Source: Lactobacillus xylocopicola (GTDB taxonomy: Bacteria > Bacillota > Bacilli > Lactobacillales > Lactobacillaceae). From it: 64,000 bases of DNA. Positions 1-64,000 of this stretch are shown one piece after another. Every line of letters begins with the position of its first letter. The first letter of the stretch is position 1. A program made the position numbers and the translations under genes. The notes beneath the pieces are model-generated. The model was given only the letters and a program-made list of their open reading frames with translations. It had not been told where the DNA came from and made no database searches. The stretch is from positions 124,001 through 188,000 of the forward strand of contig NZ_AP026803.1 in NCBI RefSeq assembly GCF_033096005.1, given 5' to 3'.

Positions 1-421
1 TGACTGTGCGCCAGAAGAGCGAAAGGCCATGGCCGGCATTCTTTTTGATTGACTTGCCGGCAGCTGGCTGACTGGCTTTTTGGGGGTGGCGCTGGTCATA
101 GTAGAACTTAAGTGCGAGGTAGAAGAGGTATAGACTACCAGCGAGTTTAATCTCCCAAAAGTTAATTAGGTAAGTGCCAAGCCCAATCACCACAAAACGA
201 AAAATATATGCACCCCAAAGCCCATAAAATAAGGACTTCTCTTGTTGACGTTGATCTGGCAATGCCTTGGTTTGAGCGGCCAGCACAACCGCATTATCAA
301 CTGACAGGAGGCATTCCATCAAGATAAGGGTAAGAATAACCAGCCAGTCCTGACCGCTCGTTAGGACGTGGAGCCAGTTACTGCTATCAAAGAAGGGGGC
401 ATACATTTTGATAATTGACAT
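1..421 (-). CDS. TerC family integral membrane protein (partial, C-terminus outside window)
   Basis: Reading the minus strand from an ATG at 421 gives an open frame of 140 codons running off the left edge. The product begins MSIIKMYAPFFDSSNW and contains the TerC-type stretch MECLLSVDNAVVLAAQ (about residues 35-50), with an acidic residue inside a hydrophobic helix as in the family, then a second helix (FRFVVIGLGTYLI). TerC-family membrane proteins are implicated in metal ion homeostasis, manganese export in some bacteria. A purine-rich stretch (AGAAAAGAG) lies upstream of the start. Family assignment is good; the substrate cannot be told from the sequence. Confidence 0.8.
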   Translation of the reverse strand, partial: MSIIKMYAPFFDSSNWLHVLTSGQDWLVILTLILMECLLSVDNAVVLAAQTKALPDQRQQEKSLFYGLWGAYIFRFVVIGLGTYLINFWEIKLAGSLYLFYLALKFYYDQRHPQKASQPAAGKSIKKNAGHGLSLFWRTV

Positions 422-470
422 TAATAACTCTTTTCTAGTTAAGGTTGAATCGTGACATTAGACAGGTAAT

Positions 471-1175
471 TTAAAGCTGCTGAAAAACATCCAGGGCATC
501 ACCGATAATGGCGGAGATACCAGGAGCAGGGATCGCGGTCTTGTTGATGGCCCAGACTTTGGCGCCGCTTTGCCGGTAGGAGAGGAGCTGAGCGAAAGGG
601 TAAACAACAAAACTAGTACCAGAAATAATGACTAAATCGGAATGTTGCATGGCATTAACAGCCTTAGCCAGGTTATCGCCGTTGATAGCTTCGCCGTATA
701 GAACAATTCCAGGTCGAATAATACCACCGCACGCTTCATGCCGGTAAGACTGGGCGTAGGCTTCGTAGCTGACCGGGTTGTGACACTTAGTACAATAAAT
801 ATTGTAGAGGCTGCCATGGAATTCAGTCAGGTGCTGATTGCCTGCTTTCTGATCCAGGCTATCAACATTCTGGGTAATAAGGTCACCTTTATCATGGCAA
901 ATTGCCGCGATTTTTTGATGGATAATATTAGGTTGGGCGGTGGGGAAATACATGTTATCCATGACAAACCGGTAGAAAAATTCCGGTCGCTGATAGAGCG
1001 TTTCTTCACTCAGGATGGTTTCCGGACTCTCTGCAACGCCACCATAGATACCATTTTTGGAACGGTAATCGGGGATGCCCGAGTGAGTAGATACACCTGC
1101 ACCAGTCAAAAAAGTAATGTGCTGGGCTTGCTTAATATCAGTTGCTAGTTCATTGATTTGGGAAGAATTAATCAT
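471..1175 (-). CDS. Sir2-family NAD-dependent protein deacylase (sirtuin)
   Basis: 234 residues, normal length for a compact bacterial sirtuin. Visible motifs are GAGVSTHSGIPDYRS (25-39, NAD binding), TQNVDSLD (101-108), the catalytic His120 in FHGS and GTS (186-188). The zinc module has Cys128 and Cys131 (CTKC), but the second half is H146-E-A-C149 instead of the usual CxxC, so the fourth ligand is probably His146 or zinc binding is altered. It should remove acyl groups from lysines using NAD. Start ATG at 1175 follows AAAGGA at good spacing. It stands alone between the TerC gene and asnA, both on the same strand; the asnA terminator separates it from asnA. Confidence 0.93.
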   Translation of the reverse strand: MINSSQINELATDIKQAQHITFLTGAGVSTHSGIPDYRSKNGIYGGVAESPETILSEETLYQRPEFFYRFVMDNMYFPTAQPNIIHQKIAAICHDKGDLITQNVDSLDQKAGNQHLTEFHGSLYNIYCTKCHNPVSYEAYAQSYRHEACGGIIRPGIVLYGEAINGDNLAKAVNAMQHSDLVIISGTSFVVYPFAQLLSYRQSGAKVWAINKTAIPAPGISAIIGDALDVFQQL

Positions 1176-1254
1176 CAGTTGGGTCCTTTCTGTAGACTGC
1201 TTGCTTTATATGATAGTCTACTACAAGAATCCGAATTGGCCCCATCTTTATCAC

Positions 1255-1284
1255 CAAAAAATCCGCCTGCTTTTACAGGTGGAT
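1255..1284 (-). terminator. Rho-independent terminator of asnA
   Basis: On the minus strand a 9-bp stem (ATCCACCTG / CAGGCGGAT, one G.U pair) closes a short loop and is followed by a T run (positions 1260-1256). It lies directly after the asnA stop codon. Confidence 0.8.
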
Positions 1285-1293
1285 CTGTTTGGC

Positions 1294-2304
1294 TTATAAA
1301 ATTTGCATATGATTGTCCTGGCACTGCTTAATCATTTCTGCTGACCAGACACTGGCTTGGACTTCGCCGATATGGGCCTTGCCCAAAAGTAGCATGCAGA
1401 GCCGGGACTGACCGATGCCACCGCCAATTGAATACGGAAGTTTTCCGGCTAGAAGCATGTGGTGGAAAGTCAATTGTTCGCGGTCCAGGCAATTCGCCTT
1501 TTTAAGTTGGTCATGCAGACTTTCCGGGCTGACCCGAATACCCATCGATGATATTTCCATTTTTTGCTGGAGCGGTTCATACCAAAATAACAGGTCACCG
1601 TTTAGTTGCCAGTCGTCATAGTCGGGTGCGCGACCATCGTGGGGTTGGCCGCTTCGGCGCAGTTTATCACCAATTTTCATAATAAAGACCGCTTTTTCTT
1701 CTTGGGCAATCTTATTTTCACGCTCTTCAGGAGACAAGGCGGGCCACCGATCTTCCAACTCTTGTGTACTGACAAAATGGACTTCATCCGGCAAGCGATA
1801 AGTGGAGGCTGGATAGCGTTCGGCACATTCTTTTTCAATCTGCTTGATTGCAGCATAAATTTGCTCAACCGTATTCTTTAAAGTCACGGTGGTACGTTCT
1901 TCTTTGGTGATCACCTTTTCCCAATCCCATTGGTCGACGTAAAGCGAATGGAAGTTATCTAGTTCCTCGTCGCGTCGAATGGCATTCATATTAGTATAAA
2001 GCCCTTCATGAATCCCAAAACCATACTTTTTTAAGGCCAGTCTTTTCCACTTGGCGAGCGAATGAACAATTTCTAGATCGTCTTCCCTAATATCTTTAGC
2101 ATCAAAGGCAACCGGGCGCTCAATTCCGTTTAAGTTATCGTTTAAGCCAGTGTGATGCTCAACAAACAGTGGTGCAGACATCCGTTGTAGATTAAGCTTT
2201 TCAGCTAGAATGGCCTGGAACTGTTCGCGAATAAAGACAATTGCGGCCTCCGTATCCCGAATGGTCAGGGTTGGTTGGTAGTCTTCCGGTAAAATTAAAG
2301 TCAT
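1294..2304 (-). CDS. asnA: Aspartate--ammonia ligase (asparagine synthetase A)
   Basis: 336 residues, the full family length. The class II aaRS-like fold is recognisable from [29 protein letters not shown] and the C-terminal [14 protein letters not shown] motif that forms the ATP site. It makes asparagine from aspartate, ammonia and ATP in the cytoplasm. Start ATG at 2304 follows a strong GGGAGG. The gene is preceded by a T-box leader whose probable specifier is AAC, which fits control by uncharged tRNA-Asn, and followed by its own terminator, so it is probably transcribed alone. Confidence 0.97.
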
Positions 2305-2334
2305 AATGTTAACCTCCCAAGATTTGAGTCAAAG

Positions 2335-2600
2335 AAAAAGCCCTTCGCCCCTTAACTAAACAAGGACGAAAGGCTTTTTTCCGCGGTACCACCTAAATTG
2401 TCCCCTATGGGGACCAACTCATGAAGCACAATCATGCTTCACCAGCTTGATAACGTACTGGAGACGGCGCCACCTACTTTAACAATGATTTCAGTGTGCT
2501 GCTAAAAGGGTTTTTCAATAATCCAGGGTCTGCCGCCTTCCCACTATCGCCGGCTCACTTCAAGAGATAGATTATCTACTCGTCTTTTTCACTGCATTTA
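2335..2600 (-). promoter_or_regulatory. T-box leader (Asn specifier) of asnA
   Basis: Read on the minus strand, the leader has the hallmark T-box sequence AGGTGGTACCGCGG (2394-2381) followed by a long terminator hairpin (GCCTTTCGTCC ... GGGGCGAAGGGC) and a T run at about 2339-2335. In stem I, AGTAG precedes an arm ATAATC that pairs with GATTAT; the 3' side of the specifier loop then reads TGAAAAACC, placing AAC (Asn) at 2512-2510. The same offset in the other T-box of this window gives a sensible codon too. Uncharged tRNA-Asn would favour the antiterminator. The exact 5' end is estimated. Confidence 0.93.
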
Positions 2601-2685
2601 GTTTAATATTAATTTAACAAAACTATTAATTAAAAGCAAGTCTAAAATAAACGCAGCCGCACTAATCAACTAAAAATGACTTGTC

Positions 2686-2694
2686 TGTTATAAT
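2686..2694 (+). promoter_or_regulatory. Extended -10 promoter for the gene at 2724
   Basis: TGTTATAAT is an extended -10 box (TGn followed by TATAAT at 2689-2694), 30 bases before the start codon. No good -35 hexamer is visible, which is common with extended -10 promoters. Confidence 0.7.
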
Positions 2695-2723
2695 GAGTAA
2701 AAATAAAGGACGAGGAGTAAATT

Positions 2724-3200
2724 ATGGTAAGTTTTTATCTTATTTTAGATGCCGTGTTGCTCTGCTATACCTGCTATAGCTGGTATTGGCAGGCTAATAT
2801 TGACTTAAAAGGACAATATCGAACTTCTTCAGTAATTTGGATGGTAATTTTAATTTGGGCCGGTTTTGTTTGGCAATTTATTCAAAAAGGTGACCCCGGC
2901 CTAGGGGTCTTTTTGGCAATTTTTCTAATGATTGGGCTACTTGACGGCTTTACTGGTTTTGCGCCTAAGCGGGCCGTGGTATCAGGGTATTTTCGTCGGA
3001 CCGTGCCCTATACTGAAATCATGATGGTAACTTTGATTAAAGTGCCCAATCCAAAGAAAGAAATGGTTATTTGCATCCTCACGACACAGAAAAACAAGCA
3101 GTATTATCTCCGCTTTACTCATGGTGTTACCCAGATTATTGGAGCAATTAAAGAACACATTCACCACGATATTAAAATAGAAGTCCAAGACATTTTATAA
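2724..3200 (+). CDS. Hypothetical membrane protein
   Basis: 158 residues. Three hydrophobic segments are visible: residues 1-20, about 37-53 (VIWMVILIWAGFVWQF) and about 60-78 (GVFLAIFLMIGLLDGF), followed by a soluble C-terminal half of about 75 residues rich in beta-type segments, resembling the cytoplasmic tail of small membrane proteins of unknown function. ATG at 2724 follows GAGGAG. It is monocistronic as far as can be seen. I do not recognise the family and assign no function. Confidence 0.75.
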   Translation: MVSFYLILDAVLLCYTCYSWYWQANIDLKGQYRTSSVIWMVILIWAGFVWQFIQKGDPGLGVFLAIFLMIGLLDGFTGFAPKRAVVSGYFRRTVPYTEIMMVTLIKVPNPKKEMVICILTTQKNKQYYLRFTHGVTQIIGAIKEHIHHDIKIEVQDIL

Positions 3201-3378
3201 AAGTCCGTAGTCTGACCAGTTAGGGCTAAAGCAAAAATCAGTTGACTAAAAGCGGCAGATACTATAAGATGAGTTTTGTAACCGCTTTAAATATGGTATT
3301 ACTGCGCCGTCAAACTGATAAAGAGAGTCTATAAAATCCCGCTACTAGAATATGCGCTAGCACCATAAACGGAGCCAG

Positions 3379-3827
3379 ATGATGCGAAAAAACCTTACAA
3401 AATCACTACCTACGTCCTCGGATGTTTACTGGTACCTACACTGCTCTGCTTGATCAATGCCAGCAAAAATCCGGCTACTCCGACTCCTAGAGGGGACTTT
3501 GATAATAATGTCAATCCCCCCAATAATGTTCATGTTGCGGTGAACGTACATGAACATCAGGATTACATATTTTACTTTAATGGCGCTGAATTCGACCGGG
3601 GTACATACAAGAGAGCAATAGCTGACCCAAACAATGGTAAATTCAAACATGAGACCGATAAGCGTGCAAGCGATAATGCATATGTCTTAAAGCCCCAAAA
3701 GGGCCGTGGCGGCATTTTGGTCGTTACAAATAAAAAATCATATTTGTATTACCCCAAGTTAAGAGACCAGGTGATTGTTGTTGAGAAAACCTCGGATGTG
3801 CCAACAACGATAGGAGAATCGAAGTAA
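3379..3827 (+). CDS. Hypothetical secreted or membrane-anchored protein, split by a frameshift at an A-tract
   Basis: The main frame (TTG at 3450 to TAA at 3827) lacks a proper start. Upstream in that frame the sequence encodes a hydrophobic segment YVLGCLLVPTLLCLIN, and the frame stays open back to 3369 without an ATG. A start ATGATG with a GGAG ribosome site sits at 3379 one frame away and reaches a stop at 3453. The two frames meet at six A residues (3387-3392): seven A residues, or a -1 slip on A AAA AAC, joins MMRK to the hydrophobic segment and gives a signal peptide or anchor followed by about 120 hydrophilic residues. So it may be a pseudogene, a slippage-controlled gene, or a sequencing error. 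Function is unknown; the domain after the anchor is not recognised. Confidence 0.6.
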
Positions 3828-3924
3828 TTTCATACGAATACCTAGAGAAGTAACGATGGGAAAATTCAATAGGAGTTAGATAAAGAAAGCCAGTAGTAAA
3901 CGCTTTAAAACAAGTAAAATTGCA

Positions 3925-3930
3925 TATAAT
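3925..3930 (+). promoter_or_regulatory. -10 box of the nitroreductase gene
   Basis: TATAAT at 3925-3930 lies directly before an ATG at 3931. Transcription would begin near 3937, so that ATG cannot be the start codon. It leaves a very short leader before the ATG at 3949. Confidence 0.6.
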
Positions 3931-3948
3931 ATGGAAAGTGTGATAAAT

Positions 3949-4590
3949 ATGCGTAATAATGACTTTAATGATGTTGTTCAAAACCGTCATTCTGTCCGAA
4001 ATTTTGACCGGACAGTTAAAATTCCACGGTTTGAGTTTAAACAGATGATTGAAGAGACAATTACTGCTCCCTCGGCCTGTAATTTGCAGGCTTGGCACTT
4101 TGAAATTGCAGATACAGCAGCCAGTTTAGCTAGGGTAAAAAAATACATGATGAAATTCAATTATCCGCAAGTGGATTCCTGTGCAGCTATTGTACAGCTT
4201 TTTGGTTATAGTGATGCTTATAAGGCTTACCGCAAAATGTGGACCAAAACTTATGAAGAGGGACATATCACTAAAGAAAAACTGGACGAAGTATTGAGTA
4301 CTTTTTTGCCGCTCTATGAGAATGGGTCAAGACAAATGCGAGCAATGGATGCCATTATTGATAGTTCGTTGGCGGCAATGCAGTTTATGTTAGTAGCACG
4401 TAATCATGGTTATGATACTAACCCAATTGCTGGTTATGATGCTAATCAAGTTCCTGCCACTTTCGGCCTTGATCCAGAGCTCTATGTTCCGGTTATGGCA
4501 ATTGCAATTGGCAAAAGCACAAAACAGATGAATGATGCAGTTAAGACAGTTCGTTATCCAGTTGAGCAAAATTATCATTTCGCAGATTAA
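3949..4590 (+). CDS. Nitroreductase family protein
   Basis: 213 residues from the ATG at 3949; the upstream in-frame ATG at 3931 abuts the -10 box and is rejected. The N-terminal RHSVRNFD and the PSACNLQAWHF segment are the FMN-binding signature of the nitroreductase superfamily, and the C-terminal half has the usual hydrophobic helix (SSLAAMQFMLVARNHGYDTNPI). Such proteins are homodimeric cytoplasmic FMN enzymes that reduce nitro compounds, quinones or other acceptors using NAD(P)H; the physiological substrate cannot be deduced. It ends at a bidirectional terminator shared with the convergent cls gene. Confidence 0.9.
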   Translation: MRNNDFNDVVQNRHSVRNFDRTVKIPRFEFKQMIEETITAPSACNLQAWHFEIADTAASLARVKKYMMKFNYPQVDSCAAIVQLFGYSDAYKAYRKMWTKTYEEGHITKEKLDEVLSTFLPLYENGSRQMRAMDAIIDSSLAAMQFMLVARNHGYDTNPIAGYDANQVPATFGLDPELYVPVMAIAIGKSTKQMNDAVKTVRYPVEQNYHFAD

Positions 4591-4610
4591 GGTCCACGAT
4601 TGACATCAGT

Positions 4611-4643
4611 AAAAAAGACTTCCAATCATTGGGAGTCTTTTTT
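4611..4643. terminator. Bidirectional terminator between nitroreductase and cls genes
   Basis: A 14-16 bp stem (AAAAAAGACTTCCAAT / ATTGGGAGTCTTTTTT, with one G.U pair) has A and T tracts on both sides, so it can end transcription from either direction. Its right arm overlaps the cls stop codon. Confidence 0.85.
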
Positions 4644-6099
4644 AGAGAATTGGTGAGAGCATTCTTGAGAAGCTCTGAAGCGTCTTGAGCCAGCGACTTT
4701 GCTGGGCAATTGCTTGCGGCGTTAACAAAGTTGAATCCTTCATGTCTGCTTCAAAAGAGCGGGCGACCTCGCCAGTAAAGTCACGGTCATAGAAAACAGC
4801 AATATCTTCGAAGTTGAGATCATAAGAGCGGTAATCCTGATTCATTGAACCGACTGTTGAAAAGTTATCGTCCACCACAATGGTTTTGGCATGGATGAAG
4901 CCCTTGTTGTAGATATAGATCTTGACGCCATAACGTGACAATTCATTGGCATACCACTGTGTTGCCCGATAAATGAAAGGATGGTCAGGCTTACATGGGA
5001 TCATGATGCGAAGGTCGACCCCCGACATGGCCATAGTAAGCATTGTAGCAAACATGGCGTCGTCAGGAATCAAATACGGGGTTTGAATCCAGACCCGCTT
5101 CTTGGCCATGGCCATCAACCGCATGACGCCGTTGCGCATGTTGGCATTATAATGGTCCGGCCCGTCAGAAACAATTTGAGTTGCGACATCACCAGGATGA
5201 ATGTCGTTTTCGTCAAGATTAGGAAAGAGTAGCTGATTAAAGGTGATAATCTGCTCTTCCTTCTGGACCGAGGCATTCCAATCCATAACAAAACGCTCTT
5301 GCAAGAGCAGTGAGGCCGAACCAACAATTCTAACCTGACTGTCGCGCCAGTAGCCAAACTTCTTTTTTCGGCTCAGATACTGGTCCCCAATGTTGAAGCC
5401 GCCGGTCCACGAGGTTTTGCCATCAACGATGACAATTTTGCGGTGGAGGTGGTAGTTGATACGGTATCTAGTGATCATATTACGTGAGGTGATGAAGGGT
5501 AAGACTTGACCGCCTGCCTTACGTAGCTGATTGAACCAAGTTTTGGTGGCTCCCATCGAGCCCCAAGCATCATAAAGTACACGGACATTAACCCCCTCCT
5601 TAGCCTTATTAATTAACAGGTCAAGGAATTCATTGCCAATCTGGTCATTATAAAAAGTATAAAATTCAATGTTGACCGTTTGCTGGGCGTTTTTAATGTC
5701 ACGCATCATATCCTGAAACATTGGCTGCCCATCGGTGTAGAGCTTGACGTGGTTGTTTTTGCTTAAGGGCGAATCACCGTTATGATCGAAAAAATGCACG
5801 ACCATTTTAGCTTGATTGGAGGTATCAGAGGTGCTGATCTTTTTTGGGGCCTTGGTAATTGATTTTTGGACGTTACGCAAGCCAATGTGGTGTTGCTTAT
5901 TAATAGCAAAAATATTTTCTTGCGAGATTCCCCGTCCAAAAAAGCCGTAAAGAATCAGGCCAATTACTGGCAGAACTAGCAGAATGATTAACCAAGCCCA
6001 GGTCGTTGAAACAGAACGGCGCCTGTGAAAGACAATGTAGAAAGCTAAAATGGTGTTAGTGATGATAATGATGCGGATGATGTCGTGAAGGATGATCAC
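4642..6099 (-). CDS. cls: Cardiolipin synthase
   Basis: 485 residues, the standard length. Two N-terminal membrane helices (about 5-25 and 33-52) precede two phospholipase D motifs: H219-R-K221...D226 with GGFNIGD, and H403-A-K405...D410 with GSMNQD. The enzyme condenses two phosphatidylglycerols to cardiolipin at the cytoplasmic membrane. The start is a GTG at 6099, five bases after GGAGGT, and is supported by the N-terminal helix starting immediately. It lies 22 bp downstream of the DUF915 hydrolase gene on the same strand, so the two are probably cotranscribed and share the terminator overlapping the stop. Confidence 0.96.
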   Translation of the reverse strand: MIILHDIIRIIIITNTILAFYIVFHRRRSVSTTWAWLIILLVLPVIGLILYGFFGRGISQENIFAINKQHHIGLRNVQKSITKAPKKISTSDTSNQAKMVVHFFDHNGDSPLSKNNHVKLYTDGQPMFQDMMRDIKNAQQTVNIEFYTFYNDQIGNEFLDLLINKAKEGVNVRVLYDAWGSMGATKTWFNQLRKAGGQVLPFITSRNMITRYRINYHLHRKIVIVDGKTSWTGGFNIGDQYLSRKKKFGYWRDSQVRIVGSASLLLQERFVMDWNASVQKEEQIITFNQLLFPNLDENDIHPGDVATQIVSDGPDHYNANMRNGVMRLMAMAKKRVWIQTPYLIPDDAMFATMLTMAMSGVDLRIMIPCKPDHPFIYRATQWYANELSRYGVKIYIYNKGFIHAKTIVVDDNFSTVGSMNQDYRSYDLNFEDIAVFYDRDFTGEVARSFEADMKDSTLLTPQAIAQQSRWLKTLQSFSRMLSPIL

Positions 6100-6121
6100 T
6101 GCTTACCTCCAAAAAGATTGA

Positions 6122-7057
6122 TTATTTTGATAATCCGATGAACTCGTCAATAATGTTAATCACAAATGGGTTGTCATGCATCCAGCTGTGCTCAGCATAC
6201 TTTTGCCCCCGAATTTCTACTTCATGGTAGGAATTAGCATTAGGTGCTAGAATATAGCGAATGCTTTTGGCGGAAGTAACAGAGATGAACTTGTCACTAT
6301 TAGTGTTATCCAAAACATTGCCATAAATGTTGAGAATGGCAATATTGGGGTTGAAACGCTTGCGGTAAAGCAACAAGTAAAAGTAGTGCGGGTAGACTAC
6401 AGTCGGACGGCCGTTTTGGTTGAAGCCATTGACGTTGGGGATATCTCCCATGTAAGTTGTGCCATTGAAGGGTCCAGCAACGAAAGCACACTTGGTTAGT
6501 CGCGGGAAGTTTGCTTTGCGAGCGGTGCGCATTTCCGTGCGGACAATGCAGGGGCAAGCCAGCGAATGGGCAACTGCAGCGTAGTTTTTGAAGTGATACC
6601 GGTTAGCCAAAAAGGGTAAAACAAAACTTAAGTAATAGTCAATCGTGTAAACGTTGACTAGGCGCTGGCGAAAGATGACCTGAACAATTGGATTAGGATC
6701 ACCGGTCCAGGTACCCTCAAGCTTGAAGTTGCCGAGCAAGTCGGCAGTTACTTTAAGAAACTGGGTAGATCCCTTATCTTTTAGCGCCTGTTTGACCATT
6801 GCATTGGTAGTATAATCACCGCCGCGGAAGCCGTGGAAGTAGATAATGGGGACCTGGGCGAAGTCGCCGTGCTTGTCCTCGATGGTAGCCTGGTCGGTGA
6901 CTGTCTTCTTAGGATGGAAACGGAGAAAAGCCCGCAGCGGAACAAAGGTAGCTAACGCAGCTAAAAAGAGCATATTGAACTGGCTGGGTTCTTTTGATAA
7001 ATTGTGTTTGCGGTTTTTTTCCGCTTCTTCCTTATATTTTTTGGTATTGAAGAACAT
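6122..7057 (-). CDS. Alpha/beta hydrolase, DUF915 family, membrane-anchored
   Basis: 311 residues. A short basic N-terminus precedes one hydrophobic segment (MLFLAALATFVPLRAF, about 29-44), then an alpha/beta hydrolase fold beginning PIIYFHGFRGG. The nucleophile region reads AVAHSLACP, giving a Ser in an AHSLA context where the family usually has GHSMGG. The C-terminal EHSWMHDNP supplies the probable catalytic His. Such proteins are probably cell-surface lipases or esterases of unknown substrate; placement upstream of cls hints at a role linked to membrane lipids, but that is inference. ATG at 7057 follows AAGGCGG. Confidence 0.85.
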   Translation of the reverse strand: MFFNTKKYKEEAEKNRKHNLSKEPSQFNMLFLAALATFVPLRAFLRFHPKKTVTDQATIEDKHGDFAQVPIIYFHGFRGGDYTTNAMVKQALKDKGSTQFLKVTADLLGNFKLEGTWTGDPNPIVQVIFRQRLVNVYTIDYYLSFVLPFLANRYHFKNYAAVAHSLACPCIVRTEMRTARKANFPRLTKCAFVAGPFNGTTYMGDIPNVNGFNQNGRPTVVYPHYFYLLLYRKRFNPNIAILNIYGNVLDNTNSDKFISVTSAKSIRYILAPNANSYHEVEIRGQKYAEHSWMHDNPFVINIIDEFIGLSK

Positions 7058-7128
7058 AATGGCCGCCTTAAAATTAAACTACTTGTATTTTAACATTGAC
7101 GAGAACTTTTTAGGGAATAGAGGTACGG

Positions 7129-7917
7129 ATGAAATTTTATGCAGTTAGAAAGGGCCGTAAACCAGGTGTTTATCGCACTTGGGCAGCGGCCAAAGAGCAA
7201 GTTGAGGGTTTTTCTGGAGCAGAGTATAAGTCATTTACCAAGGTAACCGATGCTACTGAATACCTGAATTGGAATCAGCGAAAAATCAACCAAGTTTTTC
7301 AAAAAGATGAAGAAGCATTAGAGCGAGCAATTGCCAAAATCCAGCAAACGAGCCGTACAGTTAACCAAGTTAGTCAAGATCAGGCAGGGCGCCGCGAACC
7401 AGCTGCTAAAAAAAGCAAGCCAGGTGGTTATTTTGCTACGACTTATACCGATGGCGGCACCCGTAACACGGGGAATTACAAGGGCGGGCACGTCCGCACC
7501 ACGGATAAAGCGGCCTGGGCCTACCTGATCGAATGGCAGGATCACGGGCAGCAGCAGACAGTCCATGATGCCAATGGTGAATTGGGTGCAACTAACAATA
7601 AGATGGAGTTGACTGCCCTAATTGAAGCACTAAAAAAATTACTGGAATTGGGTTTTAACCAAAAACCCTTACTGTTTGTGCTTGACTCGCAGTATGTGCT
7701 AAATCCGATTACCAAGGGTTGGCTTAAGGGTTGGAAAAAACGGGGTTGGAAAAAAAGCACCCCAGGCGAAATTGCAAACCTGGAGTGCTGGCAAAAATTA
7801 GATCAACTACTTGAGCAATTTTCACAAAGTCACTTTGAGTGGACCAAGGGTCATGCCAATAATCGTGGTAACGAGTATGTTGACCATGCCCTGAATGAGG
7901 TTATGGATCAGATGTGA
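7129..7917 (+). CDS. rnhA: Ribonuclease HI with N-terminal hybrid-binding (viroplasmin-like) domain
   Basis: 262 residues. Residues 1-48 form the RNase H1 N-terminal hybrid-binding domain (FYAVRKGRKPGVYRTWAAA...F..V). After a linker rich in charged residues the catalytic domain starts at about 103. The acidic active site is complete: Asp108 (YTDGG), Glu160 (NKMEL), Asp186 (LDSQYV) and Asp252 (EYVDHAL), with His242 in KGHANNRGN. It degrades RNA in RNA-DNA hybrids. The gene is convergent with the DUF1002 gene, with only one base between the two stop codons and no terminator visible between them. Confidence 0.95.
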   Translation: MKFYAVRKGRKPGVYRTWAAAKEQVEGFSGAEYKSFTKVTDATEYLNWNQRKINQVFQKDEEALERAIAKIQQTSRTVNQVSQDQAGRREPAAKKSKPGGYFATTYTDGGTRNTGNYKGGHVRTTDKAAWAYLIEWQDHGQQQTVHDANGELGATNNKMELTALIEALKKLLELGFNQKPLLFVLDSQYVLNPITKGWLKGWKKRGWKKSTPGEIANLECWQKLDQLLEQFSQSHFEWTKGHANNRGNEYVDHALNEVMDQM

Positions 7918-7918
7918 A

Positions 7919-8884
7919 TCAACCGATGCGAATGACTGCAGATCCACCAAAGAGGTGACTGAAAAAGTCGGTAATATTGTGCCAAGCTTGCTGGAACCAG
8001 TTACGGTTTTCCGTAGTATTGATTTTAGCAAAAATATCCTTGGCGTTCTTTTCGATATTTTTAGAAAGCGTGGCGGCTTGGTCCTTAAAGCGGTGGTCTT
8101 TCAAAGCACCGGAGTCACGGATTTCAATCATAAAGTTAACGATTTCTTGTTTTTGGTTAGTGGTAATCACGTCACCGAGGTGGTTGATGTTGATTTGGTT
8201 ATTCACAATGGTTTGGATTTGACTATTGGAAATATTGTTGCCAATTTTACCCATGTCTTGCTTGGCACCAGCCACTGCGTTATTCAATTGGGCGTCACTA
8301 TAGCCATCTTTGTCCTGGTTTTCCTTGGTGATTTTGCTCAAAGCACCCATTTCATCTTGAGCAGCATTAACCTGGTCTTGATTTAAGTGTTCGCCCGTTT
8401 TACCGTATGCTGCATAAACGCTGGCCAGAGCACCAGAACCATCAATCGGAACGGCACTGGTCACGTAGATATTGGCATCAGTAATGCCGGCAGTTAAGGC
8501 AGCATTTTTGTATTGGTTGGCAGTGATGGTGGTAATGTTGTTGTGGCTCTGGTAATTTAAAATTTGAACATTGATTCCGCTGCCAGCAGCGGTTTTTTGA
8601 ATCATGGCACTGGACCAAACACCAGAAGTGGTGGTAAAGTTGGCGCCCGAAGGGTTGAGATATTTGACTAGATCAGCACCAGTGATAGTAGTAGTCTGGT
8701 AACTATCGCCGTTCAGGGATGCGGCTAGCGTCTGCACGGTGCCACTTTTTTGTCCTGCTGTTAGTGATGTGCCCAGGCAAACAATGGGCAGGTCGTCTGC
8801 CTTGCTGGTCTGCCCGGATAAGGTGAGCGCGGTTGCCGAAAAGAGGACGGCAAGCAGCACTAGAATAACTTTGTTTCTTTTCAT
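7919..8884 (-). CDS. Secreted DUF1002 family protein
   Basis: 321 residues with a clear signal peptide (MKRNKVILVLLAVLFSATALTLSG, cleavage near ...TSKADD). The mature part begins PIVCLGTSLTAGQ and continues with the DUF1002-type segments ITGADLVKYL, NPSGANFTTTSGVWSSA and AVPIDGSGALA. The C-terminal 150 residues are helical and hydrophilic. DUF1002 proteins are exported proteins of low-GC Gram-positives with no assigned activity. Start ATG at 8884 follows AAAGGAG. Transcribed from a promoter divergent from the glycosyltransferase gene. Confidence 0.9.
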   Translation of the reverse strand: MKRNKVILVLLAVLFSATALTLSGQTSKADDLPIVCLGTSLTAGQKSGTVQTLAASLNGDSYQTTTITGADLVKYLNPSGANFTTTSGVWSSAMIQKTAAGSGINVQILNYQSHNNITTITANQYKNAALTAGITDANIYVTSAVPIDGSGALASVYAAYGKTGEHLNQDQVNAAQDEMGALSKITKENQDKDGYSDAQLNNAVAGAKQDMGKIGNNISNSQIQTIVNNQININHLGDVITTNQKQEIVNFMIEIRDSGALKDHRFKDQAATLSKNIEKNAKDIFAKINTTENRNWFQQAWHNITDFFSHLFGGSAVIRIG

Positions 8885-8917
8885 AAAGATGGTTAACTCC
8901 TTTTACGATAATGATTA

Positions 8918-8923
8918 ATTATA
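8918..8923 (-). promoter_or_regulatory. -10 box of the DUF1002 gene
   Basis: TATAAT on the minus strand, 34 bases before the start codon; no convincing -35 box. Confidence 0.55.
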
Positions 8924-8996
8924 CTAAAGACAGCTTGGAAAAGTTCACTAATGAGGTCTTTGTTTTTTGGTTTTATGTTATTTTTAAGAATTATGA

Positions 8997-9005
8997 TGGT
9001 ATAAT
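8997..9005 (+). promoter_or_regulatory. Extended -10 promoter of the glycosyltransferase-hydrolase operon
   Basis: TGGTATAAT is an extended -10 box, 25 bases before the start codon at 9031. Confidence 0.65.
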
Positions 9006-9030
9006 ATAGAATTAGCAGAGGAGAGATGAA

Positions 9031-9879
9031 ATGATTCAGCAACCTGAATTGACGGTTATCATGCCAGTTTATAACCTTGAAAAGTACCTGGGTCGAGCTT
9101 TGGACCACTTAGCTAAGCAAGACAATGCCAACTTTAAGTTATTAATTGTCAATGATGGCTCAACGGACAATACCAGAAAAGTAGCAGAGAGCTACCGTGA
9201 TCAGTTCCGTTATTTTAAAATCATTAATAAAACAAATGGTGGGTTGTCAGATGCCCGTAATGTCGGTCTGGCTCACGTGGATACTCCATATTTTACTTTT
9301 CATGATGGAGATGATTGGGTTGCCCCCAGCTACACGGATTTCTTTGTGCGGGCCTTTCATGAACATCCAGACGCTGCCATGGTTTCGTGTGGTTTTTGGA
9401 TAGATTATGAGAATAAGGAAGGCTCAGTACAGGTTGGCAGAAAAGTTGCTTGTGGAATGAAGCGTAAGGCGAGTGCGTATCGCTTAATTGTCAACTTTGT
9501 AGGCTCACTATTTAACAACCGGATTTGCCCTTCTCCCGTTAAAGGCTATACCTGGAATAAGGGTTATCGACTTGCAATTGTGCAGCAAAACCACCTATCT
9601 TTCATGAAAAATTTAGCTTTTATGGAAGATCAAATTTTCACTGTCCAATATTTAGCTGCAAGTAGCGGTTTTTATTGTGATAATCAGCCGCTATATCATT
9701 ACTGGCAGCGTAAGGACAGTATGGTTCATAACTATAGCCTAAAAATGATTCCAGATAATTTTAAAACTAATTACATTGTGGGTAAAATTATCCTGAAAGA
9801 TCTGTGGCAAGAACGCAGAAAGAAGAAACCTATTTCAGAGCAAGAACTTGCTGAGGTCACTGAGAGGAACCAGCAATGA
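9031..9879 (+). CDS. Family 2 glycosyltransferase
   Basis: 282 residues with the GT-A fold at the N-terminus: TVIMPVYN (8-15), the nucleotide-binding LLIVNDGSTDNT (37-48), the GGLSDARN segment (70-77) and the metal-binding DGDD (92-95). The rest (to about 280) resembles the acceptor region of EpsJ/CpsJ-type transferases. It probably adds one sugar in a surface polysaccharide, glycolipid or teichoic acid; donor and acceptor are unknown. No membrane helix. Start ATG follows GAGGAGAG. Its last codon overlaps the start of the next gene (ATGA), so they are translationally coupled. Confidence 0.92.
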   Translation: MIQQPELTVIMPVYNLEKYLGRALDHLAKQDNANFKLLIVNDGSTDNTRKVAESYRDQFRYFKIINKTNGGLSDARNVGLAHVDTPYFTFHDGDDWVAPSYTDFFVRAFHEHPDAAMVSCGFWIDYENKEGSVQVGRKVACGMKRKASAYRLIVNFVGSLFNNRICPSPVKGYTWNKGYRLAIVQQNHLSFMKNLAFMEDQIFTVQYLAASSGFYCDNQPLYHYWQRKDSMVHNYSLKMIPDNFKTNYIVGKIILKDLWQERRKKKPISEQELAEVTERNQQ

Positions 9880-10532
9880 TTGAAAAAGTTAATGGGACCG
9901 AGCTTTATTACAGTAAACTAGGTAAGGGCCAGCCACTGTTATTGTTGCACGGCCACCACTTGGATGGTGGCATGTTTGATAAGATTGTTGCGCCCTTGGC
10001 CCTGTATTACACAGTTTATGTGCTCGATATGCGAGGCCATGGACTTAGTCGGGGCGAGAGTGCTCAACACTATCAGACTGAAGTTGCCGACCTGGCTGCT
10101 TTCGTTAAGCAGGTGGGGATTAGGGGCTGTTACTGTTTTGGTTTTGATGCTGGCGGCCTTGTTGCAATGATGCTAGCCAGTCAGGACCAGCAGATTTTCA
10201 AAAAGTTGATGGTTGCTGGTGTTTTTGTCAATGGAAATGGTATTAGACCGTACCACTACTTAACTGAAGGCTTTTTGCGCTTTCTGCAGATGAACCGTGA
10301 TAGCCAGGTCGAATTAACTGAAAGTTTTATGTCAGTTGATAGTTTGAAGGCAATTGCAATTCCAACCTACTGTGTTGTCGGCGAAAAAGACTGGGTTAAG
10401 GTTGAGCATGTGCGCTGGTACAGCCAGATCATGCTGCATGGCCAGCTGCTGATTATGCCCCGTCAAAAGCATGACAGCTACGTAGTCGATAGTTTTAAGC
10501 TATTGGATTTAATGGAAGAATTTTTTAAATAA
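9876..10532 (+). CDS. Alpha/beta hydrolase with Asp at the nucleophile position
   Basis: 218 residues, a small alpha/beta hydrolase: oxyanion motif LLLHGHHLDG (22-31), DMRGHGLS (51-58) and a C-terminal His in RQKHDSY (about 197). The nucleophile elbow reads G89-F-D91-A-G93 where esterase relatives have GFSxG, so the expected Ser is replaced by Asp; Asp166 in GEKDWV is a possible triad acid. Asp nucleophiles occur in haloalkane dehalogenases and epoxide hydrolases, but the size and rest of the sequence do not settle which activity, if any, remains. It overlaps the glycosyltransferase gene by four bases. Confidence 0.85.
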   Translation: MIEKVNGTELYYSKLGKGQPLLLLHGHHLDGGMFDKIVAPLALYYTVYVLDMRGHGLSRGESAQHYQTEVADLAAFVKQVGIRGCYCFGFDAGGLVAMMLASQDQQIFKKLMVAGVFVNGNGIRPYHYLTEGFLRFLQMNRDSQVELTESFMSVDSLKAIAIPTYCVVGEKDWVKVEHVRWYSQIMLHGQLLIMPRQKHDSYVVDSFKLLDLMEEFFK

Positions 10533-10626
10533 AAAAGTTTCAAAAACGCTGAACAAAAGCTAGATTAAAATTATGATTTGATACAGGAATGTTTTTTCGG
10601 ATTTTTAAGTGAATTTCCCACTTTTT

Positions 10627-10656
10627 TCAACATTGGGGGCTTTTTTTGTTTATAAT
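10627..10656 (+). promoter_or_regulatory. Promoter of prs
   Basis: TCAACA (10627-10632) and TATAAT (10651-10656) are 18 bases apart. Transcription should start near 10663, which rules out the upstream in-frame ATG at 10659. Confidence 0.7.
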
Positions 10657-10691
10657 AGATGAGAAAGAATTATTTTAATAAAGAGGTAGCT

Positions 10692-11672
10692 ATGAACAAA
10701 GAAGAAATTCTTCAATTGTTGCATCCAATGAAAGTGATTGGACTGGGCGGAAATCCCGCGTTAAACGAGAAAATTGCCACTATTTTGAAAAAACCACTGA
10801 TTGAAACTGCGGTGCAGCATTTTAGTGACGGTGAGATTCAAGTTAACATTGGTGAGAGCGTCAGGGGCTGTGACGTCTTTGTTATTCAATCAATTCAAGA
10901 CCCAGTGAATGAAAACTTTATGGAACTAGAAATAGTACTGGATGCATTGCATCGGGCCTCAGCGCATCGGATTAATGTGGTGGTACCATATCTAGCCTAT
11001 TCCCGTTCAGATACCAAAACCAGATCACGTGAGCCAATTACAGGTAAGTTGGTTGCTAACTTGTTGCAAATTACCGGCATGGACCACTTAATTGTACTCG
11101 ACTTGCATGCTGCCCAAATACAGGGCTTTTACAATGTTCCAGTTGACCATTTGCATGCAATGCCGCTCTTAGCTCAATATTTTCTCGATAATGGAATTGC
11201 TACCAAAGAAGACGATAACATTGTCGTAGTTTCACCGGATCATTCTGGTGCTAAGCTGGCACGTAACTTTGGGCAGTTCTTTAATGCTCCGATTGCAATT
11301 GTGGATCAGCGTCATGCGCGTTATGATGCCGATGTTCATGACATGATTGGTAACGTCAAGGGCAAGAAATGTATCATTGTTGATGACTTAATTGATACAG
11401 GCTCACGCATTTCTTCTTCCACCAAGTCAGTTTTGGCTGCAGGCGCCGAAAAGGTTTACGTTGCGGCTACGCACGCCCTGTTATCGCAAAATGCTACTGA
11501 GATTCTCAATGGGTTGCCCATTGAACAAATTGTGGTTACCGATACAATCAAGCATAACCGCTATCCTGATCGCATGGTCCGCATCTCAGTTGACTTACTT
11601 TTAGCGCGCGGCATTAACTATGTCTATAATGACCGTTCGATGCACTTACTGAGCGAAAGTGAACTAAAATAA
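10692..11672 (+). CDS. prs: Ribose-phosphate pyrophosphokinase
   Basis: 326 residues from the ATG at 10692, preceded by AGAGG; an upstream in-frame ATG at 10659 lies at the transcription start and is rejected. Class I PRPP synthase motifs are present: FSDGEIQVNI, the flexible loop RSDTKTRSREPITGK, DLHAAQIQGFY and the PRPP-binding loop CIIVDDLIDTGS. It makes phosphoribosyl pyrophosphate from ribose 5-phosphate and ATP for nucleotide, His and Trp synthesis. The loop has RSDTKTR where many homologues have RQDRKAR, suggesting a paralogue; lactobacilli often carry two prs genes. Confidence 0.95.
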   Translation: MNKEEILQLLHPMKVIGLGGNPALNEKIATILKKPLIETAVQHFSDGEIQVNIGESVRGCDVFVIQSIQDPVNENFMELEIVLDALHRASAHRINVVVPYLAYSRSDTKTRSREPITGKLVANLLQITGMDHLIVLDLHAAQIQGFYNVPVDHLHAMPLLAQYFLDNGIATKEDDNIVVVSPDHSGAKLARNFGQFFNAPIAIVDQRHARYDADVHDMIGNVKGKKCIIVDDLIDTGSRISSSTKSVLAAGAEKVYVAATHALLSQNATEILNGLPIEQIVVTDTIKHNRYPDRMVRISVDLLLARGINYVYNDRSMHLLSESELK

Positions 11673-11747
11673 GCAAATTACCAATAACCTAATAAAAATT
11701 TAAAAGGATAAATGCTCTAATGAGTGAAATCTATTCGTTATTTTTCG

Positions 11748-11775
11748 TTGATTTATCCAGTGGCATTGGTATGAT
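11748..11775 (+). promoter_or_regulatory. Promoter of the TetR-family gene
   Basis: TTGATT (11748-11753), a 16-base spacer and an extended -10 box TGGTATGAT ending at 11775. The start codon at 11811 is 35 bases downstream. Confidence 0.6.
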
Positions 11776-11810
11776 AAAATAAAATCGTATATAAAAACGG
11801 AGAAATAACT

Positions 11811-12494
11811 ATGGCTCGACGGAAAAACTATAAAAGAAGACGAATTATCTTGGGTAACACGCTCTCGTTGATTAGAGAAAATGGATTAGATAATGTCTCT
11901 TTCCAGATGATTGCGGAGAAATCTGGAATTTCAAAATCGTTGTTGCAATCATACTATCCATATAAGGCAAAATTAATTGATGATGTTGTGCGCAATATCC
12001 TCAATACTCTGGACGGAGAAGTTAAAAAGCTCAATTATCGTGATGGTGACAAAGTTTGCGCCCGGACCAAGGCTTTCATCTATACAATTGCGAAGCTCGG
12101 AATTTATGATCAGGGCTTGAAGCGGATCATTACCGAAGTTTTTAGCAGTAACGAAACTCTTGATATCTGGAGCGGGATGCTGAATGGTTGGATTAAGGAA
12201 AATCAGATTTTTGATAGCTCCTTCTTTGACCTCAATGATGTACAGCACGGTATTGCTTTTGTGGTTACTGGAGCAGGCCGCCTGTTTTATGATCGCAAAG
12301 AGTTTGATTTGAATGCGGAACAGCTGGCAGACTATGCTACTAGCTCTTTGATGTATAGTTTTCTGCATTCTGCCCCAAAGCAAATCGACCAAGCACTTAA
12401 AGACGGACATGAAATTATTTCTGTGATTGACATCAAAGATATTCATCATGCAATTGATACAATGTTTGATGAAGACAAGGAAATTGTCTGTTAG
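11811..12494 (+). CDS. TetR/AcrR family transcriptional regulator
   Basis: 227 residues. The N-terminal DNA-binding domain is the TetR type: LIRENGLDNVSFQMIAEKSGISKSLL followed by QSYYPYKAKLI (about 19-53). The C-terminal 170 residues are an unclassified ligand or dimer domain. ATG at 11811 has GGAGAAAT upstream. It is followed after 11 bases by a four-helix membrane protein gene, so it probably regulates its own operon and acts on the level of that membrane protein; the ligand is unknown. Confidence 0.9.
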   Translation: MARRKNYKRRRIILGNTLSLIRENGLDNVSFQMIAEKSGISKSLLQSYYPYKAKLIDDVVRNILNTLDGEVKKLNYRDGDKVCARTKAFIYTIAKLGIYDQGLKRIITEVFSSNETLDIWSGMLNGWIKENQIFDSSFFDLNDVQHGIAFVVTGAGRLFYDRKEFDLNAEQLADYATSSLMYSFLHSAPKQIDQALKDGHEIISVIDIKDIHHAIDTMFDEDKEIVC

Positions 12495-12505
12495 GAAGGA
12501 AGAAT

Positions 12506-13336
12506 ATGGCAAATGGCGTGCGGGATGGCTTACACAGAGTGAGTCAGGAGCAGAACAGCCAATACAAAACAACCCTAACTTTTCTTATTTACTTACTTGT
12601 TACGCTGCTGATGATAACGGCAACTTTTCTTAATCCGCCATTTATGAAGAGGCAGATTAGGACAAGTAATAACGAAGCTGTAGTTGTGAGACAAGTCAAC
12701 AAGCATTTTAACACTTTGGCTAATACGATTGGTGCCAGTCAAAGTAGTAATGCTAACTTGCTGACTTCTAAGCAAACACAGCCGATTGCTGATCATATTA
12801 TTGACTATGCTTTGGGTTTTCCCTGGATAAAGGTTAATAACACTAAGCTGGCGAGACAGATTTTGCATGACATTAACCTTTATATTGACCAGGGCTCGTC
12901 AAGTGACGCGCAATTAGTGCAGGAAAAATTGAAAGAGCAGGGAAGTAATGCCTTGTACGAGGTAGTCGATGCCTTTAGTTTAAATACTATGATGATTGGT
13001 GGTAATATCGCGTTTATCCTCTTGCTTGGCAACTTGACGATAATTGTGATGGTTGCCCTGAGCCTAAAATCGTTGCTGAGTGAAATGCGCATGGTGATGA
13101 ACGGTAAAAGATTGCTCCATAATATCACGGCGGCTGGGATGTGGGCTGGCTTTTGGGTGATTCTCATTGCCGGTCTGTTGGCCCTTTTTCCAGTTATCTT
13201 TAACATTACGGGCTTGGCGGTGCTAGGTTACGTATTGGAAATTGCTAGCAGCATTTTCTTAGACTTTGTCATTGTCGGTGTCATCTTATATATTGTAATG
13301 GCAATTCCATGGGAGATTAGCTCGCCGAATAATTAA
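12506..13336 (+). CDS. Hypothetical four-helix membrane protein
   Basis: 276 residues. One helix near the N-terminus (about 24-42, LTFLIYLLVTLLMITATFL), a soluble extracytoplasmic region of about 120 residues, then three helices: about 166-188 (MIGGNIAFILLLGNLTIIVMVAL), about 211-232 (MWAGFWVILIAGLLALFPVIF) and about 243-268. This layout resembles small exported-loop membrane proteins found beside TetR regulators in lactobacilli. No enzymatic motif is seen. The ATG follows GGAAGGAAG; the gene ends at a strong bidirectional terminator. Confidence 0.75.
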   Translation: MANGVRDGLHRVSQEQNSQYKTTLTFLIYLLVTLLMITATFLNPPFMKRQIRTSNNEAVVVRQVNKHFNTLANTIGASQSSNANLLTSKQTQPIADHIIDYALGFPWIKVNNTKLARQILHDINLYIDQGSSSDAQLVQEKLKEQGSNALYEVVDAFSLNTMMIGGNIAFILLLGNLTIIVMVALSLKSLLSEMRMVMNGKRLLHNITAAGMWAGFWVILIAGLLALFPVIFNITGLAVLGYVLEIASSIFLDFVIVGVILYIVMAIPWEISSPNN

Positions 13337-13338
13337 CT

Positions 13339-13374
13339 AAAAAACCCCTCTAGCATTAAGGCTAGGGGGTTTTT
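13339..13374. terminator. Bidirectional terminator between the membrane protein and LysR genes
   Basis: Stem AACCCCTCTAGC / GCTAGGGGGTT (one unpaired base) around a short loop, with an A run on the left and T run on the right. It serves the plus-strand operon and the convergent LysR gene. Confidence 0.88.
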
Positions 13375-13383
13375 TAGTTGCCG

Positions 13384-14310
13384 CTAGGTGATTTTAGGTT
13401 GTAAATTTTTATGCTTGAAGATAGTGACCAAGTTCTGCAAGGCTGGTGAAGTCTCTACGGAGTGCCTAGTTGCAATAAAGAAAATCAAGTTGAGGATACT
13501 ACTGTCCAAAGGAAAAAGGTTGATTGGAGTCTGGGCAATCCGCTTGATAATACTGGCTGAGGAAATAGTTAGCCCAATGCCATGGATGGCCAGATTAGTC
13601 GCTGTGATCACACTCTTGGATTCCATGACAATGTTGCCCTCAATTCTTAAGCGCTGAAAGAGACCATTAACCTGGTGTCTGACTGCCGAACCAGCTGCAC
13701 TCAAGACCAGTGGTTCTTGTAACAAGTCTCTCAAATTGAGCTCGCCTGGATCAAGAATAAAGCGTCCCGCTTGATAATACGGGGAAGCGGGCGAGATTAC
13801 GACGTAATAGCGTTCCCCGCCATTGATTACAACATCAAGACTGGAGTTAATGGCCTCTGGAGTTTGTCCAATGTAACAATCAATTTCCCCATTTAGTAAC
13901 CTTTTTTCGCTTTCTCGCGGAAAATCCTCAACTAATTGGATGCTGACTTGCGGATTATTTTGCAGAAATTGGGGCAGGAGTTCCGGTAGCAGGTAAGTAC
14001 CCAAGCTTTCTAGGATACCAATGCGGATAACTTGTTGCTTCGGGTTAGTGTATGAAGCAAGGCGACGATTTAGTTGTTGCTTGTCATAGGAGATGCTTTC
14101 GAGGTAGTGGTAATAGATTAAGCCGGCTGGAGTTAAGGTATAAGGCGGTTTACTACGCTCAATTATTTTGACGCCAAGATTGCGCTCAATCCGGCCAATT
14201 AGTTGGGTAAGATATGGTTGCGAGATAAAAAGCTCTTTAGCCGCTCTGGTAAAGCTGCTCTCTTTGAGCAAGACATCTAAGAAATGCTGCAATTCTTCTG
14301 GATTGTTCAT
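13384..14310 (-). CDS. LysR family transcriptional regulator
   Basis: 308 residues. The N-terminal winged helix reads LQHFLDVLLKESSFTRAAKELFISQPYLTQLIGRIERNLG, a normal LysR DNA-binding domain; the effector domain begins near residue 92 (VIRIGILESLGTYLLPELLPQF). It lies downstream of the DUF2798-like membrane protein and flavoprotein genes on the same strand, behind a terminator, so it is probably transcribed separately or by read-through. By position it is the likely regulator of that cassette; this is inference. The divergent LysR at 30681 is associated with a similar cassette. Confidence 0.92.
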   Translation of the reverse strand: MNNPEELQHFLDVLLKESSFTRAAKELFISQPYLTQLIGRIERNLGVKIIERSKPPYTLTPAGLIYYHYLESISYDKQQLNRRLASYTNPKQQVIRIGILESLGTYLLPELLPQFLQNNPQVSIQLVEDFPRESEKRLLNGEIDCYIGQTPEAINSSLDVVINGGERYYVVISPASPYYQAGRFILDPGELNLRDLLQEPLVLSAAGSAVRHQVNGLFQRLRIEGNIVMESKSVITATNLAIHGIGLTISSASIIKRIAQTPINLFPLDSSILNLIFFIATRHSVETSPALQNLVTIFKHKNLQPKIT

Positions 14311-14374
14311 AATAACTCCATTTCTAAGCTGATGTTGTTGGTTTAAGGTTTAAATTTACTTTCTTAAATATACA

Positions 14375-14425
14375 AAAAAACTGATAATTCTGGCAAATAT
14401 GATTGGCAAAAAATATCAGTTTTTA
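14375..14425 (-). terminator. Terminator after the first flavoprotein cassette
   Basis: On the minus strand AAAAACTGATA and TATCAGTTTTTTT pair, with an inner pair between TTGCC and GGCAA-like arms, followed by T residues. It separates the membrane protein gene from the LysR gene. Confidence 0.7.
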
Positions 14426-14440
14426 ACTTCTAAAAGTGGC

Positions 14441-14929
14441 TTAGATTGACCGTGATGCTGGTTTACCCAAAATTACTGTAGCGGTCTTAGTACCAACCCA
14501 AACAGCAACAAAGGAAGCAAGATATGAAATAATAAAGAAAATTAGCCAATCATGTGTCCAACCGTTAATCCAGGTTTGCATCCGGATTGACTGGGGAATT
14601 TCAGCGTTATAGAAAATACTCTGGCCACTACAAATCAAGGTATTGAAAGTGTTCAAAATAGCGGAAGGGATGATAGCCTGGACCAGCTTAAAGCTCAAGG
14701 TTCCTGGCTTCAAGCCTAATAATTGGGCAAAGCGGTCACCCCAACTGTTATATGGAATGAAAAGACTAACAACGAAGACAATAAAGAAAATTTCTGCCCA
14801 GAGCTTGAATAAAACTGTCCAGGTCAAGCCAAGTTGGTCAACCAGGATAACAGCAATTGCCATGATGAAGCCCATCACTAGAGCTAAAATGGCGGTAATA
14901 ATAGTGCCGAAGTGGCTTTTTAAAAACAT
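14441..14929 (-). CDS. DUF2798-like membrane protein, paired with flavoprotein 1
   Basis: 162 residues with four membrane helices in two similar halves: about 8-33 (TIITAILALVMGFIMAIAVILV), 42-62 (LWAEIFFIVFVVSLFIPYNSWG), 83-105 and 130-155. The pattern, including helix-WAE-helix-PYNSWGDR, resembles a duplicated DUF2798 unit, a membrane family of unknown role. It lies 21 bp downstream of the flavoprotein gene, so they form an operon. The protein encoded at 28529-29014 is clearly its paralogue (both begin MF.KSHFGT), and also follows a flavoprotein gene. It could anchor or feed electrons to the flavoprotein, or be a transporter; undecided. Confidence 0.8.
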   Translation of the reverse strand: MFLKSHFGTIITAILALVMGFIMAIAVILVDQLGLTWTVLFKLWAEIFFIVFVVSLFIPYNSWGDRFAQLLGLKPGTLSFKLVQAIIPSAILNTFNTLICSGQSIFYNAEIPQSIRMQTWINGWTHDWLIFFIISYLASFVAVWVGTKTATVILGKPASRSI

Positions 14930-14950
14930 GGTTTGTTCCTTTCTTAAAGC

Positions 14951-16837
14951 TTAATTTTGGGAAGCTGCGCTAGCTGCATCTAGGTCCTGGCTTTCTTCAT
15001 AAGCGGTGTTAGCAGCAATCCGGCCGAAGGTGAAGATATCGGCAAGTGAGTTACCCCCCAAACGGTTACCGGCATGAAGCCCGCCGGCATTTTCACCGGC
15101 TGAGTAGAGGCCGCTAATGATTTGTCCCGCTGGGTTCAAAACTCGGGCCTGGGGATCAATGGTCAGCCCGCCCATGGTGTGGTGGATGGCTGGCTTTCTT
15201 GGTGTGGCATAGAAAGGTGCAACTTCGCACTTAAGACCAAAGACGTTCTTGTGGAATTCAGGATCATTTTTTTGGTCGACAGCGTGGTTGTAAGTTTTAA
15301 TGGTTTTAACTAAAGTGTCTGGATCCATACCTGCTTTTTGAGCTAGTTCTGTGAGTGTGTCTGCCTTGAGTAAGGAACCAGCCTTGACTTGGGCATCAAT
15401 TGCTGCCTGACTAGTATTATAGGCAGTTTCCTTAATCTGATCGTCAGCAATCAGGTAGAATAAGCCCCCATTGTCAATCGCTGCCTTGGCCAAGGTATCT
15501 CGTTCGGCAAACTCGTTGACGAAGCGTTGGCCCTTTTGGTTGACCATGATGAAGTTGGCTGGAGGTGTTTGTAGTCCGGTAAATAATTCCCCCGTCTGCG
15601 GATCAGAAACGGGCATTAACTGAATAAAGCCCATGCCGAACAAGTCAGCGCCAGCCTCAAGCCCTAGTCGAATACCATCGCCAGTGATTGCAGGGGAATT
15701 GGTGGTAGCAATGTCGTCAGCAATGCTGGTCCAGTACGTATTGAACTTTTGGACCATCTTGGTGTTAGCGCCAAAGCCGCCGGCCGTTAAAATCACTGCC
15801 TTGGCGTGGACAGTTAACATACTACCGTCAGCGCGGGTGGCAATTACGCCGCAGACCTTGTCGTGCTCAATAATTAAGTGCTCAGCTTGAGTTTCCAGGT
15901 GTGGTTCGACGCCATGATTTTTCACCCAATCGCCCAAGATATGAATGTAGGCATAACCCATCGGTTCTACCGGTTTGTGCCCGCGCCGCCAGAGTCCGCC
16001 CACCGGCTCGGTAACCTCACTATTATCAAACTTAACGCCTAAATCCGTCAGCCACTTAACCGAGTTCAGAGCGTTGGTAACTAACTCATGGACCAAGTTA
16101 TACTTGCCGTGAATTTCATTACCTTTTAAGTCGGTGCGCTTTCCGCCAAGATAGGTTTGGATTTCGTGCAAGAGGGTGGAATCAAATAAGTGGTCTGCCC
16201 CAGTTGCCACATAATCCTTGATTTGTGCCTGCAACTGCTCAAAGTCTTCCTGGTATTCTGGGTCAATCTGATCGAGCGGCAGTGCTGCTAGTTCCTCCAA
16301 AGTTTCTTTTTCACCAGGCAGAGCCGCGAACTTGCCCTGCCACTCTGGATCAGCTGCATTCAGAGGACCACCAGCCCGGCTTGTGTTGCCGCCAACTTGT
16401 GGGTATTTTTCAAGGATGACGACCTGTTCACCGTGTTGAATAGAGCGCACCGCTGCAGCCAGGCCAGCACCACCGGCACCAACAATAACCACATCAGTGG
16501 TTATCACTTCGTCTTGCTGTTGAGCAACGGCCGGTTTTGGCCGGTGCTTCCAAGCGGCAGCATCACCACCGGCTTGGGTAATTGCAGCGGCTACACCAGC
16601 GATCACGCCGTGGCTAGAAATGGTGGCACCGCTGACCGCATCAAGGTTGAGCGTTTGGTTGGCGACAATCTCTTGGGGGAGTCGGTGAAAAACCTCATCC
16701 GCCACGCCCTTAGTCTCGCTAGCTGAATCAACCGTGATCTTAGTAATTTTATTATCATTAATTTCCACCGTCATCGGCATGGCTTCAGATCCGTGTCCCA
16801 TCGCCTTGACATTGTATTGACCACTTTTTAGTTCCAT
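14951..16837 (-). CDS. FMN-binding and FAD-binding flavoprotein reductase (fumarate/urocanate reductase family)
   Basis: 628 residues with no signal peptide, so cytoplasmic. Residues 1-90 form an FMN_bind domain with the flavinylation motif D66-A-V-S-G-A-T72. The FAD-binding domain starts at [14 protein letters not shown] (116-129). Positions known from fumarate reductases are partly kept: an Arg in NEFAERD, His-His in HHTMGG (about 552-553) and Arg592 in GNRLGGNSL. However the usual QxHP segment reads QLMP, so the substrate may be a different unsaturated acid. Such enzymes reduce alkenes such as fumarate, urocanate or acrylates as an electron sink. ATG at 16837 follows GAGGTAGT. No apbE-type flavin transferase gene is in the window. 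Confidence 0.92.
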
Positions 16838-16882
16838 TTTTTACTACCTCGCTAATGTTTGTTTTAAATCCTTTTGAAAATA

Positions 16883-16896
16883 GCATAGCGCTTACA
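16883..16896 (-). promoter_or_regulatory. Candidate cre site upstream of flavoprotein 1
   Basis: Minus-strand TGTAAGCGCTATGC matches the catabolite-response consensus TGWAARCGYTWNCW at 12 of 14 positions, 46 bases before the start codon. Binding by CcpA-HPr would link the cassette to sugar supply. Confidence 0.55.
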
Positions 16897-17139
16897 GCTG
16901 GGGCGAATCAAATAGTTTTTTTGCAATTTTTAAATAACAAAATTGCTATAACTAGATTTTTTACAACACTGTAGGGATTACTACTATCCTGTATAGTTAG
17001 ACTAAATTTAGCTTGTTTCTACATAACATAGCCATTAAATTATTGGCGCTTTAAGGCCGGCTCGATGAGGTTTTAACCGGATCCGAAAATTATTTGCTAA
17101 AAATTAGTGAATTTGTAATTTTTCTGCTAGTAAATGCCG

Positions 17140-17145
17140 TATAAT
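17140..17145 (+). promoter_or_regulatory. -10 box of ddl
   Basis: TATAAT 31 bases before the start codon; no clear -35 box. Confidence 0.6.
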
Positions 17146-17176
17146 AAAAAAAGCTAAAACATATGAGGTAGAAACA

Positions 17177-18265
17177 ATGACTAGGAAAACACAGGTTGGT
17201 CTTATTTTTGGTGGTAATTCATCTGAGTATGAAGTTTCAATTATGTCGGGCCACAACATTTATAGTGCGATCGATAAAAACAAGTTTGAAGTTCATCCGA
17301 TTTGGATTACTAATTCAGGCTATATTGCTAGCGAAGAGGATGCATTCAAGGTACTTGAAAATCCGCAGTACACGGTTAAAAATCCCCATCAGGCAGCTAA
17401 TATCGCCAACTTGGTGGAGTTAGCCAACTTGGCTGAAATTGATGTTTTCTTTCCGATTGTTCACGGCAATCTAGGCGAAGATGGCAGTTTGCAAGGCCTT
17501 TTTCGCGTGCTGGACAAGGCCTTTGTCGGTGATGATGTATTGTCTGCCGCGGTAACGATGGATAAGGAATTCACTAAAATTCTGGCCCAACGAGTTGGTG
17601 TGCCTGTAGCGAATTGGATTGCGATTAAACGGTTTGAATATGAAGATCCAAGCAATGATCACGATGCGTATGCTAAAGTTAGTGCCAAATTAGGTAATGA
17701 CCTCTTTGTTAAGCCTGCTAACCAAGGCTCGTCCGTTGGCGTACACCATGTAACTACTGCCAAGGAGTATGAAGCAGCTTTGGCTGATGCATTTAGATAT
17801 GACGACAAGGTTTTGGTCGAAGAGACTATCCACGGCACTGAAGTTGAGACTGCGGTGTTGGGCAATGACCAACCGCAAGTTTCAGGGGTGGGTCAAATTA
17901 TCAACGCTGAGGGTACTTTTTACAGTTATGAAAACAAGTACGATGAAAATTCAACTACAACTTTGCAGATTCCGGCTGCTATTCCGCCCGAGATTGCAGA
18001 GCAGGTTAGGACCAATGCCCTGAAAATTTACCAGGTAACAGAGTGTAGTGGGTTTGCGCGAATTGATTCGACGTTGCGTGCAAGCGATCAGAAGGTTATC
18101 TTGACCGAGGTCAATGCCCTGCCAGGATTTACTAATATCAGCATGTATCCTAAACTTTTTGAGCAAGTAGGTATTTCCTATACCGCTTTGATTACCAAAC
18201 TGATTGAATTGGGATTAGAGCGATATGAGCATAAACAGACCTTGTTGCACAAGATTGGTCAATAA
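17177..18265 (+). CDS. ddl: D-alanine--D-alanine ligase
   Basis: 362 residues. ATP-grasp motifs are all present: HGNLGEDGSLQGL (96-108), FVKPANQGSSVGV (177-189), VEETIHGTEVE (214-224) and EVNALPGFTNISMYP (311-325). It joins two D-Ala for peptidoglycan precursors in the cytoplasm. At the residue that separates D-Ala-D-Ala from D-Ala-D-Lac ligases the sequence reads YENKY255, a Tyr, which predicts a D-Ala-D-Ala product and vancomycin-sensitive precursors. ATG follows GAGG. A MerR-like gene starts 24 bp after its stop, so the two are probably cotranscribed. Confidence 0.97.
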   Translation: MTRKTQVGLIFGGNSSEYEVSIMSGHNIYSAIDKNKFEVHPIWITNSGYIASEEDAFKVLENPQYTVKNPHQAANIANLVELANLAEIDVFFPIVHGNLGEDGSLQGLFRVLDKAFVGDDVLSAAVTMDKEFTKILAQRVGVPVANWIAIKRFEYEDPSNDHDAYAKVSAKLGNDLFVKPANQGSSVGVHHVTTAKEYEAALADAFRYDDKVLVEETIHGTEVETAVLGNDQPQVSGVGQIINAEGTFYSYENKYDENSTTTLQIPAAIPPEIAEQVRTNALKIYQVTECSGFARIDSTLRASDQKVILTEVNALPGFTNISMYPKLFEQVGISYTALITKLIELGLERYEHKQTLLHKIGQ

Positions 18266-18289
18266 CAATGGGTGAGGGAGTATTCTTTT

Positions 18290-19027
18290 ATGACTAGTGA
18301 CAAGCATCATTTTGAAGAATTAACCGCGCCGGCGGCGACTGCCAAAGAGTTGCAGATTAGTGTTGCGACCTTACGTAAGTATTCGCTTATCGTTGAGCGC
18401 GTTACCGGTAAAGCAGATTATTACGTCAGAACCAAGCAGAAAGCCCGGTTATACAGCAAGCAAGACTTGCAGGATTTAAAGGACTTTCATCAGTTGGCTC
18501 AAGAGCATGGTCTAACCTTGCAAGAGGCGGCCCAGCAAGTTTTTGCAGTTAGTGACCAGAATACAAAAACTGAAGCTGAAGACAAGGGCGCAAAACAGGA
18601 AGTAATGTCGACACCGCAAATGACCAAATTGCTTAATGCCTTCCAACAAACAATTGAGCAGCAAAATACGGAACTGGCTAATTTGCACCAGCAGTTAGAC
18701 CGGATTGAAAAGCAAAATCAAGAACTCCTTGAAAACCAGCAAACTGCCGTTGATTCAGAAAAGTTGGCTGCCCTGCCGGATATTTCGGGGATTGTGAGTG
18801 AAACCGGCCTTGAGGCTGAAGTGCCAGTAGAGCGGCCGCTGACTGCAACCGAGAAGCGGGCTCAAGTTATGCAAGACGAACAAAAGCCTAGCGACCAAGT
18901 ACACGAAGAAATTTTGTCTAAGGCCAAGGAAAATGCTGAAAAAATTGCTAATGACCACCGAACTTTAGCGGATATGCAGGTAGAACCAACAAAGCAGCAT
19001 TGGTGGCATCGCTTTATTGATATGTAA
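18290..19027 (+). CDS. MerR-like HTH protein with coiled coil
   Basis: 245 residues from the ATG at 18290, placed 9 bases after GGGAG; an upstream in-frame GTG at 18272 precedes that site and is rejected. An N-terminal MerR-type helix-turn-helix is visible (ATAKELQISVATLRKYSLIVE...ARLYSKQDLQDLKDF, about 15-70). Residues about 110-160 form a Gln/Glu-rich coiled coil (QQTIEQQNTELANLHQQLDR...QNQELLENQQ). The rest is charged and ends in HWWHRFIDM, perhaps a membrane-touching amphipathic tail. The layout resembles RacA or DNA-anchoring proteins more than a classical regulator. Function unknown. Confidence 0.8.
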   Translation: MTSDKHHFEELTAPAATAKELQISVATLRKYSLIVERVTGKADYYVRTKQKARLYSKQDLQDLKDFHQLAQEHGLTLQEAAQQVFAVSDQNTKTEAEDKGAKQEVMSTPQMTKLLNAFQQTIEQQNTELANLHQQLDRIEKQNQELLENQQTAVDSEKLAALPDISGIVSETGLEAEVPVERPLTATEKRAQVMQDEQKPSDQVHEEILSKAKENAEKIANDHRTLADMQVEPTKQHWWHRFIDM

Positions 19028-19028
19028 A

Positions 19029-19060
19029 TGAAAACGACTTTTAATAAAAGTCGTCTTTTT
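19029..19060 (+). terminator. Terminator after the MerR-like gene
   Basis: Stem ACGACTTTT / AAAAGTCGT with a 3-base loop and a CTTTTT tail. Confidence 0.85.
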
Positions 19061-19137
19061 GATGAAATTTAAGTAAATTTTTAAGGAAGTGGACCTACTT
19101 TTGGGGTACAGTAAACAGAAGAGATCGGACTGATGAA

Positions 19138-20247
19138 ATGAACAAGATTAAGCATCGCCATTTGCTTGCACTAGTTGTGGCCGTTATTGGACTGGTGTTA
19201 ACAGCCGGGACTTACTTTGCCACTAATATTTATGTCAAAGATGATGTGGCGGTTATTACCGACAAGACAATCAAAGATACACTGGTGGAAAAAAGTACAG
19301 ATGTCTATGGTAATAAGGATGAAACCAGAAAACAAGTCTTACACTTAAAGGTCTTATCAGGAGAGCACCAGGGTCGGCACTTTACGACGCAAAACTTTTA
19401 CTATCCGTCCCAGCTAGTAACGCAAAAATATCGAGCGGGTCAGCGGATTTTTGTTAATATCAAAAAAGGTGAACCCGCCATCCAAAATCCGAAACGAGAC
19501 TGGGTATTGGTGCTGGCGCTGACCGTTACAGCGGCTTTATTAATTGCCGTTTCAGGCAAAAAAGCGCTCGGTCTAATTGCTTCTATGACGCTGAGCTGGG
19601 TGCTCTTCTACCTGGTTATTATGCTGAACATTAAATTAAACGGTTCTTACATTGTCTTACTATTTGGTGTTGCCGATGTGGTCTTCTCCTTCTTCAGTCT
19701 ACTGCTGGTACAGGGCTTTAATCGCAAGATGCTGGCAACCTGGGCCGCGACCCTGCTGGGGGTGTTTGTGTCGTTTGTTTTGTGTTATGTGATTATGCGC
19801 CTGACGGGCGAGTCTGAAATCAAGTATGAGACAGGTGACTATGCTACCCAAGATCCGCGCGGGATCTTCTTAGCCCAAACGCTATTGGGTATACTGGGTG
19901 CGGTTATGGATGAGGCAACGGATATCGTTTCCAGTCTGTATGAGTTAGTCCAGACTACGACAGACCTGACTGCCAAGCAATTAATTAATAGTGGGCGGAC
20001 CATGGGGCAAGAGATCATGGGTCCGCTAATCAATGTTTTAGTGTTGATTTTTATGTCGGAAGCTTTGCCGCAGACAATTATTTATTTGCGCGATAATAAC
20101 AGCCTTAAATCGGCCTTTGGTTTTACGTTGTCATTAGGGGTCACCCAGAGTGTTATTTCTGCCATTGGGATTGTTTTGACCGTGGTCTTTGCGACGGGTT
20201 GCAGTCTTTGGTTTTTGGAAAATAAACCAGCAAAGGTGGGTGAATAA
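19138..20247 (+). CDS. YibE/F-like membrane protein, large subunit
   Basis: 369 residues. One N-terminal helix (about 8-30), an extracytoplasmic beta-rich domain to about residue 118, then seven or so helices. The segment LGILGAVMDEATDIVSSLYEL (about 255-275) with its acidic pair inside a membrane region is the YibE/F signature. The family is found as adjacent pairs in low-GC Gram-positives; function unknown, transport suspected. One base separates its stop from the start of the partner gene, and an esterase gene overlaps the partner, making a three-gene operon. Confidence 0.88.
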   Translation: MNKIKHRHLLALVVAVIGLVLTAGTYFATNIYVKDDVAVITDKTIKDTLVEKSTDVYGNKDETRKQVLHLKVLSGEHQGRHFTTQNFYYPSQLVTQKYRAGQRIFVNIKKGEPAIQNPKRDWVLVLALTVTAALLIAVSGKKALGLIASMTLSWVLFYLVIMLNIKLNGSYIVLLFGVADVVFSFFSLLLVQGFNRKMLATWAATLLGVFVSFVLCYVIMRLTGESEIKYETGDYATQDPRGIFLAQTLLGILGAVMDEATDIVSSLYELVQTTTDLTAKQLINSGRTMGQEIMGPLINVLVLIFMSEALPQTIIYLRDNNSLKSAFGFTLSLGVTQSVISAIGIVLTVVFATGCSLWFLENKPAKVGE

Positions 20248-20248
20248 A

Positions 20249-21010
20249 ATGAGCACGTTAACAGCCTTATTAATTGTCCTAGCCGTCTTGATGGCTGTGG
20301 TTGGTGGTGAAACTGGAATTCGCAGTTTTTTCAGTGTCTTGATTAATACTTTACTACTAATTTTATTGGCCGTTTTTATTTCTTGGGGAATCAGTATTCC
20401 CATTCTCATTCTAATTTTTATTCCGCTAAAGCTGGTGACGATAATCTTCTTAGGTACACATGACTATCTAGTTGCCAAAAATTCCTTTTTTTCGGCATTG
20501 TGGATTTGCTTGACGGTCAGTGTACTGATTCTGGGCTTTGAGTGGTTGGCTCAAGCGGCCGGTTTGGGACCGGAGGCCGGTGAAATGCTGGTGGGCTTAT
20601 CACAGATGCCAGGCCTTAGTTATCCCTTGATTGCAGTTGCGGTGGCAATTTTTTCAATGCTCGGTGCGGTTGCGGAGGCAGCCGTCGCAATGAGTTCGGG
20701 TTTGCTTGAAATCAAGAAGCACAAGCCGGAGATTTCGACTGCAGAATTACGGGCAAGTGGAGTTAAGATTGGCGATGACGTTTTGGGCACGGCCATGAAT
20801 ACGATTTTGTTTGGGATGTTTGGCAGCTTCTTATCGCTGTTTTTATGGTATATCCGCTTAAACTATACCTTGGGTGAGGTTTTGAACGAAAAAATGTTTG
20901 TTAATGAAGCGCTAATTATCTTGTATTCACTCATTGGTGTATTATTAACAGTACCATTATCAACCGCCTTGATCACAAGAGCAATGGCAAAAAATAAGGT
21001 GAAAAAATGA
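20249..21010 (+). CDS. YibE/F-like membrane protein, second subunit
   Basis: 253 residues from the ATG at 20249, which follows AAAGGTGGGTG inside the end of the previous gene; the frame is open further upstream but that part overlaps the neighbour. About seven helices. FSMLGAVAEAAVAMSSGLLEI repeats the YibE/F acidic-helix pattern of its neighbour with one fewer acidic residue, so the two probably form a heteromeric membrane complex. Its stop overlaps the start of the esterase gene (ATGA). Confidence 0.87.
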   Translation: MSTLTALLIVLAVLMAVVGGETGIRSFFSVLINTLLLILLAVFISWGISIPILILIFIPLKLVTIIFLGTHDYLVAKNSFFSALWICLTVSVLILGFEWLAQAAGLGPEAGEMLVGLSQMPGLSYPLIAVAVAIFSMLGAVAEAAVAMSSGLLEIKKHKPEISTAELRASGVKIGDDVLGTAMNTILFGMFGSFLSLFLWYIRLNYTLGEVLNEKMFVNEALIILYSLIGVLLTVPLSTALITRAMAKNKVKK

Positions 21011-21822
21011 AAGTAACAGATTTAACATTAACTAACTTTAATGGACGTAAGTTCAAGGTTCATACCTACACTTTGGCGACAATTGGTGACTTGGTTACCC
21101 CCCAGCATCCACTGGCAATTGTGATTCCAGGTGGCAGCTTCGATCACCTCTCCAAGCGAGAGGGCGAACCCGTTGCACTTGCCTTTAACAATTATGGTTT
21201 CAATAGTGTGGTAATGGAATACAACTTGGTGCAGGAAGGAGACATTTACCCTGATGCGGGGCTTGATGTCTTAACGACGATCAAGTATTTCCGCGACCAC
21301 GCCGCAGAATACCAGATTGATCCAGAAAAGATTGTGACCATTGGCTTCTCAGCTGGCGGCCATGTTGCAAGCTTTGCCAATAGCATGGCTAATGCCGCTG
21401 CTTATCAAGAACAGTTTGCCTTTAAGCAAGTAGATGTGTTGCCCAATAAGACCATTTTAGGTTATCCTTTGATTAACTTGGCTAAGTTGGGCTTTGAAGT
21501 TCCGGAAGGAGAAGTGGATCTGGTACCGGAGGATGAATTTATTAAAAACAGCTCGTTAGGGGTCACAAGTGACACACCGGCGACCTTCATCTTTCATGCT
21601 TGGGATGATCCAATTGTTTTAGTCACTAATACGTTGGAATATGTCACTGCTCTCCATGACCAAAACGTACCGTGCGAGGTTCATCTCTTTAACCGGGGCG
21701 GCCATGGTTTTTCGCTTGGCCGCACGGATATGGTCGTTAAGGGACAGGAGTGGCAAGATAATCCGCATGCCGCCCACTGGTTTGACCTGGCCCAAGAATG
21801 GCTGGCCAGCGAGTGGCAGTGA
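21007..21822 (+). CDS. Alpha/beta hydrolase, esterase/lipase type
   Basis: 271 residues, cytoplasmic. The oxyanion motif IPGGSFDHLS (40-49), nucleophile elbow GFS115AGG, Asp200 or Asp201 in FHAWDDP and His233 in GGHGFSLG form a complete Ser-Asp-His triad of the BD-FAE or acetyl-esterase type. It probably cleaves small acyl or acetylated sugar esters. Its start overlaps the stop of the preceding YibE/F gene, so it belongs to that operon, though how the functions are linked is unclear. Confidence 0.9.
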   Translation: MKVTDLTLTNFNGRKFKVHTYTLATIGDLVTPQHPLAIVIPGGSFDHLSKREGEPVALAFNNYGFNSVVMEYNLVQEGDIYPDAGLDVLTTIKYFRDHAAEYQIDPEKIVTIGFSAGGHVASFANSMANAAAYQEQFAFKQVDVLPNKTILGYPLINLAKLGFEVPEGEVDLVPEDEFIKNSSLGVTSDTPATFIFHAWDDPIVLVTNTLEYVTALHDQNVPCEVHLFNRGGHGFSLGRTDMVVKGQEWQDNPHAAHWFDLAQEWLASEWQ

Positions 21823-21849
21823 GAAAGGTGCACTGATAAATAGTTGAAA

Positions 21850-21885
21850 TCGCAAAAGATAACCGCTGTCCGGTTATCTTTTGTT
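21850..21885 (+). terminator. Terminator of the YibE/F-esterase operon
   Basis: Stem CAAAAGATAACCG / CGGTTATCTTTTG with a short loop; the tail is TTG-rich rather than a clean T run. Confidence 0.75.
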
Positions 21886-21927
21886 GCGTGACTAGTGCTA
21901 GTTTGAAAATCAATTGGATAAAATAAA

Positions 21928-21965
21928 ACCCACCAGGAAGAATTGTCATTGCCTAGTGGGTTTTT
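21928..21965. terminator. Bidirectional terminator after the mgtA-linked small gene
   Basis: Stem AAACCCAC / GTGGGTTT with extra pairing inside and T runs on both strands; on the minus strand it follows the small membrane protein stop at 21968 and thus ends the mgtA operon. Confidence 0.8.
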
Positions 21966-21967
21966 GG

Positions 21968-22123
21968 TTAATTCATGATGGTATCAACCAGCATAAACGC
22001 ACCTGAAGTGGTAAATAAAATTGCTGGTGCAAGCTGTTGATGCAATAACCAGGCGATTCCCAAGCCTATCCATGTTAGTGCAAGTGCGGTTTGGACAGGG
22101 TAAGTAATAGTTTTTCTTTTCAT
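21968..22123 (-). CDS. Small hydrophobic protein overlapping the end of mgtA
   Basis: A 51-codon frame on the minus strand, ATG at 22123 to TAA at 21968. Its ATG overlaps the mgtA stop as ATGA, so it is translationally coupled, and the operon terminator follows at once. The product has a basic start (MKRKTITYP) and one long or two short hydrophobic stretches (TALALTWIGLGIAWLL, then PAILFTTSGAFML). It could be a small membrane partner of the P-type ATPase, as known for small proteins beside other Mg and K pumps; that is inference. It is not a known family to me. Confidence 0.65.
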   Translation of the reverse strand: MKRKTITYPVQTALALTWIGLGIAWLLHQQLAPAILFTTSGAFMLVDTIMN

Positions 22124-24699
22124 AATAATGCTCCTGTTTTGTTAATGTACCAGCGTTTGACGATGGTGACTAGGATAATGTAAGCAAGGCAGGTAACTGT
22201 CAGTAGGCACCAGAAACTAGCGGGTAAGGGGGACAACTGCAAGAACTGGCCAATTACTGTGAACGGCAGAACGGAACCGAAGACCAAGGCAAGTGAGGTT
22301 ACCAAGGTGACGAGGCCAGCAGCGCGGCTTTGGATAAAGGGGATTTTTTCCGTGCGCAAAACGTGCAAGACCAGTGTCTGCGTCCAGAGCGACTCGACAA
22401 ACCAACCGCTATTAAAGAGCTTGATGAAGTTTTGCTGCATAGTTCCTGAGGTTGCTCCGTAGCCATGTCCAATCACGGCTGGACAGATGATAAAATACAT
22501 TGCTAAATAGGTGGTAATGTCAAAGACGGAACTAGTTGGACCAATATATTTCATGAAACTGGCAATGCTTTTAGCCTCCCATTTGCGCGGAACTTTTAGG
22601 TATTCGGGATCCATGTTGTCCCAGGGAATCGAGAGACAGGATAGATCATAGACCAAGTTGAGAAATAGTAATTGCATTGGCTGCATGGGTAGAAAGGGGA
22701 GAAATGCGCTGGCACATAAAACCGACAATACGTTACCAAAGTTAGAAGAGCAAGTTGCCTTGATATATTTCATAATATTGCCAAAGGTTTGTCGTCCGAC
22801 CACAACGCCCCGTTCTAAGATCATTAAATCTTTTTGGAGTAAGACAATCGATGGTGCATCATTAATTCCATCACCTAAGAAGCCGACCACGTGACCATTA
22901 TCACGGAGAGTCTTAACGATCAGTGCCTTCTGCTCGGGAGAGACTTTGACAAAAACGTTGCTGCTTTCGACTGCCTGACCTAATTCATGTGGACTGAAAC
23001 TTTGGATGTCCCGTCCAGTGATAATATTGGTGACGTCGAAGCCAATGTTGCGGCACACGGCCTCTGTAACTGGGAGACTATCGCCAGTGATGATTTTAAC
23101 TTTGGTTCCGTGTTCAGCTAACGCCTTAATGGCTTTGGCCGCGGTGTTTTTGGGTGGATCCAGAAAAGCTAGATATCCTAAGAAGATCATATTAGTTTCA
23201 TCGGTTGTGGATAATTCATCACCTGCACTTGGCTGAGGATTATTTTTGATGGCCAGACCTAAAACTCGTAACCCGTCCTGATTTAAATCGGCTACCTGCT
23301 GCAAAATATTTTTCTTCCAGTCCTTGGTCAGGATTTCTTCTTGGCCGTGTGACAATACGCGATTAGACACTGAGAGCATTTCCTCGATTGCTCCTTTGGT
23401 GACCATTTGTACCAATCCATCAGCTGTTTCTACGATTGTGCTCATTCGGCGCCGGGAAAAATCGAAAGGCAATTCATCAATTTTTTCGTATTGCCGATCG
23501 TCAATTTTTAGTTCGCTTGCAGCCGCTTTAATAACTGCCTGGTCCATTAAATTTTTCAGGCCAGTTTGAAACCGACTATTTAAATACGCATATTTTAGAA
23601 CCTGGTCTTCTTCCTGATGATTGACGTTATAATGATACTCTAAAATGATCTTGTCTTGGGTTAAGGTACCAGTTTTATCGGTACACAATACGTCCATGGC
23701 TCCAAAATTTTGGATTGAATTAACATTTTTTACAATGGTGCCACCCTTTGACATGCGCAAAGCTCCCCGCACTAAGTTGGTCGTTACAATTACCGGGAGC
23801 ATTTCGGGGGTCAAGCCTACTGCGGTTGAAAGTCCAAATAACAATGCTTGCCCCCAATCGCCTTTGGTTAGACCATTCAGAATACAGACAATCGGGGCCA
23901 TCACTGCCATGAAGCGAATGAGTAGCCATGACGTCTTGCTGATTCCCAGGTCAAAGTTAGTGGGGGTGGGTTTATTATTGGTGATGCTTTGGGTAACTTG
24001 TCCGAAACGGGTATTTTGTCCAACCGCGATCACTAGACCGGTTGCTGTCCCACTGACGACGTTACTCCCCATAAAGGCGAGTGTCGGATAATCGGTTATG
24101 TCTTCATAGCTGCCCTGCTGGTGTTTAGCACGTTTTTCAACGGGGTAACTTTCTCCCGTCAGCGCAGCCTGAGAAATGAACAAGTCCCGAGTGTTGATCA
24201 GCCGGATATCAGCCGGAATCATATCACCCGCCGATAGCTTGACTAAGTCACCAACAACTAAGTCTTCGAGCAGAATTTCCTGGAGCTCGCCATCACGATA
24301 TACATCGGCTTTCACTTTGACCAATAATTGAAGCTTGTCAGCGGCATTGTTGGATTTAACTGTCTGAATTAAGGACATAACCCCACTGGTCAAAACCATG
24401 ATTGAAATAATGATTGTCCCCGTTAGATCACGATCGGCTGGAGCACTCCAGAGATAATCGGTACAGAATGAGATTATCCCTAACACGGTTAATACAAGCG
24501 TAAACGGGGTGACAAAGGCTTGTAAAAATTGGACGGATAAGGGCGTTTTGCGCCGGTAAGCAAGTTTGTTGCTGCCGTACTTTTTACGGTGTTCGGCTAG
24601 GTCTTGTCGTCTGAGCCCGCCAGGCCCAGAAGCAAATACCTTTAATGCCAACTGCGGGGCTTGTTGGGCGACTCTGTTGTAATCTTCTGTCTTATACAT
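22120..24699 (-). CDS. mgtA: Magnesium-translocating P-type ATPase
   Basis: 859 residues from the ATG at 24699, which follows GGAGG; the frame is open seven codons further but that ATG-less part contains the ribosome site. Type IIIB P-type ATPase: actuator motif TGESYPVEKRA, phosphorylation site CTD341KTGTLTQDK, GDGINDAPS hinge, NYGSNKLA-like N-terminus, and about ten helices. It imports Mg2+ across the cytoplasmic membrane. An M-box riboswitch precedes it, so it is predicted to be switched on when Mg2+ is low. A 51-codon gene overlaps its stop. Confidence 0.96.
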   Translation of the reverse strand: MYKTEDYNRVAQQAPQLALKVFASGPGGLRRQDLAEHRKKYGSNKLAYRRKTPLSVQFLQAFVTPFTLVLTVLGIISFCTDYLWSAPADRDLTGTIIISIMVLTSGVMSLIQTVKSNNAADKLQLLVKVKADVYRDGELQEILLEDLVVGDLVKLSAGDMIPADIRLINTRDLFISQAALTGESYPVEKRAKHQQGSYEDITDYPTLAFMGSNVVSGTATGLVIAVGQNTRFGQVTQSITNNKPTPTNFDLGISKTSWLLIRFMAVMAPIVCILNGLTKGDWGQALLFGLSTAVGLTPEMLPVIVTTNLVRGALRMSKGGTIVKNVNSIQNFGAMDVLCTDKTGTLTQDKIILEYHYNVNHQEEDQVLKYAYLNSRFQTGLKNLMDQAVIKAAASELKIDDRQYEKIDELPFDFSRRRMSTIVETADGLVQMVTKGAIEEMLSVSNRVLSHGQEEILTKDWKKNILQQVADLNQDGLRVLGLAIKNNPQPSAGDELSTTDETNMIFLGYLAFLDPPKNTAAKAIKALAEHGTKVKIITGDSLPVTEAVCRNIGFDVTNIITGRDIQSFSPHELGQAVESSNVFVKVSPEQKALIVKTLRDNGHVVGFLGDGINDAPSIVLLQKDLMILERGVVVGRQTFGNIMKYIKATCSSNFGNVLSVLCASAFLPFLPMQPMQLLFLNLVYDLSCLSIPWDNMDPEYLKVPRKWEAKSIASFMKYIGPTSSVFDITTYLAMYFIICPAVIGHGYGATSGTMQQNFIKLFNSGWFVESLWTQTLVLHVLRTEKIPFIQSRAAGLVTLVTSLALVFGSVLPFTVIGQFLQLSPLPASFWCLLTVTCLAYIILVTIVKRWYINKTGALL

Positions 24700-24766
24700 A
24701 ATAAAAAAACCTCCTGACAATTAAGTCAAAGAGGTTCCTACAAAAAGCCGCAATTATAAATACAGC

Positions 24767-24965
24767 AACAAAAATGCCGCGAATAAATCGCGGCTCCCTA
24801 AAATAAATCTTGTTATTTTAGCACTACCCGGCGTAAAGACGTCAGTCATTAGCTACTTGGGAAATAACCTTCGTTCGGTTATTTCTGTCCTATACATTGG
24901 CGTTTCGCAACGTTTCTGTACAGTAGCTTATGTCCGTGTAGGAGCCTCGTATATTAAATCAACGT
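24767..24965 (-). promoter_or_regulatory. M-box (Mg2+-sensing) riboswitch with terminator, upstream of mgtA
   Basis: On the minus strand the leader contains TACGAGGCTCCTACA (the conserved M-box start, near 24955-24940), then a hairpin region AAATAACCGAACGAAGGTTATTT, then GCCGGGTAGTGCTAAAA and TAGGGAGCC, all as in ykoK/M-box leaders. The expression platform is a strong terminator GCCGCGA / TCGCGGC followed by ATTTTT (about 24793-24767). High Mg2+ should allow termination. Position before a Mg2+ transporter supports the call. Confidence 0.93.
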
Positions 24966-24969
24966 TGTG

Positions 24970-24998
24970 AATTTACCATGCCAATTAGTTAATGTCAA
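24970..24998 (-). promoter_or_regulatory. Promoter of the mgtA operon
   Basis: Minus strand TTGACA (24998-24993), 17-base spacer, TAAATT (24975-24970). It lies just before the M-box, and only about 20 bases from the IS30 remnant. Confidence 0.75.
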
Positions 24999-25020
24999 GG
25001 AAGAATTATAATTAAATTGA

Positions 25021-25455
25021 AAATTGCAATTTTAAGTTGAACACCTTACTTGATTTGATAGATGCAATCTAATCTTCTCTTCTCTCATATAATTCATCGG
25101 GTGTGTGGTAGGCTAAGATTTTGCGCTGCTTGGGCATCATAGCGGTGCCGTTAACCATGGTATAAAGAAATTTGGCTCCGTTCAAGCTCATATTTCACGG
25201 TTGTGGGCGAACAAGTAAGACTAGCGGCAATTTGACGCAGGGACTGGCCCTGCTGGCGCAAGACTTGGATAAGCACGCGGTCTTGCCAAGCAAGATGTTG
25301 GCCCTTTTGGTGAGCAGATATGGTAGAATTAAGCGAGTTCATTGGCAACTTCTTTCTAGAATTTGGTGTGTTAATTACATTCTATCAGAGAAGTCCAATG
25401 GACTTTTTTTCATTTTCTAATCAGGGCAAGTGTTCAACTTCATTTTACAATTTAC
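25021..25455 (-). mobile_element. IS30-family element remnant with internal deletion
   Basis: About 435 bases bounded by similar inverted ends: AAATTGCAATTTTAAGTTGA at the left and, on the other strand, AAATTGTAAAATGAAGTTGA at the right, each continuing into ACAC.T....TGATT. Between them only the two ends of an IS30-type transposase gene remain. No clear target duplication flanks the ends. With both ends intact it might still be moved by a transposase from another copy. Confidence 0.75.
25069..25342 (-). pseudogene. IS30-family transposase, N- and C-terminal fragments only
   Basis: From ATG at 25342 the frame encodes the N-terminal HTH region of IS30 transposases (LRQQGQSLRQIAASLTCSPTTVKYEL) and hits a stop at 25151. 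In another frame, 25158-25069 encodes the typical C-terminus PKQRKILAYHTPDELYE. The catalytic DDE core, roughly 200 residues, is missing at a junction near 25155. Not functional. Confidence 0.8.
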
Positions 25456-25527
25456 CATGATTTTTAAGTTCTTATTTCAATCCACTTGGATTGAAACTAG
25501 CAAAAGATAAATCGTTAACTTTTTGAC

Positions 25528-26343
25528 TTAGTCTGGGCGCTCTGTGCCAAACCACTTATGTTTAATTTTGGCTAGTTTACCGGACCTTTTTAAGGTTTTA
25601 AGGCCAGCGTTAAGCTTGCGCGATAATTCGCGGTCGGACTTTCTGATCCCAACGACAAAACTTTCATGCTTAAAGTTACCAGCTACCAGTTTGTACCTGG
25701 CAGGATTGCGGTCATGGGACAAATAATAGTCGGCGTACGTCCGATCGATTAGTAAACCGTCAATTCTACCCGCGTTCAAGTCCATAAAGGCTTCGTTAAA
25801 GCTATCATATAGAACAGGGGTCCGGTTTTGGATGAAGTCTTTCAAGAGCTGGGGTTGTTGTTCGAAGCGATCATAACCGGAAGACCCGTTTTGTACGCCC
25901 AGTCTCTTCCCCTTCATGTCGTTAAACCGGCGAATACCCCTTTTTTTGAGGGCGACGATAACTTGGTCATTTTTCATGTAGCTGTTGCTAAAGTTGACTT
26001 TTTTAGCTCTTTCAGCCGTCTTGGAATAACCGTTCCAAATCAGGTCAATGGTCTGATTTTGCAACTCGTTTTCCTTCATGGACCAGTCAATCGGTTGAAA
26101 GTCGACCTTAACCCCGTATAAGTTAAAGACAGCCCTGGCCAGGTCAACATCAAAGCCCACAATCTGCCCAGCCTTATTCTGGAAACCTAGTGGTACAAAT
26201 GTATCATCAAGGCCGACAATGACGCGCTTGGTGGCCTTAATGCGCGGCCACTGGTCAGTGTTGGTTTTAGCCCGGCCACAAGCAGTTAGCAGGGGGAAAA
26301 GCAAAAATAGCAGTAGCGGTAGCCAAATTTTTTTCTTCTTCAT
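25528..26343 (-). CDS. Amino-acid ABC transporter substrate-binding lipoprotein (probable histidine uptake)
   Basis: 271 residues. Signal peptide with lipobox LLTAC (Cys about 22), then a family 3 solute-binding domain: VIVGLDDTFVPLGFQNKAGQIVGFDVDLA near 41-69 and DLIWNGYSKTAERAKKVNFS near 108-127. It would be lipid-anchored outside the cell and deliver an amino acid to the permease. It is the last gene of a permease-ATPase-binding protein operon on this strand. Specificity is inferred from the T-box specifier upstream, CAC (His), not from the protein. Confidence 0.9.
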   Translation of the reverse strand: MKKKKIWLPLLLFLLFPLLTACGRAKTNTDQWPRIKATKRVIVGLDDTFVPLGFQNKAGQIVGFDVDLARAVFNLYGVKVDFQPIDWSMKENELQNQTIDLIWNGYSKTAERAKKVNFSNSYMKNDQVIVALKKRGIRRFNDMKGKRLGVQNGSSGYDRFEQQPQLLKDFIQNRTPVLYDSFNEAFMDLNAGRIDGLLIDRTYADYYLSHDRNPARYKLVAGNFKHESFVVGIRKSDRELSRKLNAGLKTLKRSGKLAKIKHKWFGTERPD

Positions 26344-26354
26344 GGTGACCTCCC

Positions 26355-26987
26355 TTAAATTGCTTCCACTTTCAACATCTCATCGGCGATGTGCTTGGCA
26401 AAGTCAAAATCATGGGTCACCACGATTTGTGTAATGCCTTGTTCTTTCAGGGTCAAGATTACCTTTTCCACTTGTTCACGCAGCTCGGGGTCAAGGGCAC
26501 TGGTCGGCTCATCATAACCGATTACCTTAGGCTTCATGGCTAGGGCCCTAGCCAAGGCAACCCGCTGCTTCTGTCCGCCCGACAGCTGGTAAGGAAACAG
26601 TTCTTCCTTGCCAGCTAGCCCCAAATCCGTCAGCAAATTTTGGGCTTGAACAATACTGGCTTTTTTAGACTGCTGTAAAACCAGACGCGGGGCCAGAGTG
26701 ATGTTTTCGATAACGGATAGGTGGGGGAATAACTGAAAGTCTTGAAAGACAATGCCCACCACTTGATCGGCATTGGCCATTTGCGCGGGGTCGAAGGGCA
26801 CACCGTCCATCGTTAATTCGCCGGCATCAATCGTTTCCAGTCCGGCCAGGCAGCGCAGCAAAGTTGTTTTTCCGGCACCGGAAGGACCAACAATGGCAAG
26901 GATTTCGCCATCCGTAATTTCTAGGTTTAAATTGGCAATAATTTTGCGACCATTAAAGCTTTTAACTAAGTTTTTGATTTTAAGCAT
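26355..26987 (-). CDS. Amino-acid ABC transporter ATP-binding protein (probable histidine uptake)
   Basis: 210 residues from the ATG at 26987, preceded by GGAGGA; the frame is open upstream into the permease gene but without a good start. Walker A GPSGAGKTT, Q-loop FQDFQLFPHLSV, signature LSGGQKQRVALARAL, Walker B VIGYDEPTSALD and the switch His in VVTHDF are complete. It powers import by the polar amino-acid transporter. At 210 residues it is some 30 shorter than many GlnQ-type ATPases, and ends at ...DEMLKVEAI without the usual C-terminal extension. Confidence 0.93.
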   Translation of the reverse strand: MLKIKNLVKSFNGRKIIANLNLEITDGEILAIVGPSGAGKTTLLRCLAGLETIDAGELTMDGVPFDPAQMANADQVVGIVFQDFQLFPHLSVIENITLAPRLVLQQSKKASIVQAQNLLTDLGLAGKEELFPYQLSGGQKQRVALARALAMKPKVIGYDEPTSALDPELREQVEKVILTLKEQGITQIVVTHDFDFAKHIADEMLKVEAI

Positions 26988-26998
26988 GGATCGTCCTC

Positions 26999-27640
26999 CT
27001 ACTTGTAATACTGATAGTGCTTTTCTAGTTTTCTTGCTAGAAAGGTCAAACAAGCGGTTAATAGCAAGTAGATGAAACCGACTAAAAAGAGGGGGATTAG
27101 GGTAACATCGCGGCTCATGGCAATTTGGCCGGCCCGCAATAAGTCGCCCAAGCCTAAAACGTAAATTAGCGAGGTATCCTTGACGAGGTTAATAACCTCA
27201 TTGCCGATTGAGGGCAGCACGATCTTGATTACTTGGGGCAGAATAATTTTCGTAATGGTCTGCTTTTTGGTCAAGCGGAGTACTTTGGCCGCTTCATACT
27301 GACCCTCTGGAATAGACTGGATGCCCCCACGGAAAATTTCGGCAAAGTAGGCCGCATAGTTGAGAAAAAAGGCAAATAGGGCTGCATCATACCGTTCAAA
27401 GACAATGCCCATTAACGGTAGACCATAAAAGACAAAAATCAATTGGAGCAATAAAGGGGTCCCGCGCATTAACCAAATATAAAAATTGATTAGCCAGCGC
27501 AGAGGCTTAACCCTTGTCAGTAGGGCAAAAGAAAGCAATATCCCGAGCGGAACGGAGCTTAAAAAGGTAAAGCAAAATACTTTCAGGGTCATTCCAACAC
27601 CATTAAACAAGGCTGGAAAAATTTCTAGAGCATAGTTCAT
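26999..27640 (-). CDS. Amino-acid ABC transporter permease (probable histidine uptake)
   Basis: 213 residues with five helices. The PAAT-family N-terminus (LFNGVGMTLKVFCFTFLSSVPLGILLS), LMRGTPLLLQLIFVFYGLP and the EAA loop YEAAKVLRLTKKQTITKIILPQ are all clear. ATG at 27640 follows AAGGAG. First gene of the operon, behind a T-box leader. With the ATPase and lipoprotein it makes a complete importer, of the type called HisXYZ in Lactobacillales if the specifier reading is right. Confidence 0.93.
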   Translation of the reverse strand: MNYALEIFPALFNGVGMTLKVFCFTFLSSVPLGILLSFALLTRVKPLRWLINFYIWLMRGTPLLLQLIFVFYGLPLMGIVFERYDAALFAFFLNYAAYFAEIFRGGIQSIPEGQYEAAKVLRLTKKQTITKIILPQVIKIVLPSIGNEVINLVKDTSLIYVLGLGDLLRAGQIAMSRDVTLIPLFLVGFIYLLLTACLTFLARKLEKHYQYYK

Positions 27641-27658
27641 TTAATTTCTCCTTAAAAC

Positions 27659-27915
27659 AAAAAAGTCCTTTAGCTCTAAGAGCTAAAGGACGAATAACCG
27701 TGGTTCCACCTTTGTTCGCTATTGCCTCGCGACAATAACCTCAAGAAGTCTAGCAACTTCTACAGCGCTAACGGGCCAGCCCGTCCCCTCTTACTAACTT
27801 TCAAAGGAGATACTTCCAGATGTGATTCACTTTATTCTTCTGCCTTTTTCCATCAACCAAAGGTTCTCTGTTCTAGAATAAAATAAAGCTACTCTTCTGT
27901 TCAAAGTAGTTAATT
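27659..27915 (-). promoter_or_regulatory. T-box leader (probable His specifier) of the amino-acid ABC transporter
   Basis: Minus strand AGGTGGAACCACGG (27711-27698) is the T-box core, followed by a terminator stem GTCCTTTAGCTC / GAGCTAAAGGAC and a T run. In stem I, AGTAG precedes CTTTATT, which pairs with AATAAAG; the following specifier-loop strand reads TGAATCACA, placing CAC (His) at 27824-27822 at the same offset that gives AAC in the asnA leader. The 5' end is estimated. Confidence 0.9.
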
Positions 27916-28031
27916 TTTATCTATGTTACCTGATTATCCGATATTTTAAAAGACCTGTTTTTTTCAGGGAGATTAATTACCAAAAAATCAACTTTTTTCA
28001 GCTCATGTCTTGCAATTATTTTATAAAGGTA

Positions 28032-28037
28032 TATAAT
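28032..28037 (+). promoter_or_regulatory. -10 box for the small membrane protein gene
   Basis: TATAAT, 27 bases before the ATG at 28065. This position excludes the earlier in-frame ATG at 28005. Confidence 0.55.
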
Positions 28038-28064
28038 ACGCATATTTACATCGAAAGAAGGGAC

Positions 28065-28328
28065 ATGGTTTTGAAGTTGACCAAGATAAAAATTTTAACA
28101 GCGGTAAACGGTTTATTAACTTTGAGTAGTCTAATCATGTTATTCTTTGGATTATGCAATCAAGTTAATGAGCCCCATCGTCTGCTTAATGAAAGCCAGA
28201 CGTTTACATTGAACGGCAACAGCATGATGATTATGGGTGCGGTGGTTGCATTTACCGTATTTGGCTTAGCCTTTTTTGCTACTTGGCTGCGATGTGGACG
28301 CGTGAAGGCCCACTTGTCTCACCACTAG
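28065..28328 (+). CDS. Small hypothetical membrane protein
   Basis: 87 residues from the ATG at 28065 (after AAGAAGGG). Two hydrophobic helices are visible: LLTLSSLIMLFFGLC (about 16-30) and MMIMGAVVAFTVFGLAFFATWL (about 52-73), with a basic C-terminus. Alone between the ABC transporter T-box and a terminator. I do not recognise it. Confidence 0.6.
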   Translation: MVLKLTKIKILTAVNGLLTLSSLIMLFFGLCNQVNEPHRLLNESQTFTLNGNSMMIMGAVVAFTVFGLAFFATWLRCGRVKAHLSHH

Positions 28329-28337
28329 TATTAAGTT

Positions 28338-28374
28338 AAGAAACTGTGCTTTAGGATAAAGCACAGTTTTTTGG
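28338..28374 (+). terminator. Terminator of the small membrane protein gene
   Basis: Perfect stem AAACTGTGCTTTA / TAAAGCACAGTTT with loop GGA and T run. Confidence 0.88.
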
Positions 28375-28413
28375 TGGACAAAGTAGAGTCTGGGGTAAAA
28401 ATCAAAGCTAATC

Positions 28414-28462
28414 AAAAAGACTGATAAATCACGGTAATAAACGGTGATTTATTAGTCTTTTT
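28414..28462. terminator. Bidirectional terminator-like hairpin
   Basis: Long stem AAAAAGACTGATAAATCAC / GTGATTTATTAGTCTTTTT with one mismatch. On the minus strand it lies 66 bases after the stop of the second DUF2798-like gene. Confidence 0.8.
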
Positions 28463-28528
28463 AAATTATGGAATTTTTTAGTTTAAGTTAAGGAGCATTT
28501 TTTCCAGATTTTGCATGATCGTATTCAG

Positions 28529-29014
28529 TTAACGCTCAAGTGCTGGTGTCGGTACGAATTTTTGGGCAATCGTCTTACCCAGCCAAACACCAATAAATGA
28601 AGCAAAATAAGAAACGATGAAACAGGGCAACCAGGCCTTGGCGCAACTTTGCAGATAGACCGTCATTCTAGCGGCTTTCGGAATAGCATCATGGTAAAAA
28701 ATGCTGGTGCCGGTACAAATCAAGGTATTGCAGCTGTTTAAAACGATAGAAGGGATGAGTGCTTGAAGCAACTTAAAAAGTGGGCTGTCCGTTTGGACGG
28801 GGAACAAGTTAGCAAACCAATCGCCCCAAGCGTTATAGGGCACGAATAAACTGACCACAAAAACAATTAAGTTTATTTCAGCTGTAAGTTCAAATAAGTT
28901 GACCCAGTTAAAGGGGAGGGCATTTAAAACAATGATAAACATGGCCATCACGAGTCCCATGAAGAGGGCTAAGACAGAGGTTAGAACGGTCCCAAAGTGA
29001 CTTTTATAAAACAT
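28529..29014 (-). CDS. DUF2798-like membrane protein, paired with flavoprotein 2
   Basis: 161 residues from the ATG at 29014, preceded by TAGGAG; the frame is open into the flavoprotein gene but that part is not homologous. Four helices in two halves. It parallels the protein at 14441-14929 along its length: MFYKSHFGTVLTSVLALFMG, FVVSLFVPYNAWGDW, LNSCNTLICTGTSIFYHDAIP, SYFASFIGVWLGK. Separated by 10 bp from the flavoprotein gene upstream. Function unknown. Confidence 0.8.
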   Translation of the reverse strand: MFYKSHFGTVLTSVLALFMGLVMAMFIIVLNALPFNWVNLFELTAEINLIVFVVSLFVPYNAWGDWFANLFPVQTDSPLFKLLQALIPSIVLNSCNTLICTGTSIFYHDAIPKAARMTVYLQSCAKAWLPCFIVSYFASFIGVWLGKTIAQKFVPTPALER

Positions 29015-29024
29015 CAGTTGGCTC

Positions 29025-30563
29025 CTAATTATTGAGGTATTGAACAGCATGTTCTGCTGCCATCCGCCCTGAATTCCAGGCAAAAGCACAGGTTACGCCC
29101 TCAACGTCCGAGTATGAATTATCATACATCCCAGTAGCATTGGCGCCAACAACATAGACACCTGGAATAACTTGCTCATTTTCACCAATTGCCCGACAAT
29201 TTTCATCAATTTCGATGCCACCAATTGTTCCTAGAACAGCTGAGCGGACTTTAATGGCATAAAATGGTCCGTGGTCAACCCCAAATTGCAAGAGGACCTT
29301 GTCCTTGTTGAATTCTGGGTCATACTGATTGGCGATTGCTTCGTTGTAACGTGCTACCGTACTTTCCAAGTTACTTACGGGTACGCCCATTTGTTGGGCT
29401 AATTCCGTTAAGTCATTGGCTTTCAGTACATAGCCATCGGTCGTTGCCTGCTGCCAGTCACGGTCTAGAGTTGATAGCGGACCAGTAGTGGCATCACAAC
29501 TCCATTGCCGCATTAGCTGGGTCGGTTCGTTAACGTCTTCAGGTTTTAAGCTATCGATGAAGTTCTTGGCAGCGCCATAGCGCGTGTATGAATTCAACAT
29601 CGGAACTTTTTCTTGGCTAAATTTATCAAGAGTTGCCTGGTCCAAAATTTCAAAATACTTACCGTTTTGTTTGGCCGTCACATTTCCCCACAGCACACTG
29701 TCGTAGACGACCCGTTCGTCGGTAAATCGCTCACCGCGGCGGTTAACCCAGAGCAATGGCAAAGAATATAGTTGATTAATCGAATAATTTCCCTCTTCGC
29801 CGCCGGTAGCCTCAAAAGTAGGGTAAACACAGGCATTGTGGTTTTGGAAGTTATAAAAGCCGCGCATCTGGCCCCCAACCGCATGAACCATTTGAATACC
29901 ATCACCGGTAGCCTTAGTTTCTCCGGCAACATACCAGTCACTAATATCCTGGTCGACGTATTTTTTGACCATTTCTGTGTTACCAATGAAGCCGCCATCA
30001 GCGACGATTACTACCGGTGTATTAGCTAGCAGGCTTTGACCATGATGCTCATATTTAACCCCAGTTAGTTTTCCCGCAGTCATAACTAATTCTTGACCAC
30101 TTGCCTTAGTTAAGACGTCACCGCCATGCGCTTGAAAATAGCTGACCAAGTTGTCAAAAGAGTTAAGCTTATCAATAAACATATGGTAAGTTCCAGGCTT
30201 GCCCCAATGGTAGTCCTGCACATCTCCGACTAATAAAGTCTTCAAACCATGATCTTGGAGCCAGTCGATCGTGTCCGCTGACTTGTCAATAAACTTACGG
30301 ACTAGCAGGCCATTATTACGCCAATGAGCCCAGCTCATGAGGTGATGGAACATGTCATCACGCGTGGTATAATCGCCAGCATTAATCTGTTGTTGCGACT
30401 CAATAGCAAAAATACCTTCAGCTGCCCACTTAGAAGCGCCACCCCAGTCTTGTCCTTTTTCTAACGCTAAGACGGACTTTCCTTGCTCAACTAACTCTAC
30501 ACCGGCAGCTAGTCCGGCGCCACCTAACCCAATAATTACTGCATCATAATTTTGCTTAGCCAT
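29025..30563 (-). CDS. FAD-binding flavoprotein (fumarate reductase/3-ketosteroid dehydrogenase fold), no FMN domain
   Basis: 512 residues, cytoplasmic. FAD motif AVIIGLGGAGLAAG (8-21) and the C-terminal FAD segment GVYVVGANATGMYDN. No FMN_bind domain and no flavinylation motif. Positions that match the fumarate reductase active site have changed: HHTMGG is VLGTIGG, and the GNRLGGNSL Arg region is DNSYSDVEGVTC, so it is unlikely to reduce fumarate. ATG at 30563 follows GGAGG. Divergent from a LysR gene with a cre-like site in between, and followed by the DUF2798-like gene. Confidence 0.88.
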   Translation of the reverse strand: MAKQNYDAVIIGLGGAGLAAGVELVEQGKSVLALEKGQDWGGASKWAAEGIFAIESQQQINAGDYTTRDDMFHHLMSWAHWRNNGLLVRKFIDKSADTIDWLQDHGLKTLLVGDVQDYHWGKPGTYHMFIDKLNSFDNLVSYFQAHGGDVLTKASGQELVMTAGKLTGVKYEHHGQSLLANTPVVIVADGGFIGNTEMVKKYVDQDISDWYVAGETKATGDGIQMVHAVGGQMRGFYNFQNHNACVYPTFEATGGEEGNYSINQLYSLPLLWVNRRGERFTDERVVYDSVLWGNVTAKQNGKYFEILDQATLDKFSQEKVPMLNSYTRYGAAKNFIDSLKPEDVNEPTQLMRQWSCDATTGPLSTLDRDWQQATTDGYVLKANDLTELAQQMGVPVSNLESTVARYNEAIANQYDPEFNKDKVLLQFGVDHGPFYAIKVRSAVLGTIGGIEIDENCRAIGENEQVIPGVYVVGANATGMYDNSYSDVEGVTCAFAWNSGRMAAEHAVQYLNN

Positions 30564-30608
30564 CTTTCAATTCCTCCATAGCTAAATTAATTAAATTTAT
30601 CACAAGCT

Positions 30609-30626
30609 TATAATATAGCGTTTACA
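30609..30626. promoter_or_regulatory. Promoter and cre-like site between flavoprotein 2 and LysR
   Basis: TATAAT (30609-30614) fits a -10 box for the plus-strand LysR gene. Overlapping it, the minus strand of 30626-30613 reads TGTAAACGCTATAT, which matches the cre consensus TGWAARCGYTWNCW at 13 of 14 positions. A CcpA complex here would affect both divergent genes. Confidence 0.6.
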
Positions 30627-30680
30627 AACTTCATAATAGGCATTATTCTTTTGGATAGAGGAAAAAAGATTTCGGGTGGT

Positions 30681-31571
30681 ATGATGGATTCAAACCAATT
30701 ACAAAACTTTATTGCGGTAGTTGATGCTGGCAGTTTTCAAAAGGCAGCGAAGTTGAAATTTTTAACGCAACGAGCCATCTCAATTAGCATGGCTCAACTG
30801 GAAGCTGAATTAGGTTTTAAGTTGTTTTTGCGCGGAAAAAACAAAATCGTGGTGACACAGGCGGGACAACAATTCTATGCCCATGTGCGTGACATGATGC
30901 AAAACTTAGGCTCAACGATTGAAATTTTAAAAACAAACCAGCAGGCGGAGTATCAGGAGCTAAATATCGGCTATTTTTCTCCTTTTGATGGGCTCTTGTT
31001 AGCTCAGCATCTCAACGCAACGCAACTAAAAGGAAAGGTAAAAATCAATGTTAGTGAAGAAAGTGTCGAAAATCTGATTTCAGATGTGGTGCTGGGTGTT
31101 TTGGATGGAGCTTACGTGATGGATTACCATAGCCAGAATTCTTACTTAAAACACCCGCTGCAAACGACGACGATTTTTAACAATCAAATTATGATTGGGA
31201 TTAGTCGGCAAAATCCCTTGAGCCAGATGCCATTTTTAGATGTCGAAATTTTAAGCCAGTACCCGCTACTTTATTATGCACCTGAAGATTCGAATTATAT
31301 TAAGAATGGTTTTGTCAGCCATCTCCATCTTGAACTTAAGCAACTGGATATTAGGCGCGCGCCCAGTATTGAGCATATGCAGCTTCTTGTAGCTGCCAAC
31401 CAAGCAATTGCCCATTATGCGGGTGGGCTAATTGATTTGCCCTTAAACCAGCGGGTCGCTTATCTTCCGTTGGACGGTGTGGATACCAGTTACTCAATCC
31501 AGTTTATCTACCAAAAGCAAGGGCCCAAAGCCGACTTAATTAAGAAGTATCTGTCGGTTATTCAGCAGTAA
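30681..31571 (+). CDS. LysR family transcriptional regulator, divergent from flavoprotein 2
   Basis: 296 residues counting from the ATGATG at 30681 (the second ATG, giving MDSNQLQNF, may be the true start since GGGTGG is very close). LysR winged helix FIAVVDAGSFQKAAKLKFLTQRAISISMAQLEAELGFKLF, then an effector domain. Divergent placement next to flavoprotein 2 makes it the likely activator of that pair. It is only distantly similar to the LysR at 13384. Confidence 0.9.
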   Translation: MMDSNQLQNFIAVVDAGSFQKAAKLKFLTQRAISISMAQLEAELGFKLFLRGKNKIVVTQAGQQFYAHVRDMMQNLGSTIEILKTNQQAEYQELNIGYFSPFDGLLLAQHLNATQLKGKVKINVSEESVENLISDVVLGVLDGAYVMDYHSQNSYLKHPLQTTTIFNNQIMIGISRQNPLSQMPFLDVEILSQYPLLYYAPEDSNYIKNGFVSHLHLELKQLDIRRAPSIEHMQLLVAANQAIAHYAGGLIDLPLNQRVAYLPLDGVDTSYSIQFIYQKQGPKADLIKKYLSVIQQ

Positions 31572-31594
31572 AAATCAGATATCATGAGGTAACG

Positions 31595-32131
31595 ATGATG
31601 AATAAACTTAAAAGCACGATGTACGACCCATTTTTGCCCACCTTGTTAATCTCGATGCATGGCGAATATGTTCAGCAAATCCTGCAAGGGCAGAAGATTA
31701 TTGAATACCGCAAGCGTTTTTTTAAAGACAGTTTCCAGGCCTTTGTCTATACTACCGGGAGCAGGGGCGGAATTCAGCTTTTCCTGAAATGCAGTCCCGC
31801 GATTAGCAGTGATGCTGCTACTCTGGCCAAGATCGGGCAAGTCATCCAGGGCGATGAATATACGGAAATCTATGATTACTTCAAGGAAAAAGATGAGGGT
31901 TGCATTATTCCGATTGTCGAAACTTGTGAAATCGCCAAAGTTTCACTGGCCCAGTTACGTAGTCTTGAGCCCGCGATTACGATGCCACAAAATTATCTTT
32001 TTTTGGAGCGGCCAGAAAAGAAAAAAATTTTTGACTTTTTAATTAATCAAAGTTGTCAAAATAAGCAAGTCCACGATTGGGCTGAGCGCTTTAAGCAAAT
32101 TCAGCAGGTGGTTCAGCCAAGAAGCAGATAA
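31595..32131 (+). CDS. ASCH/PUA-like domain protein
   Basis: 178 residues. The N-terminal LISMHGEYVQQILQGQKIIEYRKRFF (about 18-43) with VYTTGSRGGIQLFLKC (about 51-66) matches the ASCH/PUA-like fold, small beta-barrel domains thought to bind RNA or modified bases. The C-terminal part after about 130 is helical and basic. ATG at 31595 follows GAGG at 10-base spacing, 24 bp after the LysR stop, so it may be cotranscribed with it. Function unknown. Confidence 0.7.
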   Translation: MMNKLKSTMYDPFLPTLLISMHGEYVQQILQGQKIIEYRKRFFKDSFQAFVYTTGSRGGIQLFLKCSPAISSDAATLAKIGQVIQGDEYTEIYDYFKEKDEGCIIPIVETCEIAKVSLAQLRSLEPAITMPQNYLFLERPEKKKIFDFLINQSCQNKQVHDWAERFKQIQQVVQPRSR

Positions 32132-32166
32132 AAACACAGCTTAGTAAGTAACTAAGCTGTGTTTTA
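32130..32166. terminator. Bidirectional terminator after the ASCH-like gene
   Basis: Perfect stem AAAACACAGCTTAGT / ACTAAGCTGTGTTTT with a 5-base loop; A and T tracts on both sides serve the convergent Apf-like gene too. Confidence 0.85.
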
Positions 32167-32189
32167 TGAGCACAAAATTATTGGAGTTT

Positions 32190-32555
32190 TTAGTACCAGC
32201 GGTTGACCAGCCAAAACTTCTTGGCATTAACCCATGAACCATATCGGCTGTATACGTAGTTGTCAGCCGTTTGTTCTTGATTTTTCGGAGATAAATCACC
32301 ACGGAGGTAAGCAACATTTAATTGGTATTTGCCGTAACAAACACCGTTTTTAGCATTATATTTGCCGCCTGATTCGTGTTGAGCGATCCATCTTTTGGCA
32401 GCTTGTTCTTTCTTTGATAACTTTCTTGCGGCTTGAACGGTTTGAACGCTTGCATCACTATTACTAGTTTCGATAACTGCAACCAAGCTAAACGTAAGCG
32501 CCAGCGCTGCGATTAACTTTAAAATCAAACTTTTACTTTTCTTCAATTTGTTCAT
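32190..32555 (-). CDS. Secreted Apf-like lysozyme-fold protein
   Basis: 121 residues with a signal peptide (about 1-33; LILKLIAALALTFSLVAVIE). The C-terminal 75 residues match the lysozyme-like domain of aggregation-promoting factor: AAKRWIAQHE61SGGKYNAKNGVCYGKYQLN, NYVYSRYGSWVNAKKFWLVNRWY. Glu61 is the expected catalytic residue. Unlike full Apf proteins it has no long Gln/Ala-rich or LysM linker, so it is a minimal form. Probably a cell-wall muramidase or surface protein. Confidence 0.88.
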   Translation of the reverse strand: MNKLKKSKSLILKLIAALALTFSLVAVIETSNSDASVQTVQAARKLSKKEQAAKRWIAQHESGGKYNAKNGVCYGKYQLNVAYLRGDLSPKNQEQTADNYVYSRYGSWVNAKKFWLVNRWY

Positions 32556-32713
32556 TCCTCATAATTAATTCAAATCTTATTATCGTCCATGATACACAGC
32601 CAATGTTTCATTGCTGTTACAGAAAGAACACGCATCGCTTACAATCAGCTTTTAATGTTATCTTGGGGTAACTTTGGTAGAATTAAGACAATAAACTATT
32701 TAGGAGGCAGAAT

Positions 32714-35245
32714 ATGTCAGAAAAACATTTTTATGAAACTTTTCACCCTGAACACTATGAGCTGTTAATTGACGTTAATCGTAAGCAAAAGACCATTACT
32801 GGTACTACAACCATTACTGGTGAGGCAATGGAAGACACCATTTTGGTTAACCAAAAGTACATGACCATTACGGCGGTGAAGTGCGGTGGCCAAAGTCTGC
32901 CCTTCACTGTTGATGACGAGCGTGAAGCCATTAAGATCAGTCTTGGTAAGACGGGTCAAGTAACAGTTGAAATCGCTTATACGGCTCCCTTGACTGATAC
33001 GATGATGGGCATTTACCCGTCATATTACACCCTTGATGGAGTAAAAAAGCAGATTATCGGTACGCAGTTTGAAACTACTGCGGCCCGCCAGGCCTTTCCT
33101 TGTGTCGATGAGCCAGAAGCAAAGGCGACTTTTTCACTTGCCCTGAAATATGATGAGCAAGCCGGCGAGACTACGATTGCCAACATGCCTGAAGTTAAAG
33201 TCGAAAACGGCGTTCACTATTTTGCTGAAACAGTCAGAATGTCTAGCTACCTAATTGCCTTTGCCTTTGGTGACTTACAGTCCAAGCTGACTGAAACTAA
33301 GGATGGGGTAAAGGTTGGAGTTTTTGCCACTAAGGCCCACCAGGCTAAGGAATTAGACTTTGCTCTGGACATTGCCAAGCGCGCAATCGAATTTTATGAG
33401 GATTTCTACGAAACAAAATACCCTCTGCCTCATTCCTGGCAACTAGCTCTGCCAGACTTTTCTGCTGGTGCAATGGAAAACTGGGGCTTAATTACTTACC
33501 GTGAGGCTGCTATCTTACTCGATCCAGATAACGCGACGGTTGAGCAAAAAATCTATGTAGCAACAGTCATCGCCCATGAGCTGGCCCACCAGTGGTTCGG
33601 CGATCTGGTTACGATGAAATGGTGGGACGACCTGTGGCTCAATGAAAGCTTTGCCAACATGATGGAGTATGTTTCAGTCGATGCATTAGAGCCAGAATGG
33701 CATGTTTGGGATAATACCTACCAGATATCTGAAGTTCCGGCAGCCTTGCGGCGAGATGCAACAGATGGTGTCCAATCCGTTCACGTGGAAGTTGAACATC
33801 CAGCTGATATTGATTCACTTTTTGATAGTGCCATTGTTTACGCTAAGGGGTCGCGGATGCTGGTCATGGTGCGGGCCCTGATGGGTGATGACGCCTTGCG
33901 TCAGGGGCTCAAATACTACTTCAACCAGCACAGCTACGGTAATGCAACGGGCGACGACTTGTGGAATGCCTTATCTACCGCGACTGACCTCGACATTGGT
34001 AAAATCATGCACACTTGGCTGGATCAGCCGGGCTACCCAGTAGTTAGGGTCAAGGTTAATGACCAAGGACACCTGGTTCTGCACCAGCAACAATTCTTTA
34101 CTGGCGCTGGCCAGGATATAGGGCGGAAGTGGGCAATTCCTTTGAACGCTAACTTTACCGCACCGCAGATTATGGAGGATCCCGATCTTGATCTGGGTGA
34201 CTACCAGGAACTGCGCGCAGCAGCAGGGCATGCGCTGCGCCTTAACGTGGGCAATAGCTCACACTTCATTGTTAATTATGATGAAACCTTGATGGCAGAT
34301 ATTATGGCTAGCCTTGACGTCCTCCAGCCAGTTGACCAATTGCAGCTACTTCAAGACCTGGGGCTGCTGGCTGAAGGCAAGCAGATTTCCTTTGCTGAAC
34401 TGGTACCGCTTTTGCCTAAGTTTGCCGATTCTCGTTCAAACATTGTCATCAACGCAATGTTTAATGCAGCTGAAAAATTACGGATGTTCACTAAACCAGA
34501 TTCAGCGGCAGCAAAGAATTTGCAGTCCTTTACCCACAAGCTGGCGCACCAGCAAATGGCTCGCCTTGGGTGGCAACCTAAAGCGGCAGACAATGCTGAT
34601 GACCGATTAATCAGACCAATGGCCTTGTCAGCTGAACTATACGCTGAAGACCAGGCAACGATTGAAGCAGGCCACCAACTTTTTATCGCCAATGAGCAAA
34701 ATCTGGCAGCCATTGATGCGGCGATTCGGCCCTATGTGTTGATTAATGAGGTCAAGAACTATCATAAGTCCGGCTTGATTGATCATCTGCTAGAGGAATA
34801 CCAAACGACTGTTGACCCATATTACAAGGGTGACTTGCTGGCTGCAATCCGGTCAGCTAAAGATGCCAACGATCTTAAGCAAGTCGTTGCCAACTTCAAA
34901 AATGCCGATATCATTAAACCGCAAGACTTACGCAGTTGGTACTTCGGTGTCTTGGCTAATGCTAAAGGTGAGCAAGCCGCTTGGGATTGGTTACGGCGTG
35001 AATGGTCCTGGCTGGAGAAGACAATTGGTGGTGATATGGAATTTACTACCTATATCACGATCACGGCGCGGGCGTTCCATACGGCTAACCGACTCAAAGA
35101 ATTCCAGGAATTCTTTGAGCCGAAGGTTGATCAACCTGGCTTAGGCCGTGAAATCAAGATGGATACCAAGGTGATTGCGACCAAGGTAGACTTGGTTGAA
35201 AACGAGCAGGATGCAGTTAATAAGGCAGTTCAAGCCGCAATCTGA
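32714..35245 (+). CDS. pepN: Aminopeptidase N
   Basis: 843 residues, the full length of lactic acid bacterium PepN. M1 metallopeptidase with GAMEN near 254-258, zinc site H288-E-L-A-H292 and Glu311 (LNES), and the ERAP1-like C-terminal domain. It is a cytoplasmic aminopeptidase that removes N-terminal residues from peptides taken up during proteolysis. ATG follows AGGAGG. Ends 35 bases before the left end of an IS3-family element; the terminator-like hairpin at that end may now terminate pepN transcripts. Confidence 0.98.
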   Translation: MSEKHFYETFHPEHYELLIDVNRKQKTITGTTTITGEAMEDTILVNQKYMTITAVKCGGQSLPFTVDDEREAIKISLGKTGQVTVEIAYTAPLTDTMMGIYPSYYTLDGVKKQIIGTQFETTAARQAFPCVDEPEAKATFSLALKYDEQAGETTIANMPEVKVENGVHYFAETVRMSSYLIAFAFGDLQSKLTETKDGVKVGVFATKAHQAKELDFALDIAKRAIEFYEDFYETKYPLPHSWQLALPDFSAGAMENWGLITYREAAILLDPDNATVEQKIYVATVIAHELAHQWFGDLVTMKWWDDLWLNESFANMMEYVSVDALEPEWHVWDNTYQISEVPAALRRDATDGVQSVHVEVEHPADIDSLFDSAIVYAKGSRMLVMVRALMGDDALRQGLKYYFNQHSYGNATGDDLWNALSTATDLDIGKIMHTWLDQPGYPVVRVKVNDQGHLVLHQQQFFTGAGQDIGRKWAIPLNANFTAPQIMEDPDLDLGDYQELRAAAGHALRLNVGNSSHFIVNYDETLMADIMASLDVLQPVDQLQLLQDLGLLAEGKQISFAELVPLLPKFADSRSNIVINAMFNAAEKLRMFTKPDSAAAKNLQSFTHKLAHQQMARLGWQPKAADNADDRLIRPMALSAELYAEDQATIEAGHQLFIANEQNLAAIDAAIRPYVLINEVKNYHKSGLIDHLLEEYQTTVDPYYKGDLLAAIRSAKDANDLKQVVANFKNADIIKPQDLRSWYFGVLANAKGEQAAWDWLRREWSWLEKTIGGDMEFTTYITITARAFHTANRLKEFQEFFEPKVDQPGLGREIKMDTKVIATKVDLVENEQDAVNKAVQAAI

Positions 35246-35285
35246 TGGAATTAAAGACAAAGAAAAAGCATTACCAATGAAGTTA

Positions 35286-35325
35286 ACCCTCTAGATTGGA
35301 CCAAAATCCATCTGGAGGGTTTTAC
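35286..35325 (+). terminator. Hairpin at the left end of the IS element
   Basis: CCCTCTAGATTGGA pairs with TCCATCTGGAGGG and is followed by TTTT. It overlaps the left inverted repeat and the ribosome site of orfA, so it can stop transcription entering from pepN. Confidence 0.7.
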
Positions 35326-35326
35326 T

Positions 35327-35860
35327 ATGGTTAAATTTACCGTTGAACAAAAATTACAAGCACTTAACTTGCTCAAAGAAGGCTATAGCAGCTGCTCTGT
35401 GGCCCAAATAATTGGTGCTGGCTCACATCAAACAATTGATACTTGGGCAGGGCAATACCAGCACTTTGGCGTGCAGGGTTTAGAAATTTAGCGCACTTGG
35501 CAAAATTATCGTGGTCAATTCAAGCTCCAAGTCTTAAACTGGAGAAAAGAACATGACGAGACCTATCAAAATACCGCCATTCACTTCAAGATTTCCTCCC
35601 CTAGCTTAATTTATACTTGGGAAAAACGTTTTGACGAGGGCGGACTTGATGCACTCTTTACCAAACGAGGCCGACCACCGATGAATAAATCACCTAAAAA
35701 ACCAGGTAAGTATACCAGCAGCGAGTTATCTGAATTAGAGCGGCTGCGCTTAGAAAATCGCCAGCTCCACATTGAGAACGACTACTTAAAAAAAGTCGAG
35801 GCCTTAGCTCGGCGCAAAGACGCTCAACGCAAGAAGAACTATTGCACTATAGCTTTTTAG
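35327..35860 (+). pseudogene. IS3-family transposase OrfA, in-frame amber stop at codon 55
   Basis: 177 codons from ATG at 35327 to TAG at 35860. The helix-turn-helix (ALNLLKEGYSSCSVAQIIG), a second HTH (VLNWRKEHDET...SPSLIYTWEKRF) and a C-terminal leucine-zipper-like coiled coil (LERLRLENRQLHIENDYLKKVE) are intact, but a TAG at 35489-35491 cuts the frame after 54 residues. Without suppression or internal re-start no OrfAB transposase would be made from this copy. Confidence 0.88.
35788..35795 (+). other. Predicted -1 frameshift site of the IS3 element
   Basis: Seven A residues followed by G, in the phase A AAA AAA G relative to orfA. A -1 slip here enters the orfB frame, which is open from this point (SRGLSSAQRRSTQEELLHY...) into the DDE transposase, producing the OrfAB fusion typical of IS150-type elements. 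Confidence 0.8.
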
Positions 35861-36672
35861 CCAAGAGCACCTATGAGTATCACCCGCGCAGCAGGCGGAA
35901 AAGTTACAACGATCTGGCTTTACTGTCGCTAATTAAAGTGGTTAAAAGGCATAATCCCAGCTTTGGCTACCTGCCCATGACTGATACGCTAAAAATCAAG
36001 TATGGTCTCAAGGTAAACCATCAGCGGGTTTACCGGTTGATGAAAGAACAAGGTCTGCTGGCGTGCAAATACAACCTGCGTGCAGGCAAGTATGATTCAT
36101 CCAAGGGTCCTCAAGGCAAGAAGGCCAAGAATCGCTTCCACCAAAAGTTTAAGACGAATCGGCCCTATCAAAAGATAGTCACCGATATTAGCGAGTTTCG
36201 CTATGGCAATAAGAGCATGAGTGAACGGATATATTTCTCACCTTTTAAAGACCTTTACAGTGGTGAAATCATCAGCTACACCATTAGTCAGCGGCCACAG
36301 ACCAAGTATGTGCTGGATGGACTCAAACAGGTTTTGGTCAGCCGGCCTAAACTGCCTTACCGCATGACGATTCACAGCGACCAAGGCATTCAATACCAGT
36401 CCAAAGCATATTGCCAGACCCTAAAGCAGCATCACGTTTTTCAAAGCATGTCGCGGCGAGCCACCTGCCACGACAATGCGGCCTGCGAGAGTCTCTTTCA
36501 CATCATGAAGGTTGAGTTAGACTACTACACCTATACCTATCCTACTAAGAAGGTGCTGCAGGAGGCCATGGAAAAGTGGATCAAATACTACAATCAAACT
36601 AGAATAAGGCACACGCTAAAAGGCCGCACCCCGATTGAATATCGGAACACGGCCTTAGCAAATATGAAATAA
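35842..36672 (+). CDS. IS3-family transposase OrfB (DDE catalytic part)
   Basis: 276 residues from TTG at 35842, though the real product would be the frameshift fusion starting at 35794. IS3-type rve domain: VTDISEF (first Asp), TIHSDQGIQYQS (second Asp) and CHDNAACESLFHIMK (Glu), followed by YNQTRIRHTLKGRTPIEYR. All catalytic residues remain, so the defect of this copy lies in orfA only. Confidence 0.93.
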   Translation: MHYSFLAKSTYEYHPRSRRKSYNDLALLSLIKVVKRHNPSFGYLPMTDTLKIKYGLKVNHQRVYRLMKEQGLLACKYNLRAGKYDSSKGPQGKKAKNRFHQKFKTNRPYQKIVTDISEFRYGNKSMSERIYFSPFKDLYSGEIISYTISQRPQTKYVLDGLKQVLVSRPKLPYRMTIHSDQGIQYQSKAYCQTLKQHHVFQSMSRRATCHDNAACESLFHIMKVELDYYTYTYPTKKVLQEAMEKWIKYYNQTRIRHTLKGRTPIEYRNTALANMK

Positions 36673-36735
36673 TGTTAATGTCCAATTCTAGGGGGTAACT
36701 TCACAAAGCAGGTAATGCTTTTTTCTATTATTAAG

Positions 36736-37947
36736 TTAGTCATAAATAATAACGGCCTCGTGCTTGCTGACATTTTGCCAAACTCGTTTAATTTCGTTTG
36801 GCTTGATGTTAATACAACCGTGCGAGCCACCACGTAAGTAGGCGGTCTTAGACCAGTCACCACGCCAAGCAGCATCATGTAATCCGCAGCCACTTAGCGT
36901 AAACGGCATCCAGTACTTAACCGGTGAGGCGTACTTGGAGCCATCGTTATTGAGGCCGCGTAAGACAGTGTGTTTTTTCTTATAGTGGATGTACCAGACA
37001 CCTTGCGGAGTGCGGTTACCCTTGTTGCCGTCCTTAGTGCCAGTTACCACGTCAGTTAAGTGCACGGCTAGTTTACCATTTCTAACAATCCAAAGTTCTT
37101 GCCTTTTTAGGGAAACTACAATGTAATTATCGCCAATACCATGGTTACTCTCGCCGTAGCCTAGGCCGTAGGTGCTGTAACCCAGGCCATAAATGTAATT
37201 CTTCCCGTCAAGGCTCTTGGTCCCATTCAAAAAGGCTTGTTCAACGGCTCCTTGGGCTTTTTTAACATTGACCGCCCACCCGTAACTCTGATTCTTAACC
37301 GTGATTTGCTGTTGGTTCAACTTGTTTTTGACCGGGACGGCAAACTGATAGCTCTTGTGGAAGGTCGAGACGGTCTGGTCAATAGCACTTAATTTGGCAG
37401 TTAGGCTTTCAGAATTAATGAAAGTGTATTTGCCGTTTTTGTAGATGGCCTTGTCAATTAAGGTCCGTGCTTTTAAGGTGTAGGTCTTGCCTGCAACGTG
37501 ATAGTCAACGGTGGCGCGGCTGACATTTTGCATCTTGTTGCGAGCAGTATCTAGTTCCGAATAGTGGTAAGTGTAATCCTGTTTGTTGGGCATGGCGGTG
37601 TGTTGTTGGTTAAAATAGTTGGCCACGGTCTGGTGGTCAATAGTATTAATACCAGGGTCGCGCTCAATTGTGACCTTACCCTTTTCCAGAACCACAATGT
37701 TATTGGCCCGCTGATTAATCTTCTTAGTTGCTTTAGCGACCGTCAGATTACCGACGTCTACCCCATAGATACTGACGTTAGGATTAAAATGGTTAGTAGC
37801 AAATTCTCTGGCTTGCTTTTGAGTAGCAGTGTGATGGTTGTATAAAACGACGCCAAAGACGACTGCCAAAATCAAGACGCCAGCAATGATAATCAAGTAG
37901 AGATTACTGCGATTATGATATTTCTTAAGGTTTTTTCTAGATTGCAT
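36736..37947 (-). CDS. L,D-transpeptidase (YkuD domain)
   Basis: 403 residues. N-terminal membrane anchor (about 15-37), then a PG_binding_4-like region (VTIERDPGINTIDHQTVANYF) and a C-terminal YkuD domain beginning IVVSLKRQELWIVRNGKL. Active site: His357 in CGLHD and S-H376-G-C378-I-N, with catalytic Cys378. It makes 3-3 type crosslinks or other transpeptidations in peptidoglycan outside the membrane. ATG at 37947; downstream the IS3 element is convergent. Confidence 0.95.
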   Translation of the reverse strand: MQSRKNLKKYHNRSNLYLIIIAGVLILAVVFGVVLYNHHTATQKQAREFATNHFNPNVSIYGVDVGNLTVAKATKKINQRANNIVVLEKGKVTIERDPGINTIDHQTVANYFNQQHTAMPNKQDYTYHYSELDTARNKMQNVSRATVDYHVAGKTYTLKARTLIDKAIYKNGKYTFINSESLTAKLSAIDQTVSTFHKSYQFAVPVKNKLNQQQITVKNQSYGWAVNVKKAQGAVEQAFLNGTKSLDGKNYIYGLGYSTYGLGYGESNHGIGDNYIVVSLKRQELWIVRNGKLAVHLTDVVTGTKDGNKGNRTPQGVWYIHYKKKHTVLRGLNNDGSKYASPVKYWMPFTLSGCGLHDAAWRGDWSKTAYLRGGSHGCINIKPNEIKRVWQNVSKHEAVIIYD

Positions 37948-38070
37948 AACTTACCTACCGTAAATGTAACTATAAAATAATTGCGAAAATAATTGCGGTT
38001 TAAGTTTATCATCTATCACGAAGCTAGTAAAATACAATGGTTAGGAAAAGTATTTTTAAGGAGACGGGTA

Positions 38071-38865
38071 ATGGATGACGAACCGCTAATTTTTGATGTT
38101 AATATTGCTAAAGACAAGCCTAATTCCTATCATAAGACCAGAGAAGATTTGGGGTGCCCTTTTTGTCAAGTTGCTACTTTAACCGACATTTATGAGCGTC
38201 AAGGGGAAATGATCTGGCTACGTAATAAGTTTCCTACCTTACAAGCAACCGTCCAGACGGTGTTAATTGAGTCAAGTGACCACAATGGTGACATTACTAC
38301 TTATACGGCCAGCCATAACCGTGAACTAATGCACTTTGCACTCAAGTGTTACAGGCAGATGGTCGCTAGTGAACAATTTAAGTCGGTGCTGTGGTACAAA
38401 AACTTCGGCCCTAATTCTAGTGGTTCGCTGACCCATCCCCACATGCAGCTCGTGGGCTTAAAAAAGCAGGATGGTTATCGCCATCTGCAGCCGGACAACT
38501 ATAAAGGAATTAGTCTGTTTAATAATCACAGGGTAGAAGTAAACGTTGCGACCCATCCCGTGCATGGCTATGTGGAGTTGAACTTTAACTTGCTAGCAAC
38601 ATCTGGCGTTGATTGCTGGGCCGACTGGATTCAGAGCGGTGCCAAATACCTGCTTAATGTCCTGTCTAGTGGTCGCTGTGATTCCTATAACTTGTTTTTT
38701 TATCCATTAGAGCAGGGCGGTACCTGTGCCAAGTTGATTGCTCGTTTTCCTGCTTCGGCCTACTTTGTTGGTTATAAGTTGTCTCAAGTTGATGATGAAA
38801 AGAAGCTTAATGAAGAAGCAAAACGATTTAAGCAATTTTTTGCTAACGGCTCCAAGCTAGTTTGA
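38071..38865 (+). CDS. DUF4931 family protein, HIT-like fold
   Basis: 264 residues from the ATG at 38071, which follows AAGGAG; an open upstream part has no good start. CPFC near the N-terminus (about 27-30) is a probable zinc site and THPHMQLVGL (about 120-130) is a histidine-triad-like motif, as in GalT/HIT nucleotidyl transferases and hydrolases. DUF4931 proteins are common in lactobacilli, with unknown substrate; a nucleotide phosphate is likely. Confidence 0.85.
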   Translation: MDDEPLIFDVNIAKDKPNSYHKTREDLGCPFCQVATLTDIYERQGEMIWLRNKFPTLQATVQTVLIESSDHNGDITTYTASHNRELMHFALKCYRQMVASEQFKSVLWYKNFGPNSSGSLTHPHMQLVGLKKQDGYRHLQPDNYKGISLFNNHRVEVNVATHPVHGYVELNFNLLATSGVDCWADWIQSGAKYLLNVLSSGRCDSYNLFFYPLEQGGTCAKLIARFPASAYFVGYKLSQVDDEKKLNEEAKRFKQFFANGSKLV

Positions 38866-38912
38866 ACAAGTTTTGGGCTAGCAGGATAATTGCGGGCCCG
38901 TACATTTAGCAC

Positions 38913-38918
38913 TATAAT
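38913..38918 (+). promoter_or_regulatory. -10 box of the ECF S component gene
   Basis: TATAAT 28 bases before the ATG at 38946. Confidence 0.55.
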
Positions 38919-38945
38919 TAATCAAGTGATTTTAAGGAGGAAACC

Positions 38946-39560
38946 ATGCAAAAAACCCAAACCCGCAACCTGGCGATTACGGCCCTCTTTGTTGCATTAT
39001 TTTTATTACAGACTTTTGTTCCTAATATTGGCTACATCAGGATATTGCCAGCTTTGCCGGCCATCACCACCGTACCCTTGACAGTTGCCGTCTATTCCTT
39101 ATTAATGGGGCCTAAAGCGGGCACCCTATTTGGCTTGTTTTGGGGCTTAATGCGGTTGTTTCAAGCGTACACGCAACCGGGCGATATGGTTAGTTTAATG
39201 TTGTTTCAGAATGTTTTCATTGCGATTGTTCCTAGTGTTTTTGCTGGTTTGCTACCGGGGCTTATTGGACGTATCTTTGCCAAAAAATCAACCCAGGCCC
39301 GTGAAGTTAGCTATGTGTTAGCTGGTGCCGCTACTTCTTTAGCTAATACCATCTTCGTTATTCTGCTCACTAGCCTGTTTTTTATGGACAGGTCAACCCA
39401 ACTACTTGGTTATATGGGTAACTTCAACCAGGGCACTCCGCTGATCCTGGCACTTGTAATTGCGCTAGGAATGAACGGCTTGATTGAAGCTGTTTTTACT
39501 GCAGTACTAACCCCGTTGATTGTCACTCCGTTAAAAAAGATGTTAAGGCGTTTGCAGTAA
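38946..39560 (+). CDS. ECF transporter S component (substrate-binding membrane subunit)
   Basis: 204 residues with five or six helices and the ECF S-component N-terminus (RNLAITALFVALFLLQTFVP). The long hydrophobic stretches and ILPALPAITTVPLTVAVYSLLMGPKAG fit a vitamin-binding EcfS protein that uses shared EcfA/EcfT partners, which are not in this window. The vitamin is unknown; pantothenate or a related compound is possible. No riboswitch is seen upstream. ATG follows AAGGAGGAAACC. Confidence 0.85.
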   Translation: MQKTQTRNLAITALFVALFLLQTFVPNIGYIRILPALPAITTVPLTVAVYSLLMGPKAGTLFGLFWGLMRLFQAYTQPGDMVSLMLFQNVFIAIVPSVFAGLLPGLIGRIFAKKSTQAREVSYVLAGAATSLANTIFVILLTSLFFMDRSTQLLGYMGNFNQGTPLILALVIALGMNGLIEAVFTAVLTPLIVTPLKKMLRRLQ

Positions 39561-39609
39561 GTTTTACAGTAAAAGTATCAAACCGACTAGCTGGTCTGTA
39601 CTAATCATC

Positions 39610-39648
39610 AAAAGATAAGGCTCTTTTAAAAGAGCCTTATCTTTTTTT
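39610..39648 (+). terminator. Terminator of the ECF S component gene
   Basis: Perfect stem AAAGATAAGGCTCTTTT / AAAAGAGCCTTATCTTT with T tail. Confidence 0.9.
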
Positions 39649-39728
39649 AATAAATAAATTGACAAATCCCAGTCATTGAATTAGTGTATTAGATATATAA
39701 TACAAAGCAATAGCAGAAAGGAATAATT

Positions 39729-40487
39729 ATGACTGAGATGACAGAAATTTTACGGGTCGACCAAGCCACTAAAACCTACGGAAAACGCGGAGAAAAACAG
39801 TATCAGGCGCTCAAAGGTATTAACTTTGCAGTTGTAGCGGGTGAATTTGTAGCCATTATGGGCGCCTCAGGATCCGGTAAAACGACCTTACTAAATATTT
39901 TATCAACTTTGGATAAACCGACCACGGGTCATGTTTTTATCAATCATGAAGACAATAGTACACTAAATGCTAACCAGTTGGCTGACTTTCGGAGTAGGCA
40001 GATTGGTTTTATCTTTCAAGATTTTAACTTGTTAGAGAACCTAACTAATCGCGAAAATATTGCCTTGCCGTTGACCTTGCAGGGCATGGCAAGTAACCGG
40101 ATTGATCCACTAGTTGACAAGATTGCTACTAGATTAGGAATTGAAGCAATTTTGGCTAAGTATCCGGTTGAGGTATCAGGTGGCCAAAAGCAGCGGGTGG
40201 CTGCGGCCAGGGCCCTAGTACATGAACCAGCCATCTTACTAGCAGATGAACCAACTGGGGCTTTAGACTCAAGGAGTGCGCGTGAGTTGCTTGATACGAT
40301 GGCTGACTTAAATCAGCATGATGGCATTACAACCTTGATGGTAACGCACGACCCCTTTGCTGCCAGTTTTGCCAGTCGCATTTTGTTCATTAAGGATGGG
40401 AAAATTGGTACGCAATTGCTCAAAGATGGGTTGCCGCGGCAGCAATTTTATCATCTGTTGATTGACCACCTCGGAACGGCGGAATAA
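39729..40487 (+). CDS. ABC transporter ATP-binding protein, BceA/MacB type
   Basis: 252 residues. Walker A GASGSGKTT, Q-loop IFQDFNLLENLT, signature VSGGQKQRVAAARAL, Walker B ILLADEPTGALD and switch His THDPF are complete and of the peptide-antibiotic (BceA) type. It drives two adjacent permeases (40498 and 42341). A group of such transporters removes bacitracin-type or lantibiotic peptides from the cell surface. No histidine kinase or response regulator gene is next to it, unlike most Bce modules. ATG preceded by GAAAGGA. Confidence 0.95.
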   Translation: MTEMTEILRVDQATKTYGKRGEKQYQALKGINFAVVAGEFVAIMGASGSGKTTLLNILSTLDKPTTGHVFINHEDNSTLNANQLADFRSRQIGFIFQDFNLLENLTNRENIALPLTLQGMASNRIDPLVDKIATRLGIEAILAKYPVEVSGGQKQRVAAARALVHEPAILLADEPTGALDSRSARELLDTMADLNQHDGITTLMVTHDPFAASFASRILFIKDGKIGTQLLKDGLPRQQFYHLLIDHLGTAE

Positions 40488-40497
40488 GGAGCTAGCA

Positions 40498-42303
40498 ATG
40501 GTTTGGAAACTAGCTATGACAGGGGTTAAAAGTCGCCTTAAAGATTACTTGGTTTTGTTTTCGGGCTTAGCTGTTGCGAGCATGACCTTTTATATGTTTC
40601 TGACAATCGCCATTAACCCAGCTTTTATTACTCAGGATGTTGAGGCACCGAGCAACTATTTGAACTTTATCTTTACTTTTGGCATTGTCTTGTTGGTGAT
40701 AATTGCCTTGGTATATCTGATTTATGCAAATTCATTCTTGCTCAGCCTGCGGCAGCATGATTATGGTATGTTCATGATGCTAGGCGCTAAAAGCAGCCGA
40801 ATAGGTCTTTTGATTTTTGGCGAGACGCTGATTATCGGTCTTGTTGCAACGGTGATCGGAATTGTTTTAGGTTTTGGCTTGACGGGCTTGGTTTCGCAGT
40901 TACTAATCAAGAAGTTGGAGTTACCCATTAGCCATTTTCAGGTGATTTTACCGCAGGCCGTGCTCTGGACAATCATCTTCTTTATTATCATGTTTAGCTT
41001 GGGAGCGCTCCGAAACGCGCGCAAGTTAACGCATACCCCGGTGATTAAGCTGCTGCGTGAAGACCAAGAACCGGTTAAAATCAAGTCTCGCCCGCTGGCC
41101 CAGGCCGTTGAGGCCGTTCTTGGCCTTACTTTACTAGCAGCCGGCTACTTCATTCTGAGCCTACCCGGTAGTCAGATTTTCTTTATTATTCCAACGGCTC
41201 TAATTACGATTGTGGTTGGTTCTTACTTAACTTTTAAGGCCTTTTTCAGTGCATTGATCAATTTTTTGCTGCGGAAGAACAGTTTTTCTTATCACGGCTT
41301 GCGGATGTTTACACTAGGGCAGTTAAAGTTTCGCCTGCGTGAATATACCCGGATGTTGACGATGATCTCGCTACTTTTTGCGCTTGCCCTTGGTGCTATT
41401 ACGGTTGGTCTGAACTTTGATACGCTCAAGGAACAGGCCAAGGTTAGCACCTACTATGACACAACTTTGGTCAGCAATTCGGCCCTAGTGCAAAAAGAAG
41501 TGGCTAAATTAACCCTGAAGAGTCAGCAAACTTATCATTACAAAGAGACTAGCCGCTTCCTTTACTTTAAGCAGACCGAATTTACCGGCAAGCCGATCAA
41601 AAACGCCCATTTTTACCTAAAAAACGGGAAACCTGGCTATCGCATTGAAAGCTTGCCCGTAGCCAAATTAGCTGTAGCAGGTACTAGGGCTAATAATGTT
41701 TTTTCAACAATGATTCCTAACGGTCTACAGAAAAAAATCCGCTTAGTTCCAGCAGCTAAGTGGCGGGAACTGAAGGGCCAGAATAAATTCATCTCCTTGC
41801 TGAAGGTGAAAGACTTTGACCGTGATTACACTACTTTATTAAAAATTCAAAAAGCGCAATTGCAGGAAAATCGCCATTATTCCTACCTCTATGACAATAG
41901 TAAACCAAGTAACTATAGCTTTATTGTTCATTTCAGCGCTGGCTTTGAATTTATGGGCTTTTTCCTCGGGTTTGCCTTTTTGACGATGCTTGCTTCGACT
42001 TTGATGTTCAAGGTCTTAAGTGGGGCAGCAGCTGATCGTAGTCGTTACCAGATGCTCCACCAGCTGGGCGCCCGCAATCAGCTACTTGGCCGGTCAATTA
42101 CCCAAGAATTGGGGACGCTGTTTCTTTTGCCCGGGCTCTTAGGCGTGGTTGATGTGCTCTTCGGACTCAAGCTATTTAGGGTTTTCCTACCGGATCCATA
42201 CAACAATATCTGGATTCCCTTTACCGTCTTTTTCATTCTGTATCTTTTTTACTACTTCATAACAGTGAAACTCTATAAAAAAATCGTTTTGAACTACAGG
42301 TGA
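40498..42303 (+). CDS. BceB-like ABC transporter permease, first of two tandem copies
   Basis: 601 residues from ATG at 40498 (the frame is open into the ATPase gene; AAGGAG precedes this ATG). FtsX-type topology: an N-terminal helix, three helices at about 50-165, two more near 195-255, another near 285-305, a large extracytoplasmic domain at about 310-475, and three helices at the end. Typical of BceB permeases (about 650 residues). It resembles the next gene over its whole length, so the pair is a tandem duplication. The loops differ most, as expected for substrate-facing parts. Confidence 0.92.
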   Translation: MVWKLAMTGVKSRLKDYLVLFSGLAVASMTFYMFLTIAINPAFITQDVEAPSNYLNFIFTFGIVLLVIIALVYLIYANSFLLSLRQHDYGMFMMLGAKSSRIGLLIFGETLIIGLVATVIGIVLGFGLTGLVSQLLIKKLELPISHFQVILPQAVLWTIIFFIIMFSLGALRNARKLTHTPVIKLLREDQEPVKIKSRPLAQAVEAVLGLTLLAAGYFILSLPGSQIFFIIPTALITIVVGSYLTFKAFFSALINFLLRKNSFSYHGLRMFTLGQLKFRLREYTRMLTMISLLFALALGAITVGLNFDTLKEQAKVSTYYDTTLVSNSALVQKEVAKLTLKSQQTYHYKETSRFLYFKQTEFTGKPIKNAHFYLKNGKPGYRIESLPVAKLAVAGTRANNVFSTMIPNGLQKKIRLVPAAKWRELKGQNKFISLLKVKDFDRDYTTLLKIQKAQLQENRHYSYLYDNSKPSNYSFIVHFSAGFEFMGFFLGFAFLTMLASTLMFKVLSGAAADRSRYQMLHQLGARNQLLGRSITQELGTLFLLPGLLGVVDVLFGLKLFRVFLPDPYNNIWIPFTVFFILYLFYYFITVKLYKKIVLNYR

Positions 42304-42340
42304 AATTATCCCCGTTATCAGTGCTTAATAAGGAGAAACA

Positions 42341-44155
42341 ATGATTTGGAAATTATCCCTAACCGGAATAAGAAAAAGACGTAAAGATTACATGGTGTTG
42401 TTTTCCGGTTTAGTTGTTGCCAGTATGATTTTTTACATGTTCTTGACAATTGCAACTAATCCAGCCTTTATTTCTCAGGATATTCGGGCGAAGACCAGTT
42501 TTTTAAACTATATCTTTATTTTTGGTCTGGTCTTGCTGATGATTATTTCATTTGTCTATCTGCTATATGCTAATTCCTTCTTACTGAGTATGCGTCAGCA
42601 CGACTACGGGATGTTTATGATGTTAGGCGCAAAAAACAGTAGAATCGGTCTCTTGATTTTTGGTGAGACACTGTTGACGGACCTCTTGGCGGTCTTTGTT
42701 GGAATTGTGTTGGGTTTTGGACTGACTGCCGCCGTGGCCAAAATGCTGATCGATCAGCTAAGCTTGACCATTGGCCACTTTCAGGTAGTCTTGCCGACAG
42801 CTATTTTGGGTACTCTGGCTTTTTTTGTTGTAATTTTCTTTCTAGTTGCTCTGCACAACGTCTACAAGTTAACCCACAGCCAGGTAATTGACCTCTTACA
42901 TGAAGACCAAGCTCCAGTTAAGTTCAACCGTCATCCAATATTGCACGGACTTGAGGCCATCCTTGGTATCGTCTTGCTGGGGGCGGGCTACTACTTTATG
43001 GCGATGAAACGTAATGAAATTTTTATTCTCATTCCGGCGGCCTTGGTTACGATTGTGACTGGTTCTTACTTTATCTTCAATGCTTTTTTCAGTGCGCTTA
43101 CCAGTGCTTTGCTCAAACGCAGGAGCTTTTCTTATCGGGGCATCAGGATGTTTACGCTGGGTCAACTGAAATTTCGCTTGCACGACTATACCCGTGTGCT
43201 AACGATGATCTCCTTGCTGTTTGCCCTGGCTTTAGGTGCTATCACGGTAGGACTTAACTTTAGTACTCTGAAAAACGAGGTGATAAAGAGTAGTTATTAC
43301 GATACCACTCTTGTTAGTGATGCGCCTGCCGTGAAAAAAGAAGTGGCCAAGCTGACCGTTAAAAGCAGAGATACATATTATTATAAGGAAAATAAGAAAT
43401 ACCTATACTTTAACCGTGCCGACTTTGTTAACCATCCAATCAAAAATAAGACCATGATTGATCAAGCAGATAATCGTAGTTTTCCCGCTTACCGGGTTCA
43501 GACGCTACCAACGGCTAAGCTGGCTGTTCCAGAGACTGAGGCCAATAATACCTTTAGTTTTATGGTTCCTAACGGTGTATCCAAGAAGATTCGCCTATTG
43601 TCAAAGAAAAAGTGGCAGCAGCTTAAGGGTCAAAGTAAATTTGTTTCCTTCCTCACGGTGCAGGACTTTAAACATGATTATGCAACGATAATGCAGATTC
43701 AAAAGTTACAGTTAAAGGAGCAAGCATCTTTAACCAGTATATACTATACGCCCCTAAATAAAGTGAATGCTTATTCAGAAATGAATGCTTATAGCAGTGG
43801 TTTTGAATTCATGGGTTTCTTCCTGGGCCTGGCTTTTTTGACCATGCTCGCTTCTACTTTAATGTTTAAAGTGCTAAGCGGGGCAAGAAGTGACCGCATT
43901 CGTTATCAGATGTTGTCCAAAATGGGGACACGAGTGCAGGTGTTGCGGCGATCAATTAACTGGGAGATCGGAACGTTGTTTTTGCTACCAGCTCTTTTGG
44001 GCGTGATTGATGTGCTTTTCGGTCTTAAGCTCTTTTATTACTTTTTGCCTTATCCTTACAGCAATATTTGGATACCATTTACGCTCTTTGCAGTCTTATA
44101 CTTGTTCTACTACATATTAACGGTTAAGCTCTACGAAAAAATTGTGCTACAGTAA
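42341..44155 (+). CDS. BceB-like ABC transporter permease, second of two tandem copies
   Basis: 604 residues; starts MIWKLSLTGIRKRRKDYMVLFSGL, against MVWKLAMTGVKSRLKDYLVLFSGL for the first copy. It starts 38 bp after the previous stop with AAGGAG before the ATG, in the same operon. Its presence suggests a heterodimer of two permease types on one ATPase or one copy gaining a different task. Its stop lies just before the promoter of the liv leader. Confidence 0.92.
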   Translation: MIWKLSLTGIRKRRKDYMVLFSGLVVASMIFYMFLTIATNPAFISQDIRAKTSFLNYIFIFGLVLLMIISFVYLLYANSFLLSMRQHDYGMFMMLGAKNSRIGLLIFGETLLTDLLAVFVGIVLGFGLTAAVAKMLIDQLSLTIGHFQVVLPTAILGTLAFFVVIFFLVALHNVYKLTHSQVIDLLHEDQAPVKFNRHPILHGLEAILGIVLLGAGYYFMAMKRNEIFILIPAALVTIVTGSYFIFNAFFSALTSALLKRRSFSYRGIRMFTLGQLKFRLHDYTRVLTMISLLFALALGAITVGLNFSTLKNEVIKSSYYDTTLVSDAPAVKKEVAKLTVKSRDTYYYKENKKYLYFNRADFVNHPIKNKTMIDQADNRSFPAYRVQTLPTAKLAVPETEANNTFSFMVPNGVSKKIRLLSKKKWQQLKGQSKFVSFLTVQDFKHDYATIMQIQKLQLKEQASLTSIYYTPLNKVNAYSEMNAYSSGFEFMGFFLGLAFLTMLASTLMFKVLSGARSDRIRYQMLSKMGTRVQVLRRSINWEIGTLFLLPALLGVIDVLFGLKLFYYFLPYPYSNIWIPFTLFAVLYLFYYILTVKLYEKIVLQ

Positions 44156-44174
44156 AAACTTTTTTAGAATAAGC

Positions 44175-44203
44175 TTGACAGATAAAAATGGTTTGCTTAT
44201 AAT
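44175..44203 (+). promoter_or_regulatory. Promoter of the liv operon leader
   Basis: Consensus TTGACA (44175-44180), exactly 17 bases, TATAAT (44198-44203). The strongest promoter in the window. Confidence 0.88.
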
Positions 44204-44240
44204 TCTAAGCATTAGATTAAATTTTGAGGAGGAACTCTTA

Positions 44241-44327
44241 ATGAAAAATGTAAATATGACAAAAAAATATATCAGAAAGATTTCTGCCCAAGATTTAATT
44301 ACCTTGTTGTTGCGGCATAGGACTTAG
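44241..44327 (+). CDS. Leu-rich leader peptide of the liv operon
   Basis: 28 codons, ATG at 44241 after a strong AGGAGG, stop TAG at 44327. The end of the peptide is DLITLLLRHRT: codons TTA ATT ACC TTG TTG TTG lie just before the stop, and three adjacent Leu codons plus one Leu and one Ile make it a sensor of charged tRNA-Leu. Similar Leu/Ile-rich leaders control ilv-leu operons in lactic acid bacteria. Followed by hairpins and a terminator before livJ. Confidence 0.85.
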   Translation: MKNVNMTKKYIRKISAQDLITLLLRHRT

Positions 44328-44356
44328 CGAGCAAAACACTTTAGTGATTTGACCAG

Positions 44357-44444
44357 GTTAAGCCCTTGTTTGCATTCTTGATGATTGGGGCTTAAGTAAC
44401 AGCTAATTTAAACCTCATTCATCGAGTTGAATGAGGTTTTTTGT
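44357..44444 (+). promoter_or_regulatory. Transcription attenuator of the liv operon
   Basis: A stem TTAAGCCC (44358-44365) / GGGCTTAA (44388-44395) precedes a terminator AACCTCATTCA (44411-44421) / TGAATGAGGTT (44428-44438) with TTTTTT. AGGTT at 44355-44359 can pair with AACCT at the start of the terminator, giving a possible antiterminator if the ribosome stalls on Leu codons upstream. The structures are plausible by eye, not folded. Confidence 0.8.
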
Positions 44445-44472
44445 AACCACGTTAGTTTGAAATAGGAGAAAG

Positions 44473-45669
44473 ATGATGAATAAAATCATAAAGGGAGTAA
44501 TGAGTACTGCTATTGCAGGAATGGCGGCCATGATGATGACTGGTTGTGGCGTTGCGAAGAATAGTAGTAACGGCACTCACCAAGATAGTAAGGTGATCAA
44601 GCTGGGGGTCAATATGGAGTTGTCCGGTGCAGTAGCGGGTTATGGAAATGCTGAGAAGCAGGGGATTCAACTGGCCGCTGACGAAATCAATAAGAATGGT
44701 GGAATTGATGTTAACGGCCACAAAAAGAAAGTTAAACTGATTATTCGAGATAATAAGAGCTCGCTTGCAACTTCTTCATCGGTTGCAGCGCAACTTACAA
44801 CCAAAGACAAGGTTGCAGCGGTTGTGGGACCTGCGACTACTAATATGGGTACGGCTGAAATTCCTAATATTACTAAGGCAGCTGTTCCTTTCGTTAGTCC
44901 TTCTGCAACTGATCCTAAATTTACCTTACAGAAAAATGGTCAAGTTCATAAGTATGTTTTCCGAGCTTGCTTCCAAAATAACTTCCAGGGCAAGAGCGCG
45001 GCCAAGTTTGTTACCAATAAGTTAAAAGCTAAGCGAGTAGCCATTTATGCTGATAATTCAAGTGACTATGGGACCGGATTAGCTAAGGCCTTTAAAGATG
45101 TCTATCAAGGAAAGGTCGTTGACAGCCAGACATACGCAGCGGGAGACAAGGATTTCAACGCGGTTTTAACTTCATTTAAGGCCAAAAAGCTTGATGCTAT
45201 TTACATTCCAGGCTATTACACTGAAGTTGGTTTAATTGTTAAGCAGGCTCGTCAAATGGGTATCAAAATTCCTATTGTTGGTGGTGATGGCTTAGCCGAT
45301 CCGAAATTTGCTCAAATTGCTGGTAGTCAAAATGCCACTAATGTGTATTACACTACGCCATTTTCAAGACAGGTTGCAGCTAAAAATAAGCGTGCAACTG
45401 AGTTTATGAAAGCTTTCAAAGACCGCTACAATGAGGAAGCGCCGACTTTTTCAGCTTTAGCTTATGATGCGGTTTACATGGTTAAAGCTGCAATTGAAAG
45501 TGAAAAATCTGATGATTCCACGAAGATTAGGGCTGGTCTAGCGAAGATCAAGGATTTCGATGGAATTACTGGCCGAATCACGATCAATAAAACGCATGAT
45601 CCGGAAAAACCAATTGCAGTCGAAAAAATGACTAATGGAAAAATAAGCAACGCATTTAGTGTGGAATAA
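44473..45669 (+). CDS. livJ: Branched-chain amino-acid ABC transporter substrate-binding lipoprotein
   Basis: 398 residues. Signal peptide with lipobox MMTGC (Cys about 25), then the LivJ/periplasmic-binding fold: IKLGVNMELSGAVAGYGNAEKQGIQLAADEIN, VVGPATTNMGTAEIP and FVSPSATDPKFT. Anchored to the outer membrane face, it binds Leu/Ile/Val. First gene of the operon, 29 bases after the attenuator terminator; ATG follows AGGAG. Confidence 0.93.
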   Translation: MMNKIIKGVMSTAIAGMAAMMMTGCGVAKNSSNGTHQDSKVIKLGVNMELSGAVAGYGNAEKQGIQLAADEINKNGGIDVNGHKKKVKLIIRDNKSSLATSSSVAAQLTTKDKVAAVVGPATTNMGTAEIPNITKAAVPFVSPSATDPKFTLQKNGQVHKYVFRACFQNNFQGKSAAKFVTNKLKAKRVAIYADNSSDYGTGLAKAFKDVYQGKVVDSQTYAAGDKDFNAVLTSFKAKKLDAIYIPGYYTEVGLIVKQARQMGIKIPIVGGDGLADPKFAQIAGSQNATNVYYTTPFSRQVAAKNKRATEFMKAFKDRYNEEAPTFSALAYDAVYMVKAAIESEKSDDSTKIRAGLAKIKDFDGITGRITINKTHDPEKPIAVEKMTNGKISNAFSVE

Positions 45670-45701
45670 ACGGAATTGTTTAACGTAAAGGAGCAATCAA
45701 T

Positions 45702-46580
45702 TTGCAAACAATTTTACAGCAAATCATTAATGCCCTCTCATTAGGTTCGATTTATGCTCTTTTAGCCCTTGGCTATAGCATGGTCTATGGAATCATCAAG
45801 TTAATTAACTTTGCTCACGGTGATATTTATATGCTTGGCGCATTTTTTGCCTATTTTGCAATTAACGCCTGGCACTTTAACTTTTTACTAGCCTTATTGT
45901 CAGCTATGGTAATTAGTGCCATCAGTGGCGTTGTAATTGAATATTTAGCCTATCGGCCGCTACGCAAGTCTCCTAGAATTGCAGTTTTGATTACTGCAAT
46001 TGGGGTATCATTCTTGCTTGAGAATGGGATGTCCTACTTTGTTGGTTCTAATGCGCGTAGTTTTCCTCAAGTCATAGAACAGGTTAATTATGAATTTGCT
46101 GGAGTGCAGATATCTAATATTCAACTGCTTATTTTAGCTACGGCATTAACCTTGATGGTACTGTTACAAATGATTATTAAAAAAACTAAAATGGGTCGAG
46201 CAATGCGGGCTGTGTCAGTTGATCCAGAAGCAGCTGAACTGGTTGGCGTAAACGTTAATCATACGATTTCCTTTACTTTTGCATTAGGTTCGGCTTTGGC
46301 TGGTGCAGCTGGGGTCCTGATTGGGATGTACTATAACCAGATTGATCCGTTAATGGGTATGACGCCAGGAATTAAGGCTTTTGTAGCTGCAGTGTTGGGT
46401 GGAATTGGTTCCGTTCCGGGCGCAGCCTTAGGTGGCTTCTTAATTGGAACGCTGGAAACCTTTTTCCAATCAATCGGTTTGTCAGCATACAAGGATGCAG
46501 TAGTTTACCTGACTTTAATCGTCATTTTGCTCTTTTTACCGGCTGGCATTTTTGGCAAGAATACTAAAGAGAAGGTTTAG
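45702..46580 (+). CDS. livH: Branched-chain amino-acid ABC transporter permease LivH
   Basis: 292 residues, eight or so helices, starts with a TTG at 45702 placed 8 bases after AAAGGAG; no ATG is available at that point. LSLGSIYALLALGYSMVYGIIKLINFAHGD is the classic LivH N-terminus, and the EAA-like region GRAMRAVSVDPEAAELVGVNV is clear. Part of the importer with LivM, G, F. Confidence 0.94.
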   Translation: MQTILQQIINALSLGSIYALLALGYSMVYGIIKLINFAHGDIYMLGAFFAYFAINAWHFNFLLALLSAMVISAISGVVIEYLAYRPLRKSPRIAVLITAIGVSFLLENGMSYFVGSNARSFPQVIEQVNYEFAGVQISNIQLLILATALTLMVLLQMIIKKTKMGRAMRAVSVDPEAAELVGVNVNHTISFTFALGSALAGAAGVLIGMYYNQIDPLMGMTPGIKAFVAAVLGGIGSVPGAALGGFLIGTLETFFQSIGLSAYKDAVVYLTLIVILLFLPAGIFGKNTKEKV

Positions 46581-46588
46581 GTGGCAGA

Positions 46589-47542
46589 ATGAAAAAGAAC
46601 TGGAAATACAGCCTGTGTTGGTTAGTCTTGCTAATAGCTGGTTTTTACTTGATAAATACCTTGATAATGTTCGGCGTGATTGATGATTTTATTGAAAACA
46701 TGTTAGTCACAATTGGTATTAATATTATTTTGGCGACGGGCTTAAACCTGATTATTGGTTTCAGTGGTCAATTTTCGCTCGGACATGCCGGTTTTATGGC
46801 CATCGGGGCATATACAACGGCAGTTATCACGCAACATATAACCAGCGAACTAGGCTTCATACTTTCCGTATTGGTTGGCATGGTTTTAGCAAGCGTGATT
46901 GCGGCAGTAATTGGGACTGCCACCTTTACCCGCTTAAAAGGTGACTATTTAGCAATCGCTACCTTAGGTGCAGCAGAAATCATTCGTAATGTAATTAATA
47001 ATTTAAAAATCACGGGTGGTTCTGCTGGAATGTTTAATATTCCGCAATTATGTTCATGGCCAACAGTTTATCTTTTAGTCTGCCTGACGACGATTGTTCT
47101 GACTAACTTTATCCGCTCGCTCGATGGTCGAGCAATTAAAGCCGTCAGAGAAGACGAGTTGGCAGCAGAAGCAATGGGCATTAACACGACTAAATGGAAA
47201 TTAGCGGCCTTTGTCATAGGTGGCGCTACGGCTGCCATTGCTGGTAGCTTATCTGCTTCTTATGTGCAAACAATTTCACCTTCAAACTTTGGTATTATGG
47301 AATCTATTTCAATCTTGGTGATTGTGGTCCTAGGGGGCGTTGGCAGTATGACGGGAACAATACTGGCAGCAATCGTTCTAGGAGTTTTGGATACAATCTT
47401 GCAAAACTTTGGTGCCCTAAGAATGGTGATATACGCTATTGTTTTAATTGTCATGATGATTTTCAAGCCATCCGGATTATTAGGAAATTGGGAGTTTTCA
47501 TTGAAAAACATCGGTCACTTTGGCAGGCAGGAAAGGGGCTAA
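46589..47542 (+). CDS. livM: Branched-chain amino-acid ABC transporter permease LivM
   Basis: 317 residues with about nine helices. LATGLNLIIGFSGQFSLGHAGFMAIGAYTTA and AIKAVREDELAAEAMGINTTKWKL are LivM signatures. It starts 8 bp after the livH stop; ends within the region where livG starts. Confidence 0.94.
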   Translation: MKKNWKYSLCWLVLLIAGFYLINTLIMFGVIDDFIENMLVTIGINIILATGLNLIIGFSGQFSLGHAGFMAIGAYTTAVITQHITSELGFILSVLVGMVLASVIAAVIGTATFTRLKGDYLAIATLGAAEIIRNVINNLKITGGSAGMFNIPQLCSWPTVYLLVCLTTIVLTNFIRSLDGRAIKAVREDELAAEAMGINTTKWKLAAFVIGGATAAIAGSLSASYVQTISPSNFGIMESISILVIVVLGGVGSMTGTILAAIVLGVLDTILQNFGALRMVIYAIVLIVMMIFKPSGLLGNWEFSLKNIGHFGRQERG

Positions 47543-47546
47543 ATTC

Positions 47547-48329
47547 ATGGAACACTTATTACAAGTTGAGCATGTTGTGCGTAAGTTTGGTGGCTTGACT
47601 GCCGTTAATGACGTATCGCTGCACTTAGACCAGCATGAACTTGTTGCCCTAATCGGTCCTAATGGTGCTGGGAAAACCACCTTATTTAACCTATTAACCG
47701 GCATGATACCGGTAACTAGTGGCAAAATTGACTTAACAACAGAGCAGTCGCGTTACGATTTAACGCGTAAGAGCCCAGTCCAGATTGCTGAATTAGGCCT
47801 ATCCCGGACTTTTCAGAACATTCGCTTGTTCAAAAGCCTGACGGTAATGGATAATGTGCTTGCTGCAATGACCAACCAGTACAAGGAAAACTTCGTGACT
47901 ACCATTATGCGCCTACCTGGATTTTATCGAACCGAAGAGGAAATGAGGGTAGCTGCTAAGCAACTCCTAGATTTGTTTGACTTAACGAATTATGCGACCA
48001 CGCCGGCAGATAAGCTGCCTTATGGTACACAGCGGCGTTTGGAAATTGTGCGGGCCTTGGCCACCCATCCCCAAATCTTGTTTTTAGATGAACCGGCAGC
48101 AGGGATGAATCCAGAGGAAACAGCTGATCTGACCAATCTAATTAAGCATGTTCAGGAAGAATTCCAGATTACGGTTCTCTTAATTGAGCATGATATGTCC
48201 TTAGTAATGAATCTGGCTGAGCGGATATATGTGCTTGACCAAGGTCAGATTCTGACTGCGGGCCCACCGGAAGAAGTTAAGTCAAATCCAAAAGTGATTG
48301 AGGCCTACCTAGGCGAGGGGGAAGATTAG
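47547..48329 (+). CDS. livG: Branched-chain amino-acid ABC transporter ATP-binding protein LivG
   Basis: 260 residues from the ATG at 47547, 4 bp after livM and preceded by GGAAAGGGG. Walker A GPNGAGKTT, LSRTFQNIRLF Q-loop, a family-typical degenerate signature region LPYGTQRRLEIVRAL, Walker B ILFLDEPAAGMNP and His of LIEHDM are present. It energises import with LivF. Confidence 0.95.
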   Translation: MEHLLQVEHVVRKFGGLTAVNDVSLHLDQHELVALIGPNGAGKTTLFNLLTGMIPVTSGKIDLTTEQSRYDLTRKSPVQIAELGLSRTFQNIRLFKSLTVMDNVLAAMTNQYKENFVTTIMRLPGFYRTEEEMRVAAKQLLDLFDLTNYATTPADKLPYGTQRRLEIVRALATHPQILFLDEPAAGMNPEETADLTNLIKHVQEEFQITVLLIEHDMSLVMNLAERIYVLDQGQILTAGPPEEVKSNPKVIEAYLGEGED

Positions 48330-49040
48330 ATGGCGATGCTCGAGGTACAAAATCTATCGGTTAGTTATGGAGTTATCCAGGCCGTTAAGGATGTTAGCTT
48401 TGACATCAATGAGGGCGAGATTGTTACGCTAATTGGAGCCAATGGTGCGGGTAAGTCAACTATTGTTAAGACTATTTCAGGCTTACTTAAACCCCAGAAC
48501 GGTCAGATCACTTATCAGGGGCAGGATATCGTTCACCGAAAAGCCCCGCAGGTTGTGCAGGCTGGTATTTCTCAAGTTGCTGAAGGACGTCATATTTTTG
48601 CTGAAATGACCGTTAAGGAAAACCTGCAACTAGGTGCTTTTTTGCAAAAAGATCACGATCAGACGGATAAGACTTACAAGGAGATCTTCGAACGCTTTCC
48701 GATTTTACAAAAACGACAAAATCAAGATGCGGCTACCCTGTCAGGTGGTGAGCAGCAGATGCTGGCTATTGGCCGCGCACTGATGGCTAAACCTAAGCTG
48801 CTTCTACTCGATGAACCTTCGATGGGGCTATCACCGCTTTTTATCAAGGAAATCTTTACAATCATCAAGGAGTTAAATGAACGAGGCACAACTATTCTGT
48901 TGATTGAGCAGAATGCCAAGCAGGCGCTAGCAATTGCAGACCGGGGTTACGTCTTGGCGACGGGCAACGTGCAGTTAACCGGAACGGGTAAGGAGTTGCT
49001 GGCTAATCCAGAGGTACAACGAGTATACTTTGGTGGCTAA
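48330..49040 (+). CDS. livF: Branched-chain amino-acid ABC transporter ATP-binding protein LivF
   Basis: 236 residues; its ATG directly follows the livG TAG. Walker A GANGAGKST, Q-loop ISQVAEGRHIF, signature LSGGEQQMLAIGRAL, Walker B LLLLDEPSMGLSP. Last gene before a strong terminator. With livJHMG it forms a full Leu/Ile/Val importer under leader-peptide control. Confidence 0.95.
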   Translation: MAMLEVQNLSVSYGVIQAVKDVSFDINEGEIVTLIGANGAGKSTIVKTISGLLKPQNGQITYQGQDIVHRKAPQVVQAGISQVAEGRHIFAEMTVKENLQLGAFLQKDHDQTDKTYKEIFERFPILQKRQNQDAATLSGGEQQMLAIGRALMAKPKLLLLDEPSMGLSPLFIKEIFTIIKELNERGTTILLIEQNAKQALAIADRGYVLATGNVQLTGTGKELLANPEVQRVYFGG

Positions 49041-49059
49041 ATAACAGTGCGATAAAGCA

Positions 49060-49108
49060 TCAAAAGGGGGCTAAGACCGCGTTTCTTGCGAGTCTAGCCC
49101 CTTTTTTG
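49060..49108 (+). terminator. Terminator of the liv operon
   Basis: GGGGGCTAAGACCGC pairs with GCGAGTCTAGCCCC with one bulge; followed by TTTTTT. Confidence 0.88.
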
Positions 49109-49137
49109 TCCTAATAATAACTGCTGATCATTTGAAG

Positions 49138-49989
49138 TTATGGCTTTTGGGCAACAACCGAAAAGGTCAGCGGAAATTGCGGCGAAGTGGCCGGTAATTC
49201 CCAGCCCTCATGATCTTTGCTGTAAATTAAAGATGGCAAGGCTTGCCAGTCAGTGATCCGGTGTTCTCCGACGTTTTTAATGGTCAGACCAGCTCCAATC
49301 AATGAATTAATAATTTCTTGAAAGTCATGGGCCCAGTTGTGGTTAACTTGATGGTTAATCTTGCCAGCTGAGTTTGAAGTATAAGAAGAATCTGACTCAT
49401 ATGTGTCTTCCGTGCCGCTGAAATAATCCTGTTTTATTTCTAAGCCGGCATTCTCCAGCGCAAATAGCAGCGGGTGGTTGTCGCGAATCATGAACACACC
49501 GCCAGGAGCCAGTAACTGCGCAATTGATTCTGCCCAAGACTTTAATTCAGGTAACCAAGTAATTGTTCCGGCGCTGGTCACAATTGCATTAAACTGGGCT
49601 AACTGTTCCGGCATAGCCTGTGCTGCTAAGCCGGCATCTCCTTCTACATAAGTGATGGGAATTTGTGCTGCTGTTGCTAATTTGCGAGCAGCCGTTAGAG
49701 CAACCGGTGAAAAATCCAATCCGTAGACGTCACTAGCCCCAAGGCGGGCCCAACTGAGGGTGTCATCACCGATATGGCACTGCAGATGCAAGAGATGTTG
49801 GCCAGTTAGTTTTTGGTCAGGTAAAAAGGGTCGAATGACGGCCAAGTCCCGCTTAACTGTTGCAGTGATTGCCTGTTTGTTGCTTGCAAAAGCGGCCAGA
49901 TCACCATAGCCGCCGTTAGCATGGACTACTGCTCGATCATTCCAGTTATTAAGGTTGTCGGTTAAGTCGATTTTAGTATGATGGTTCAT
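49138..49989 (-). CDS. SAM-dependent class I methyltransferase
   Basis: 283 residues from the ATG at 49989 (GGAG 9 bases upstream); an upstream in-frame start lies before the ribosome site. SAM motif I LLHLQCHIGDDTLSWARLG with GLDFSP after it, then VEGDAG and an extended C-terminal part with NNWAHDF-like sequence. Related to UbiE/Mlc-type small-molecule methyltransferases. Substrate unknown. Three genes on this strand (protease, phosphatase, methyltransferase) run together. Confidence 0.9.
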   Translation of the reverse strand: MNHHTKIDLTDNLNNWNDRAVVHANGGYGDLAAFASNKQAITATVKRDLAVIRPFLPDQKLTGQHLLHLQCHIGDDTLSWARLGASDVYGLDFSPVALTAARKLATAAQIPITYVEGDAGLAAQAMPEQLAQFNAIVTSAGTITWLPELKSWAESIAQLLAPGGVFMIRDNHPLLFALENAGLEIKQDYFSGTEDTYESDSSYTSNSAGKINHQVNHNWAHDFQEIINSLIGAGLTIKNVGEHRITDWQALPSLIYSKDHEGWELPATSPQFPLTFSVVAQKP

Positions 49990-50014
49990 TTTTGCTCCGT
50001 AGTGAGTCAAGTAA

Positions 50015-50659
50015 TCACAGTTTCAACTTGTTATAAGCAACGACTTTTTTCTCCTTGTCGGTCATGGTCATAATGGTTACGGAAGAATTCCTTGGTCCCT
50101 GACTAATGTCAAAGTTGCCATAACGTGCCGCTATGCTACGAATGGTAAAGCCGTGGGTAACTAGCAGAATGTTTTCAGCGCCATCAAGTTGATCGATTAA
50201 GTTGAAGCCTTGGTCGAGCCGGGTCCAATATTCTTCGGCGTTTTCGGCATCATGGAAGGGGTCGGCTGCTTTGATCCAGTCTTTCACTGTGTCAAGGGGC
50301 TCATTTTTAAATAAGTCATAATGATTTTGATAGCCATGAGGTCCTGCGATCATACGCCAGGCCATGTCAGTATCCATGCCCTCGAAGTAACCGTAAAAGT
50401 GTTCGCGAAAAAGGGGCGAGGCGATATGTTGGAGTTCATCATGGTTTGTATTATGGCTGATGATTAAAGCGCAAGTGTCGCTGGCACGTTTCAGGTCACT
50501 GGACAAGGCGATGTCAAAAGGAACTTCCCTTAGCATTTCACCGGCTTGGTTGGCCCCAGCAATTCCTTCCTCGGTGAGTGGGGTGTCACACCAGCCTTGC
50601 ATCTTGTTGTAGCGGTTAATATAGGTTTGACCGTGGCGCACCAGATAAATTCTCTTCAT
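50015..50659 (-). CDS. Histidine phosphatase family protein (phosphoglycerate mutase-like)
   Basis: 214 residues. Catalytic motif LVRHGQT (6-12) with WCDTPLTEEG, the second His in VTHGFTIRS (about 165-173), and a phosphate pocket Arg. A cofactor-dependent phosphatase; the target may be a sugar phosphate or nucleotide. 25 bp upstream of the methyltransferase gene, probably the same operon. Confidence 0.92.
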   Translation of the reverse strand: MKRIYLVRHGQTYINRYNKMQGWCDTPLTEEGIAGANQAGEMLREVPFDIALSSDLKRASDTCALIISHNTNHDELQHIASPLFREHFYGYFEGMDTDMAWRMIAGPHGYQNHYDLFKNEPLDTVKDWIKAADPFHDAENAEEYWTRLDQGFNLIDQLDGAENILLVTHGFTIRSIAARYGNFDISQGPRNSSVTIMTMTDKEKKVVAYNKLKL

Positions 50660-50682
50660 TATGTCATTCCCTGAATTAATGC

Positions 50683-51279
50683 TTATTTTTTGTGGTAAAG
50701 TTTTTTGACGTGTTTAATATCAATTGGCTGAATCGGGTAAGTAGACCCCTTGTAGTACATTACAGAATGGCCCTTAGTATGCTTCAAGCCGATAGCGTGC
50801 CCCAGTTCATGTTCTACTGTATTAACAACGCGGTCATAGCTATAATCGTATGGTGAAAAGTTTTGTAAAAAGTAAGTGTTTAATTCAACTTTGGCAAAGT
50901 ATAGAATGTGATTTCGAATATAATAATTAAACCAAGTATAGCCAGCGTATGTAGAATATGGACTATATGTTGGCGAAATAACAATGTTAGCTTTCTTCTT
51001 ATTTTTAGTCTTTTTAAAGGTAAATGCTCCAGTATCGTTCCAAGTAGCGATAGCCTCATTAGTAGCCGAAATCAGGTCGGTGTTATGGTTCAAATCTAGA
51101 TAAACTGTGGCTTTAGGCTTGGCCCATCGAATTTTTTTACTCTTCTTTTTTGCCAAGACTACTTGTGATGGTTTATTTACTAGTAATTCATTAGTTAGAG
51201 GTTCAATGCTACCGCCTAGGGCTATGGCTGCCATAACTGCGCAAACTAGTTTTAATGAAAAACGACGAAATATCTTCAT
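50683..51279 (-). CDS. Secreted matrixin-like zinc metalloprotease
   Basis: 198 residues with a signal peptide (about 1-43, LKLVCAVMAAIALGG). Mature part about 155 residues: substrate-channel strand KATVYLDLN, ATWNDTGAF, the zinc site H157-E-L-G-H161-A-I-G-L-K-H167 and a Met-turn at Met174 (SVMYY). This is the HExxHxxGxxH signature of metzincins (M10/M57). Very compact for a protease, with no propeptide apparent. Function unknown; surface proteolysis is likely. Confidence 0.9.
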   Translation of the reverse strand: MKIFRRFSLKLVCAVMAAIALGGSIEPLTNELLVNKPSQVVLAKKKSKKIRWAKPKATVYLDLNHNTDLISATNEAIATWNDTGAFTFKKTKNKKKANIVISPTYSPYSTYAGYTWFNYYIRNHILYFAKVELNTYFLQNFSPYDYSYDRVVNTVEHELGHAIGLKHTKGHSVMYYKGSTYPIQPIDIKHVKKLYHKK

Positions 51280-51491
51280 AGTTTAAATAACTCCAGTATA
51301 AATTATAAATAATCAAAATTGGTTAAGGTATGAATAAAATAAATGCTAATTTAACCTTAATACAATAAATTATAAACGAAAATTCATAAATTGTCATGAA
51401 TTATTCAAATCCACAGCAATTGACCCGTGAATTATATATAAATCTGATTTCATGTTAAAATAGTAGGCAAGTTTTGAAATTAGGTGACTTT

Positions 51492-53786
51492 ATGACAAAA
51501 ACGATGGATGATAAACAATTTGAACAAAAGCATCTCGACCAAATCTTAAAAATGATTAGGGCCAAGCAGGCCGAGCTATCCGCGTCAATTCAGTCTGCTG
51601 AAGGAGAAGCTAAGAACCTTAATTCACATTTTTTTGATGATGTAAAATTGGATTATGATGGTTATTCAACTTCAATGGAAACTGCCCTATCCATTCACCA
51701 GCAGCAACAACTGCTTGATGAGCGCGAGCACGCCTGGCAACATGCGGCTAGACAATTGAGTACGGTCAAAAAATTAGTCCAAAAACCCTATTTTGCCCGG
51801 GTTGACTTCCAAGAGGGTAGTGCAGAACCGGAGACCATATATATTGGCTTAGGCTCTTTTGCTGACCAGAATGACCATTTTTTAATTTATGACTGGCGCG
51901 CACCTATTTCGTCAATTTATTATGATGGTAAACTAGGGCAAGTCTCCTACATGTCACCCGAAGGCGAAATTACCATAGAAATGACTAAAAAGCGGCAGTT
52001 CATGATTGAAGACGGTAAGATTGTCAACATGTTTGACACCAACGAGTCAATCGGTGACCAGATGCTGCTGGAGGTCTTGGGCGAAAAGTCGAGCACACAG
52101 ATGAAGTCGATTGTGACGACCATCCAGCGTGAACAGAATAAAATCATCAGAAATACCAGCGCCGACTTGCTCTTCGTTCAGGGGGCCGCCGGTTCAGGTA
52201 AGACCTCGGCAATCTTGCAACGTATTGCCTACCTGCTGTACCGTTACCGGGGCAACTTAACTAGTAGCGATGTAATCATGTTTAGTCCCAACCAACTCTT
52301 TAATGACTACATTAAAAATGTGTTGCCAGAGATGGGTGAGCAAAACATGGTGCAAATGACCTATTGGCAGTTTGTTGCGCGCCGTTTGCCGGGGATGCAG
52401 GTCGAAAACCTGTTTGATCAGTTTGAAGATGATAATGCCAATTCGGCTATTAGTCAGTTCAAGGATTCTACCAGTTTCTTCAAGCTGCTGGATCACTATA
52501 CCAAGCGGCTCAACCAGCGCGGAGTGATTTTTAAGAACATTTATTTTCGCGACCATAAGCGGCCATTTTTCACTAAAGAAAAAATCAGTGAGCTGTATTA
52601 CTCATTCAATGATAATTACAACTTAAGTAACCGAATTGACGCAACGCGTGAAGAGTTAATTAAAGCACTCAACCGCAAGATTAACGCTGAGACGAAGAAG
52701 AACTGGGTGGTGGATACAATCCAAAGTCTGAGCCAGGAGCAGTTAAATGAGTTGTATGACCGGCCCGACCAGGAATTTGATTCTGAAGAGAAAGAGGAAA
52801 AATTTCTGAGCCGCAAGATTGTCATTAAGGCACTAGACAAGGTCTTCCAACAAATTAGGCGTAATAACTTTGTTAATATGCGCGCGCAATATTTGCACTT
52901 CTTACGCACCGTGCCAAAGATGACAGCTCTTTCCAAGTGGCATATTAGTTCAACTGATTGGGCGGAGCACGTGGCAAGCGTCAAAGAATCCTTCATGAAG
53001 CATGACATTCATATGAATGATGTTTCGGCCTACCTTTACTTGTATGACTTAATTACTGGCCGCCAGGTTGACTATGAGATGCGTTACGCCTTTATTGATG
53101 AGATTCAGGATTACACCCCGTTTCAGTTGTGCTACCTTAAGTATAACTTCCCTCGGGCAAAGTTTACGATGCTGGGCGATTTGAACCAGGCAATCTTTAC
53201 CAAAGATGAAAGTCGTAATTTACTTAAACAGATTAATGGCCTGTTTGATCCTGAAAAGACTGTCGTGGTTCAGCTAACTAAGTCCTATCGGTCAACCAAA
53301 CAATTGACTGACTTTACTAGGCAAATTCTGCGTCAAGGTGAAAAGATTGAAGCCTTTGACCGGCAGGGACCCAAGCCGGTATTTTGGGGCCGTCAGACCA
53401 CTACTGCAGCCATCGATGTCATCGACCAGTTGCTAAAAGAAAACCAGCAGGCTAACTTAACAACGACAATTATCGCCAAGGATTTGGCCGCCGCGAAGAA
53501 AGTTGCTCAGAAGTTAAAGGATCTGGGCACTAAAGTTACGTTAATTGCTACGGCTAATCAGCGGTTGGCCGTGGGTACGCTGGTTATTCCGTCCTACTTG
53601 GCTAAGGGATTGGAATTTGATGCCGTCATTATGTGGGGGGCTTCTGCAGCGAACTACCACCGCCTCGATGAAACCCAGCTCGTATATACGATTACCTCGC
53701 GTGCGATGTACAAGCTTGACCTCGTGTACACAGGAGCGCGAAGCCCGCTGCTTGAAGTTGATCAAGGAACCTTTGAAGAAAAGTAG
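51492..53786 (+). CDS. helD: HelD-like UvrD/Rep family helicase (RNA polymerase-associated)
   Basis: 764 residues from the ATG at 51492, with TAGGTGAC before it. An N-terminal coiled-coil part (about 1-80) is followed by a 1A domain with Walker A GAAGSGKT (231-238), and motifs DEIQDYTPFQL (about 535), YRSTKQL, and YLAKGLEFDAVIMW (about 690). This layout matches HelD, which removes or recycles stalled RNA polymerase using ATP, rather than PcrA. GNAT, coaA and efp genes follow. Confidence 0.92.
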   Translation: MTKTMDDKQFEQKHLDQILKMIRAKQAELSASIQSAEGEAKNLNSHFFDDVKLDYDGYSTSMETALSIHQQQQLLDEREHAWQHAARQLSTVKKLVQKPYFARVDFQEGSAEPETIYIGLGSFADQNDHFLIYDWRAPISSIYYDGKLGQVSYMSPEGEITIEMTKKRQFMIEDGKIVNMFDTNESIGDQMLLEVLGEKSSTQMKSIVTTIQREQNKIIRNTSADLLFVQGAAGSGKTSAILQRIAYLLYRYRGNLTSSDVIMFSPNQLFNDYIKNVLPEMGEQNMVQMTYWQFVARRLPGMQVENLFDQFEDDNANSAISQFKDSTSFFKLLDHYTKRLNQRGVIFKNIYFRDHKRPFFTKEKISELYYSFNDNYNLSNRIDATREELIKALNRKINAETKKNWVVDTIQSLSQEQLNELYDRPDQEFDSEEKEEKFLSRKIVIKALDKVFQQIRRNNFVNMRAQYLHFLRTVPKMTALSKWHISSTDWAEHVASVKESFMKHDIHMNDVSAYLYLYDLITGRQVDYEMRYAFIDEIQDYTPFQLCYLKYNFPRAKFTMLGDLNQAIFTKDESRNLLKQINGLFDPEKTVVVQLTKSYRSTKQLTDFTRQILRQGEKIEAFDRQGPKPVFWGRQTTTAAIDVIDQLLKENQQANLTTTIIAKDLAAAKKVAQKLKDLGTKVTLIATANQRLAVGTLVIPSYLAKGLEFDAVIMWGASAANYHRLDETQLVYTITSRAMYKLDLVYTGARSPLLEVDQGTFEEK

Positions 53787-53794
53787 GTATAATA

Positions 53795-54268
53795 ATGCAA
53801 AAAGCTCCCACTAATTTTACTTTTAAAAAAATTTCTGAGATGTCCGGTCGTGAAGTCTTTTGTCTCGCCCGTCTGCGGGTTGACACCTTTGTGTGTGAGC
53901 AAAAAATCACGGACCCCGAGTTGGATGACCAGGACCTAGAGGCCATTCAAATTTTTGCACTGAATCAAGCTCAAACTAAGGCACTGGCAGTTTGTCGGGT
54001 GTTCCAAGAAGATGGTAAGTGGATGCTTGGTCGGGTCGCAGTTGCCCGTGCAGCCAGGGGACAGGGACTAGGAAGAAAGATGATGGAGCAAGTGCACGAG
54101 TATTTGAAGCAGCACGGCGTTGAACGGCTGTACTGTCATGCTCAATTACAGGCTAAACCATTTTATGATTTTCTAGGTTACAAAACGACGGGCGCTAACT
54201 TTTTCGAAGCTGGCGTCGAGCACGTCATGATGTATAAAGATTTAAAAGACAAAAAAGCGCGTGAGTAG
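53795..54268 (+). CDS. GNAT family N-acetyltransferase
   Basis: 157 residues. LARLRVDTFVCEQKITDPELDDQD (about 22-45) matches ElaA/YjcF-type acetyltransferases; the acetyl-CoA loop is GRVAVARAARGQGLGRKMM (about 80-98). It starts 8 bp after the helD stop, so it is cotranscribed. Substrate unknown. Confidence 0.92.
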   Translation: MQKAPTNFTFKKISEMSGREVFCLARLRVDTFVCEQKITDPELDDQDLEAIQIFALNQAQTKALAVCRVFQEDGKWMLGRVAVARAARGQGLGRKMMEQVHEYLKQHGVERLYCHAQLQAKPFYDFLGYKTTGANFFEAGVEHVMMYKDLKDKKARE

Positions 54269-54311
54269 GTGATTTTAATAGTCACTGCTGAAAATATGAA
54301 GGACGAGGTTG

Positions 54312-55226
54312 ATGAAGAATTACTTACAATTCAGTCGTGATGACTGGGCTCAACTTGCTACTAGTGACCAGGTTAAAATTTCGCCAGCAGAATTGGCCAA
54401 GCTTAAGTCGCTGGGAGATGTCATCAATCTAACGGATGTACAGCAAATTTATGCTAGTTTAATTGCCTACATTGATTTGGCCTACCAGGAGAAGCGCGAG
54501 TTGCAGCAAAAGCAGCGTGTCTTTTTGCGGCAAAAAGTTGCAGGTGCGCCCTTCATCATCGGTATTTCTGGGTCGGTGGCCGTAGGCAAGTCAACCACTG
54601 CCCGCTTGCTGCAGGTGCTATTGAGCCGGACTGAGGCAGATTTGCAGGTGCACTTGATGACCACAGACGGCTTCCTTTACCCAAACCAGGAGTTAAAGCG
54701 GCGCGGTTTGTTTGATCGTAAGGGTTTCCCCGAGAGCTATAACATGGCCATGCTTAGTGATTTTTTAAAAGATGTGCTTAGTGGTAAGGAAGACATCGCC
54801 TACCCGTTATACTCGCAAGAGTTAAGTGACATTGTGCCGGGAAAATATGGTCATGTAAAGCGGCCCGATATTCTGATCATTGAAGGAATTAACACGCTGC
54901 AATTACCAACCAACGGGCAGATTGTTACCAGTGATTTTTTTGACTTTTCCATTTATATTGATGCGGCTGAAGACTTGATTGAAAAATGGTTTATGCAGCG
55001 CTTTGTACGGGTACTTGAACTAAATAAGCATAATCCCCAGAATTTCTATTATGAAATGGCCAATGGACCTCGCGGAGCTGCCCTGCAACTGGCTCAGGAC
55101 ACCTGGCAGATGGTCAACCTGGTCAACCTACGCGAGTATATTGCACCGACCAGGCAACGGGCCGACCTGATTTTGCATAAAACGGCAGGTCATTTGATTG
55201 ATCGGATCTACCTGAGACAATTTTAA
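54312..55226 (+). CDS. coaA: Pantothenate kinase (type I)
   Basis: 304 residues from the ATG at 54312 (GAGG upstream). P-loop GISGSVAVGKSTT, MTTDGFLYPN, ESYNMAMLSDFL and YIDAAEDLIEKWFMQRF are standard type I PanK features. It phosphorylates pantothenate as the first step of coenzyme A synthesis. The ECF S component at 38946 could be its vitamin importer, but this is a guess. Confidence 0.97.
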   Translation: MKNYLQFSRDDWAQLATSDQVKISPAELAKLKSLGDVINLTDVQQIYASLIAYIDLAYQEKRELQQKQRVFLRQKVAGAPFIIGISGSVAVGKSTTARLLQVLLSRTEADLQVHLMTTDGFLYPNQELKRRGLFDRKGFPESYNMAMLSDFLKDVLSGKEDIAYPLYSQELSDIVPGKYGHVKRPDILIIEGINTLQLPTNGQIVTSDFFDFSIYIDAAEDLIEKWFMQRFVRVLELNKHNPQNFYYEMANGPRGAALQLAQDTWQMVNLVNLREYIAPTRQRADLILHKTAGHLIDRIYLRQF

Positions 55227-55228
55227 TT

Positions 55229-55237
55229 TGTTATAAT
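55229..55237 (+). promoter_or_regulatory. Extended -10 promoter of efp
   Basis: TGTTATAAT, an extended -10 box, three bases after the coaA stop. Transcription should begin at about 55244, giving a leader of about 100 bases before efp. Confidence 0.75.
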
Positions 55238-55244
55238 TAGTGCT

Positions 55245-55298
55245 ATGAAGACGATATATTTACTATTAATCAAAAAATTCGCATTGCCGCCCGCGTGA
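55245..55298 (+). CDS. Possible 17-codon leader peptide with Pro-Pro at its end, before efp
   Basis: ATG at 55245, stop TGA at 55298; product MKTIYLLLIKKFALPPA. Pro-Pro-Ala sits directly before the stop, and EF-P relieves ribosome stalling at such sequences. The ATG is at or within a base or two of the predicted transcription start, so it would be a leaderless start, and no ribosome site precedes it, which weakens the case. After the stop comes CTCTTTTTTG. Confidence 0.35.
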   Translation: MKTIYLLLIKKFALPPA

Positions 55299-55347
55299 CT
55301 CTTTTTTGTTTTGGTTATTTTTAAGTGAAATTAAGGGAGAATAAACA

Positions 55348-55920
55348 ATGGTACAGGCAATTAACTTAAAAAAGGGTATGGTTTTCAGTCAAGCCGGCAA
55401 GATGATTCGAGTACTGAAGGCTAACCACCACAAGCCTGGCAAAGGCAACACTGTTATGCAGATGGACTTGCGTAATATTGAAAGCGGTGCGGTTGTGCAT
55501 AAGACGATGCGGCCAACGGAAAAGGTTGAATTAGTTGACATGACCAAGAAAAAAGCCCAGTTTTTATATAATGAAGGCGATGTTTATACCTTCATGGATA
55601 CAGAAACTTACGAACAATATGAAGTTACTAGTGAGCAACTCGGAGATGACCGCTTATATTTAATGCCTAATATTGACGTCCAGTTAGAATTTGCCAATGG
55701 TAGCAAACTACTTGGAGTTGAGCTGCCAGCTACGGTTACGATGAAGGTCGTCCATACTGAACCAAGTATTAAAGGTGCAACGGTTACCGGTTCGGGCAAG
55801 CCAGCTACAATGGAGACTGGCCTGGTGGTTCAGGTACCTGACTTTGTTAAAGACGGCGAAGAACTGATTATCAATACCAGCGAAGGTGCTTACAAGGCAC
55901 GTGCCGAGAGCGGAAGATAA
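55348..55920 (+). CDS. efp: Elongation factor P
   Basis: 190 residues, the family length. Three beta-barrel domains; loop KPGK32GN carries the Lys that is modified in EF-P (KPGKG type, as in Bacillus). Central GVELPATVTMKVVHTEPSIKGAT and C-terminal KPATMETGLVVQVPDFVKDGEELIINT are highly conserved. It helps the ribosome form bonds between consecutive prolines. ATG follows AGGGAG. Ends with a strong terminator. Confidence 0.98.
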   Translation: MVQAINLKKGMVFSQAGKMIRVLKANHHKPGKGNTVMQMDLRNIESGAVVHKTMRPTEKVELVDMTKKKAQFLYNEGDVYTFMDTETYEQYEVTSEQLGDDRLYLMPNIDVQLEFANGSKLLGVELPATVTMKVVHTEPSIKGATVTGSGKPATMETGLVVQVPDFVKDGEELIINTSEGAYKARAESGR

Positions 55921-55935
55921 AACAAAATTTCAACA

Positions 55936-55975
55936 CAAAAGAGCTACAATTTTAAATTGTAGCTCTTTTGTGTTG
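55936..55975. terminator. Terminator of efp
   Basis: Perfect stem CACAAAAGAGCTACAATTT / AAATTGTAGCTCTTTTGTG with a 2-base loop. Its A- and T-rich arms could act on both strands. Confidence 0.9.
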
Positions 55976-56011
55976 AGGCTGTTTAGATTTAAAAAGTTGC
56001 TTTTAACAAGA

Positions 56012-56890
56012 TTAGTAGTATTTTTTCCTAAATTTTCCTGGTGACATCCCCGTAGCTTCCTTTATCTTTTTATAAAGATGTGACGCATCAGTAAAACCAC
56101 AGGAGATAGCTATTTTTTCTAAAGGTATAGTAGGATCTTTTACTAGTAAACTTTCAGCCGCCTTAATCCGAATATTTAACAGATAAGCGTGGATGCTTAT
56201 CCCGGTATATTTTTTAAAATCTCGAGATAATTGTGAGTAACTCATTGAGCATTTTAGGGCAATGTCTCTTACCGTTATTTTTTGACTAAAATTTTGCTCC
56301 ATGTATTCTGCAGCGCTATGAATATAGCTGGGAATAGAATGAAAATCGCTAGAATAATTAGTGATTTGGTTTTCTTGGGTAACAGAAAGGTTGCAAATTA
56401 AGTTATAGGTTAGATTAGATAAGAATGGTTCATTTTTTCCATCGGAATTAGTCGATATTAACCTAAAAATTCTAGTAAATAAATTTTCGATATTTTTACG
56501 AGGAGAAAAAACGGGTAGCGCATTTTCTGTGATTTTGTTAAATATTTTTTGCATGAAGGGGCTATTAAAGTGTAAAAAATAAAACTCACTATCAGTAACC
56601 GCTTTATAAAAATTAGGCTCTTTACAATCTAGCAATACTATTTGATTTTTTGCGTGAAATTCTTGATTATGGAAGTAGAATTTCATTTCGCCTTTATATA
56701 TGTAGATATATAAAAATGAATCCATAAAATCTCTTTTTACTTCATAGGGATAGCTAACATGGTATTCGGCTCCAAACATTGGATAAAAATATATTTCATG
56801 CGCTAAATCACTAGGATTATTATAAAAAATACCCTTTTCAACTGTAACACCGGTTTCTTTTTCGGGAATAAAATCTTGATACTTATTCAT
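56012..56890 (-). CDS. AraC family transcriptional regulator
   Basis: 292 residues. An N-terminal cupin-like ligand domain (YPMFGAEYHVSYPYEVKRDFMDSFLYIYIYKGEMKFYFHNQEF) and two C-terminal HTH motifs (ITVRDIALKCSMSYSQLSRDFKKYTG and IPLEKIAISCGFTDASHLYKKIKEATG). Its start overlaps the stop of the upstream transporter gene (ATGA). It is likely to sense the sugar or cyclitol carried by that transporter and to act on the divergent promoters at 58354-58980; this is inference. Confidence 0.93.
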   Translation of the reverse strand: MNKYQDFIPEKETGVTVEKGIFYNNPSDLAHEIYFYPMFGAEYHVSYPYEVKRDFMDSFLYIYIYKGEMKFYFHNQEFHAKNQIVLLDCKEPNFYKAVTDSEFYFLHFNSPFMQKIFNKITENALPVFSPRKNIENLFTRIFRLISTNSDGKNEPFLSNLTYNLICNLSVTQENQITNYSSDFHSIPSYIHSAAEYMEQNFSQKITVRDIALKCSMSYSQLSRDFKKYTGISIHAYLLNIRIKAAESLLVKDPTIPLEKIAISCGFTDASHLYKKIKEATGMSPGKFRKKYY

Positions 56891-58353
56891 TTTATTCCTT
56901 CTCCATCATCTAATTGGTGGTGTTTTTGTGGCTCATAGCCATCTTGAAATCCTGATTGAAGTTCTTCAAGTGATTTTCCCTGGGTTTCTGGTATAAATTT
57001 AATAGCATATAATAGTGAGACAACGTTGAGAATTGTAAATACCACGAACGTTTTGCCCAGTCCAAGATGTTCAAGCAGGATGGGGAAGAGGTAGCCAACT
57101 AAGAAATTAGATAGCCATAAGAAGAATGTCGCAATTCCCATGGCCATTCCGCGAATCGCTTGTGGAAAAATTTCTGATAATAGTACCCACACTATCGGTG
57201 ATACACCGCCTTGGAAAAATATCAGGAAAATTGCCATTAATAACAGCATGACAAACGGGAAAATAAAACTTCCTTTGAGGAAAAATGATAAAACGCTAAT
57301 CGTTAACATTGTAATGGTTGTTCCACAGATGGCGGTAATGACCATTTTTCGTCGATTAACTACGCCCATTATCCGGATACTTGCAATAGTTGCGAGCGTT
57401 GAAATAATACCATTACTGATATTTGCTATTAAAGCTGCGGAATGACTAAATCCAGCATCACTTAGTACAGTAGTTCCGTAAAACATAATGATATTAATTC
57501 CAATTGCCTGCTGCATTATCCCTAAGCCGATACCAATTAGAATTAAACGACGAATCCAGGGCGTTTTTAGGTCCTTAAAAGTAACTTTTTTCTGTTTGCT
57601 ATTTGCTGTTAAAGAAACTTTTATTTGAGCAATTTCAGCTACTGCGGTCTTTTTACTATCACGTATTTTTTCTAAGTTATGCAAGGCCTGCTGGTCATTA
57701 TGTTTAGTAACTAACCATCTTGGCGATTCAGGTACCCTGTTTATTCCAATTAAGAGCAAAATTTCAGGAATTAACCCAACCGCTAGCATGTATCGCCAAA
57801 TGCCGCTATAACTGCCTAGTAATACTCCAAATAAGGCATTAATAATATAGGAAAGTAATTGCCCAACAACAATCATCAATTCATGATGATTAACAAATTT
57901 TCCTCTAATTTGTGGAGTTGATAACTCAGCCAGAAAGACAGGGCTGATAACAGACTCAGCCCCCACTGCTAATCCTAAAACAAAGCGACATAAAATCATT
58001 ACATATGCATTAGGAGCAAAAGTACAGCCAAGAGTCCCTAAAATAAAAATCCAAGCCGAGTACATTAAAATACGTTTTCGGCCAAAGTGGTCTGAAAGTT
58101 TCCCACCAATTATTGCCCCAAATGCCGCGCCTAAAGTTATCCCACTAGTGACTAGACCTTCGTCTGAAGCATTTAGGTTGAGCTGACTTGGTTTACTCAT
58201 AAAAGTCAAGGAACCATTGGTGGCTCCGGTATCGATTCCAAAAAGCAAGCCGCCTAGGGTAATTATCCAGCCATAAGTCTGTAAATTAACCATTTTTTTA
58301 TTGGTTGTAATTATGTCTTCCGATTTGGAAGTTGTATTTTGATTGTTATTCAT
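56887..58353 (-). CDS. MFS sugar/inositol transporter (IolT-like)
   Basis: 488 residues, twelve helices. Sugar porter motifs: GGLLFGIDTGATNGSL, GGKLSDHFGRKRIL, PESPRWL, and FQGGVSPIVWVLLSEIFP with a C-terminal PETQGKSLEEL. The N-terminal helix and PSQLNLNA... resemble inositol transporter IolT. It is followed by the AraC gene and faces the second transporter gene. Together with IolE in the next operon, cyclitol or sugar uptake is likely. Confidence 0.92.
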   Translation of the reverse strand: MNNNQNTTSKSEDIITTNKKMVNLQTYGWIITLGGLLFGIDTGATNGSLTFMSKPSQLNLNASDEGLVTSGITLGAAFGAIIGGKLSDHFGRKRILMYSAWIFILGTLGCTFAPNAYVMILCRFVLGLAVGAESVISPVFLAELSTPQIRGKFVNHHELMIVVGQLLSYIINALFGVLLGSYSGIWRYMLAVGLIPEILLLIGINRVPESPRWLVTKHNDQQALHNLEKIRDSKKTAVAEIAQIKVSLTANSKQKKVTFKDLKTPWIRRLILIGIGLGIMQQAIGINIIMFYGTTVLSDAGFSHSAALIANISNGIISTLATIASIRIMGVVNRRKMVITAICGTTITMLTISVLSFFLKGSFIFPFVMLLLMAIFLIFFQGGVSPIVWVLLSEIFPQAIRGMAMGIATFFLWLSNFLVGYLFPILLEHLGLGKTFVVFTILNVVSLLYAIKFIPETQGKSLEELQSGFQDGYEPQKHHQLDDGEGIK

Positions 58354-58453
58354 TTAATCACCATCTCTAATTTAAAAACAAATCAGTTCAGTGATGTAAT
58401 CATTTGAAAATAGGCTTGAGCTTAATTTATCCATTTTTTGTTTTTTTTGCAAG

Positions 58454-58468
58454 TGTACCCGCTTTCAA
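58454..58468 (-). promoter_or_regulatory. Candidate cre site for the minus-strand MFS gene
   Basis: Minus strand TTGAAAGCGGGTACA matches WTGNAANCGNWNNCW at all but one fixed position, 100 bases before the start codon. Confidence 0.6.
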
Positions 58469-58792
58469 TAAGTGGAACTTATAAGTAGGGAGCTGTGCTA
58501 TGTAAGTGTTAGATAGAACTATCTTATTTTCATAATTATTTTTCTTTTAAGCAGCAAACTTGACTAGACTGTTATTTTAACCCTTTTATTTGGATAATAA
58601 GTGATAAAAAGTACATTTATTAGCTGCAAAAATACCTTGACTTTTTAAATATCTTTTATAAAAAATAAATAACTCGGATTTATAATTTAGTTTAGGTTTT
58701 TGTATTTTTAAGATAAATATTTAAAAACCCTATTATAACAAGCATAAAGTAAAAATAACTAAAGTGTAATTACTAGCCAATAAGTTAATCTG

Positions 58793-58807
58793 ATAAAAAC
58801 GCTTGCA
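58793..58807 (+). promoter_or_regulatory. Candidate cre site for the plus-strand MFS-iolE operon
   Basis: ATAAAAACGCTTGCA matches WTGNAANCGNWNNCW with one mismatch; it lies upstream of the -35 box of the plus-strand operon. Confidence 0.6.
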
Positions 58808-58838
58808 AAAAACAAAGTCGATTTTACAATACACTTAA

Positions 58839-58852
58839 GTGATTGCAATCAC
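58839..58852. promoter_or_regulatory. Perfect palindrome, possible operator
   Basis: GTGATTGCAATCAC reads the same on both strands and lies about 70 bases upstream of the plus-strand -35 box. A dimeric regulator could bind it, though AraC proteins usually prefer direct repeats. Confidence 0.5.
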
Positions 58853-58921
58853 GAAGAAAATAGGTTTAAGAGTCTACATTAACTAGACTTTTATTATTCG
58901 TTCAAAAAATATGGTTAGCTT

Positions 58922-58950
58922 TTGTTAATATGTTGCAATAGCTCTATAGA
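58922..58950 (+). promoter_or_regulatory. Probable promoter of the MFS-iolE-flavoprotein operon
   Basis: TTGTTA (58922-58927), 17 bases, TATAGA (58945-58950); moderate matches, consistent with a regulated promoter. Confidence 0.5.
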
Positions 58951-58980
58951 ACATATTGTAGAAAAAATGGAGATTGCAAA

Positions 58981-60381
58981 ATGCAAGAAAAAAGTTATGA
59001 GAATAATCATCATGGTTATTTAGTTCTAGTTGCATGGATTGCATGTATGGGGGCGCTTTGTTTCGGCTTCGATACTGGGGTTGTAAACGGGTCGCTTGAT
59101 TTTATGGCAAAACCCGGTCAGTTAAACTTGTCAGCATTTGAACAAGGAATTGTTTCGAGTGGATTAACCTTTGGTGCAGCTTTTGGTGCAGTTTTTGGTA
59201 GTCCATTAAGCGACCGATTAGGTCGTAAAAAACTGATGATTTGGTTAGGCATACTGTTTACACTGACTGCCTTGGGCTGTGGCTTTGCACCTAATACAGC
59301 AATTTTAATCGTTTTAAGAATTATCATGGGCCTGGCAGTAGGGGCGACCTCTGCGCTAGTGCCCGTATATTTAGCAGAAATATCACCGGCGAAAGAGCGC
59401 GGTAAGTTTGTCAGTATGAATCAATTATTAATCGTTGGTGGTCAAGGCCTCTCATTTTTGATTAATGCTATTTTGGGTAATACCCTTGGTGTTCATGATG
59501 CAGCTGTATGGCGGTTGATGCTCGGTGTCACAGCTATTCCTGGAATATTGCTGTGGTTTGGAATGTATCTTGTGCCTGAGAGCCCGCAATGGTATGTCAA
59601 TAAAGGAATGTTTGGGGATGCTCTAAAAGCTCTTTACAGAGTTAGGAGTAAGGCACAAGCAGAAGCAGAAATTGATGACTTAAAGAAAAATGCTGAAGCC
59701 TTGCAGCAAGAAAATGCCGAAAAAGCTTCCTTCAGAGATTTTAAGAAACCGTGGATTTTACAAATTGTTATTACTGGTTCGCTGTTGGGGATTTTTCAAC
59801 AATTTGCCGGCATCAATTCTGTTATGTATTACGGCACCAAAATCTTAACGTCTGCTGGCTTTGGTAGCAATACATCACTGTACATGAACATTGCAAATGG
59901 TGTCTTTTCAGTAATCGGTGCTATTGTCGGCATGTATACAGTAGATAGGTTAGGTAGAAAGCCTTTACTGTTAATTGGTTACATTTTCTGTTCGATTGCT
60001 TTAATTGTTATCGCCCTGATTGGTAGTTTTGCACTACATACTTCTTGGGCCCCATTCGCAGTCCTAGTTATTTTATTGATTTACATTGTTATTGATCAGG
60101 GTACGCTCGGTCCAGTTACTTGGCTGCTCAATTCTGAAATTTTTCCGGCGCGGTATCGCGGGTTAGGTACAGGTATTACAATTTTTGTTTTATGGATGGC
60201 TAACTTCATTGTTGGCTTGCTTTTCCCAGTTATTCTTTCTGTTTTAGGCATTTCATCATTTTATATATTTGCCGTATTCTGCTTGCTTGGCGCCTGGTTT
60301 GTTAAAGTTAGAGTTCCTGAAACCAAGGGAGCATCGCTTAGTAGCATTGAAGGCTTTTTCCATGAGAGATATGACAAATAA
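58981..60381 (+). CDS. MFS sugar/inositol transporter (IolT-like), second copy
   Basis: 466 residues, twelve helices. CFGFDTGVVNGSLDFMAKPG, DRLGRKKL, PESPQWY, and PETKGASL, with an N-terminal half close to IolT-type myo-inositol:H+ symporters. It is similar to the transporter at 56887 but clearly divergent. GGAG 8 bases before the ATG. First gene of an operon with iolE 34 bp further on. Confidence 0.93.
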   Translation: MQEKSYENNHHGYLVLVAWIACMGALCFGFDTGVVNGSLDFMAKPGQLNLSAFEQGIVSSGLTFGAAFGAVFGSPLSDRLGRKKLMIWLGILFTLTALGCGFAPNTAILIVLRIIMGLAVGATSALVPVYLAEISPAKERGKFVSMNQLLIVGGQGLSFLINAILGNTLGVHDAAVWRLMLGVTAIPGILLWFGMYLVPESPQWYVNKGMFGDALKALYRVRSKAQAEAEIDDLKKNAEALQQENAEKASFRDFKKPWILQIVITGSLLGIFQQFAGINSVMYYGTKILTSAGFGSNTSLYMNIANGVFSVIGAIVGMYTVDRLGRKPLLLIGYIFCSIALIVIALIGSFALHTSWAPFAVLVILLIYIVIDQGTLGPVTWLLNSEIFPARYRGLGTGITIFVLWMANFIVGLLFPVILSVLGISSFYIFAVFCLLGAWFVKVRVPETKGASLSSIEGFFHERYDK

Positions 60382-60415
60382 AGAAATTGTAGTTAGTTAT
60401 TAAGGAGAAAATATT

Positions 60416-61339
60416 ATGTCAAAATACGATATTAATAAAAATATTAAATTAGGTATTTGTCCGATTGGTTGGCGAAATGACGATATTCCATCTATTGGTG
60501 CTGAAAATACCTTTCCGCAACTTTTAAGCGATGCTGCACTTGCAGGCTTTAAAGGTGTAGAAGTGGGTGGCTTTTTCCCTGAAGCGAATGAAATCAACTA
60601 TGAGCGAAAATTGCGCAACATAGAAATTGCTGGTCAATGGTTTAGCAGTTTTATCATTCGTGATGGAATTGACCAAGCAGCGGCAGATTTTGAGGAGCAT
60701 TGTAAAAATCTCCAGGCACTTGGTGCCCATATTGCTACTGTGTCGGAACAGACATACTCAATTCAACAAACTAGTAAAAATATTTTCAAAGACAAGCCAT
60801 ATTTTACTGATCAGGAATGGGAAGAAGTTTGTGAGGGTTTAAATAAATATGGTGAGATTGGCAAAAAATATGGTGTTAAAGTGGCATATCATCACCATCT
60901 GGGAACCGGTATCCAAACTTTTGAAGAAACGAAAAGATTAATGGATAACACTGACCCAGAAAAAGTTAATTTGGTATTTGATACTGGTCATGCTTATGTG
61001 GCAGAAGGTGATGTTATGCCAATGCTTAACGCGTTTGTTGAGCGAGTCGTGCATGTTCACTTCAAAGATGTTCGTAAAGATAAAGAAAATGATTCTAGGG
61101 CAAGAGGATTGTCATTTCAAGATTCATTCATGAATGATATGTTTACAGTGCCTGGTGATGGCAGTATTGATTTCAGACCAGTCTTTAAGACTTTAGCCGA
61201 TCATAAGTATACTGGGTGGATTATGGTGGAAGCCGAACAAGATCCCAAAAAACATAATCCTTTTGAAATGGCGGTAAAAGCACATGAATATATGGAAAAT
61301 GAATTGTTTATGCCGTACGAAAAGAAAAATTTAAACTAG
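60416..61339 (+). CDS. iolE: Inosose dehydratase IolE
   Basis: 307 residues. GICPIGWRNDDIPSIGAENT, KGVEVGGFFPE, QWFSSFIIRDGI, SEQTYSIQQTSKNIF, YHHHLGTGIQT, DTGHAYVAEGD, VHVHFKDVRKD, FTVPGDGSIDF and MVEAEQDP follow Bacillus IolE closely from end to end. It is a TIM-barrel metal-dependent dehydratase that turns 2-keto-myo-inositol into a trihydroxycyclohexane-dione. No other iol gene is in the window; instead a flavoprotein and a PEP mutase-like protein follow. AAGGAG precedes the ATG. Confidence 0.93.
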   Translation: MSKYDINKNIKLGICPIGWRNDDIPSIGAENTFPQLLSDAALAGFKGVEVGGFFPEANEINYERKLRNIEIAGQWFSSFIIRDGIDQAAADFEEHCKNLQALGAHIATVSEQTYSIQQTSKNIFKDKPYFTDQEWEEVCEGLNKYGEIGKKYGVKVAYHHHLGTGIQTFEETKRLMDNTDPEKVNLVFDTGHAYVAEGDVMPMLNAFVERVVHVHFKDVRKDKENDSRARGLSFQDSFMNDMFTVPGDGSIDFRPVFKTLADHKYTGWIMVEAEQDPKKHNPFEMAVKAHEYMENELFMPYEKKNLN

Positions 61340-61385
61340 TTTTCGTCTAAGTTCCTTTTTAAAATAAAAGAGAGGTTTTAATAAT

Positions 61386-63245
61386 ATGATTTTTGATAAG
61401 TCCATTAAATGGGATAAAGTCTATGATGTAGTAGTATTGGGATTTGGTGGTGCAGGTGCCAGTGCAGCAAGATTTGCAGCAGACAAGGGGGCTAAGGTGC
61501 TGCTAGTCGATAAGGCTCCAGAGGGGCATGAGGGTGGTAATACTAGGTATTCCGGTCAAAATGTTGGTTACACCCCAGATCCGGTGAAATTCAGAACATA
61601 CTACAAACAGCTTGCACAGGGCTTTCATATTGATAAAGATGTGGAAGATACAGTAATTAATGGCTTAGCAAATATGAAAGACTACTTTACAAAATATTTA
61701 GGGGTAAAGCCGTTTGTATTTGGAGAGCATCCTGAAGATAACCCGTTGACTCATACTGCTGACAACCAGACAACGGCCACACATCCAGAATTTACCGATT
61801 CGTCATCATCAGAATTAATGACGGTTCACAATGGTATGTTTGATTCTGCACTGTGGACTGTGTTAAGGGAGTTAGTAATAGACCGGGTAGATAATATTGA
61901 TGTTTGGTATGACTCACCAGCCGTTCATATTATTCAAGCCCCAGACAAAACTGTAGTTGGTGTTCAAATTAACCGGAAGGGCAAGATAAGGAATATTGGT
62001 GCCCGTAATGGTGTGGTTCTTTCTACCGGTGGTTTTTCTAACAGTAAGATAAAAATTCAGGATTTTATTGGTGAACATCACTTAGCCCCAGTTGGTACAC
62101 TTTATAATACCGGTGATGGTATTGATCTTGCTATTGAAGCGGGAGCTAGATTATGGCACATGACGACCTATAACTCAGCCGGAATTGTTGGCGATTTAAC
62201 CTTACCAGTTAAAGAAGGGGAGCGTAGCATTTTCCAACCAGCTGATATTGATGCCAAGGAAATGTACACCGGAAGTATTTTTGCTGTTAGTGATGATGGT
62301 ACAAGGTACTGCCGCGAAGATATTTTTAGTATTGAAGGCTGGTTTTACAATCACGGTCAATGGAGGACCCCACAGGCCCCAATTAAGCCGTATGTTATTT
62401 TTGACCAGAAGCAATATGAGCAGCTGGCCAAAATCGACCATATGCCATATCAACGTGCCTTGAAGAATTTTCTGATAAGTGCGGATAGTGTTGATGAACT
62501 AGCTAAGAAAATTGCTGTTGATCCTGAAACTTTAACAGCAACAATTGATACTTTTAATTCATATGCTGAATCTGGTAATGACCTAGACTTTCACAGGGCA
62601 ACCGCTACCCTGGCGAGATTTGATGCAACGGATACTATTTATGCTTTGCCAATGGTTCAGTCTGTTGCTCAAACTCACGGTGGCCCAAAGCGAAACGGGC
62701 AAGCAGAAATAATGGATCCATTTAATAAAGCCATTCCCCATCTATATGGAGCTGGTGAATTAGGTGGAAATATTGTCAGAATTTACCAAGGTGGAGAAAA
62801 TCTGGCAGACTGCTTAATCTTTGGTAAGGTTGCAGGTGAAAATGCTGCTGAAGAAAAAGCCGATAAATATGGTGTATTCAGCAGTGCCCCGGATGTTACT
62901 TCAGGTGCATCAGTCAAAGAAGATGCTGACTTGTTAAGCGATATGAAGAAAAAGTGCCGGGTTAAGTTAGATAAGAATCAATATTTAGGTACAAGTTCTG
63001 CCGGTATGGGTAATGAGATAGTTGTTCGTGTCACAGTAGATGATGATCAAAACATTAAGAACATTGAGGTTTTGCAAGAAAGCGAAAGCGAAGATTATGG
63101 TAAGCGTGCAATTAAAGCATTACCGAAGATAATGATTGAGAAAAACACTTATGACGTTGATGCAGTATCAGGCGCCTCCTCTTCTAGCCGGGCCATGAGA
63201 GAAGCGGTTAAAATGGCATTGGACAGTGCAAAAGAAAAAAAGTAA
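61386..63245 (+). CDS. FAD-binding flavoprotein with C-terminal FMN_bind domain
   Basis: 619 residues, cytoplasmic. FAD domain starts VVVLGFGGAGASAARFA (15-31), ends near GAGELGGNIVRIYQGG (about 456-471). The C-terminal FMN_bind domain (about 535-619) holds D592-A-V-S-G-A-S598, where Ser598 is the predicted flavinylation site. The domain order is the reverse of flavoprotein 1. In the active-site region AQTHGG keeps a His and an Arg follows in NIVRIYQGG, but the exact fumarate-reductase set is not visible. Lies 46 bp after iolE in the same operon; it may reduce an unsaturated product of cyclitol breakdown. Confidence 0.92.
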   Translation: MIFDKSIKWDKVYDVVVLGFGGAGASAARFAADKGAKVLLVDKAPEGHEGGNTRYSGQNVGYTPDPVKFRTYYKQLAQGFHIDKDVEDTVINGLANMKDYFTKYLGVKPFVFGEHPEDNPLTHTADNQTTATHPEFTDSSSSELMTVHNGMFDSALWTVLRELVIDRVDNIDVWYDSPAVHIIQAPDKTVVGVQINRKGKIRNIGARNGVVLSTGGFSNSKIKIQDFIGEHHLAPVGTLYNTGDGIDLAIEAGARLWHMTTYNSAGIVGDLTLPVKEGERSIFQPADIDAKEMYTGSIFAVSDDGTRYCREDIFSIEGWFYNHGQWRTPQAPIKPYVIFDQKQYEQLAKIDHMPYQRALKNFLISADSVDELAKKIAVDPETLTATIDTFNSYAESGNDLDFHRATATLARFDATDTIYALPMVQSVAQTHGGPKRNGQAEIMDPFNKAIPHLYGAGELGGNIVRIYQGGENLADCLIFGKVAGENAAEEKADKYGVFSSAPDVTSGASVKEDADLLSDMKKKCRVKLDKNQYLGTSSAGMGNEIVVRVTVDDDQNIKNIEVLQESESEDYGKRAIKALPKIMIEKNTYDVDAVSGASSSSRAMREAVKMALDSAKEKK

Positions 63246-63299
63246 TAAAGATTATAATGGCTAACAAATAATGTTTTGTTAGGATATCAAATTTTCTAT

Positions 63300-63370
63300 A
63301 AAACTCGTAGTTAACTTTTTTCGGAATGATAAAAAATTTACATTCAGATAGCAAGTTCTACGAGTTTTTT
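63300..63370 (+). terminator. Three-tier terminator with structured loop after flavoprotein 3
   Basis: Outer stem AACTCGTAG / CTACGAGTT followed by TTTT; continuous with it, AACTT (63313-63317) pairs with AAGTT (63353-63357), and inside GAATG pairs with CATTC. A separate 8-bp hairpin (CTAACAAA / TTTGTTAG, 63261-63282) lies just upstream. The size and layering are unusual for a plain terminator, and it could be an attenuator before the gene at 63393. Confidence 0.65.
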
Positions 63371-63392
63371 GCTAGAAATGAGGTAATAAAGG

Positions 63393-64000
63393 ATGTTAAA
63401 AGGGAAAATACCGGTTACAATTTCGGCAGATTTAATAAACAAGTTTAACCAGGATACAACTTTTTTTGTTAGCAGCAGATTATTGGCACTAATGACGCTA
63501 GGCAAAGAAAATGAAGGGCTAATAACAAGACGTGAGTACTTGCAATATTTTAATACACTGACCATTGAAACGGGAGCTAAATTAATTGCAGATGGACAGT
63601 CGGGCTTTGGTAACGAATTAAGTGTGTGGACCGCCGCAGCTGAATTAGGTCGAGCTGGAGCAAAATACTTAGTATTAAATGATCAAAAGTGGCCAGCAAT
63701 TTCCGTGGGAATTTCTGGTGCAGTTACAGAACAAGCCTTTCTTAAAAAGGTTAGGGCGGCAATTTCTGGTGGTGAAAATTATGCTTTACAAGTTATTCCT
63801 AAGTTGGAGGGCATAAGTGCATACGGCTATGAAGGGCTTGTTGAGCGGATACAGTTGTTGCTGCAACTTGGGATACAACAAGTTATAGTCTCGCGGATAA
63901 GCAAAAAGGAACTCTTAAAACTAAAAACAGAAAGATTTAAAGATCACTTGGGCATTGCATTGGATGATTCAATGCTGTCGTTATCTGAAGCAGAAGCCAT
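63393..64000 (+). CDS. PEP mutase/isocitrate lyase superfamily-like protein (partial, C-terminus outside window)
   Basis: 202 codons open to the window end, ATG at 63393 with GAGG 9 bases upstream. The centre TGAKLIADGQSGFGNELSVW and GRAGAKYLVLNDQKWP resemble the PEP mutase/isocitrate lyase core (aD.DTGFGN and iEDQ). But at the metal-binding place the sequence reads A-D67-G-Q69-S-G where D-x-D is normal, and EDQ is N97-D-Q. Thus metal or substrate binding may have changed. It could split or form a C-C or P-C bond of a pathway intermediate. Only partial, so family call is moderate. Confidence 0.65.
   Translation, partial: MLKGKIPVTISADLINKFNQDTTFFVSSRLLALMTLGKENEGLITRREYLQYFNTLTIETGAKLIADGQSGFGNELSVWTAAAELGRAGAKYLVLNDQKWPAISVGISGAVTEQAFLKKVRAAISGGENYALQVIPKLEGISAYGYEGLVERIQLLLQLGIQQVIVSRISKKELLKLKTERFKDHLGIALDDSMLSLSEAEA

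Follow-up and report, generated by a model that had tools for sequence, protein, structure and literature searches.

The iol gene set of Bacillus subtilis and Lacticaseibacillus casei comprises IolT, G, E, D, B, C, J, A, H and I, and in some genomes of the Lactobacillaceae IolD is found beside IolE. The anaerobic inositol route of Anaerostipes also uses IolD, B, C and J, according to an excerpt of its description. In the excerpted text of a broad genomic survey of inositol utilisation, a cluster was counted only with three or more of iolB, C, D and E (PMC9430895), so that, by the criterion as worded in that excerpt, a locus of the kind described here would go uncounted.

The locus of Lactobacillus xylocopicola presented here resembles the B. 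subtilis and L. casei pathway in its IolT-type porters, IolG, IolE and TIM barrels. It differs from it in having no IolD, IolB-type protein or IolC over cut-off, and in that a flavoprotein, two PEP-mutase-like proteins (PM1 and PM2) and a third MFS transporter (MFS3) are encoded between IolE and IolG. The operon may process inositol-like ring sugars by an undescribed route. A reading that we take seriously, although we stop just short of calling it probable, is that a group of Lactobacillus has a cyclitol dissimilation locus which keeps the inositol entry half and replaces the IolD/B/C/J half with the flavoprotein and PM1/PM2. The alternatives weighed below are not mutually exclusive, and their likelihoods should be taken in that sense.

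The window, i.e., the whole stretch of 64,000 nucleotides that was analysed, covers positions 124001-188000 of a single-contig genome of 1,635,875 bases (99.41% complete). The six open reading frames named in a preliminary description of the window were correctly positioned, and their families (AraC, two sugar porters, IolE, flavoprotein and PEP-mutase-like) were confirmed. The locus was also said there to extend past the window, and indeed it continues for approximately 7 kb beyond the window end, to 70962, with 13 genes in total (Table 1). The names IolH and IolI1-3 are loose labels for TIM barrels that all match AP_endonuc_2. The PM1 and PM2 genes overlap by 17 bases, and family searches across the genes of the locus revealed no kinase gene.

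Table 1. Genes of the cyclitol-type locus, in window numbering.
Product	Position	Strand	Matches and remarks
AraC-family regulator	56012..56890	-	HTH_AraC, HTH_18, AraC_binding
MFS1, sugar-porter MFS (IolT-like)	56887..58353	-	TIGR00879, 332.1 bits (cut-off 237.8)
MFS2, sugar-porter MFS (IolT-like)	58981..60381	+	TIGR00879, 344.5 bits (cut-off 237.8)
IolE, myo-inosose-2 dehydratase family	60416..61339	+	TIGR04379, 348.6 bits (cut-off 290)
Flavoprotein	61386..63245	+	FAD_binding_2 and FMN_bind
PM1, PEP-mutase-like	63393-64094	+	split by the window end at 64000
PM2, second PEP-mutase-like	64078-64941	+	beyond the window; PF13714
MFS3, third MFS	64956-66098	+	beyond the window
IolG	66236-67267	+	beyond the window, 2.2 kb from its edge
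TIM barrel "IolH"	67281-68147	+	beyond the window; AP_endonuc_2
TIM barrel "IolI1"	68166-69017	+	beyond the window; AP_endonuc_2
TIM barrel "IolI2"	69244-70092	-	beyond the window; AP_endonuc_2
TIM barrel "IolI3"	70105-70962	-	beyond the window; AP_endonuc_2

IolE passes the equivalog cut-off of its family (Table 1), its top matches are IolE proteins (454 bits to the IolE structure 3cny), and the motifs YHHH, DTGH, HxHxKxxR and EAEQDP are common to it and 9zmu. IolG scores 229-295 bits with inositol dehydrogenases, the closest solved structure (295 bits) being "Inositol 2-dehydrogenase/D-chiro-inositol 3-dehydrogenase", presumably that of B. subtilis; it stays under the NCBIfam equivalog cut-offs (351.7 of 540 and 182.3 of 355 bits). 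Among the TIM barrels, "IolH" scores 51.8 of 300 bits with IolO and 26 bits with the solved IolI, and "IolI1" 152 bits with 2q02 and 32 bits with the solved IolI. That the ring substrate is not inositol, but a relative of quinate or shikimate or a keto-glycoside on which IolE-like lyases act, would find some support in the weak matches of IolE to 2-hydroxy-3-keto-glucal hydratase (34 bits) and of IolG to DgpA (77 bits), in the very weak match of the IolH-like protein to the 3-dehydroshikimate dehydratase QuiC (19.1 bits, with 1200 needed), and in the consumption of quinate by several members in bee guts, as stated in an excerpt of PMC5726620. We consider it unlikely, as IolE and IolG score far better with their inositol counterparts and no protein of the locus exceeded the cut-off of any quinate or shikimate enzyme model in the scans made. 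The gene content thus supports the cyclitol-type locus proposed in the preliminary description, and the substrate is likely of the cyclitol type.

The second half of the iol pathway could not be found in the genome by the models used. For IolD there is a single sub-threshold match (155.7 bits, cut-off 715) and none over cut-off; the look-alike in the genome was rejected as IolD, being an SpxB pyruvate oxidase (736.9 bits, cut-off 637.85). PF04962 (KduI), which we take to cover IolB, has no match in this genome or that of L. laiwuensis and one match over cut-off in the genome of a Lactobacillus MAG (G398). The best IolC match (TIGR04382) reaches 87.7 bits here against a cut-off of 300, and none of the three genomes has one over it. 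With no match over cut-off for IolD, an IolB-type protein or IolC, the genome lacks the standard second half as judged by these models, which a strongly diverged enzyme could have escaped. Weak matches to ThDP enzymes, sugar kinases and class II aldolases do exist and would speak for an ordinary iol pathway with its remaining genes elsewhere in the genome. However, the ThDP enzyme is the SpxB protein, all IolD and IolC matches are under cut-off, no IolB-type match exists, and both class II aldolases score best with models of the fructose-bisphosphate aldolase type (350.4 and 268 bits with the equivalog, cut-off 343.05). In a genome that is 99.4% complete and in one contig, these results largely refute such a scattered pathway, which we regard as extremely improbable. 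The preliminary description had seen no iolG and had pointed to the sequence beyond the window as the place to look for iolG and iolD, where a full standard set would have spoken against it. IolG did turn up there, 2.2 kb past the edge, which corrects the earlier picture, while the cyclitol-type locus without a standard second half nearby stands, as IolD, IolB-type and IolC proteins are missing over cut-off from the whole genome. It is fairly probable that the route avoids IolD.

Among the 15 loci recovered from named genomes with a PM1 profile, two are the same locus, in L. laiwuensis (L060) and in the Lactobacillus MAG (L061), with the order AraC, MFS1 / MFS2, IolE, flavoprotein, PM1, PM2, MFS3, IolG, IolH, IolI1 / IolI2, IolI3. 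The flavoprotein and the lyase-like genes, taken for members of the locus from the window alone, are thus found in it in three species. Identities to L060 and L061 are 77-81% for MFS1 and 90-92% for MFS2, the AraC orthologue is 80% identical in L061 and split into two ORFs in L060, and the left flank coaA-efp is common to the window genome and L060. Some clusters of homologues are named after Lactobacillus isolates, including L. laiwuensis, which presumably come from bees. The divergent intergenic region contains a perfect 14-base palindrome, GTGATTGCAATCAC, at 58839..58852. This candidate operator is identical in the three species. No second exact copy of it occurs in the genome (1.64 Mb), and one further copy has a single mismatch. 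Approximately 40 bases ahead of it lies the partly conserved AAACGCTTGCAAAA, which we take to be cre-like.

At the family level, IolE is present at an E-value of 1e-40 or better in 25 of the 397 genomes. IolD over cut-off was found in seven of these 25, and in seven of 27 distinct genomes (29 handles) when L. laiwuensis and the MAG are added; besides the window genome, 17 IolE genomes have no IolD over cut-off. In these 17, IolE mostly lies between Gfo/Idh/MocA dehydrogenases with porters, as is the case on a plasmid of L. plantarum. Having IolE but no IolD is thus common in the family, which counts against the proposed route, and the version with flavoprotein, PM1 and PM2 is the rarer form of such a locus. 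PM2 has 38 matches in 34 of the 397 genomes (30 of the loci were read), and PM1-PM2 pairs with no IolE nearby occur in many Lactobacillaceae. Within the genus, PM2 at an E-value of 1e-25 or better is found in five of 75 genomes, three of the five being of an altered kind.

The flavoprotein, which may carry covalently bound FMN, combines its FMN_bind domain with an SGAS motif at 595-598, an ApbE gene being located elsewhere in the genome, and it belongs to a clade found in loci of this type. Operon-type flavoproteins occur in three of the 75 genus genomes, the same three that have the altered PM2 (the five rows of the clade include two duplicates, G417 being the L060 record and G441 the L061 record). 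Scoring of 7999 candidates gave 2190 matches, and among the 120 matches listed of these, residue 316 is Ile or Val in 18 of 18 clade members and Arg in 96 of the 102 others. The protein of the window genome has I316 at this position, and S218 where relatives carry Glu. The catalytic residues of Fcc3, which we take to be H365, R402, H504 and R544, are not kept in three alignments (gap or Tyr, Ser with an adjoining Ile, Ala and Tyr, respectively), and the lactobacillus paralogues sampled do not keep them either. Because of the lost Arg and the four replaced residues, the reduction of an inosose-derived dione by this enzyme, as suggested in the preliminary description, is less obvious than it seemed there.

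The same enzyme could instead belong to an electron sink, in which an imported cyclitol would be dehydrated, reduced by the flavoprotein and released as a deoxy-cyclitol through MFS3, with no cleavage and with PM1/PM2 serving otherwise. This flavoprotein family has expanded within the genus (members in 51 of 75 genomes, and six matches in the window genome), and our protein scores 104.7 bits with NF053717, a vinyl phenol reductase model, far under the cut-off of 600; lactobacilli reduce plant phenolics with enzymes of this type, according to an excerpt of PMC10295242. The ApbE gene and the lack of a kinase in the locus also fit. Against this, IolG makes NADH, so that a route with one reduction would be no more than redox-neutral, the Arg common among relatives has been lost, and PM1/PM2 are retained within the locus in three species. 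We therefore hold the electron sink to be improbable.

PM1 is, on sequence grounds, a degenerate protein of the isocitrate-lyase/PEP-mutase fold. It was assigned to this fold by the fold test, the Pfam score of its in-window part being 24.5 (curated cut-off 31.5), and the catalytic Lys/Cys loop is absent from all 22 sequences. PM2, in turn, matches PF13714 with 118.5 bits (cut-off 31.5) and has an intact KxCG loop, Lys121, Cys123 and Gly124 being kept in all altered sequences (15 of 15 clusters, of which P0002-P0015 were counted by sequence alone). The equivalents of D87, E115, R158 and E188, presumably the canonical metal/substrate positions in PrpB numbering and roles, are G, D, H and D in the same 15 clusters and in L060 and L061. 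Among relatives outside such loci, each of the 44 rows keeps the canonical residues at these four positions (L104-L134, L062-L073 and L057, with some genome(s) reached twice), IolE having been sought within about 1.5 kb on each side for 31 of them; two of the rows (L105 and L116) showed no PM1. Both unusual components, the PM1/PM2 pair and the flavoprotein, look rebuilt.

In the comparison of the window genome with L060, the highest dN values of the locus are those of PM1 (0.299), PM2 (0.314) and MFS3 (0.225), followed by IolI3 (0.164), MFS1 (0.134), IolI1 (0.123) and IolI2 (0.111), and MFS2, IolE, the flavoprotein, IolG and IolH range from 0.04 to 0.066. That PM1, PM2 and MFS3 evolve fastest also counts against the proposed route. 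Together with the occurrence of PM1-PM2 away from IolE, it would suit a composite operon, in which PM1-PM2-MFS3, merely co-expressed with the cyclitol genes, would either act on an unrelated acid as a passenger module or be decaying. Random decay, however, would not replace the same four PM2 residues and spare the Lys/Cys loop in 15 of 15 clusters; pN is far under the near-saturated pS, and the MFS usual beside PM1-PM2 modules has been swapped for the unrelated MFS3. A composite operon thus seems rather unlikely, though less so than the electron sink.

In the reading that we prefer, MFS1 and MFS2 would import an inositol-type cyclitol, IolG would convert it into an inosose by oxidation, TIM barrels of the IolH/IolI type would epimerise or isomerise the keto form, and IolE would remove water to give trihydroxycyclohexane-dione or its analogue, roles suggested by the families of these proteins. 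In place of the ThDP-dependent IolD, the dedicated FAD/FMN flavoprotein may either oxidise or reduce the ring ketone, and the pair of the degenerate PM1 and the Lys/Cys-loop PM2 may break a C-C bond, yielding short non-phosphorylated acids. As there is no kinase in the locus, the products would join metabolism as acids or exit through MFS3. Everything after IolE is inferred, with co-location and altered active sites as the grounds for the flavoprotein and PM1/PM2 steps. We are doubtful about the most specific version, in which PM1/PM2 form a heteromeric isocitrate-lyase-superfamily enzyme whose active subunit is paired with a degenerate one. In this version an acid lyase would have been rebuilt to open or cleave the six-membered ring of the inosose-derived ketone after the flavoprotein step, thereby replacing IolD in a kinase-free cyclitol fermentation.

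Should the route prove real, cyclitol use in some lactobacilli, probably bee-associated ones, follows a branch that has not been described before. The isocitrate-lyase superfamily would then also include a two-gene form in which one partner is degenerate, and would extend to a new class of substrates. As each predicted enzyme can be expressed singly, the question is directly testable. Compared with the IolD-less IolE clusters of Lactiplantibacillus plantarum and other Lactobacillaceae, which consist of IolG-IolE-Gfo/Idh/MocA and two porters, some with AraC, IolG and TIM barrels nearby, the locus has an IolE that is 63-67% identical, porters and, for some of those loci, homologues of AraC, IolG, IolH and IolI1; the L. 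plantarum-type clusters have extra Gfo/Idh/MocA dehydrogenases beside IolE, and the stretches of them that were read encode neither the flavoprotein nor PM1 or PM2. The PM1-PM2 modules outside iol-type loci share the succession of a degenerate PM1 and a PM2 with the Lys/Cys loop, but their metal/substrate residues are canonical and their MFS, where it was tested, resembles acid symporters, whereas here the PM2 residues are altered and MFS3 is unrelated. With the isocitrate lyase/PEP mutase superfamily (PrpB, oxaloacetate acetylhydrolase, petal death protein), PM1 and PM2 have the fold in common, and PM2 the KxCG loop; the replaced PM2 positions and the lost PM1 loop set them apart. Similarly, the flavoprotein has the FAD_binding_2 and FMN_bind domains of Fcc3, urocanate reductase and the lactobacillus FAD+FMN reductases, with about 50% identity to the lactobacillus paralogues. 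It differs from Fcc3, as the sampled paralogues do, in the four catalytic residues, and from most of its listed relatives in the Ile or Val at 316.

The region between the divergent transporter genes MFS1 and MFS2 carries a perfect palindrome, GTGATTGCAATCAC, a candidate operator which is identical in three species and occurs as a single exact copy in the whole L. xylocopicola genome. A second, degenerate copy is located near window position 58390. The AraC gene is broken into two ORFs in L. laiwuensis, and a long terminator-like hairpin of 20 pairs lies between efp and the AraC gene in the window. Besides the flavoprotein of the locus, the 1.64 Mb genome encodes five FAD+FMN paralogues, two of them adjoining each other, and eleven matches were found in one genome of the same genus.

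Locations of the features (G000:C1 is the L. xylocopicola contig, L060 a locus of L. laiwuensis)
Feature	Location	Strand
Palindrome	window 58839-58852	
Hairpin	window 55930-55976	
Two T-box leaders and one M-box magnesium riboswitch	window 27683-27913, 2359-2601, 24801-24965	all (-)
AraC gene, L. laiwuensis	L060 2557-3430	
Flavoprotein paralogue loci L135-L138	G000:C1 884001-892000, 1078001-1085000, 1454001-1460000, 1549001-1555000	

Outside iol-type loci, the putative lyase pair of PEP-mutase-like proteins, PM1-PM2, is found across Lactobacillaceae (L057, L062-L073), with the catalytic loop missing from one subunit. The IolE clusters of L. plantarum type (L030-L047, L059), most of which lack IolD, have multiple Gfo/Idh/MocA dehydrogenases alongside IolE.
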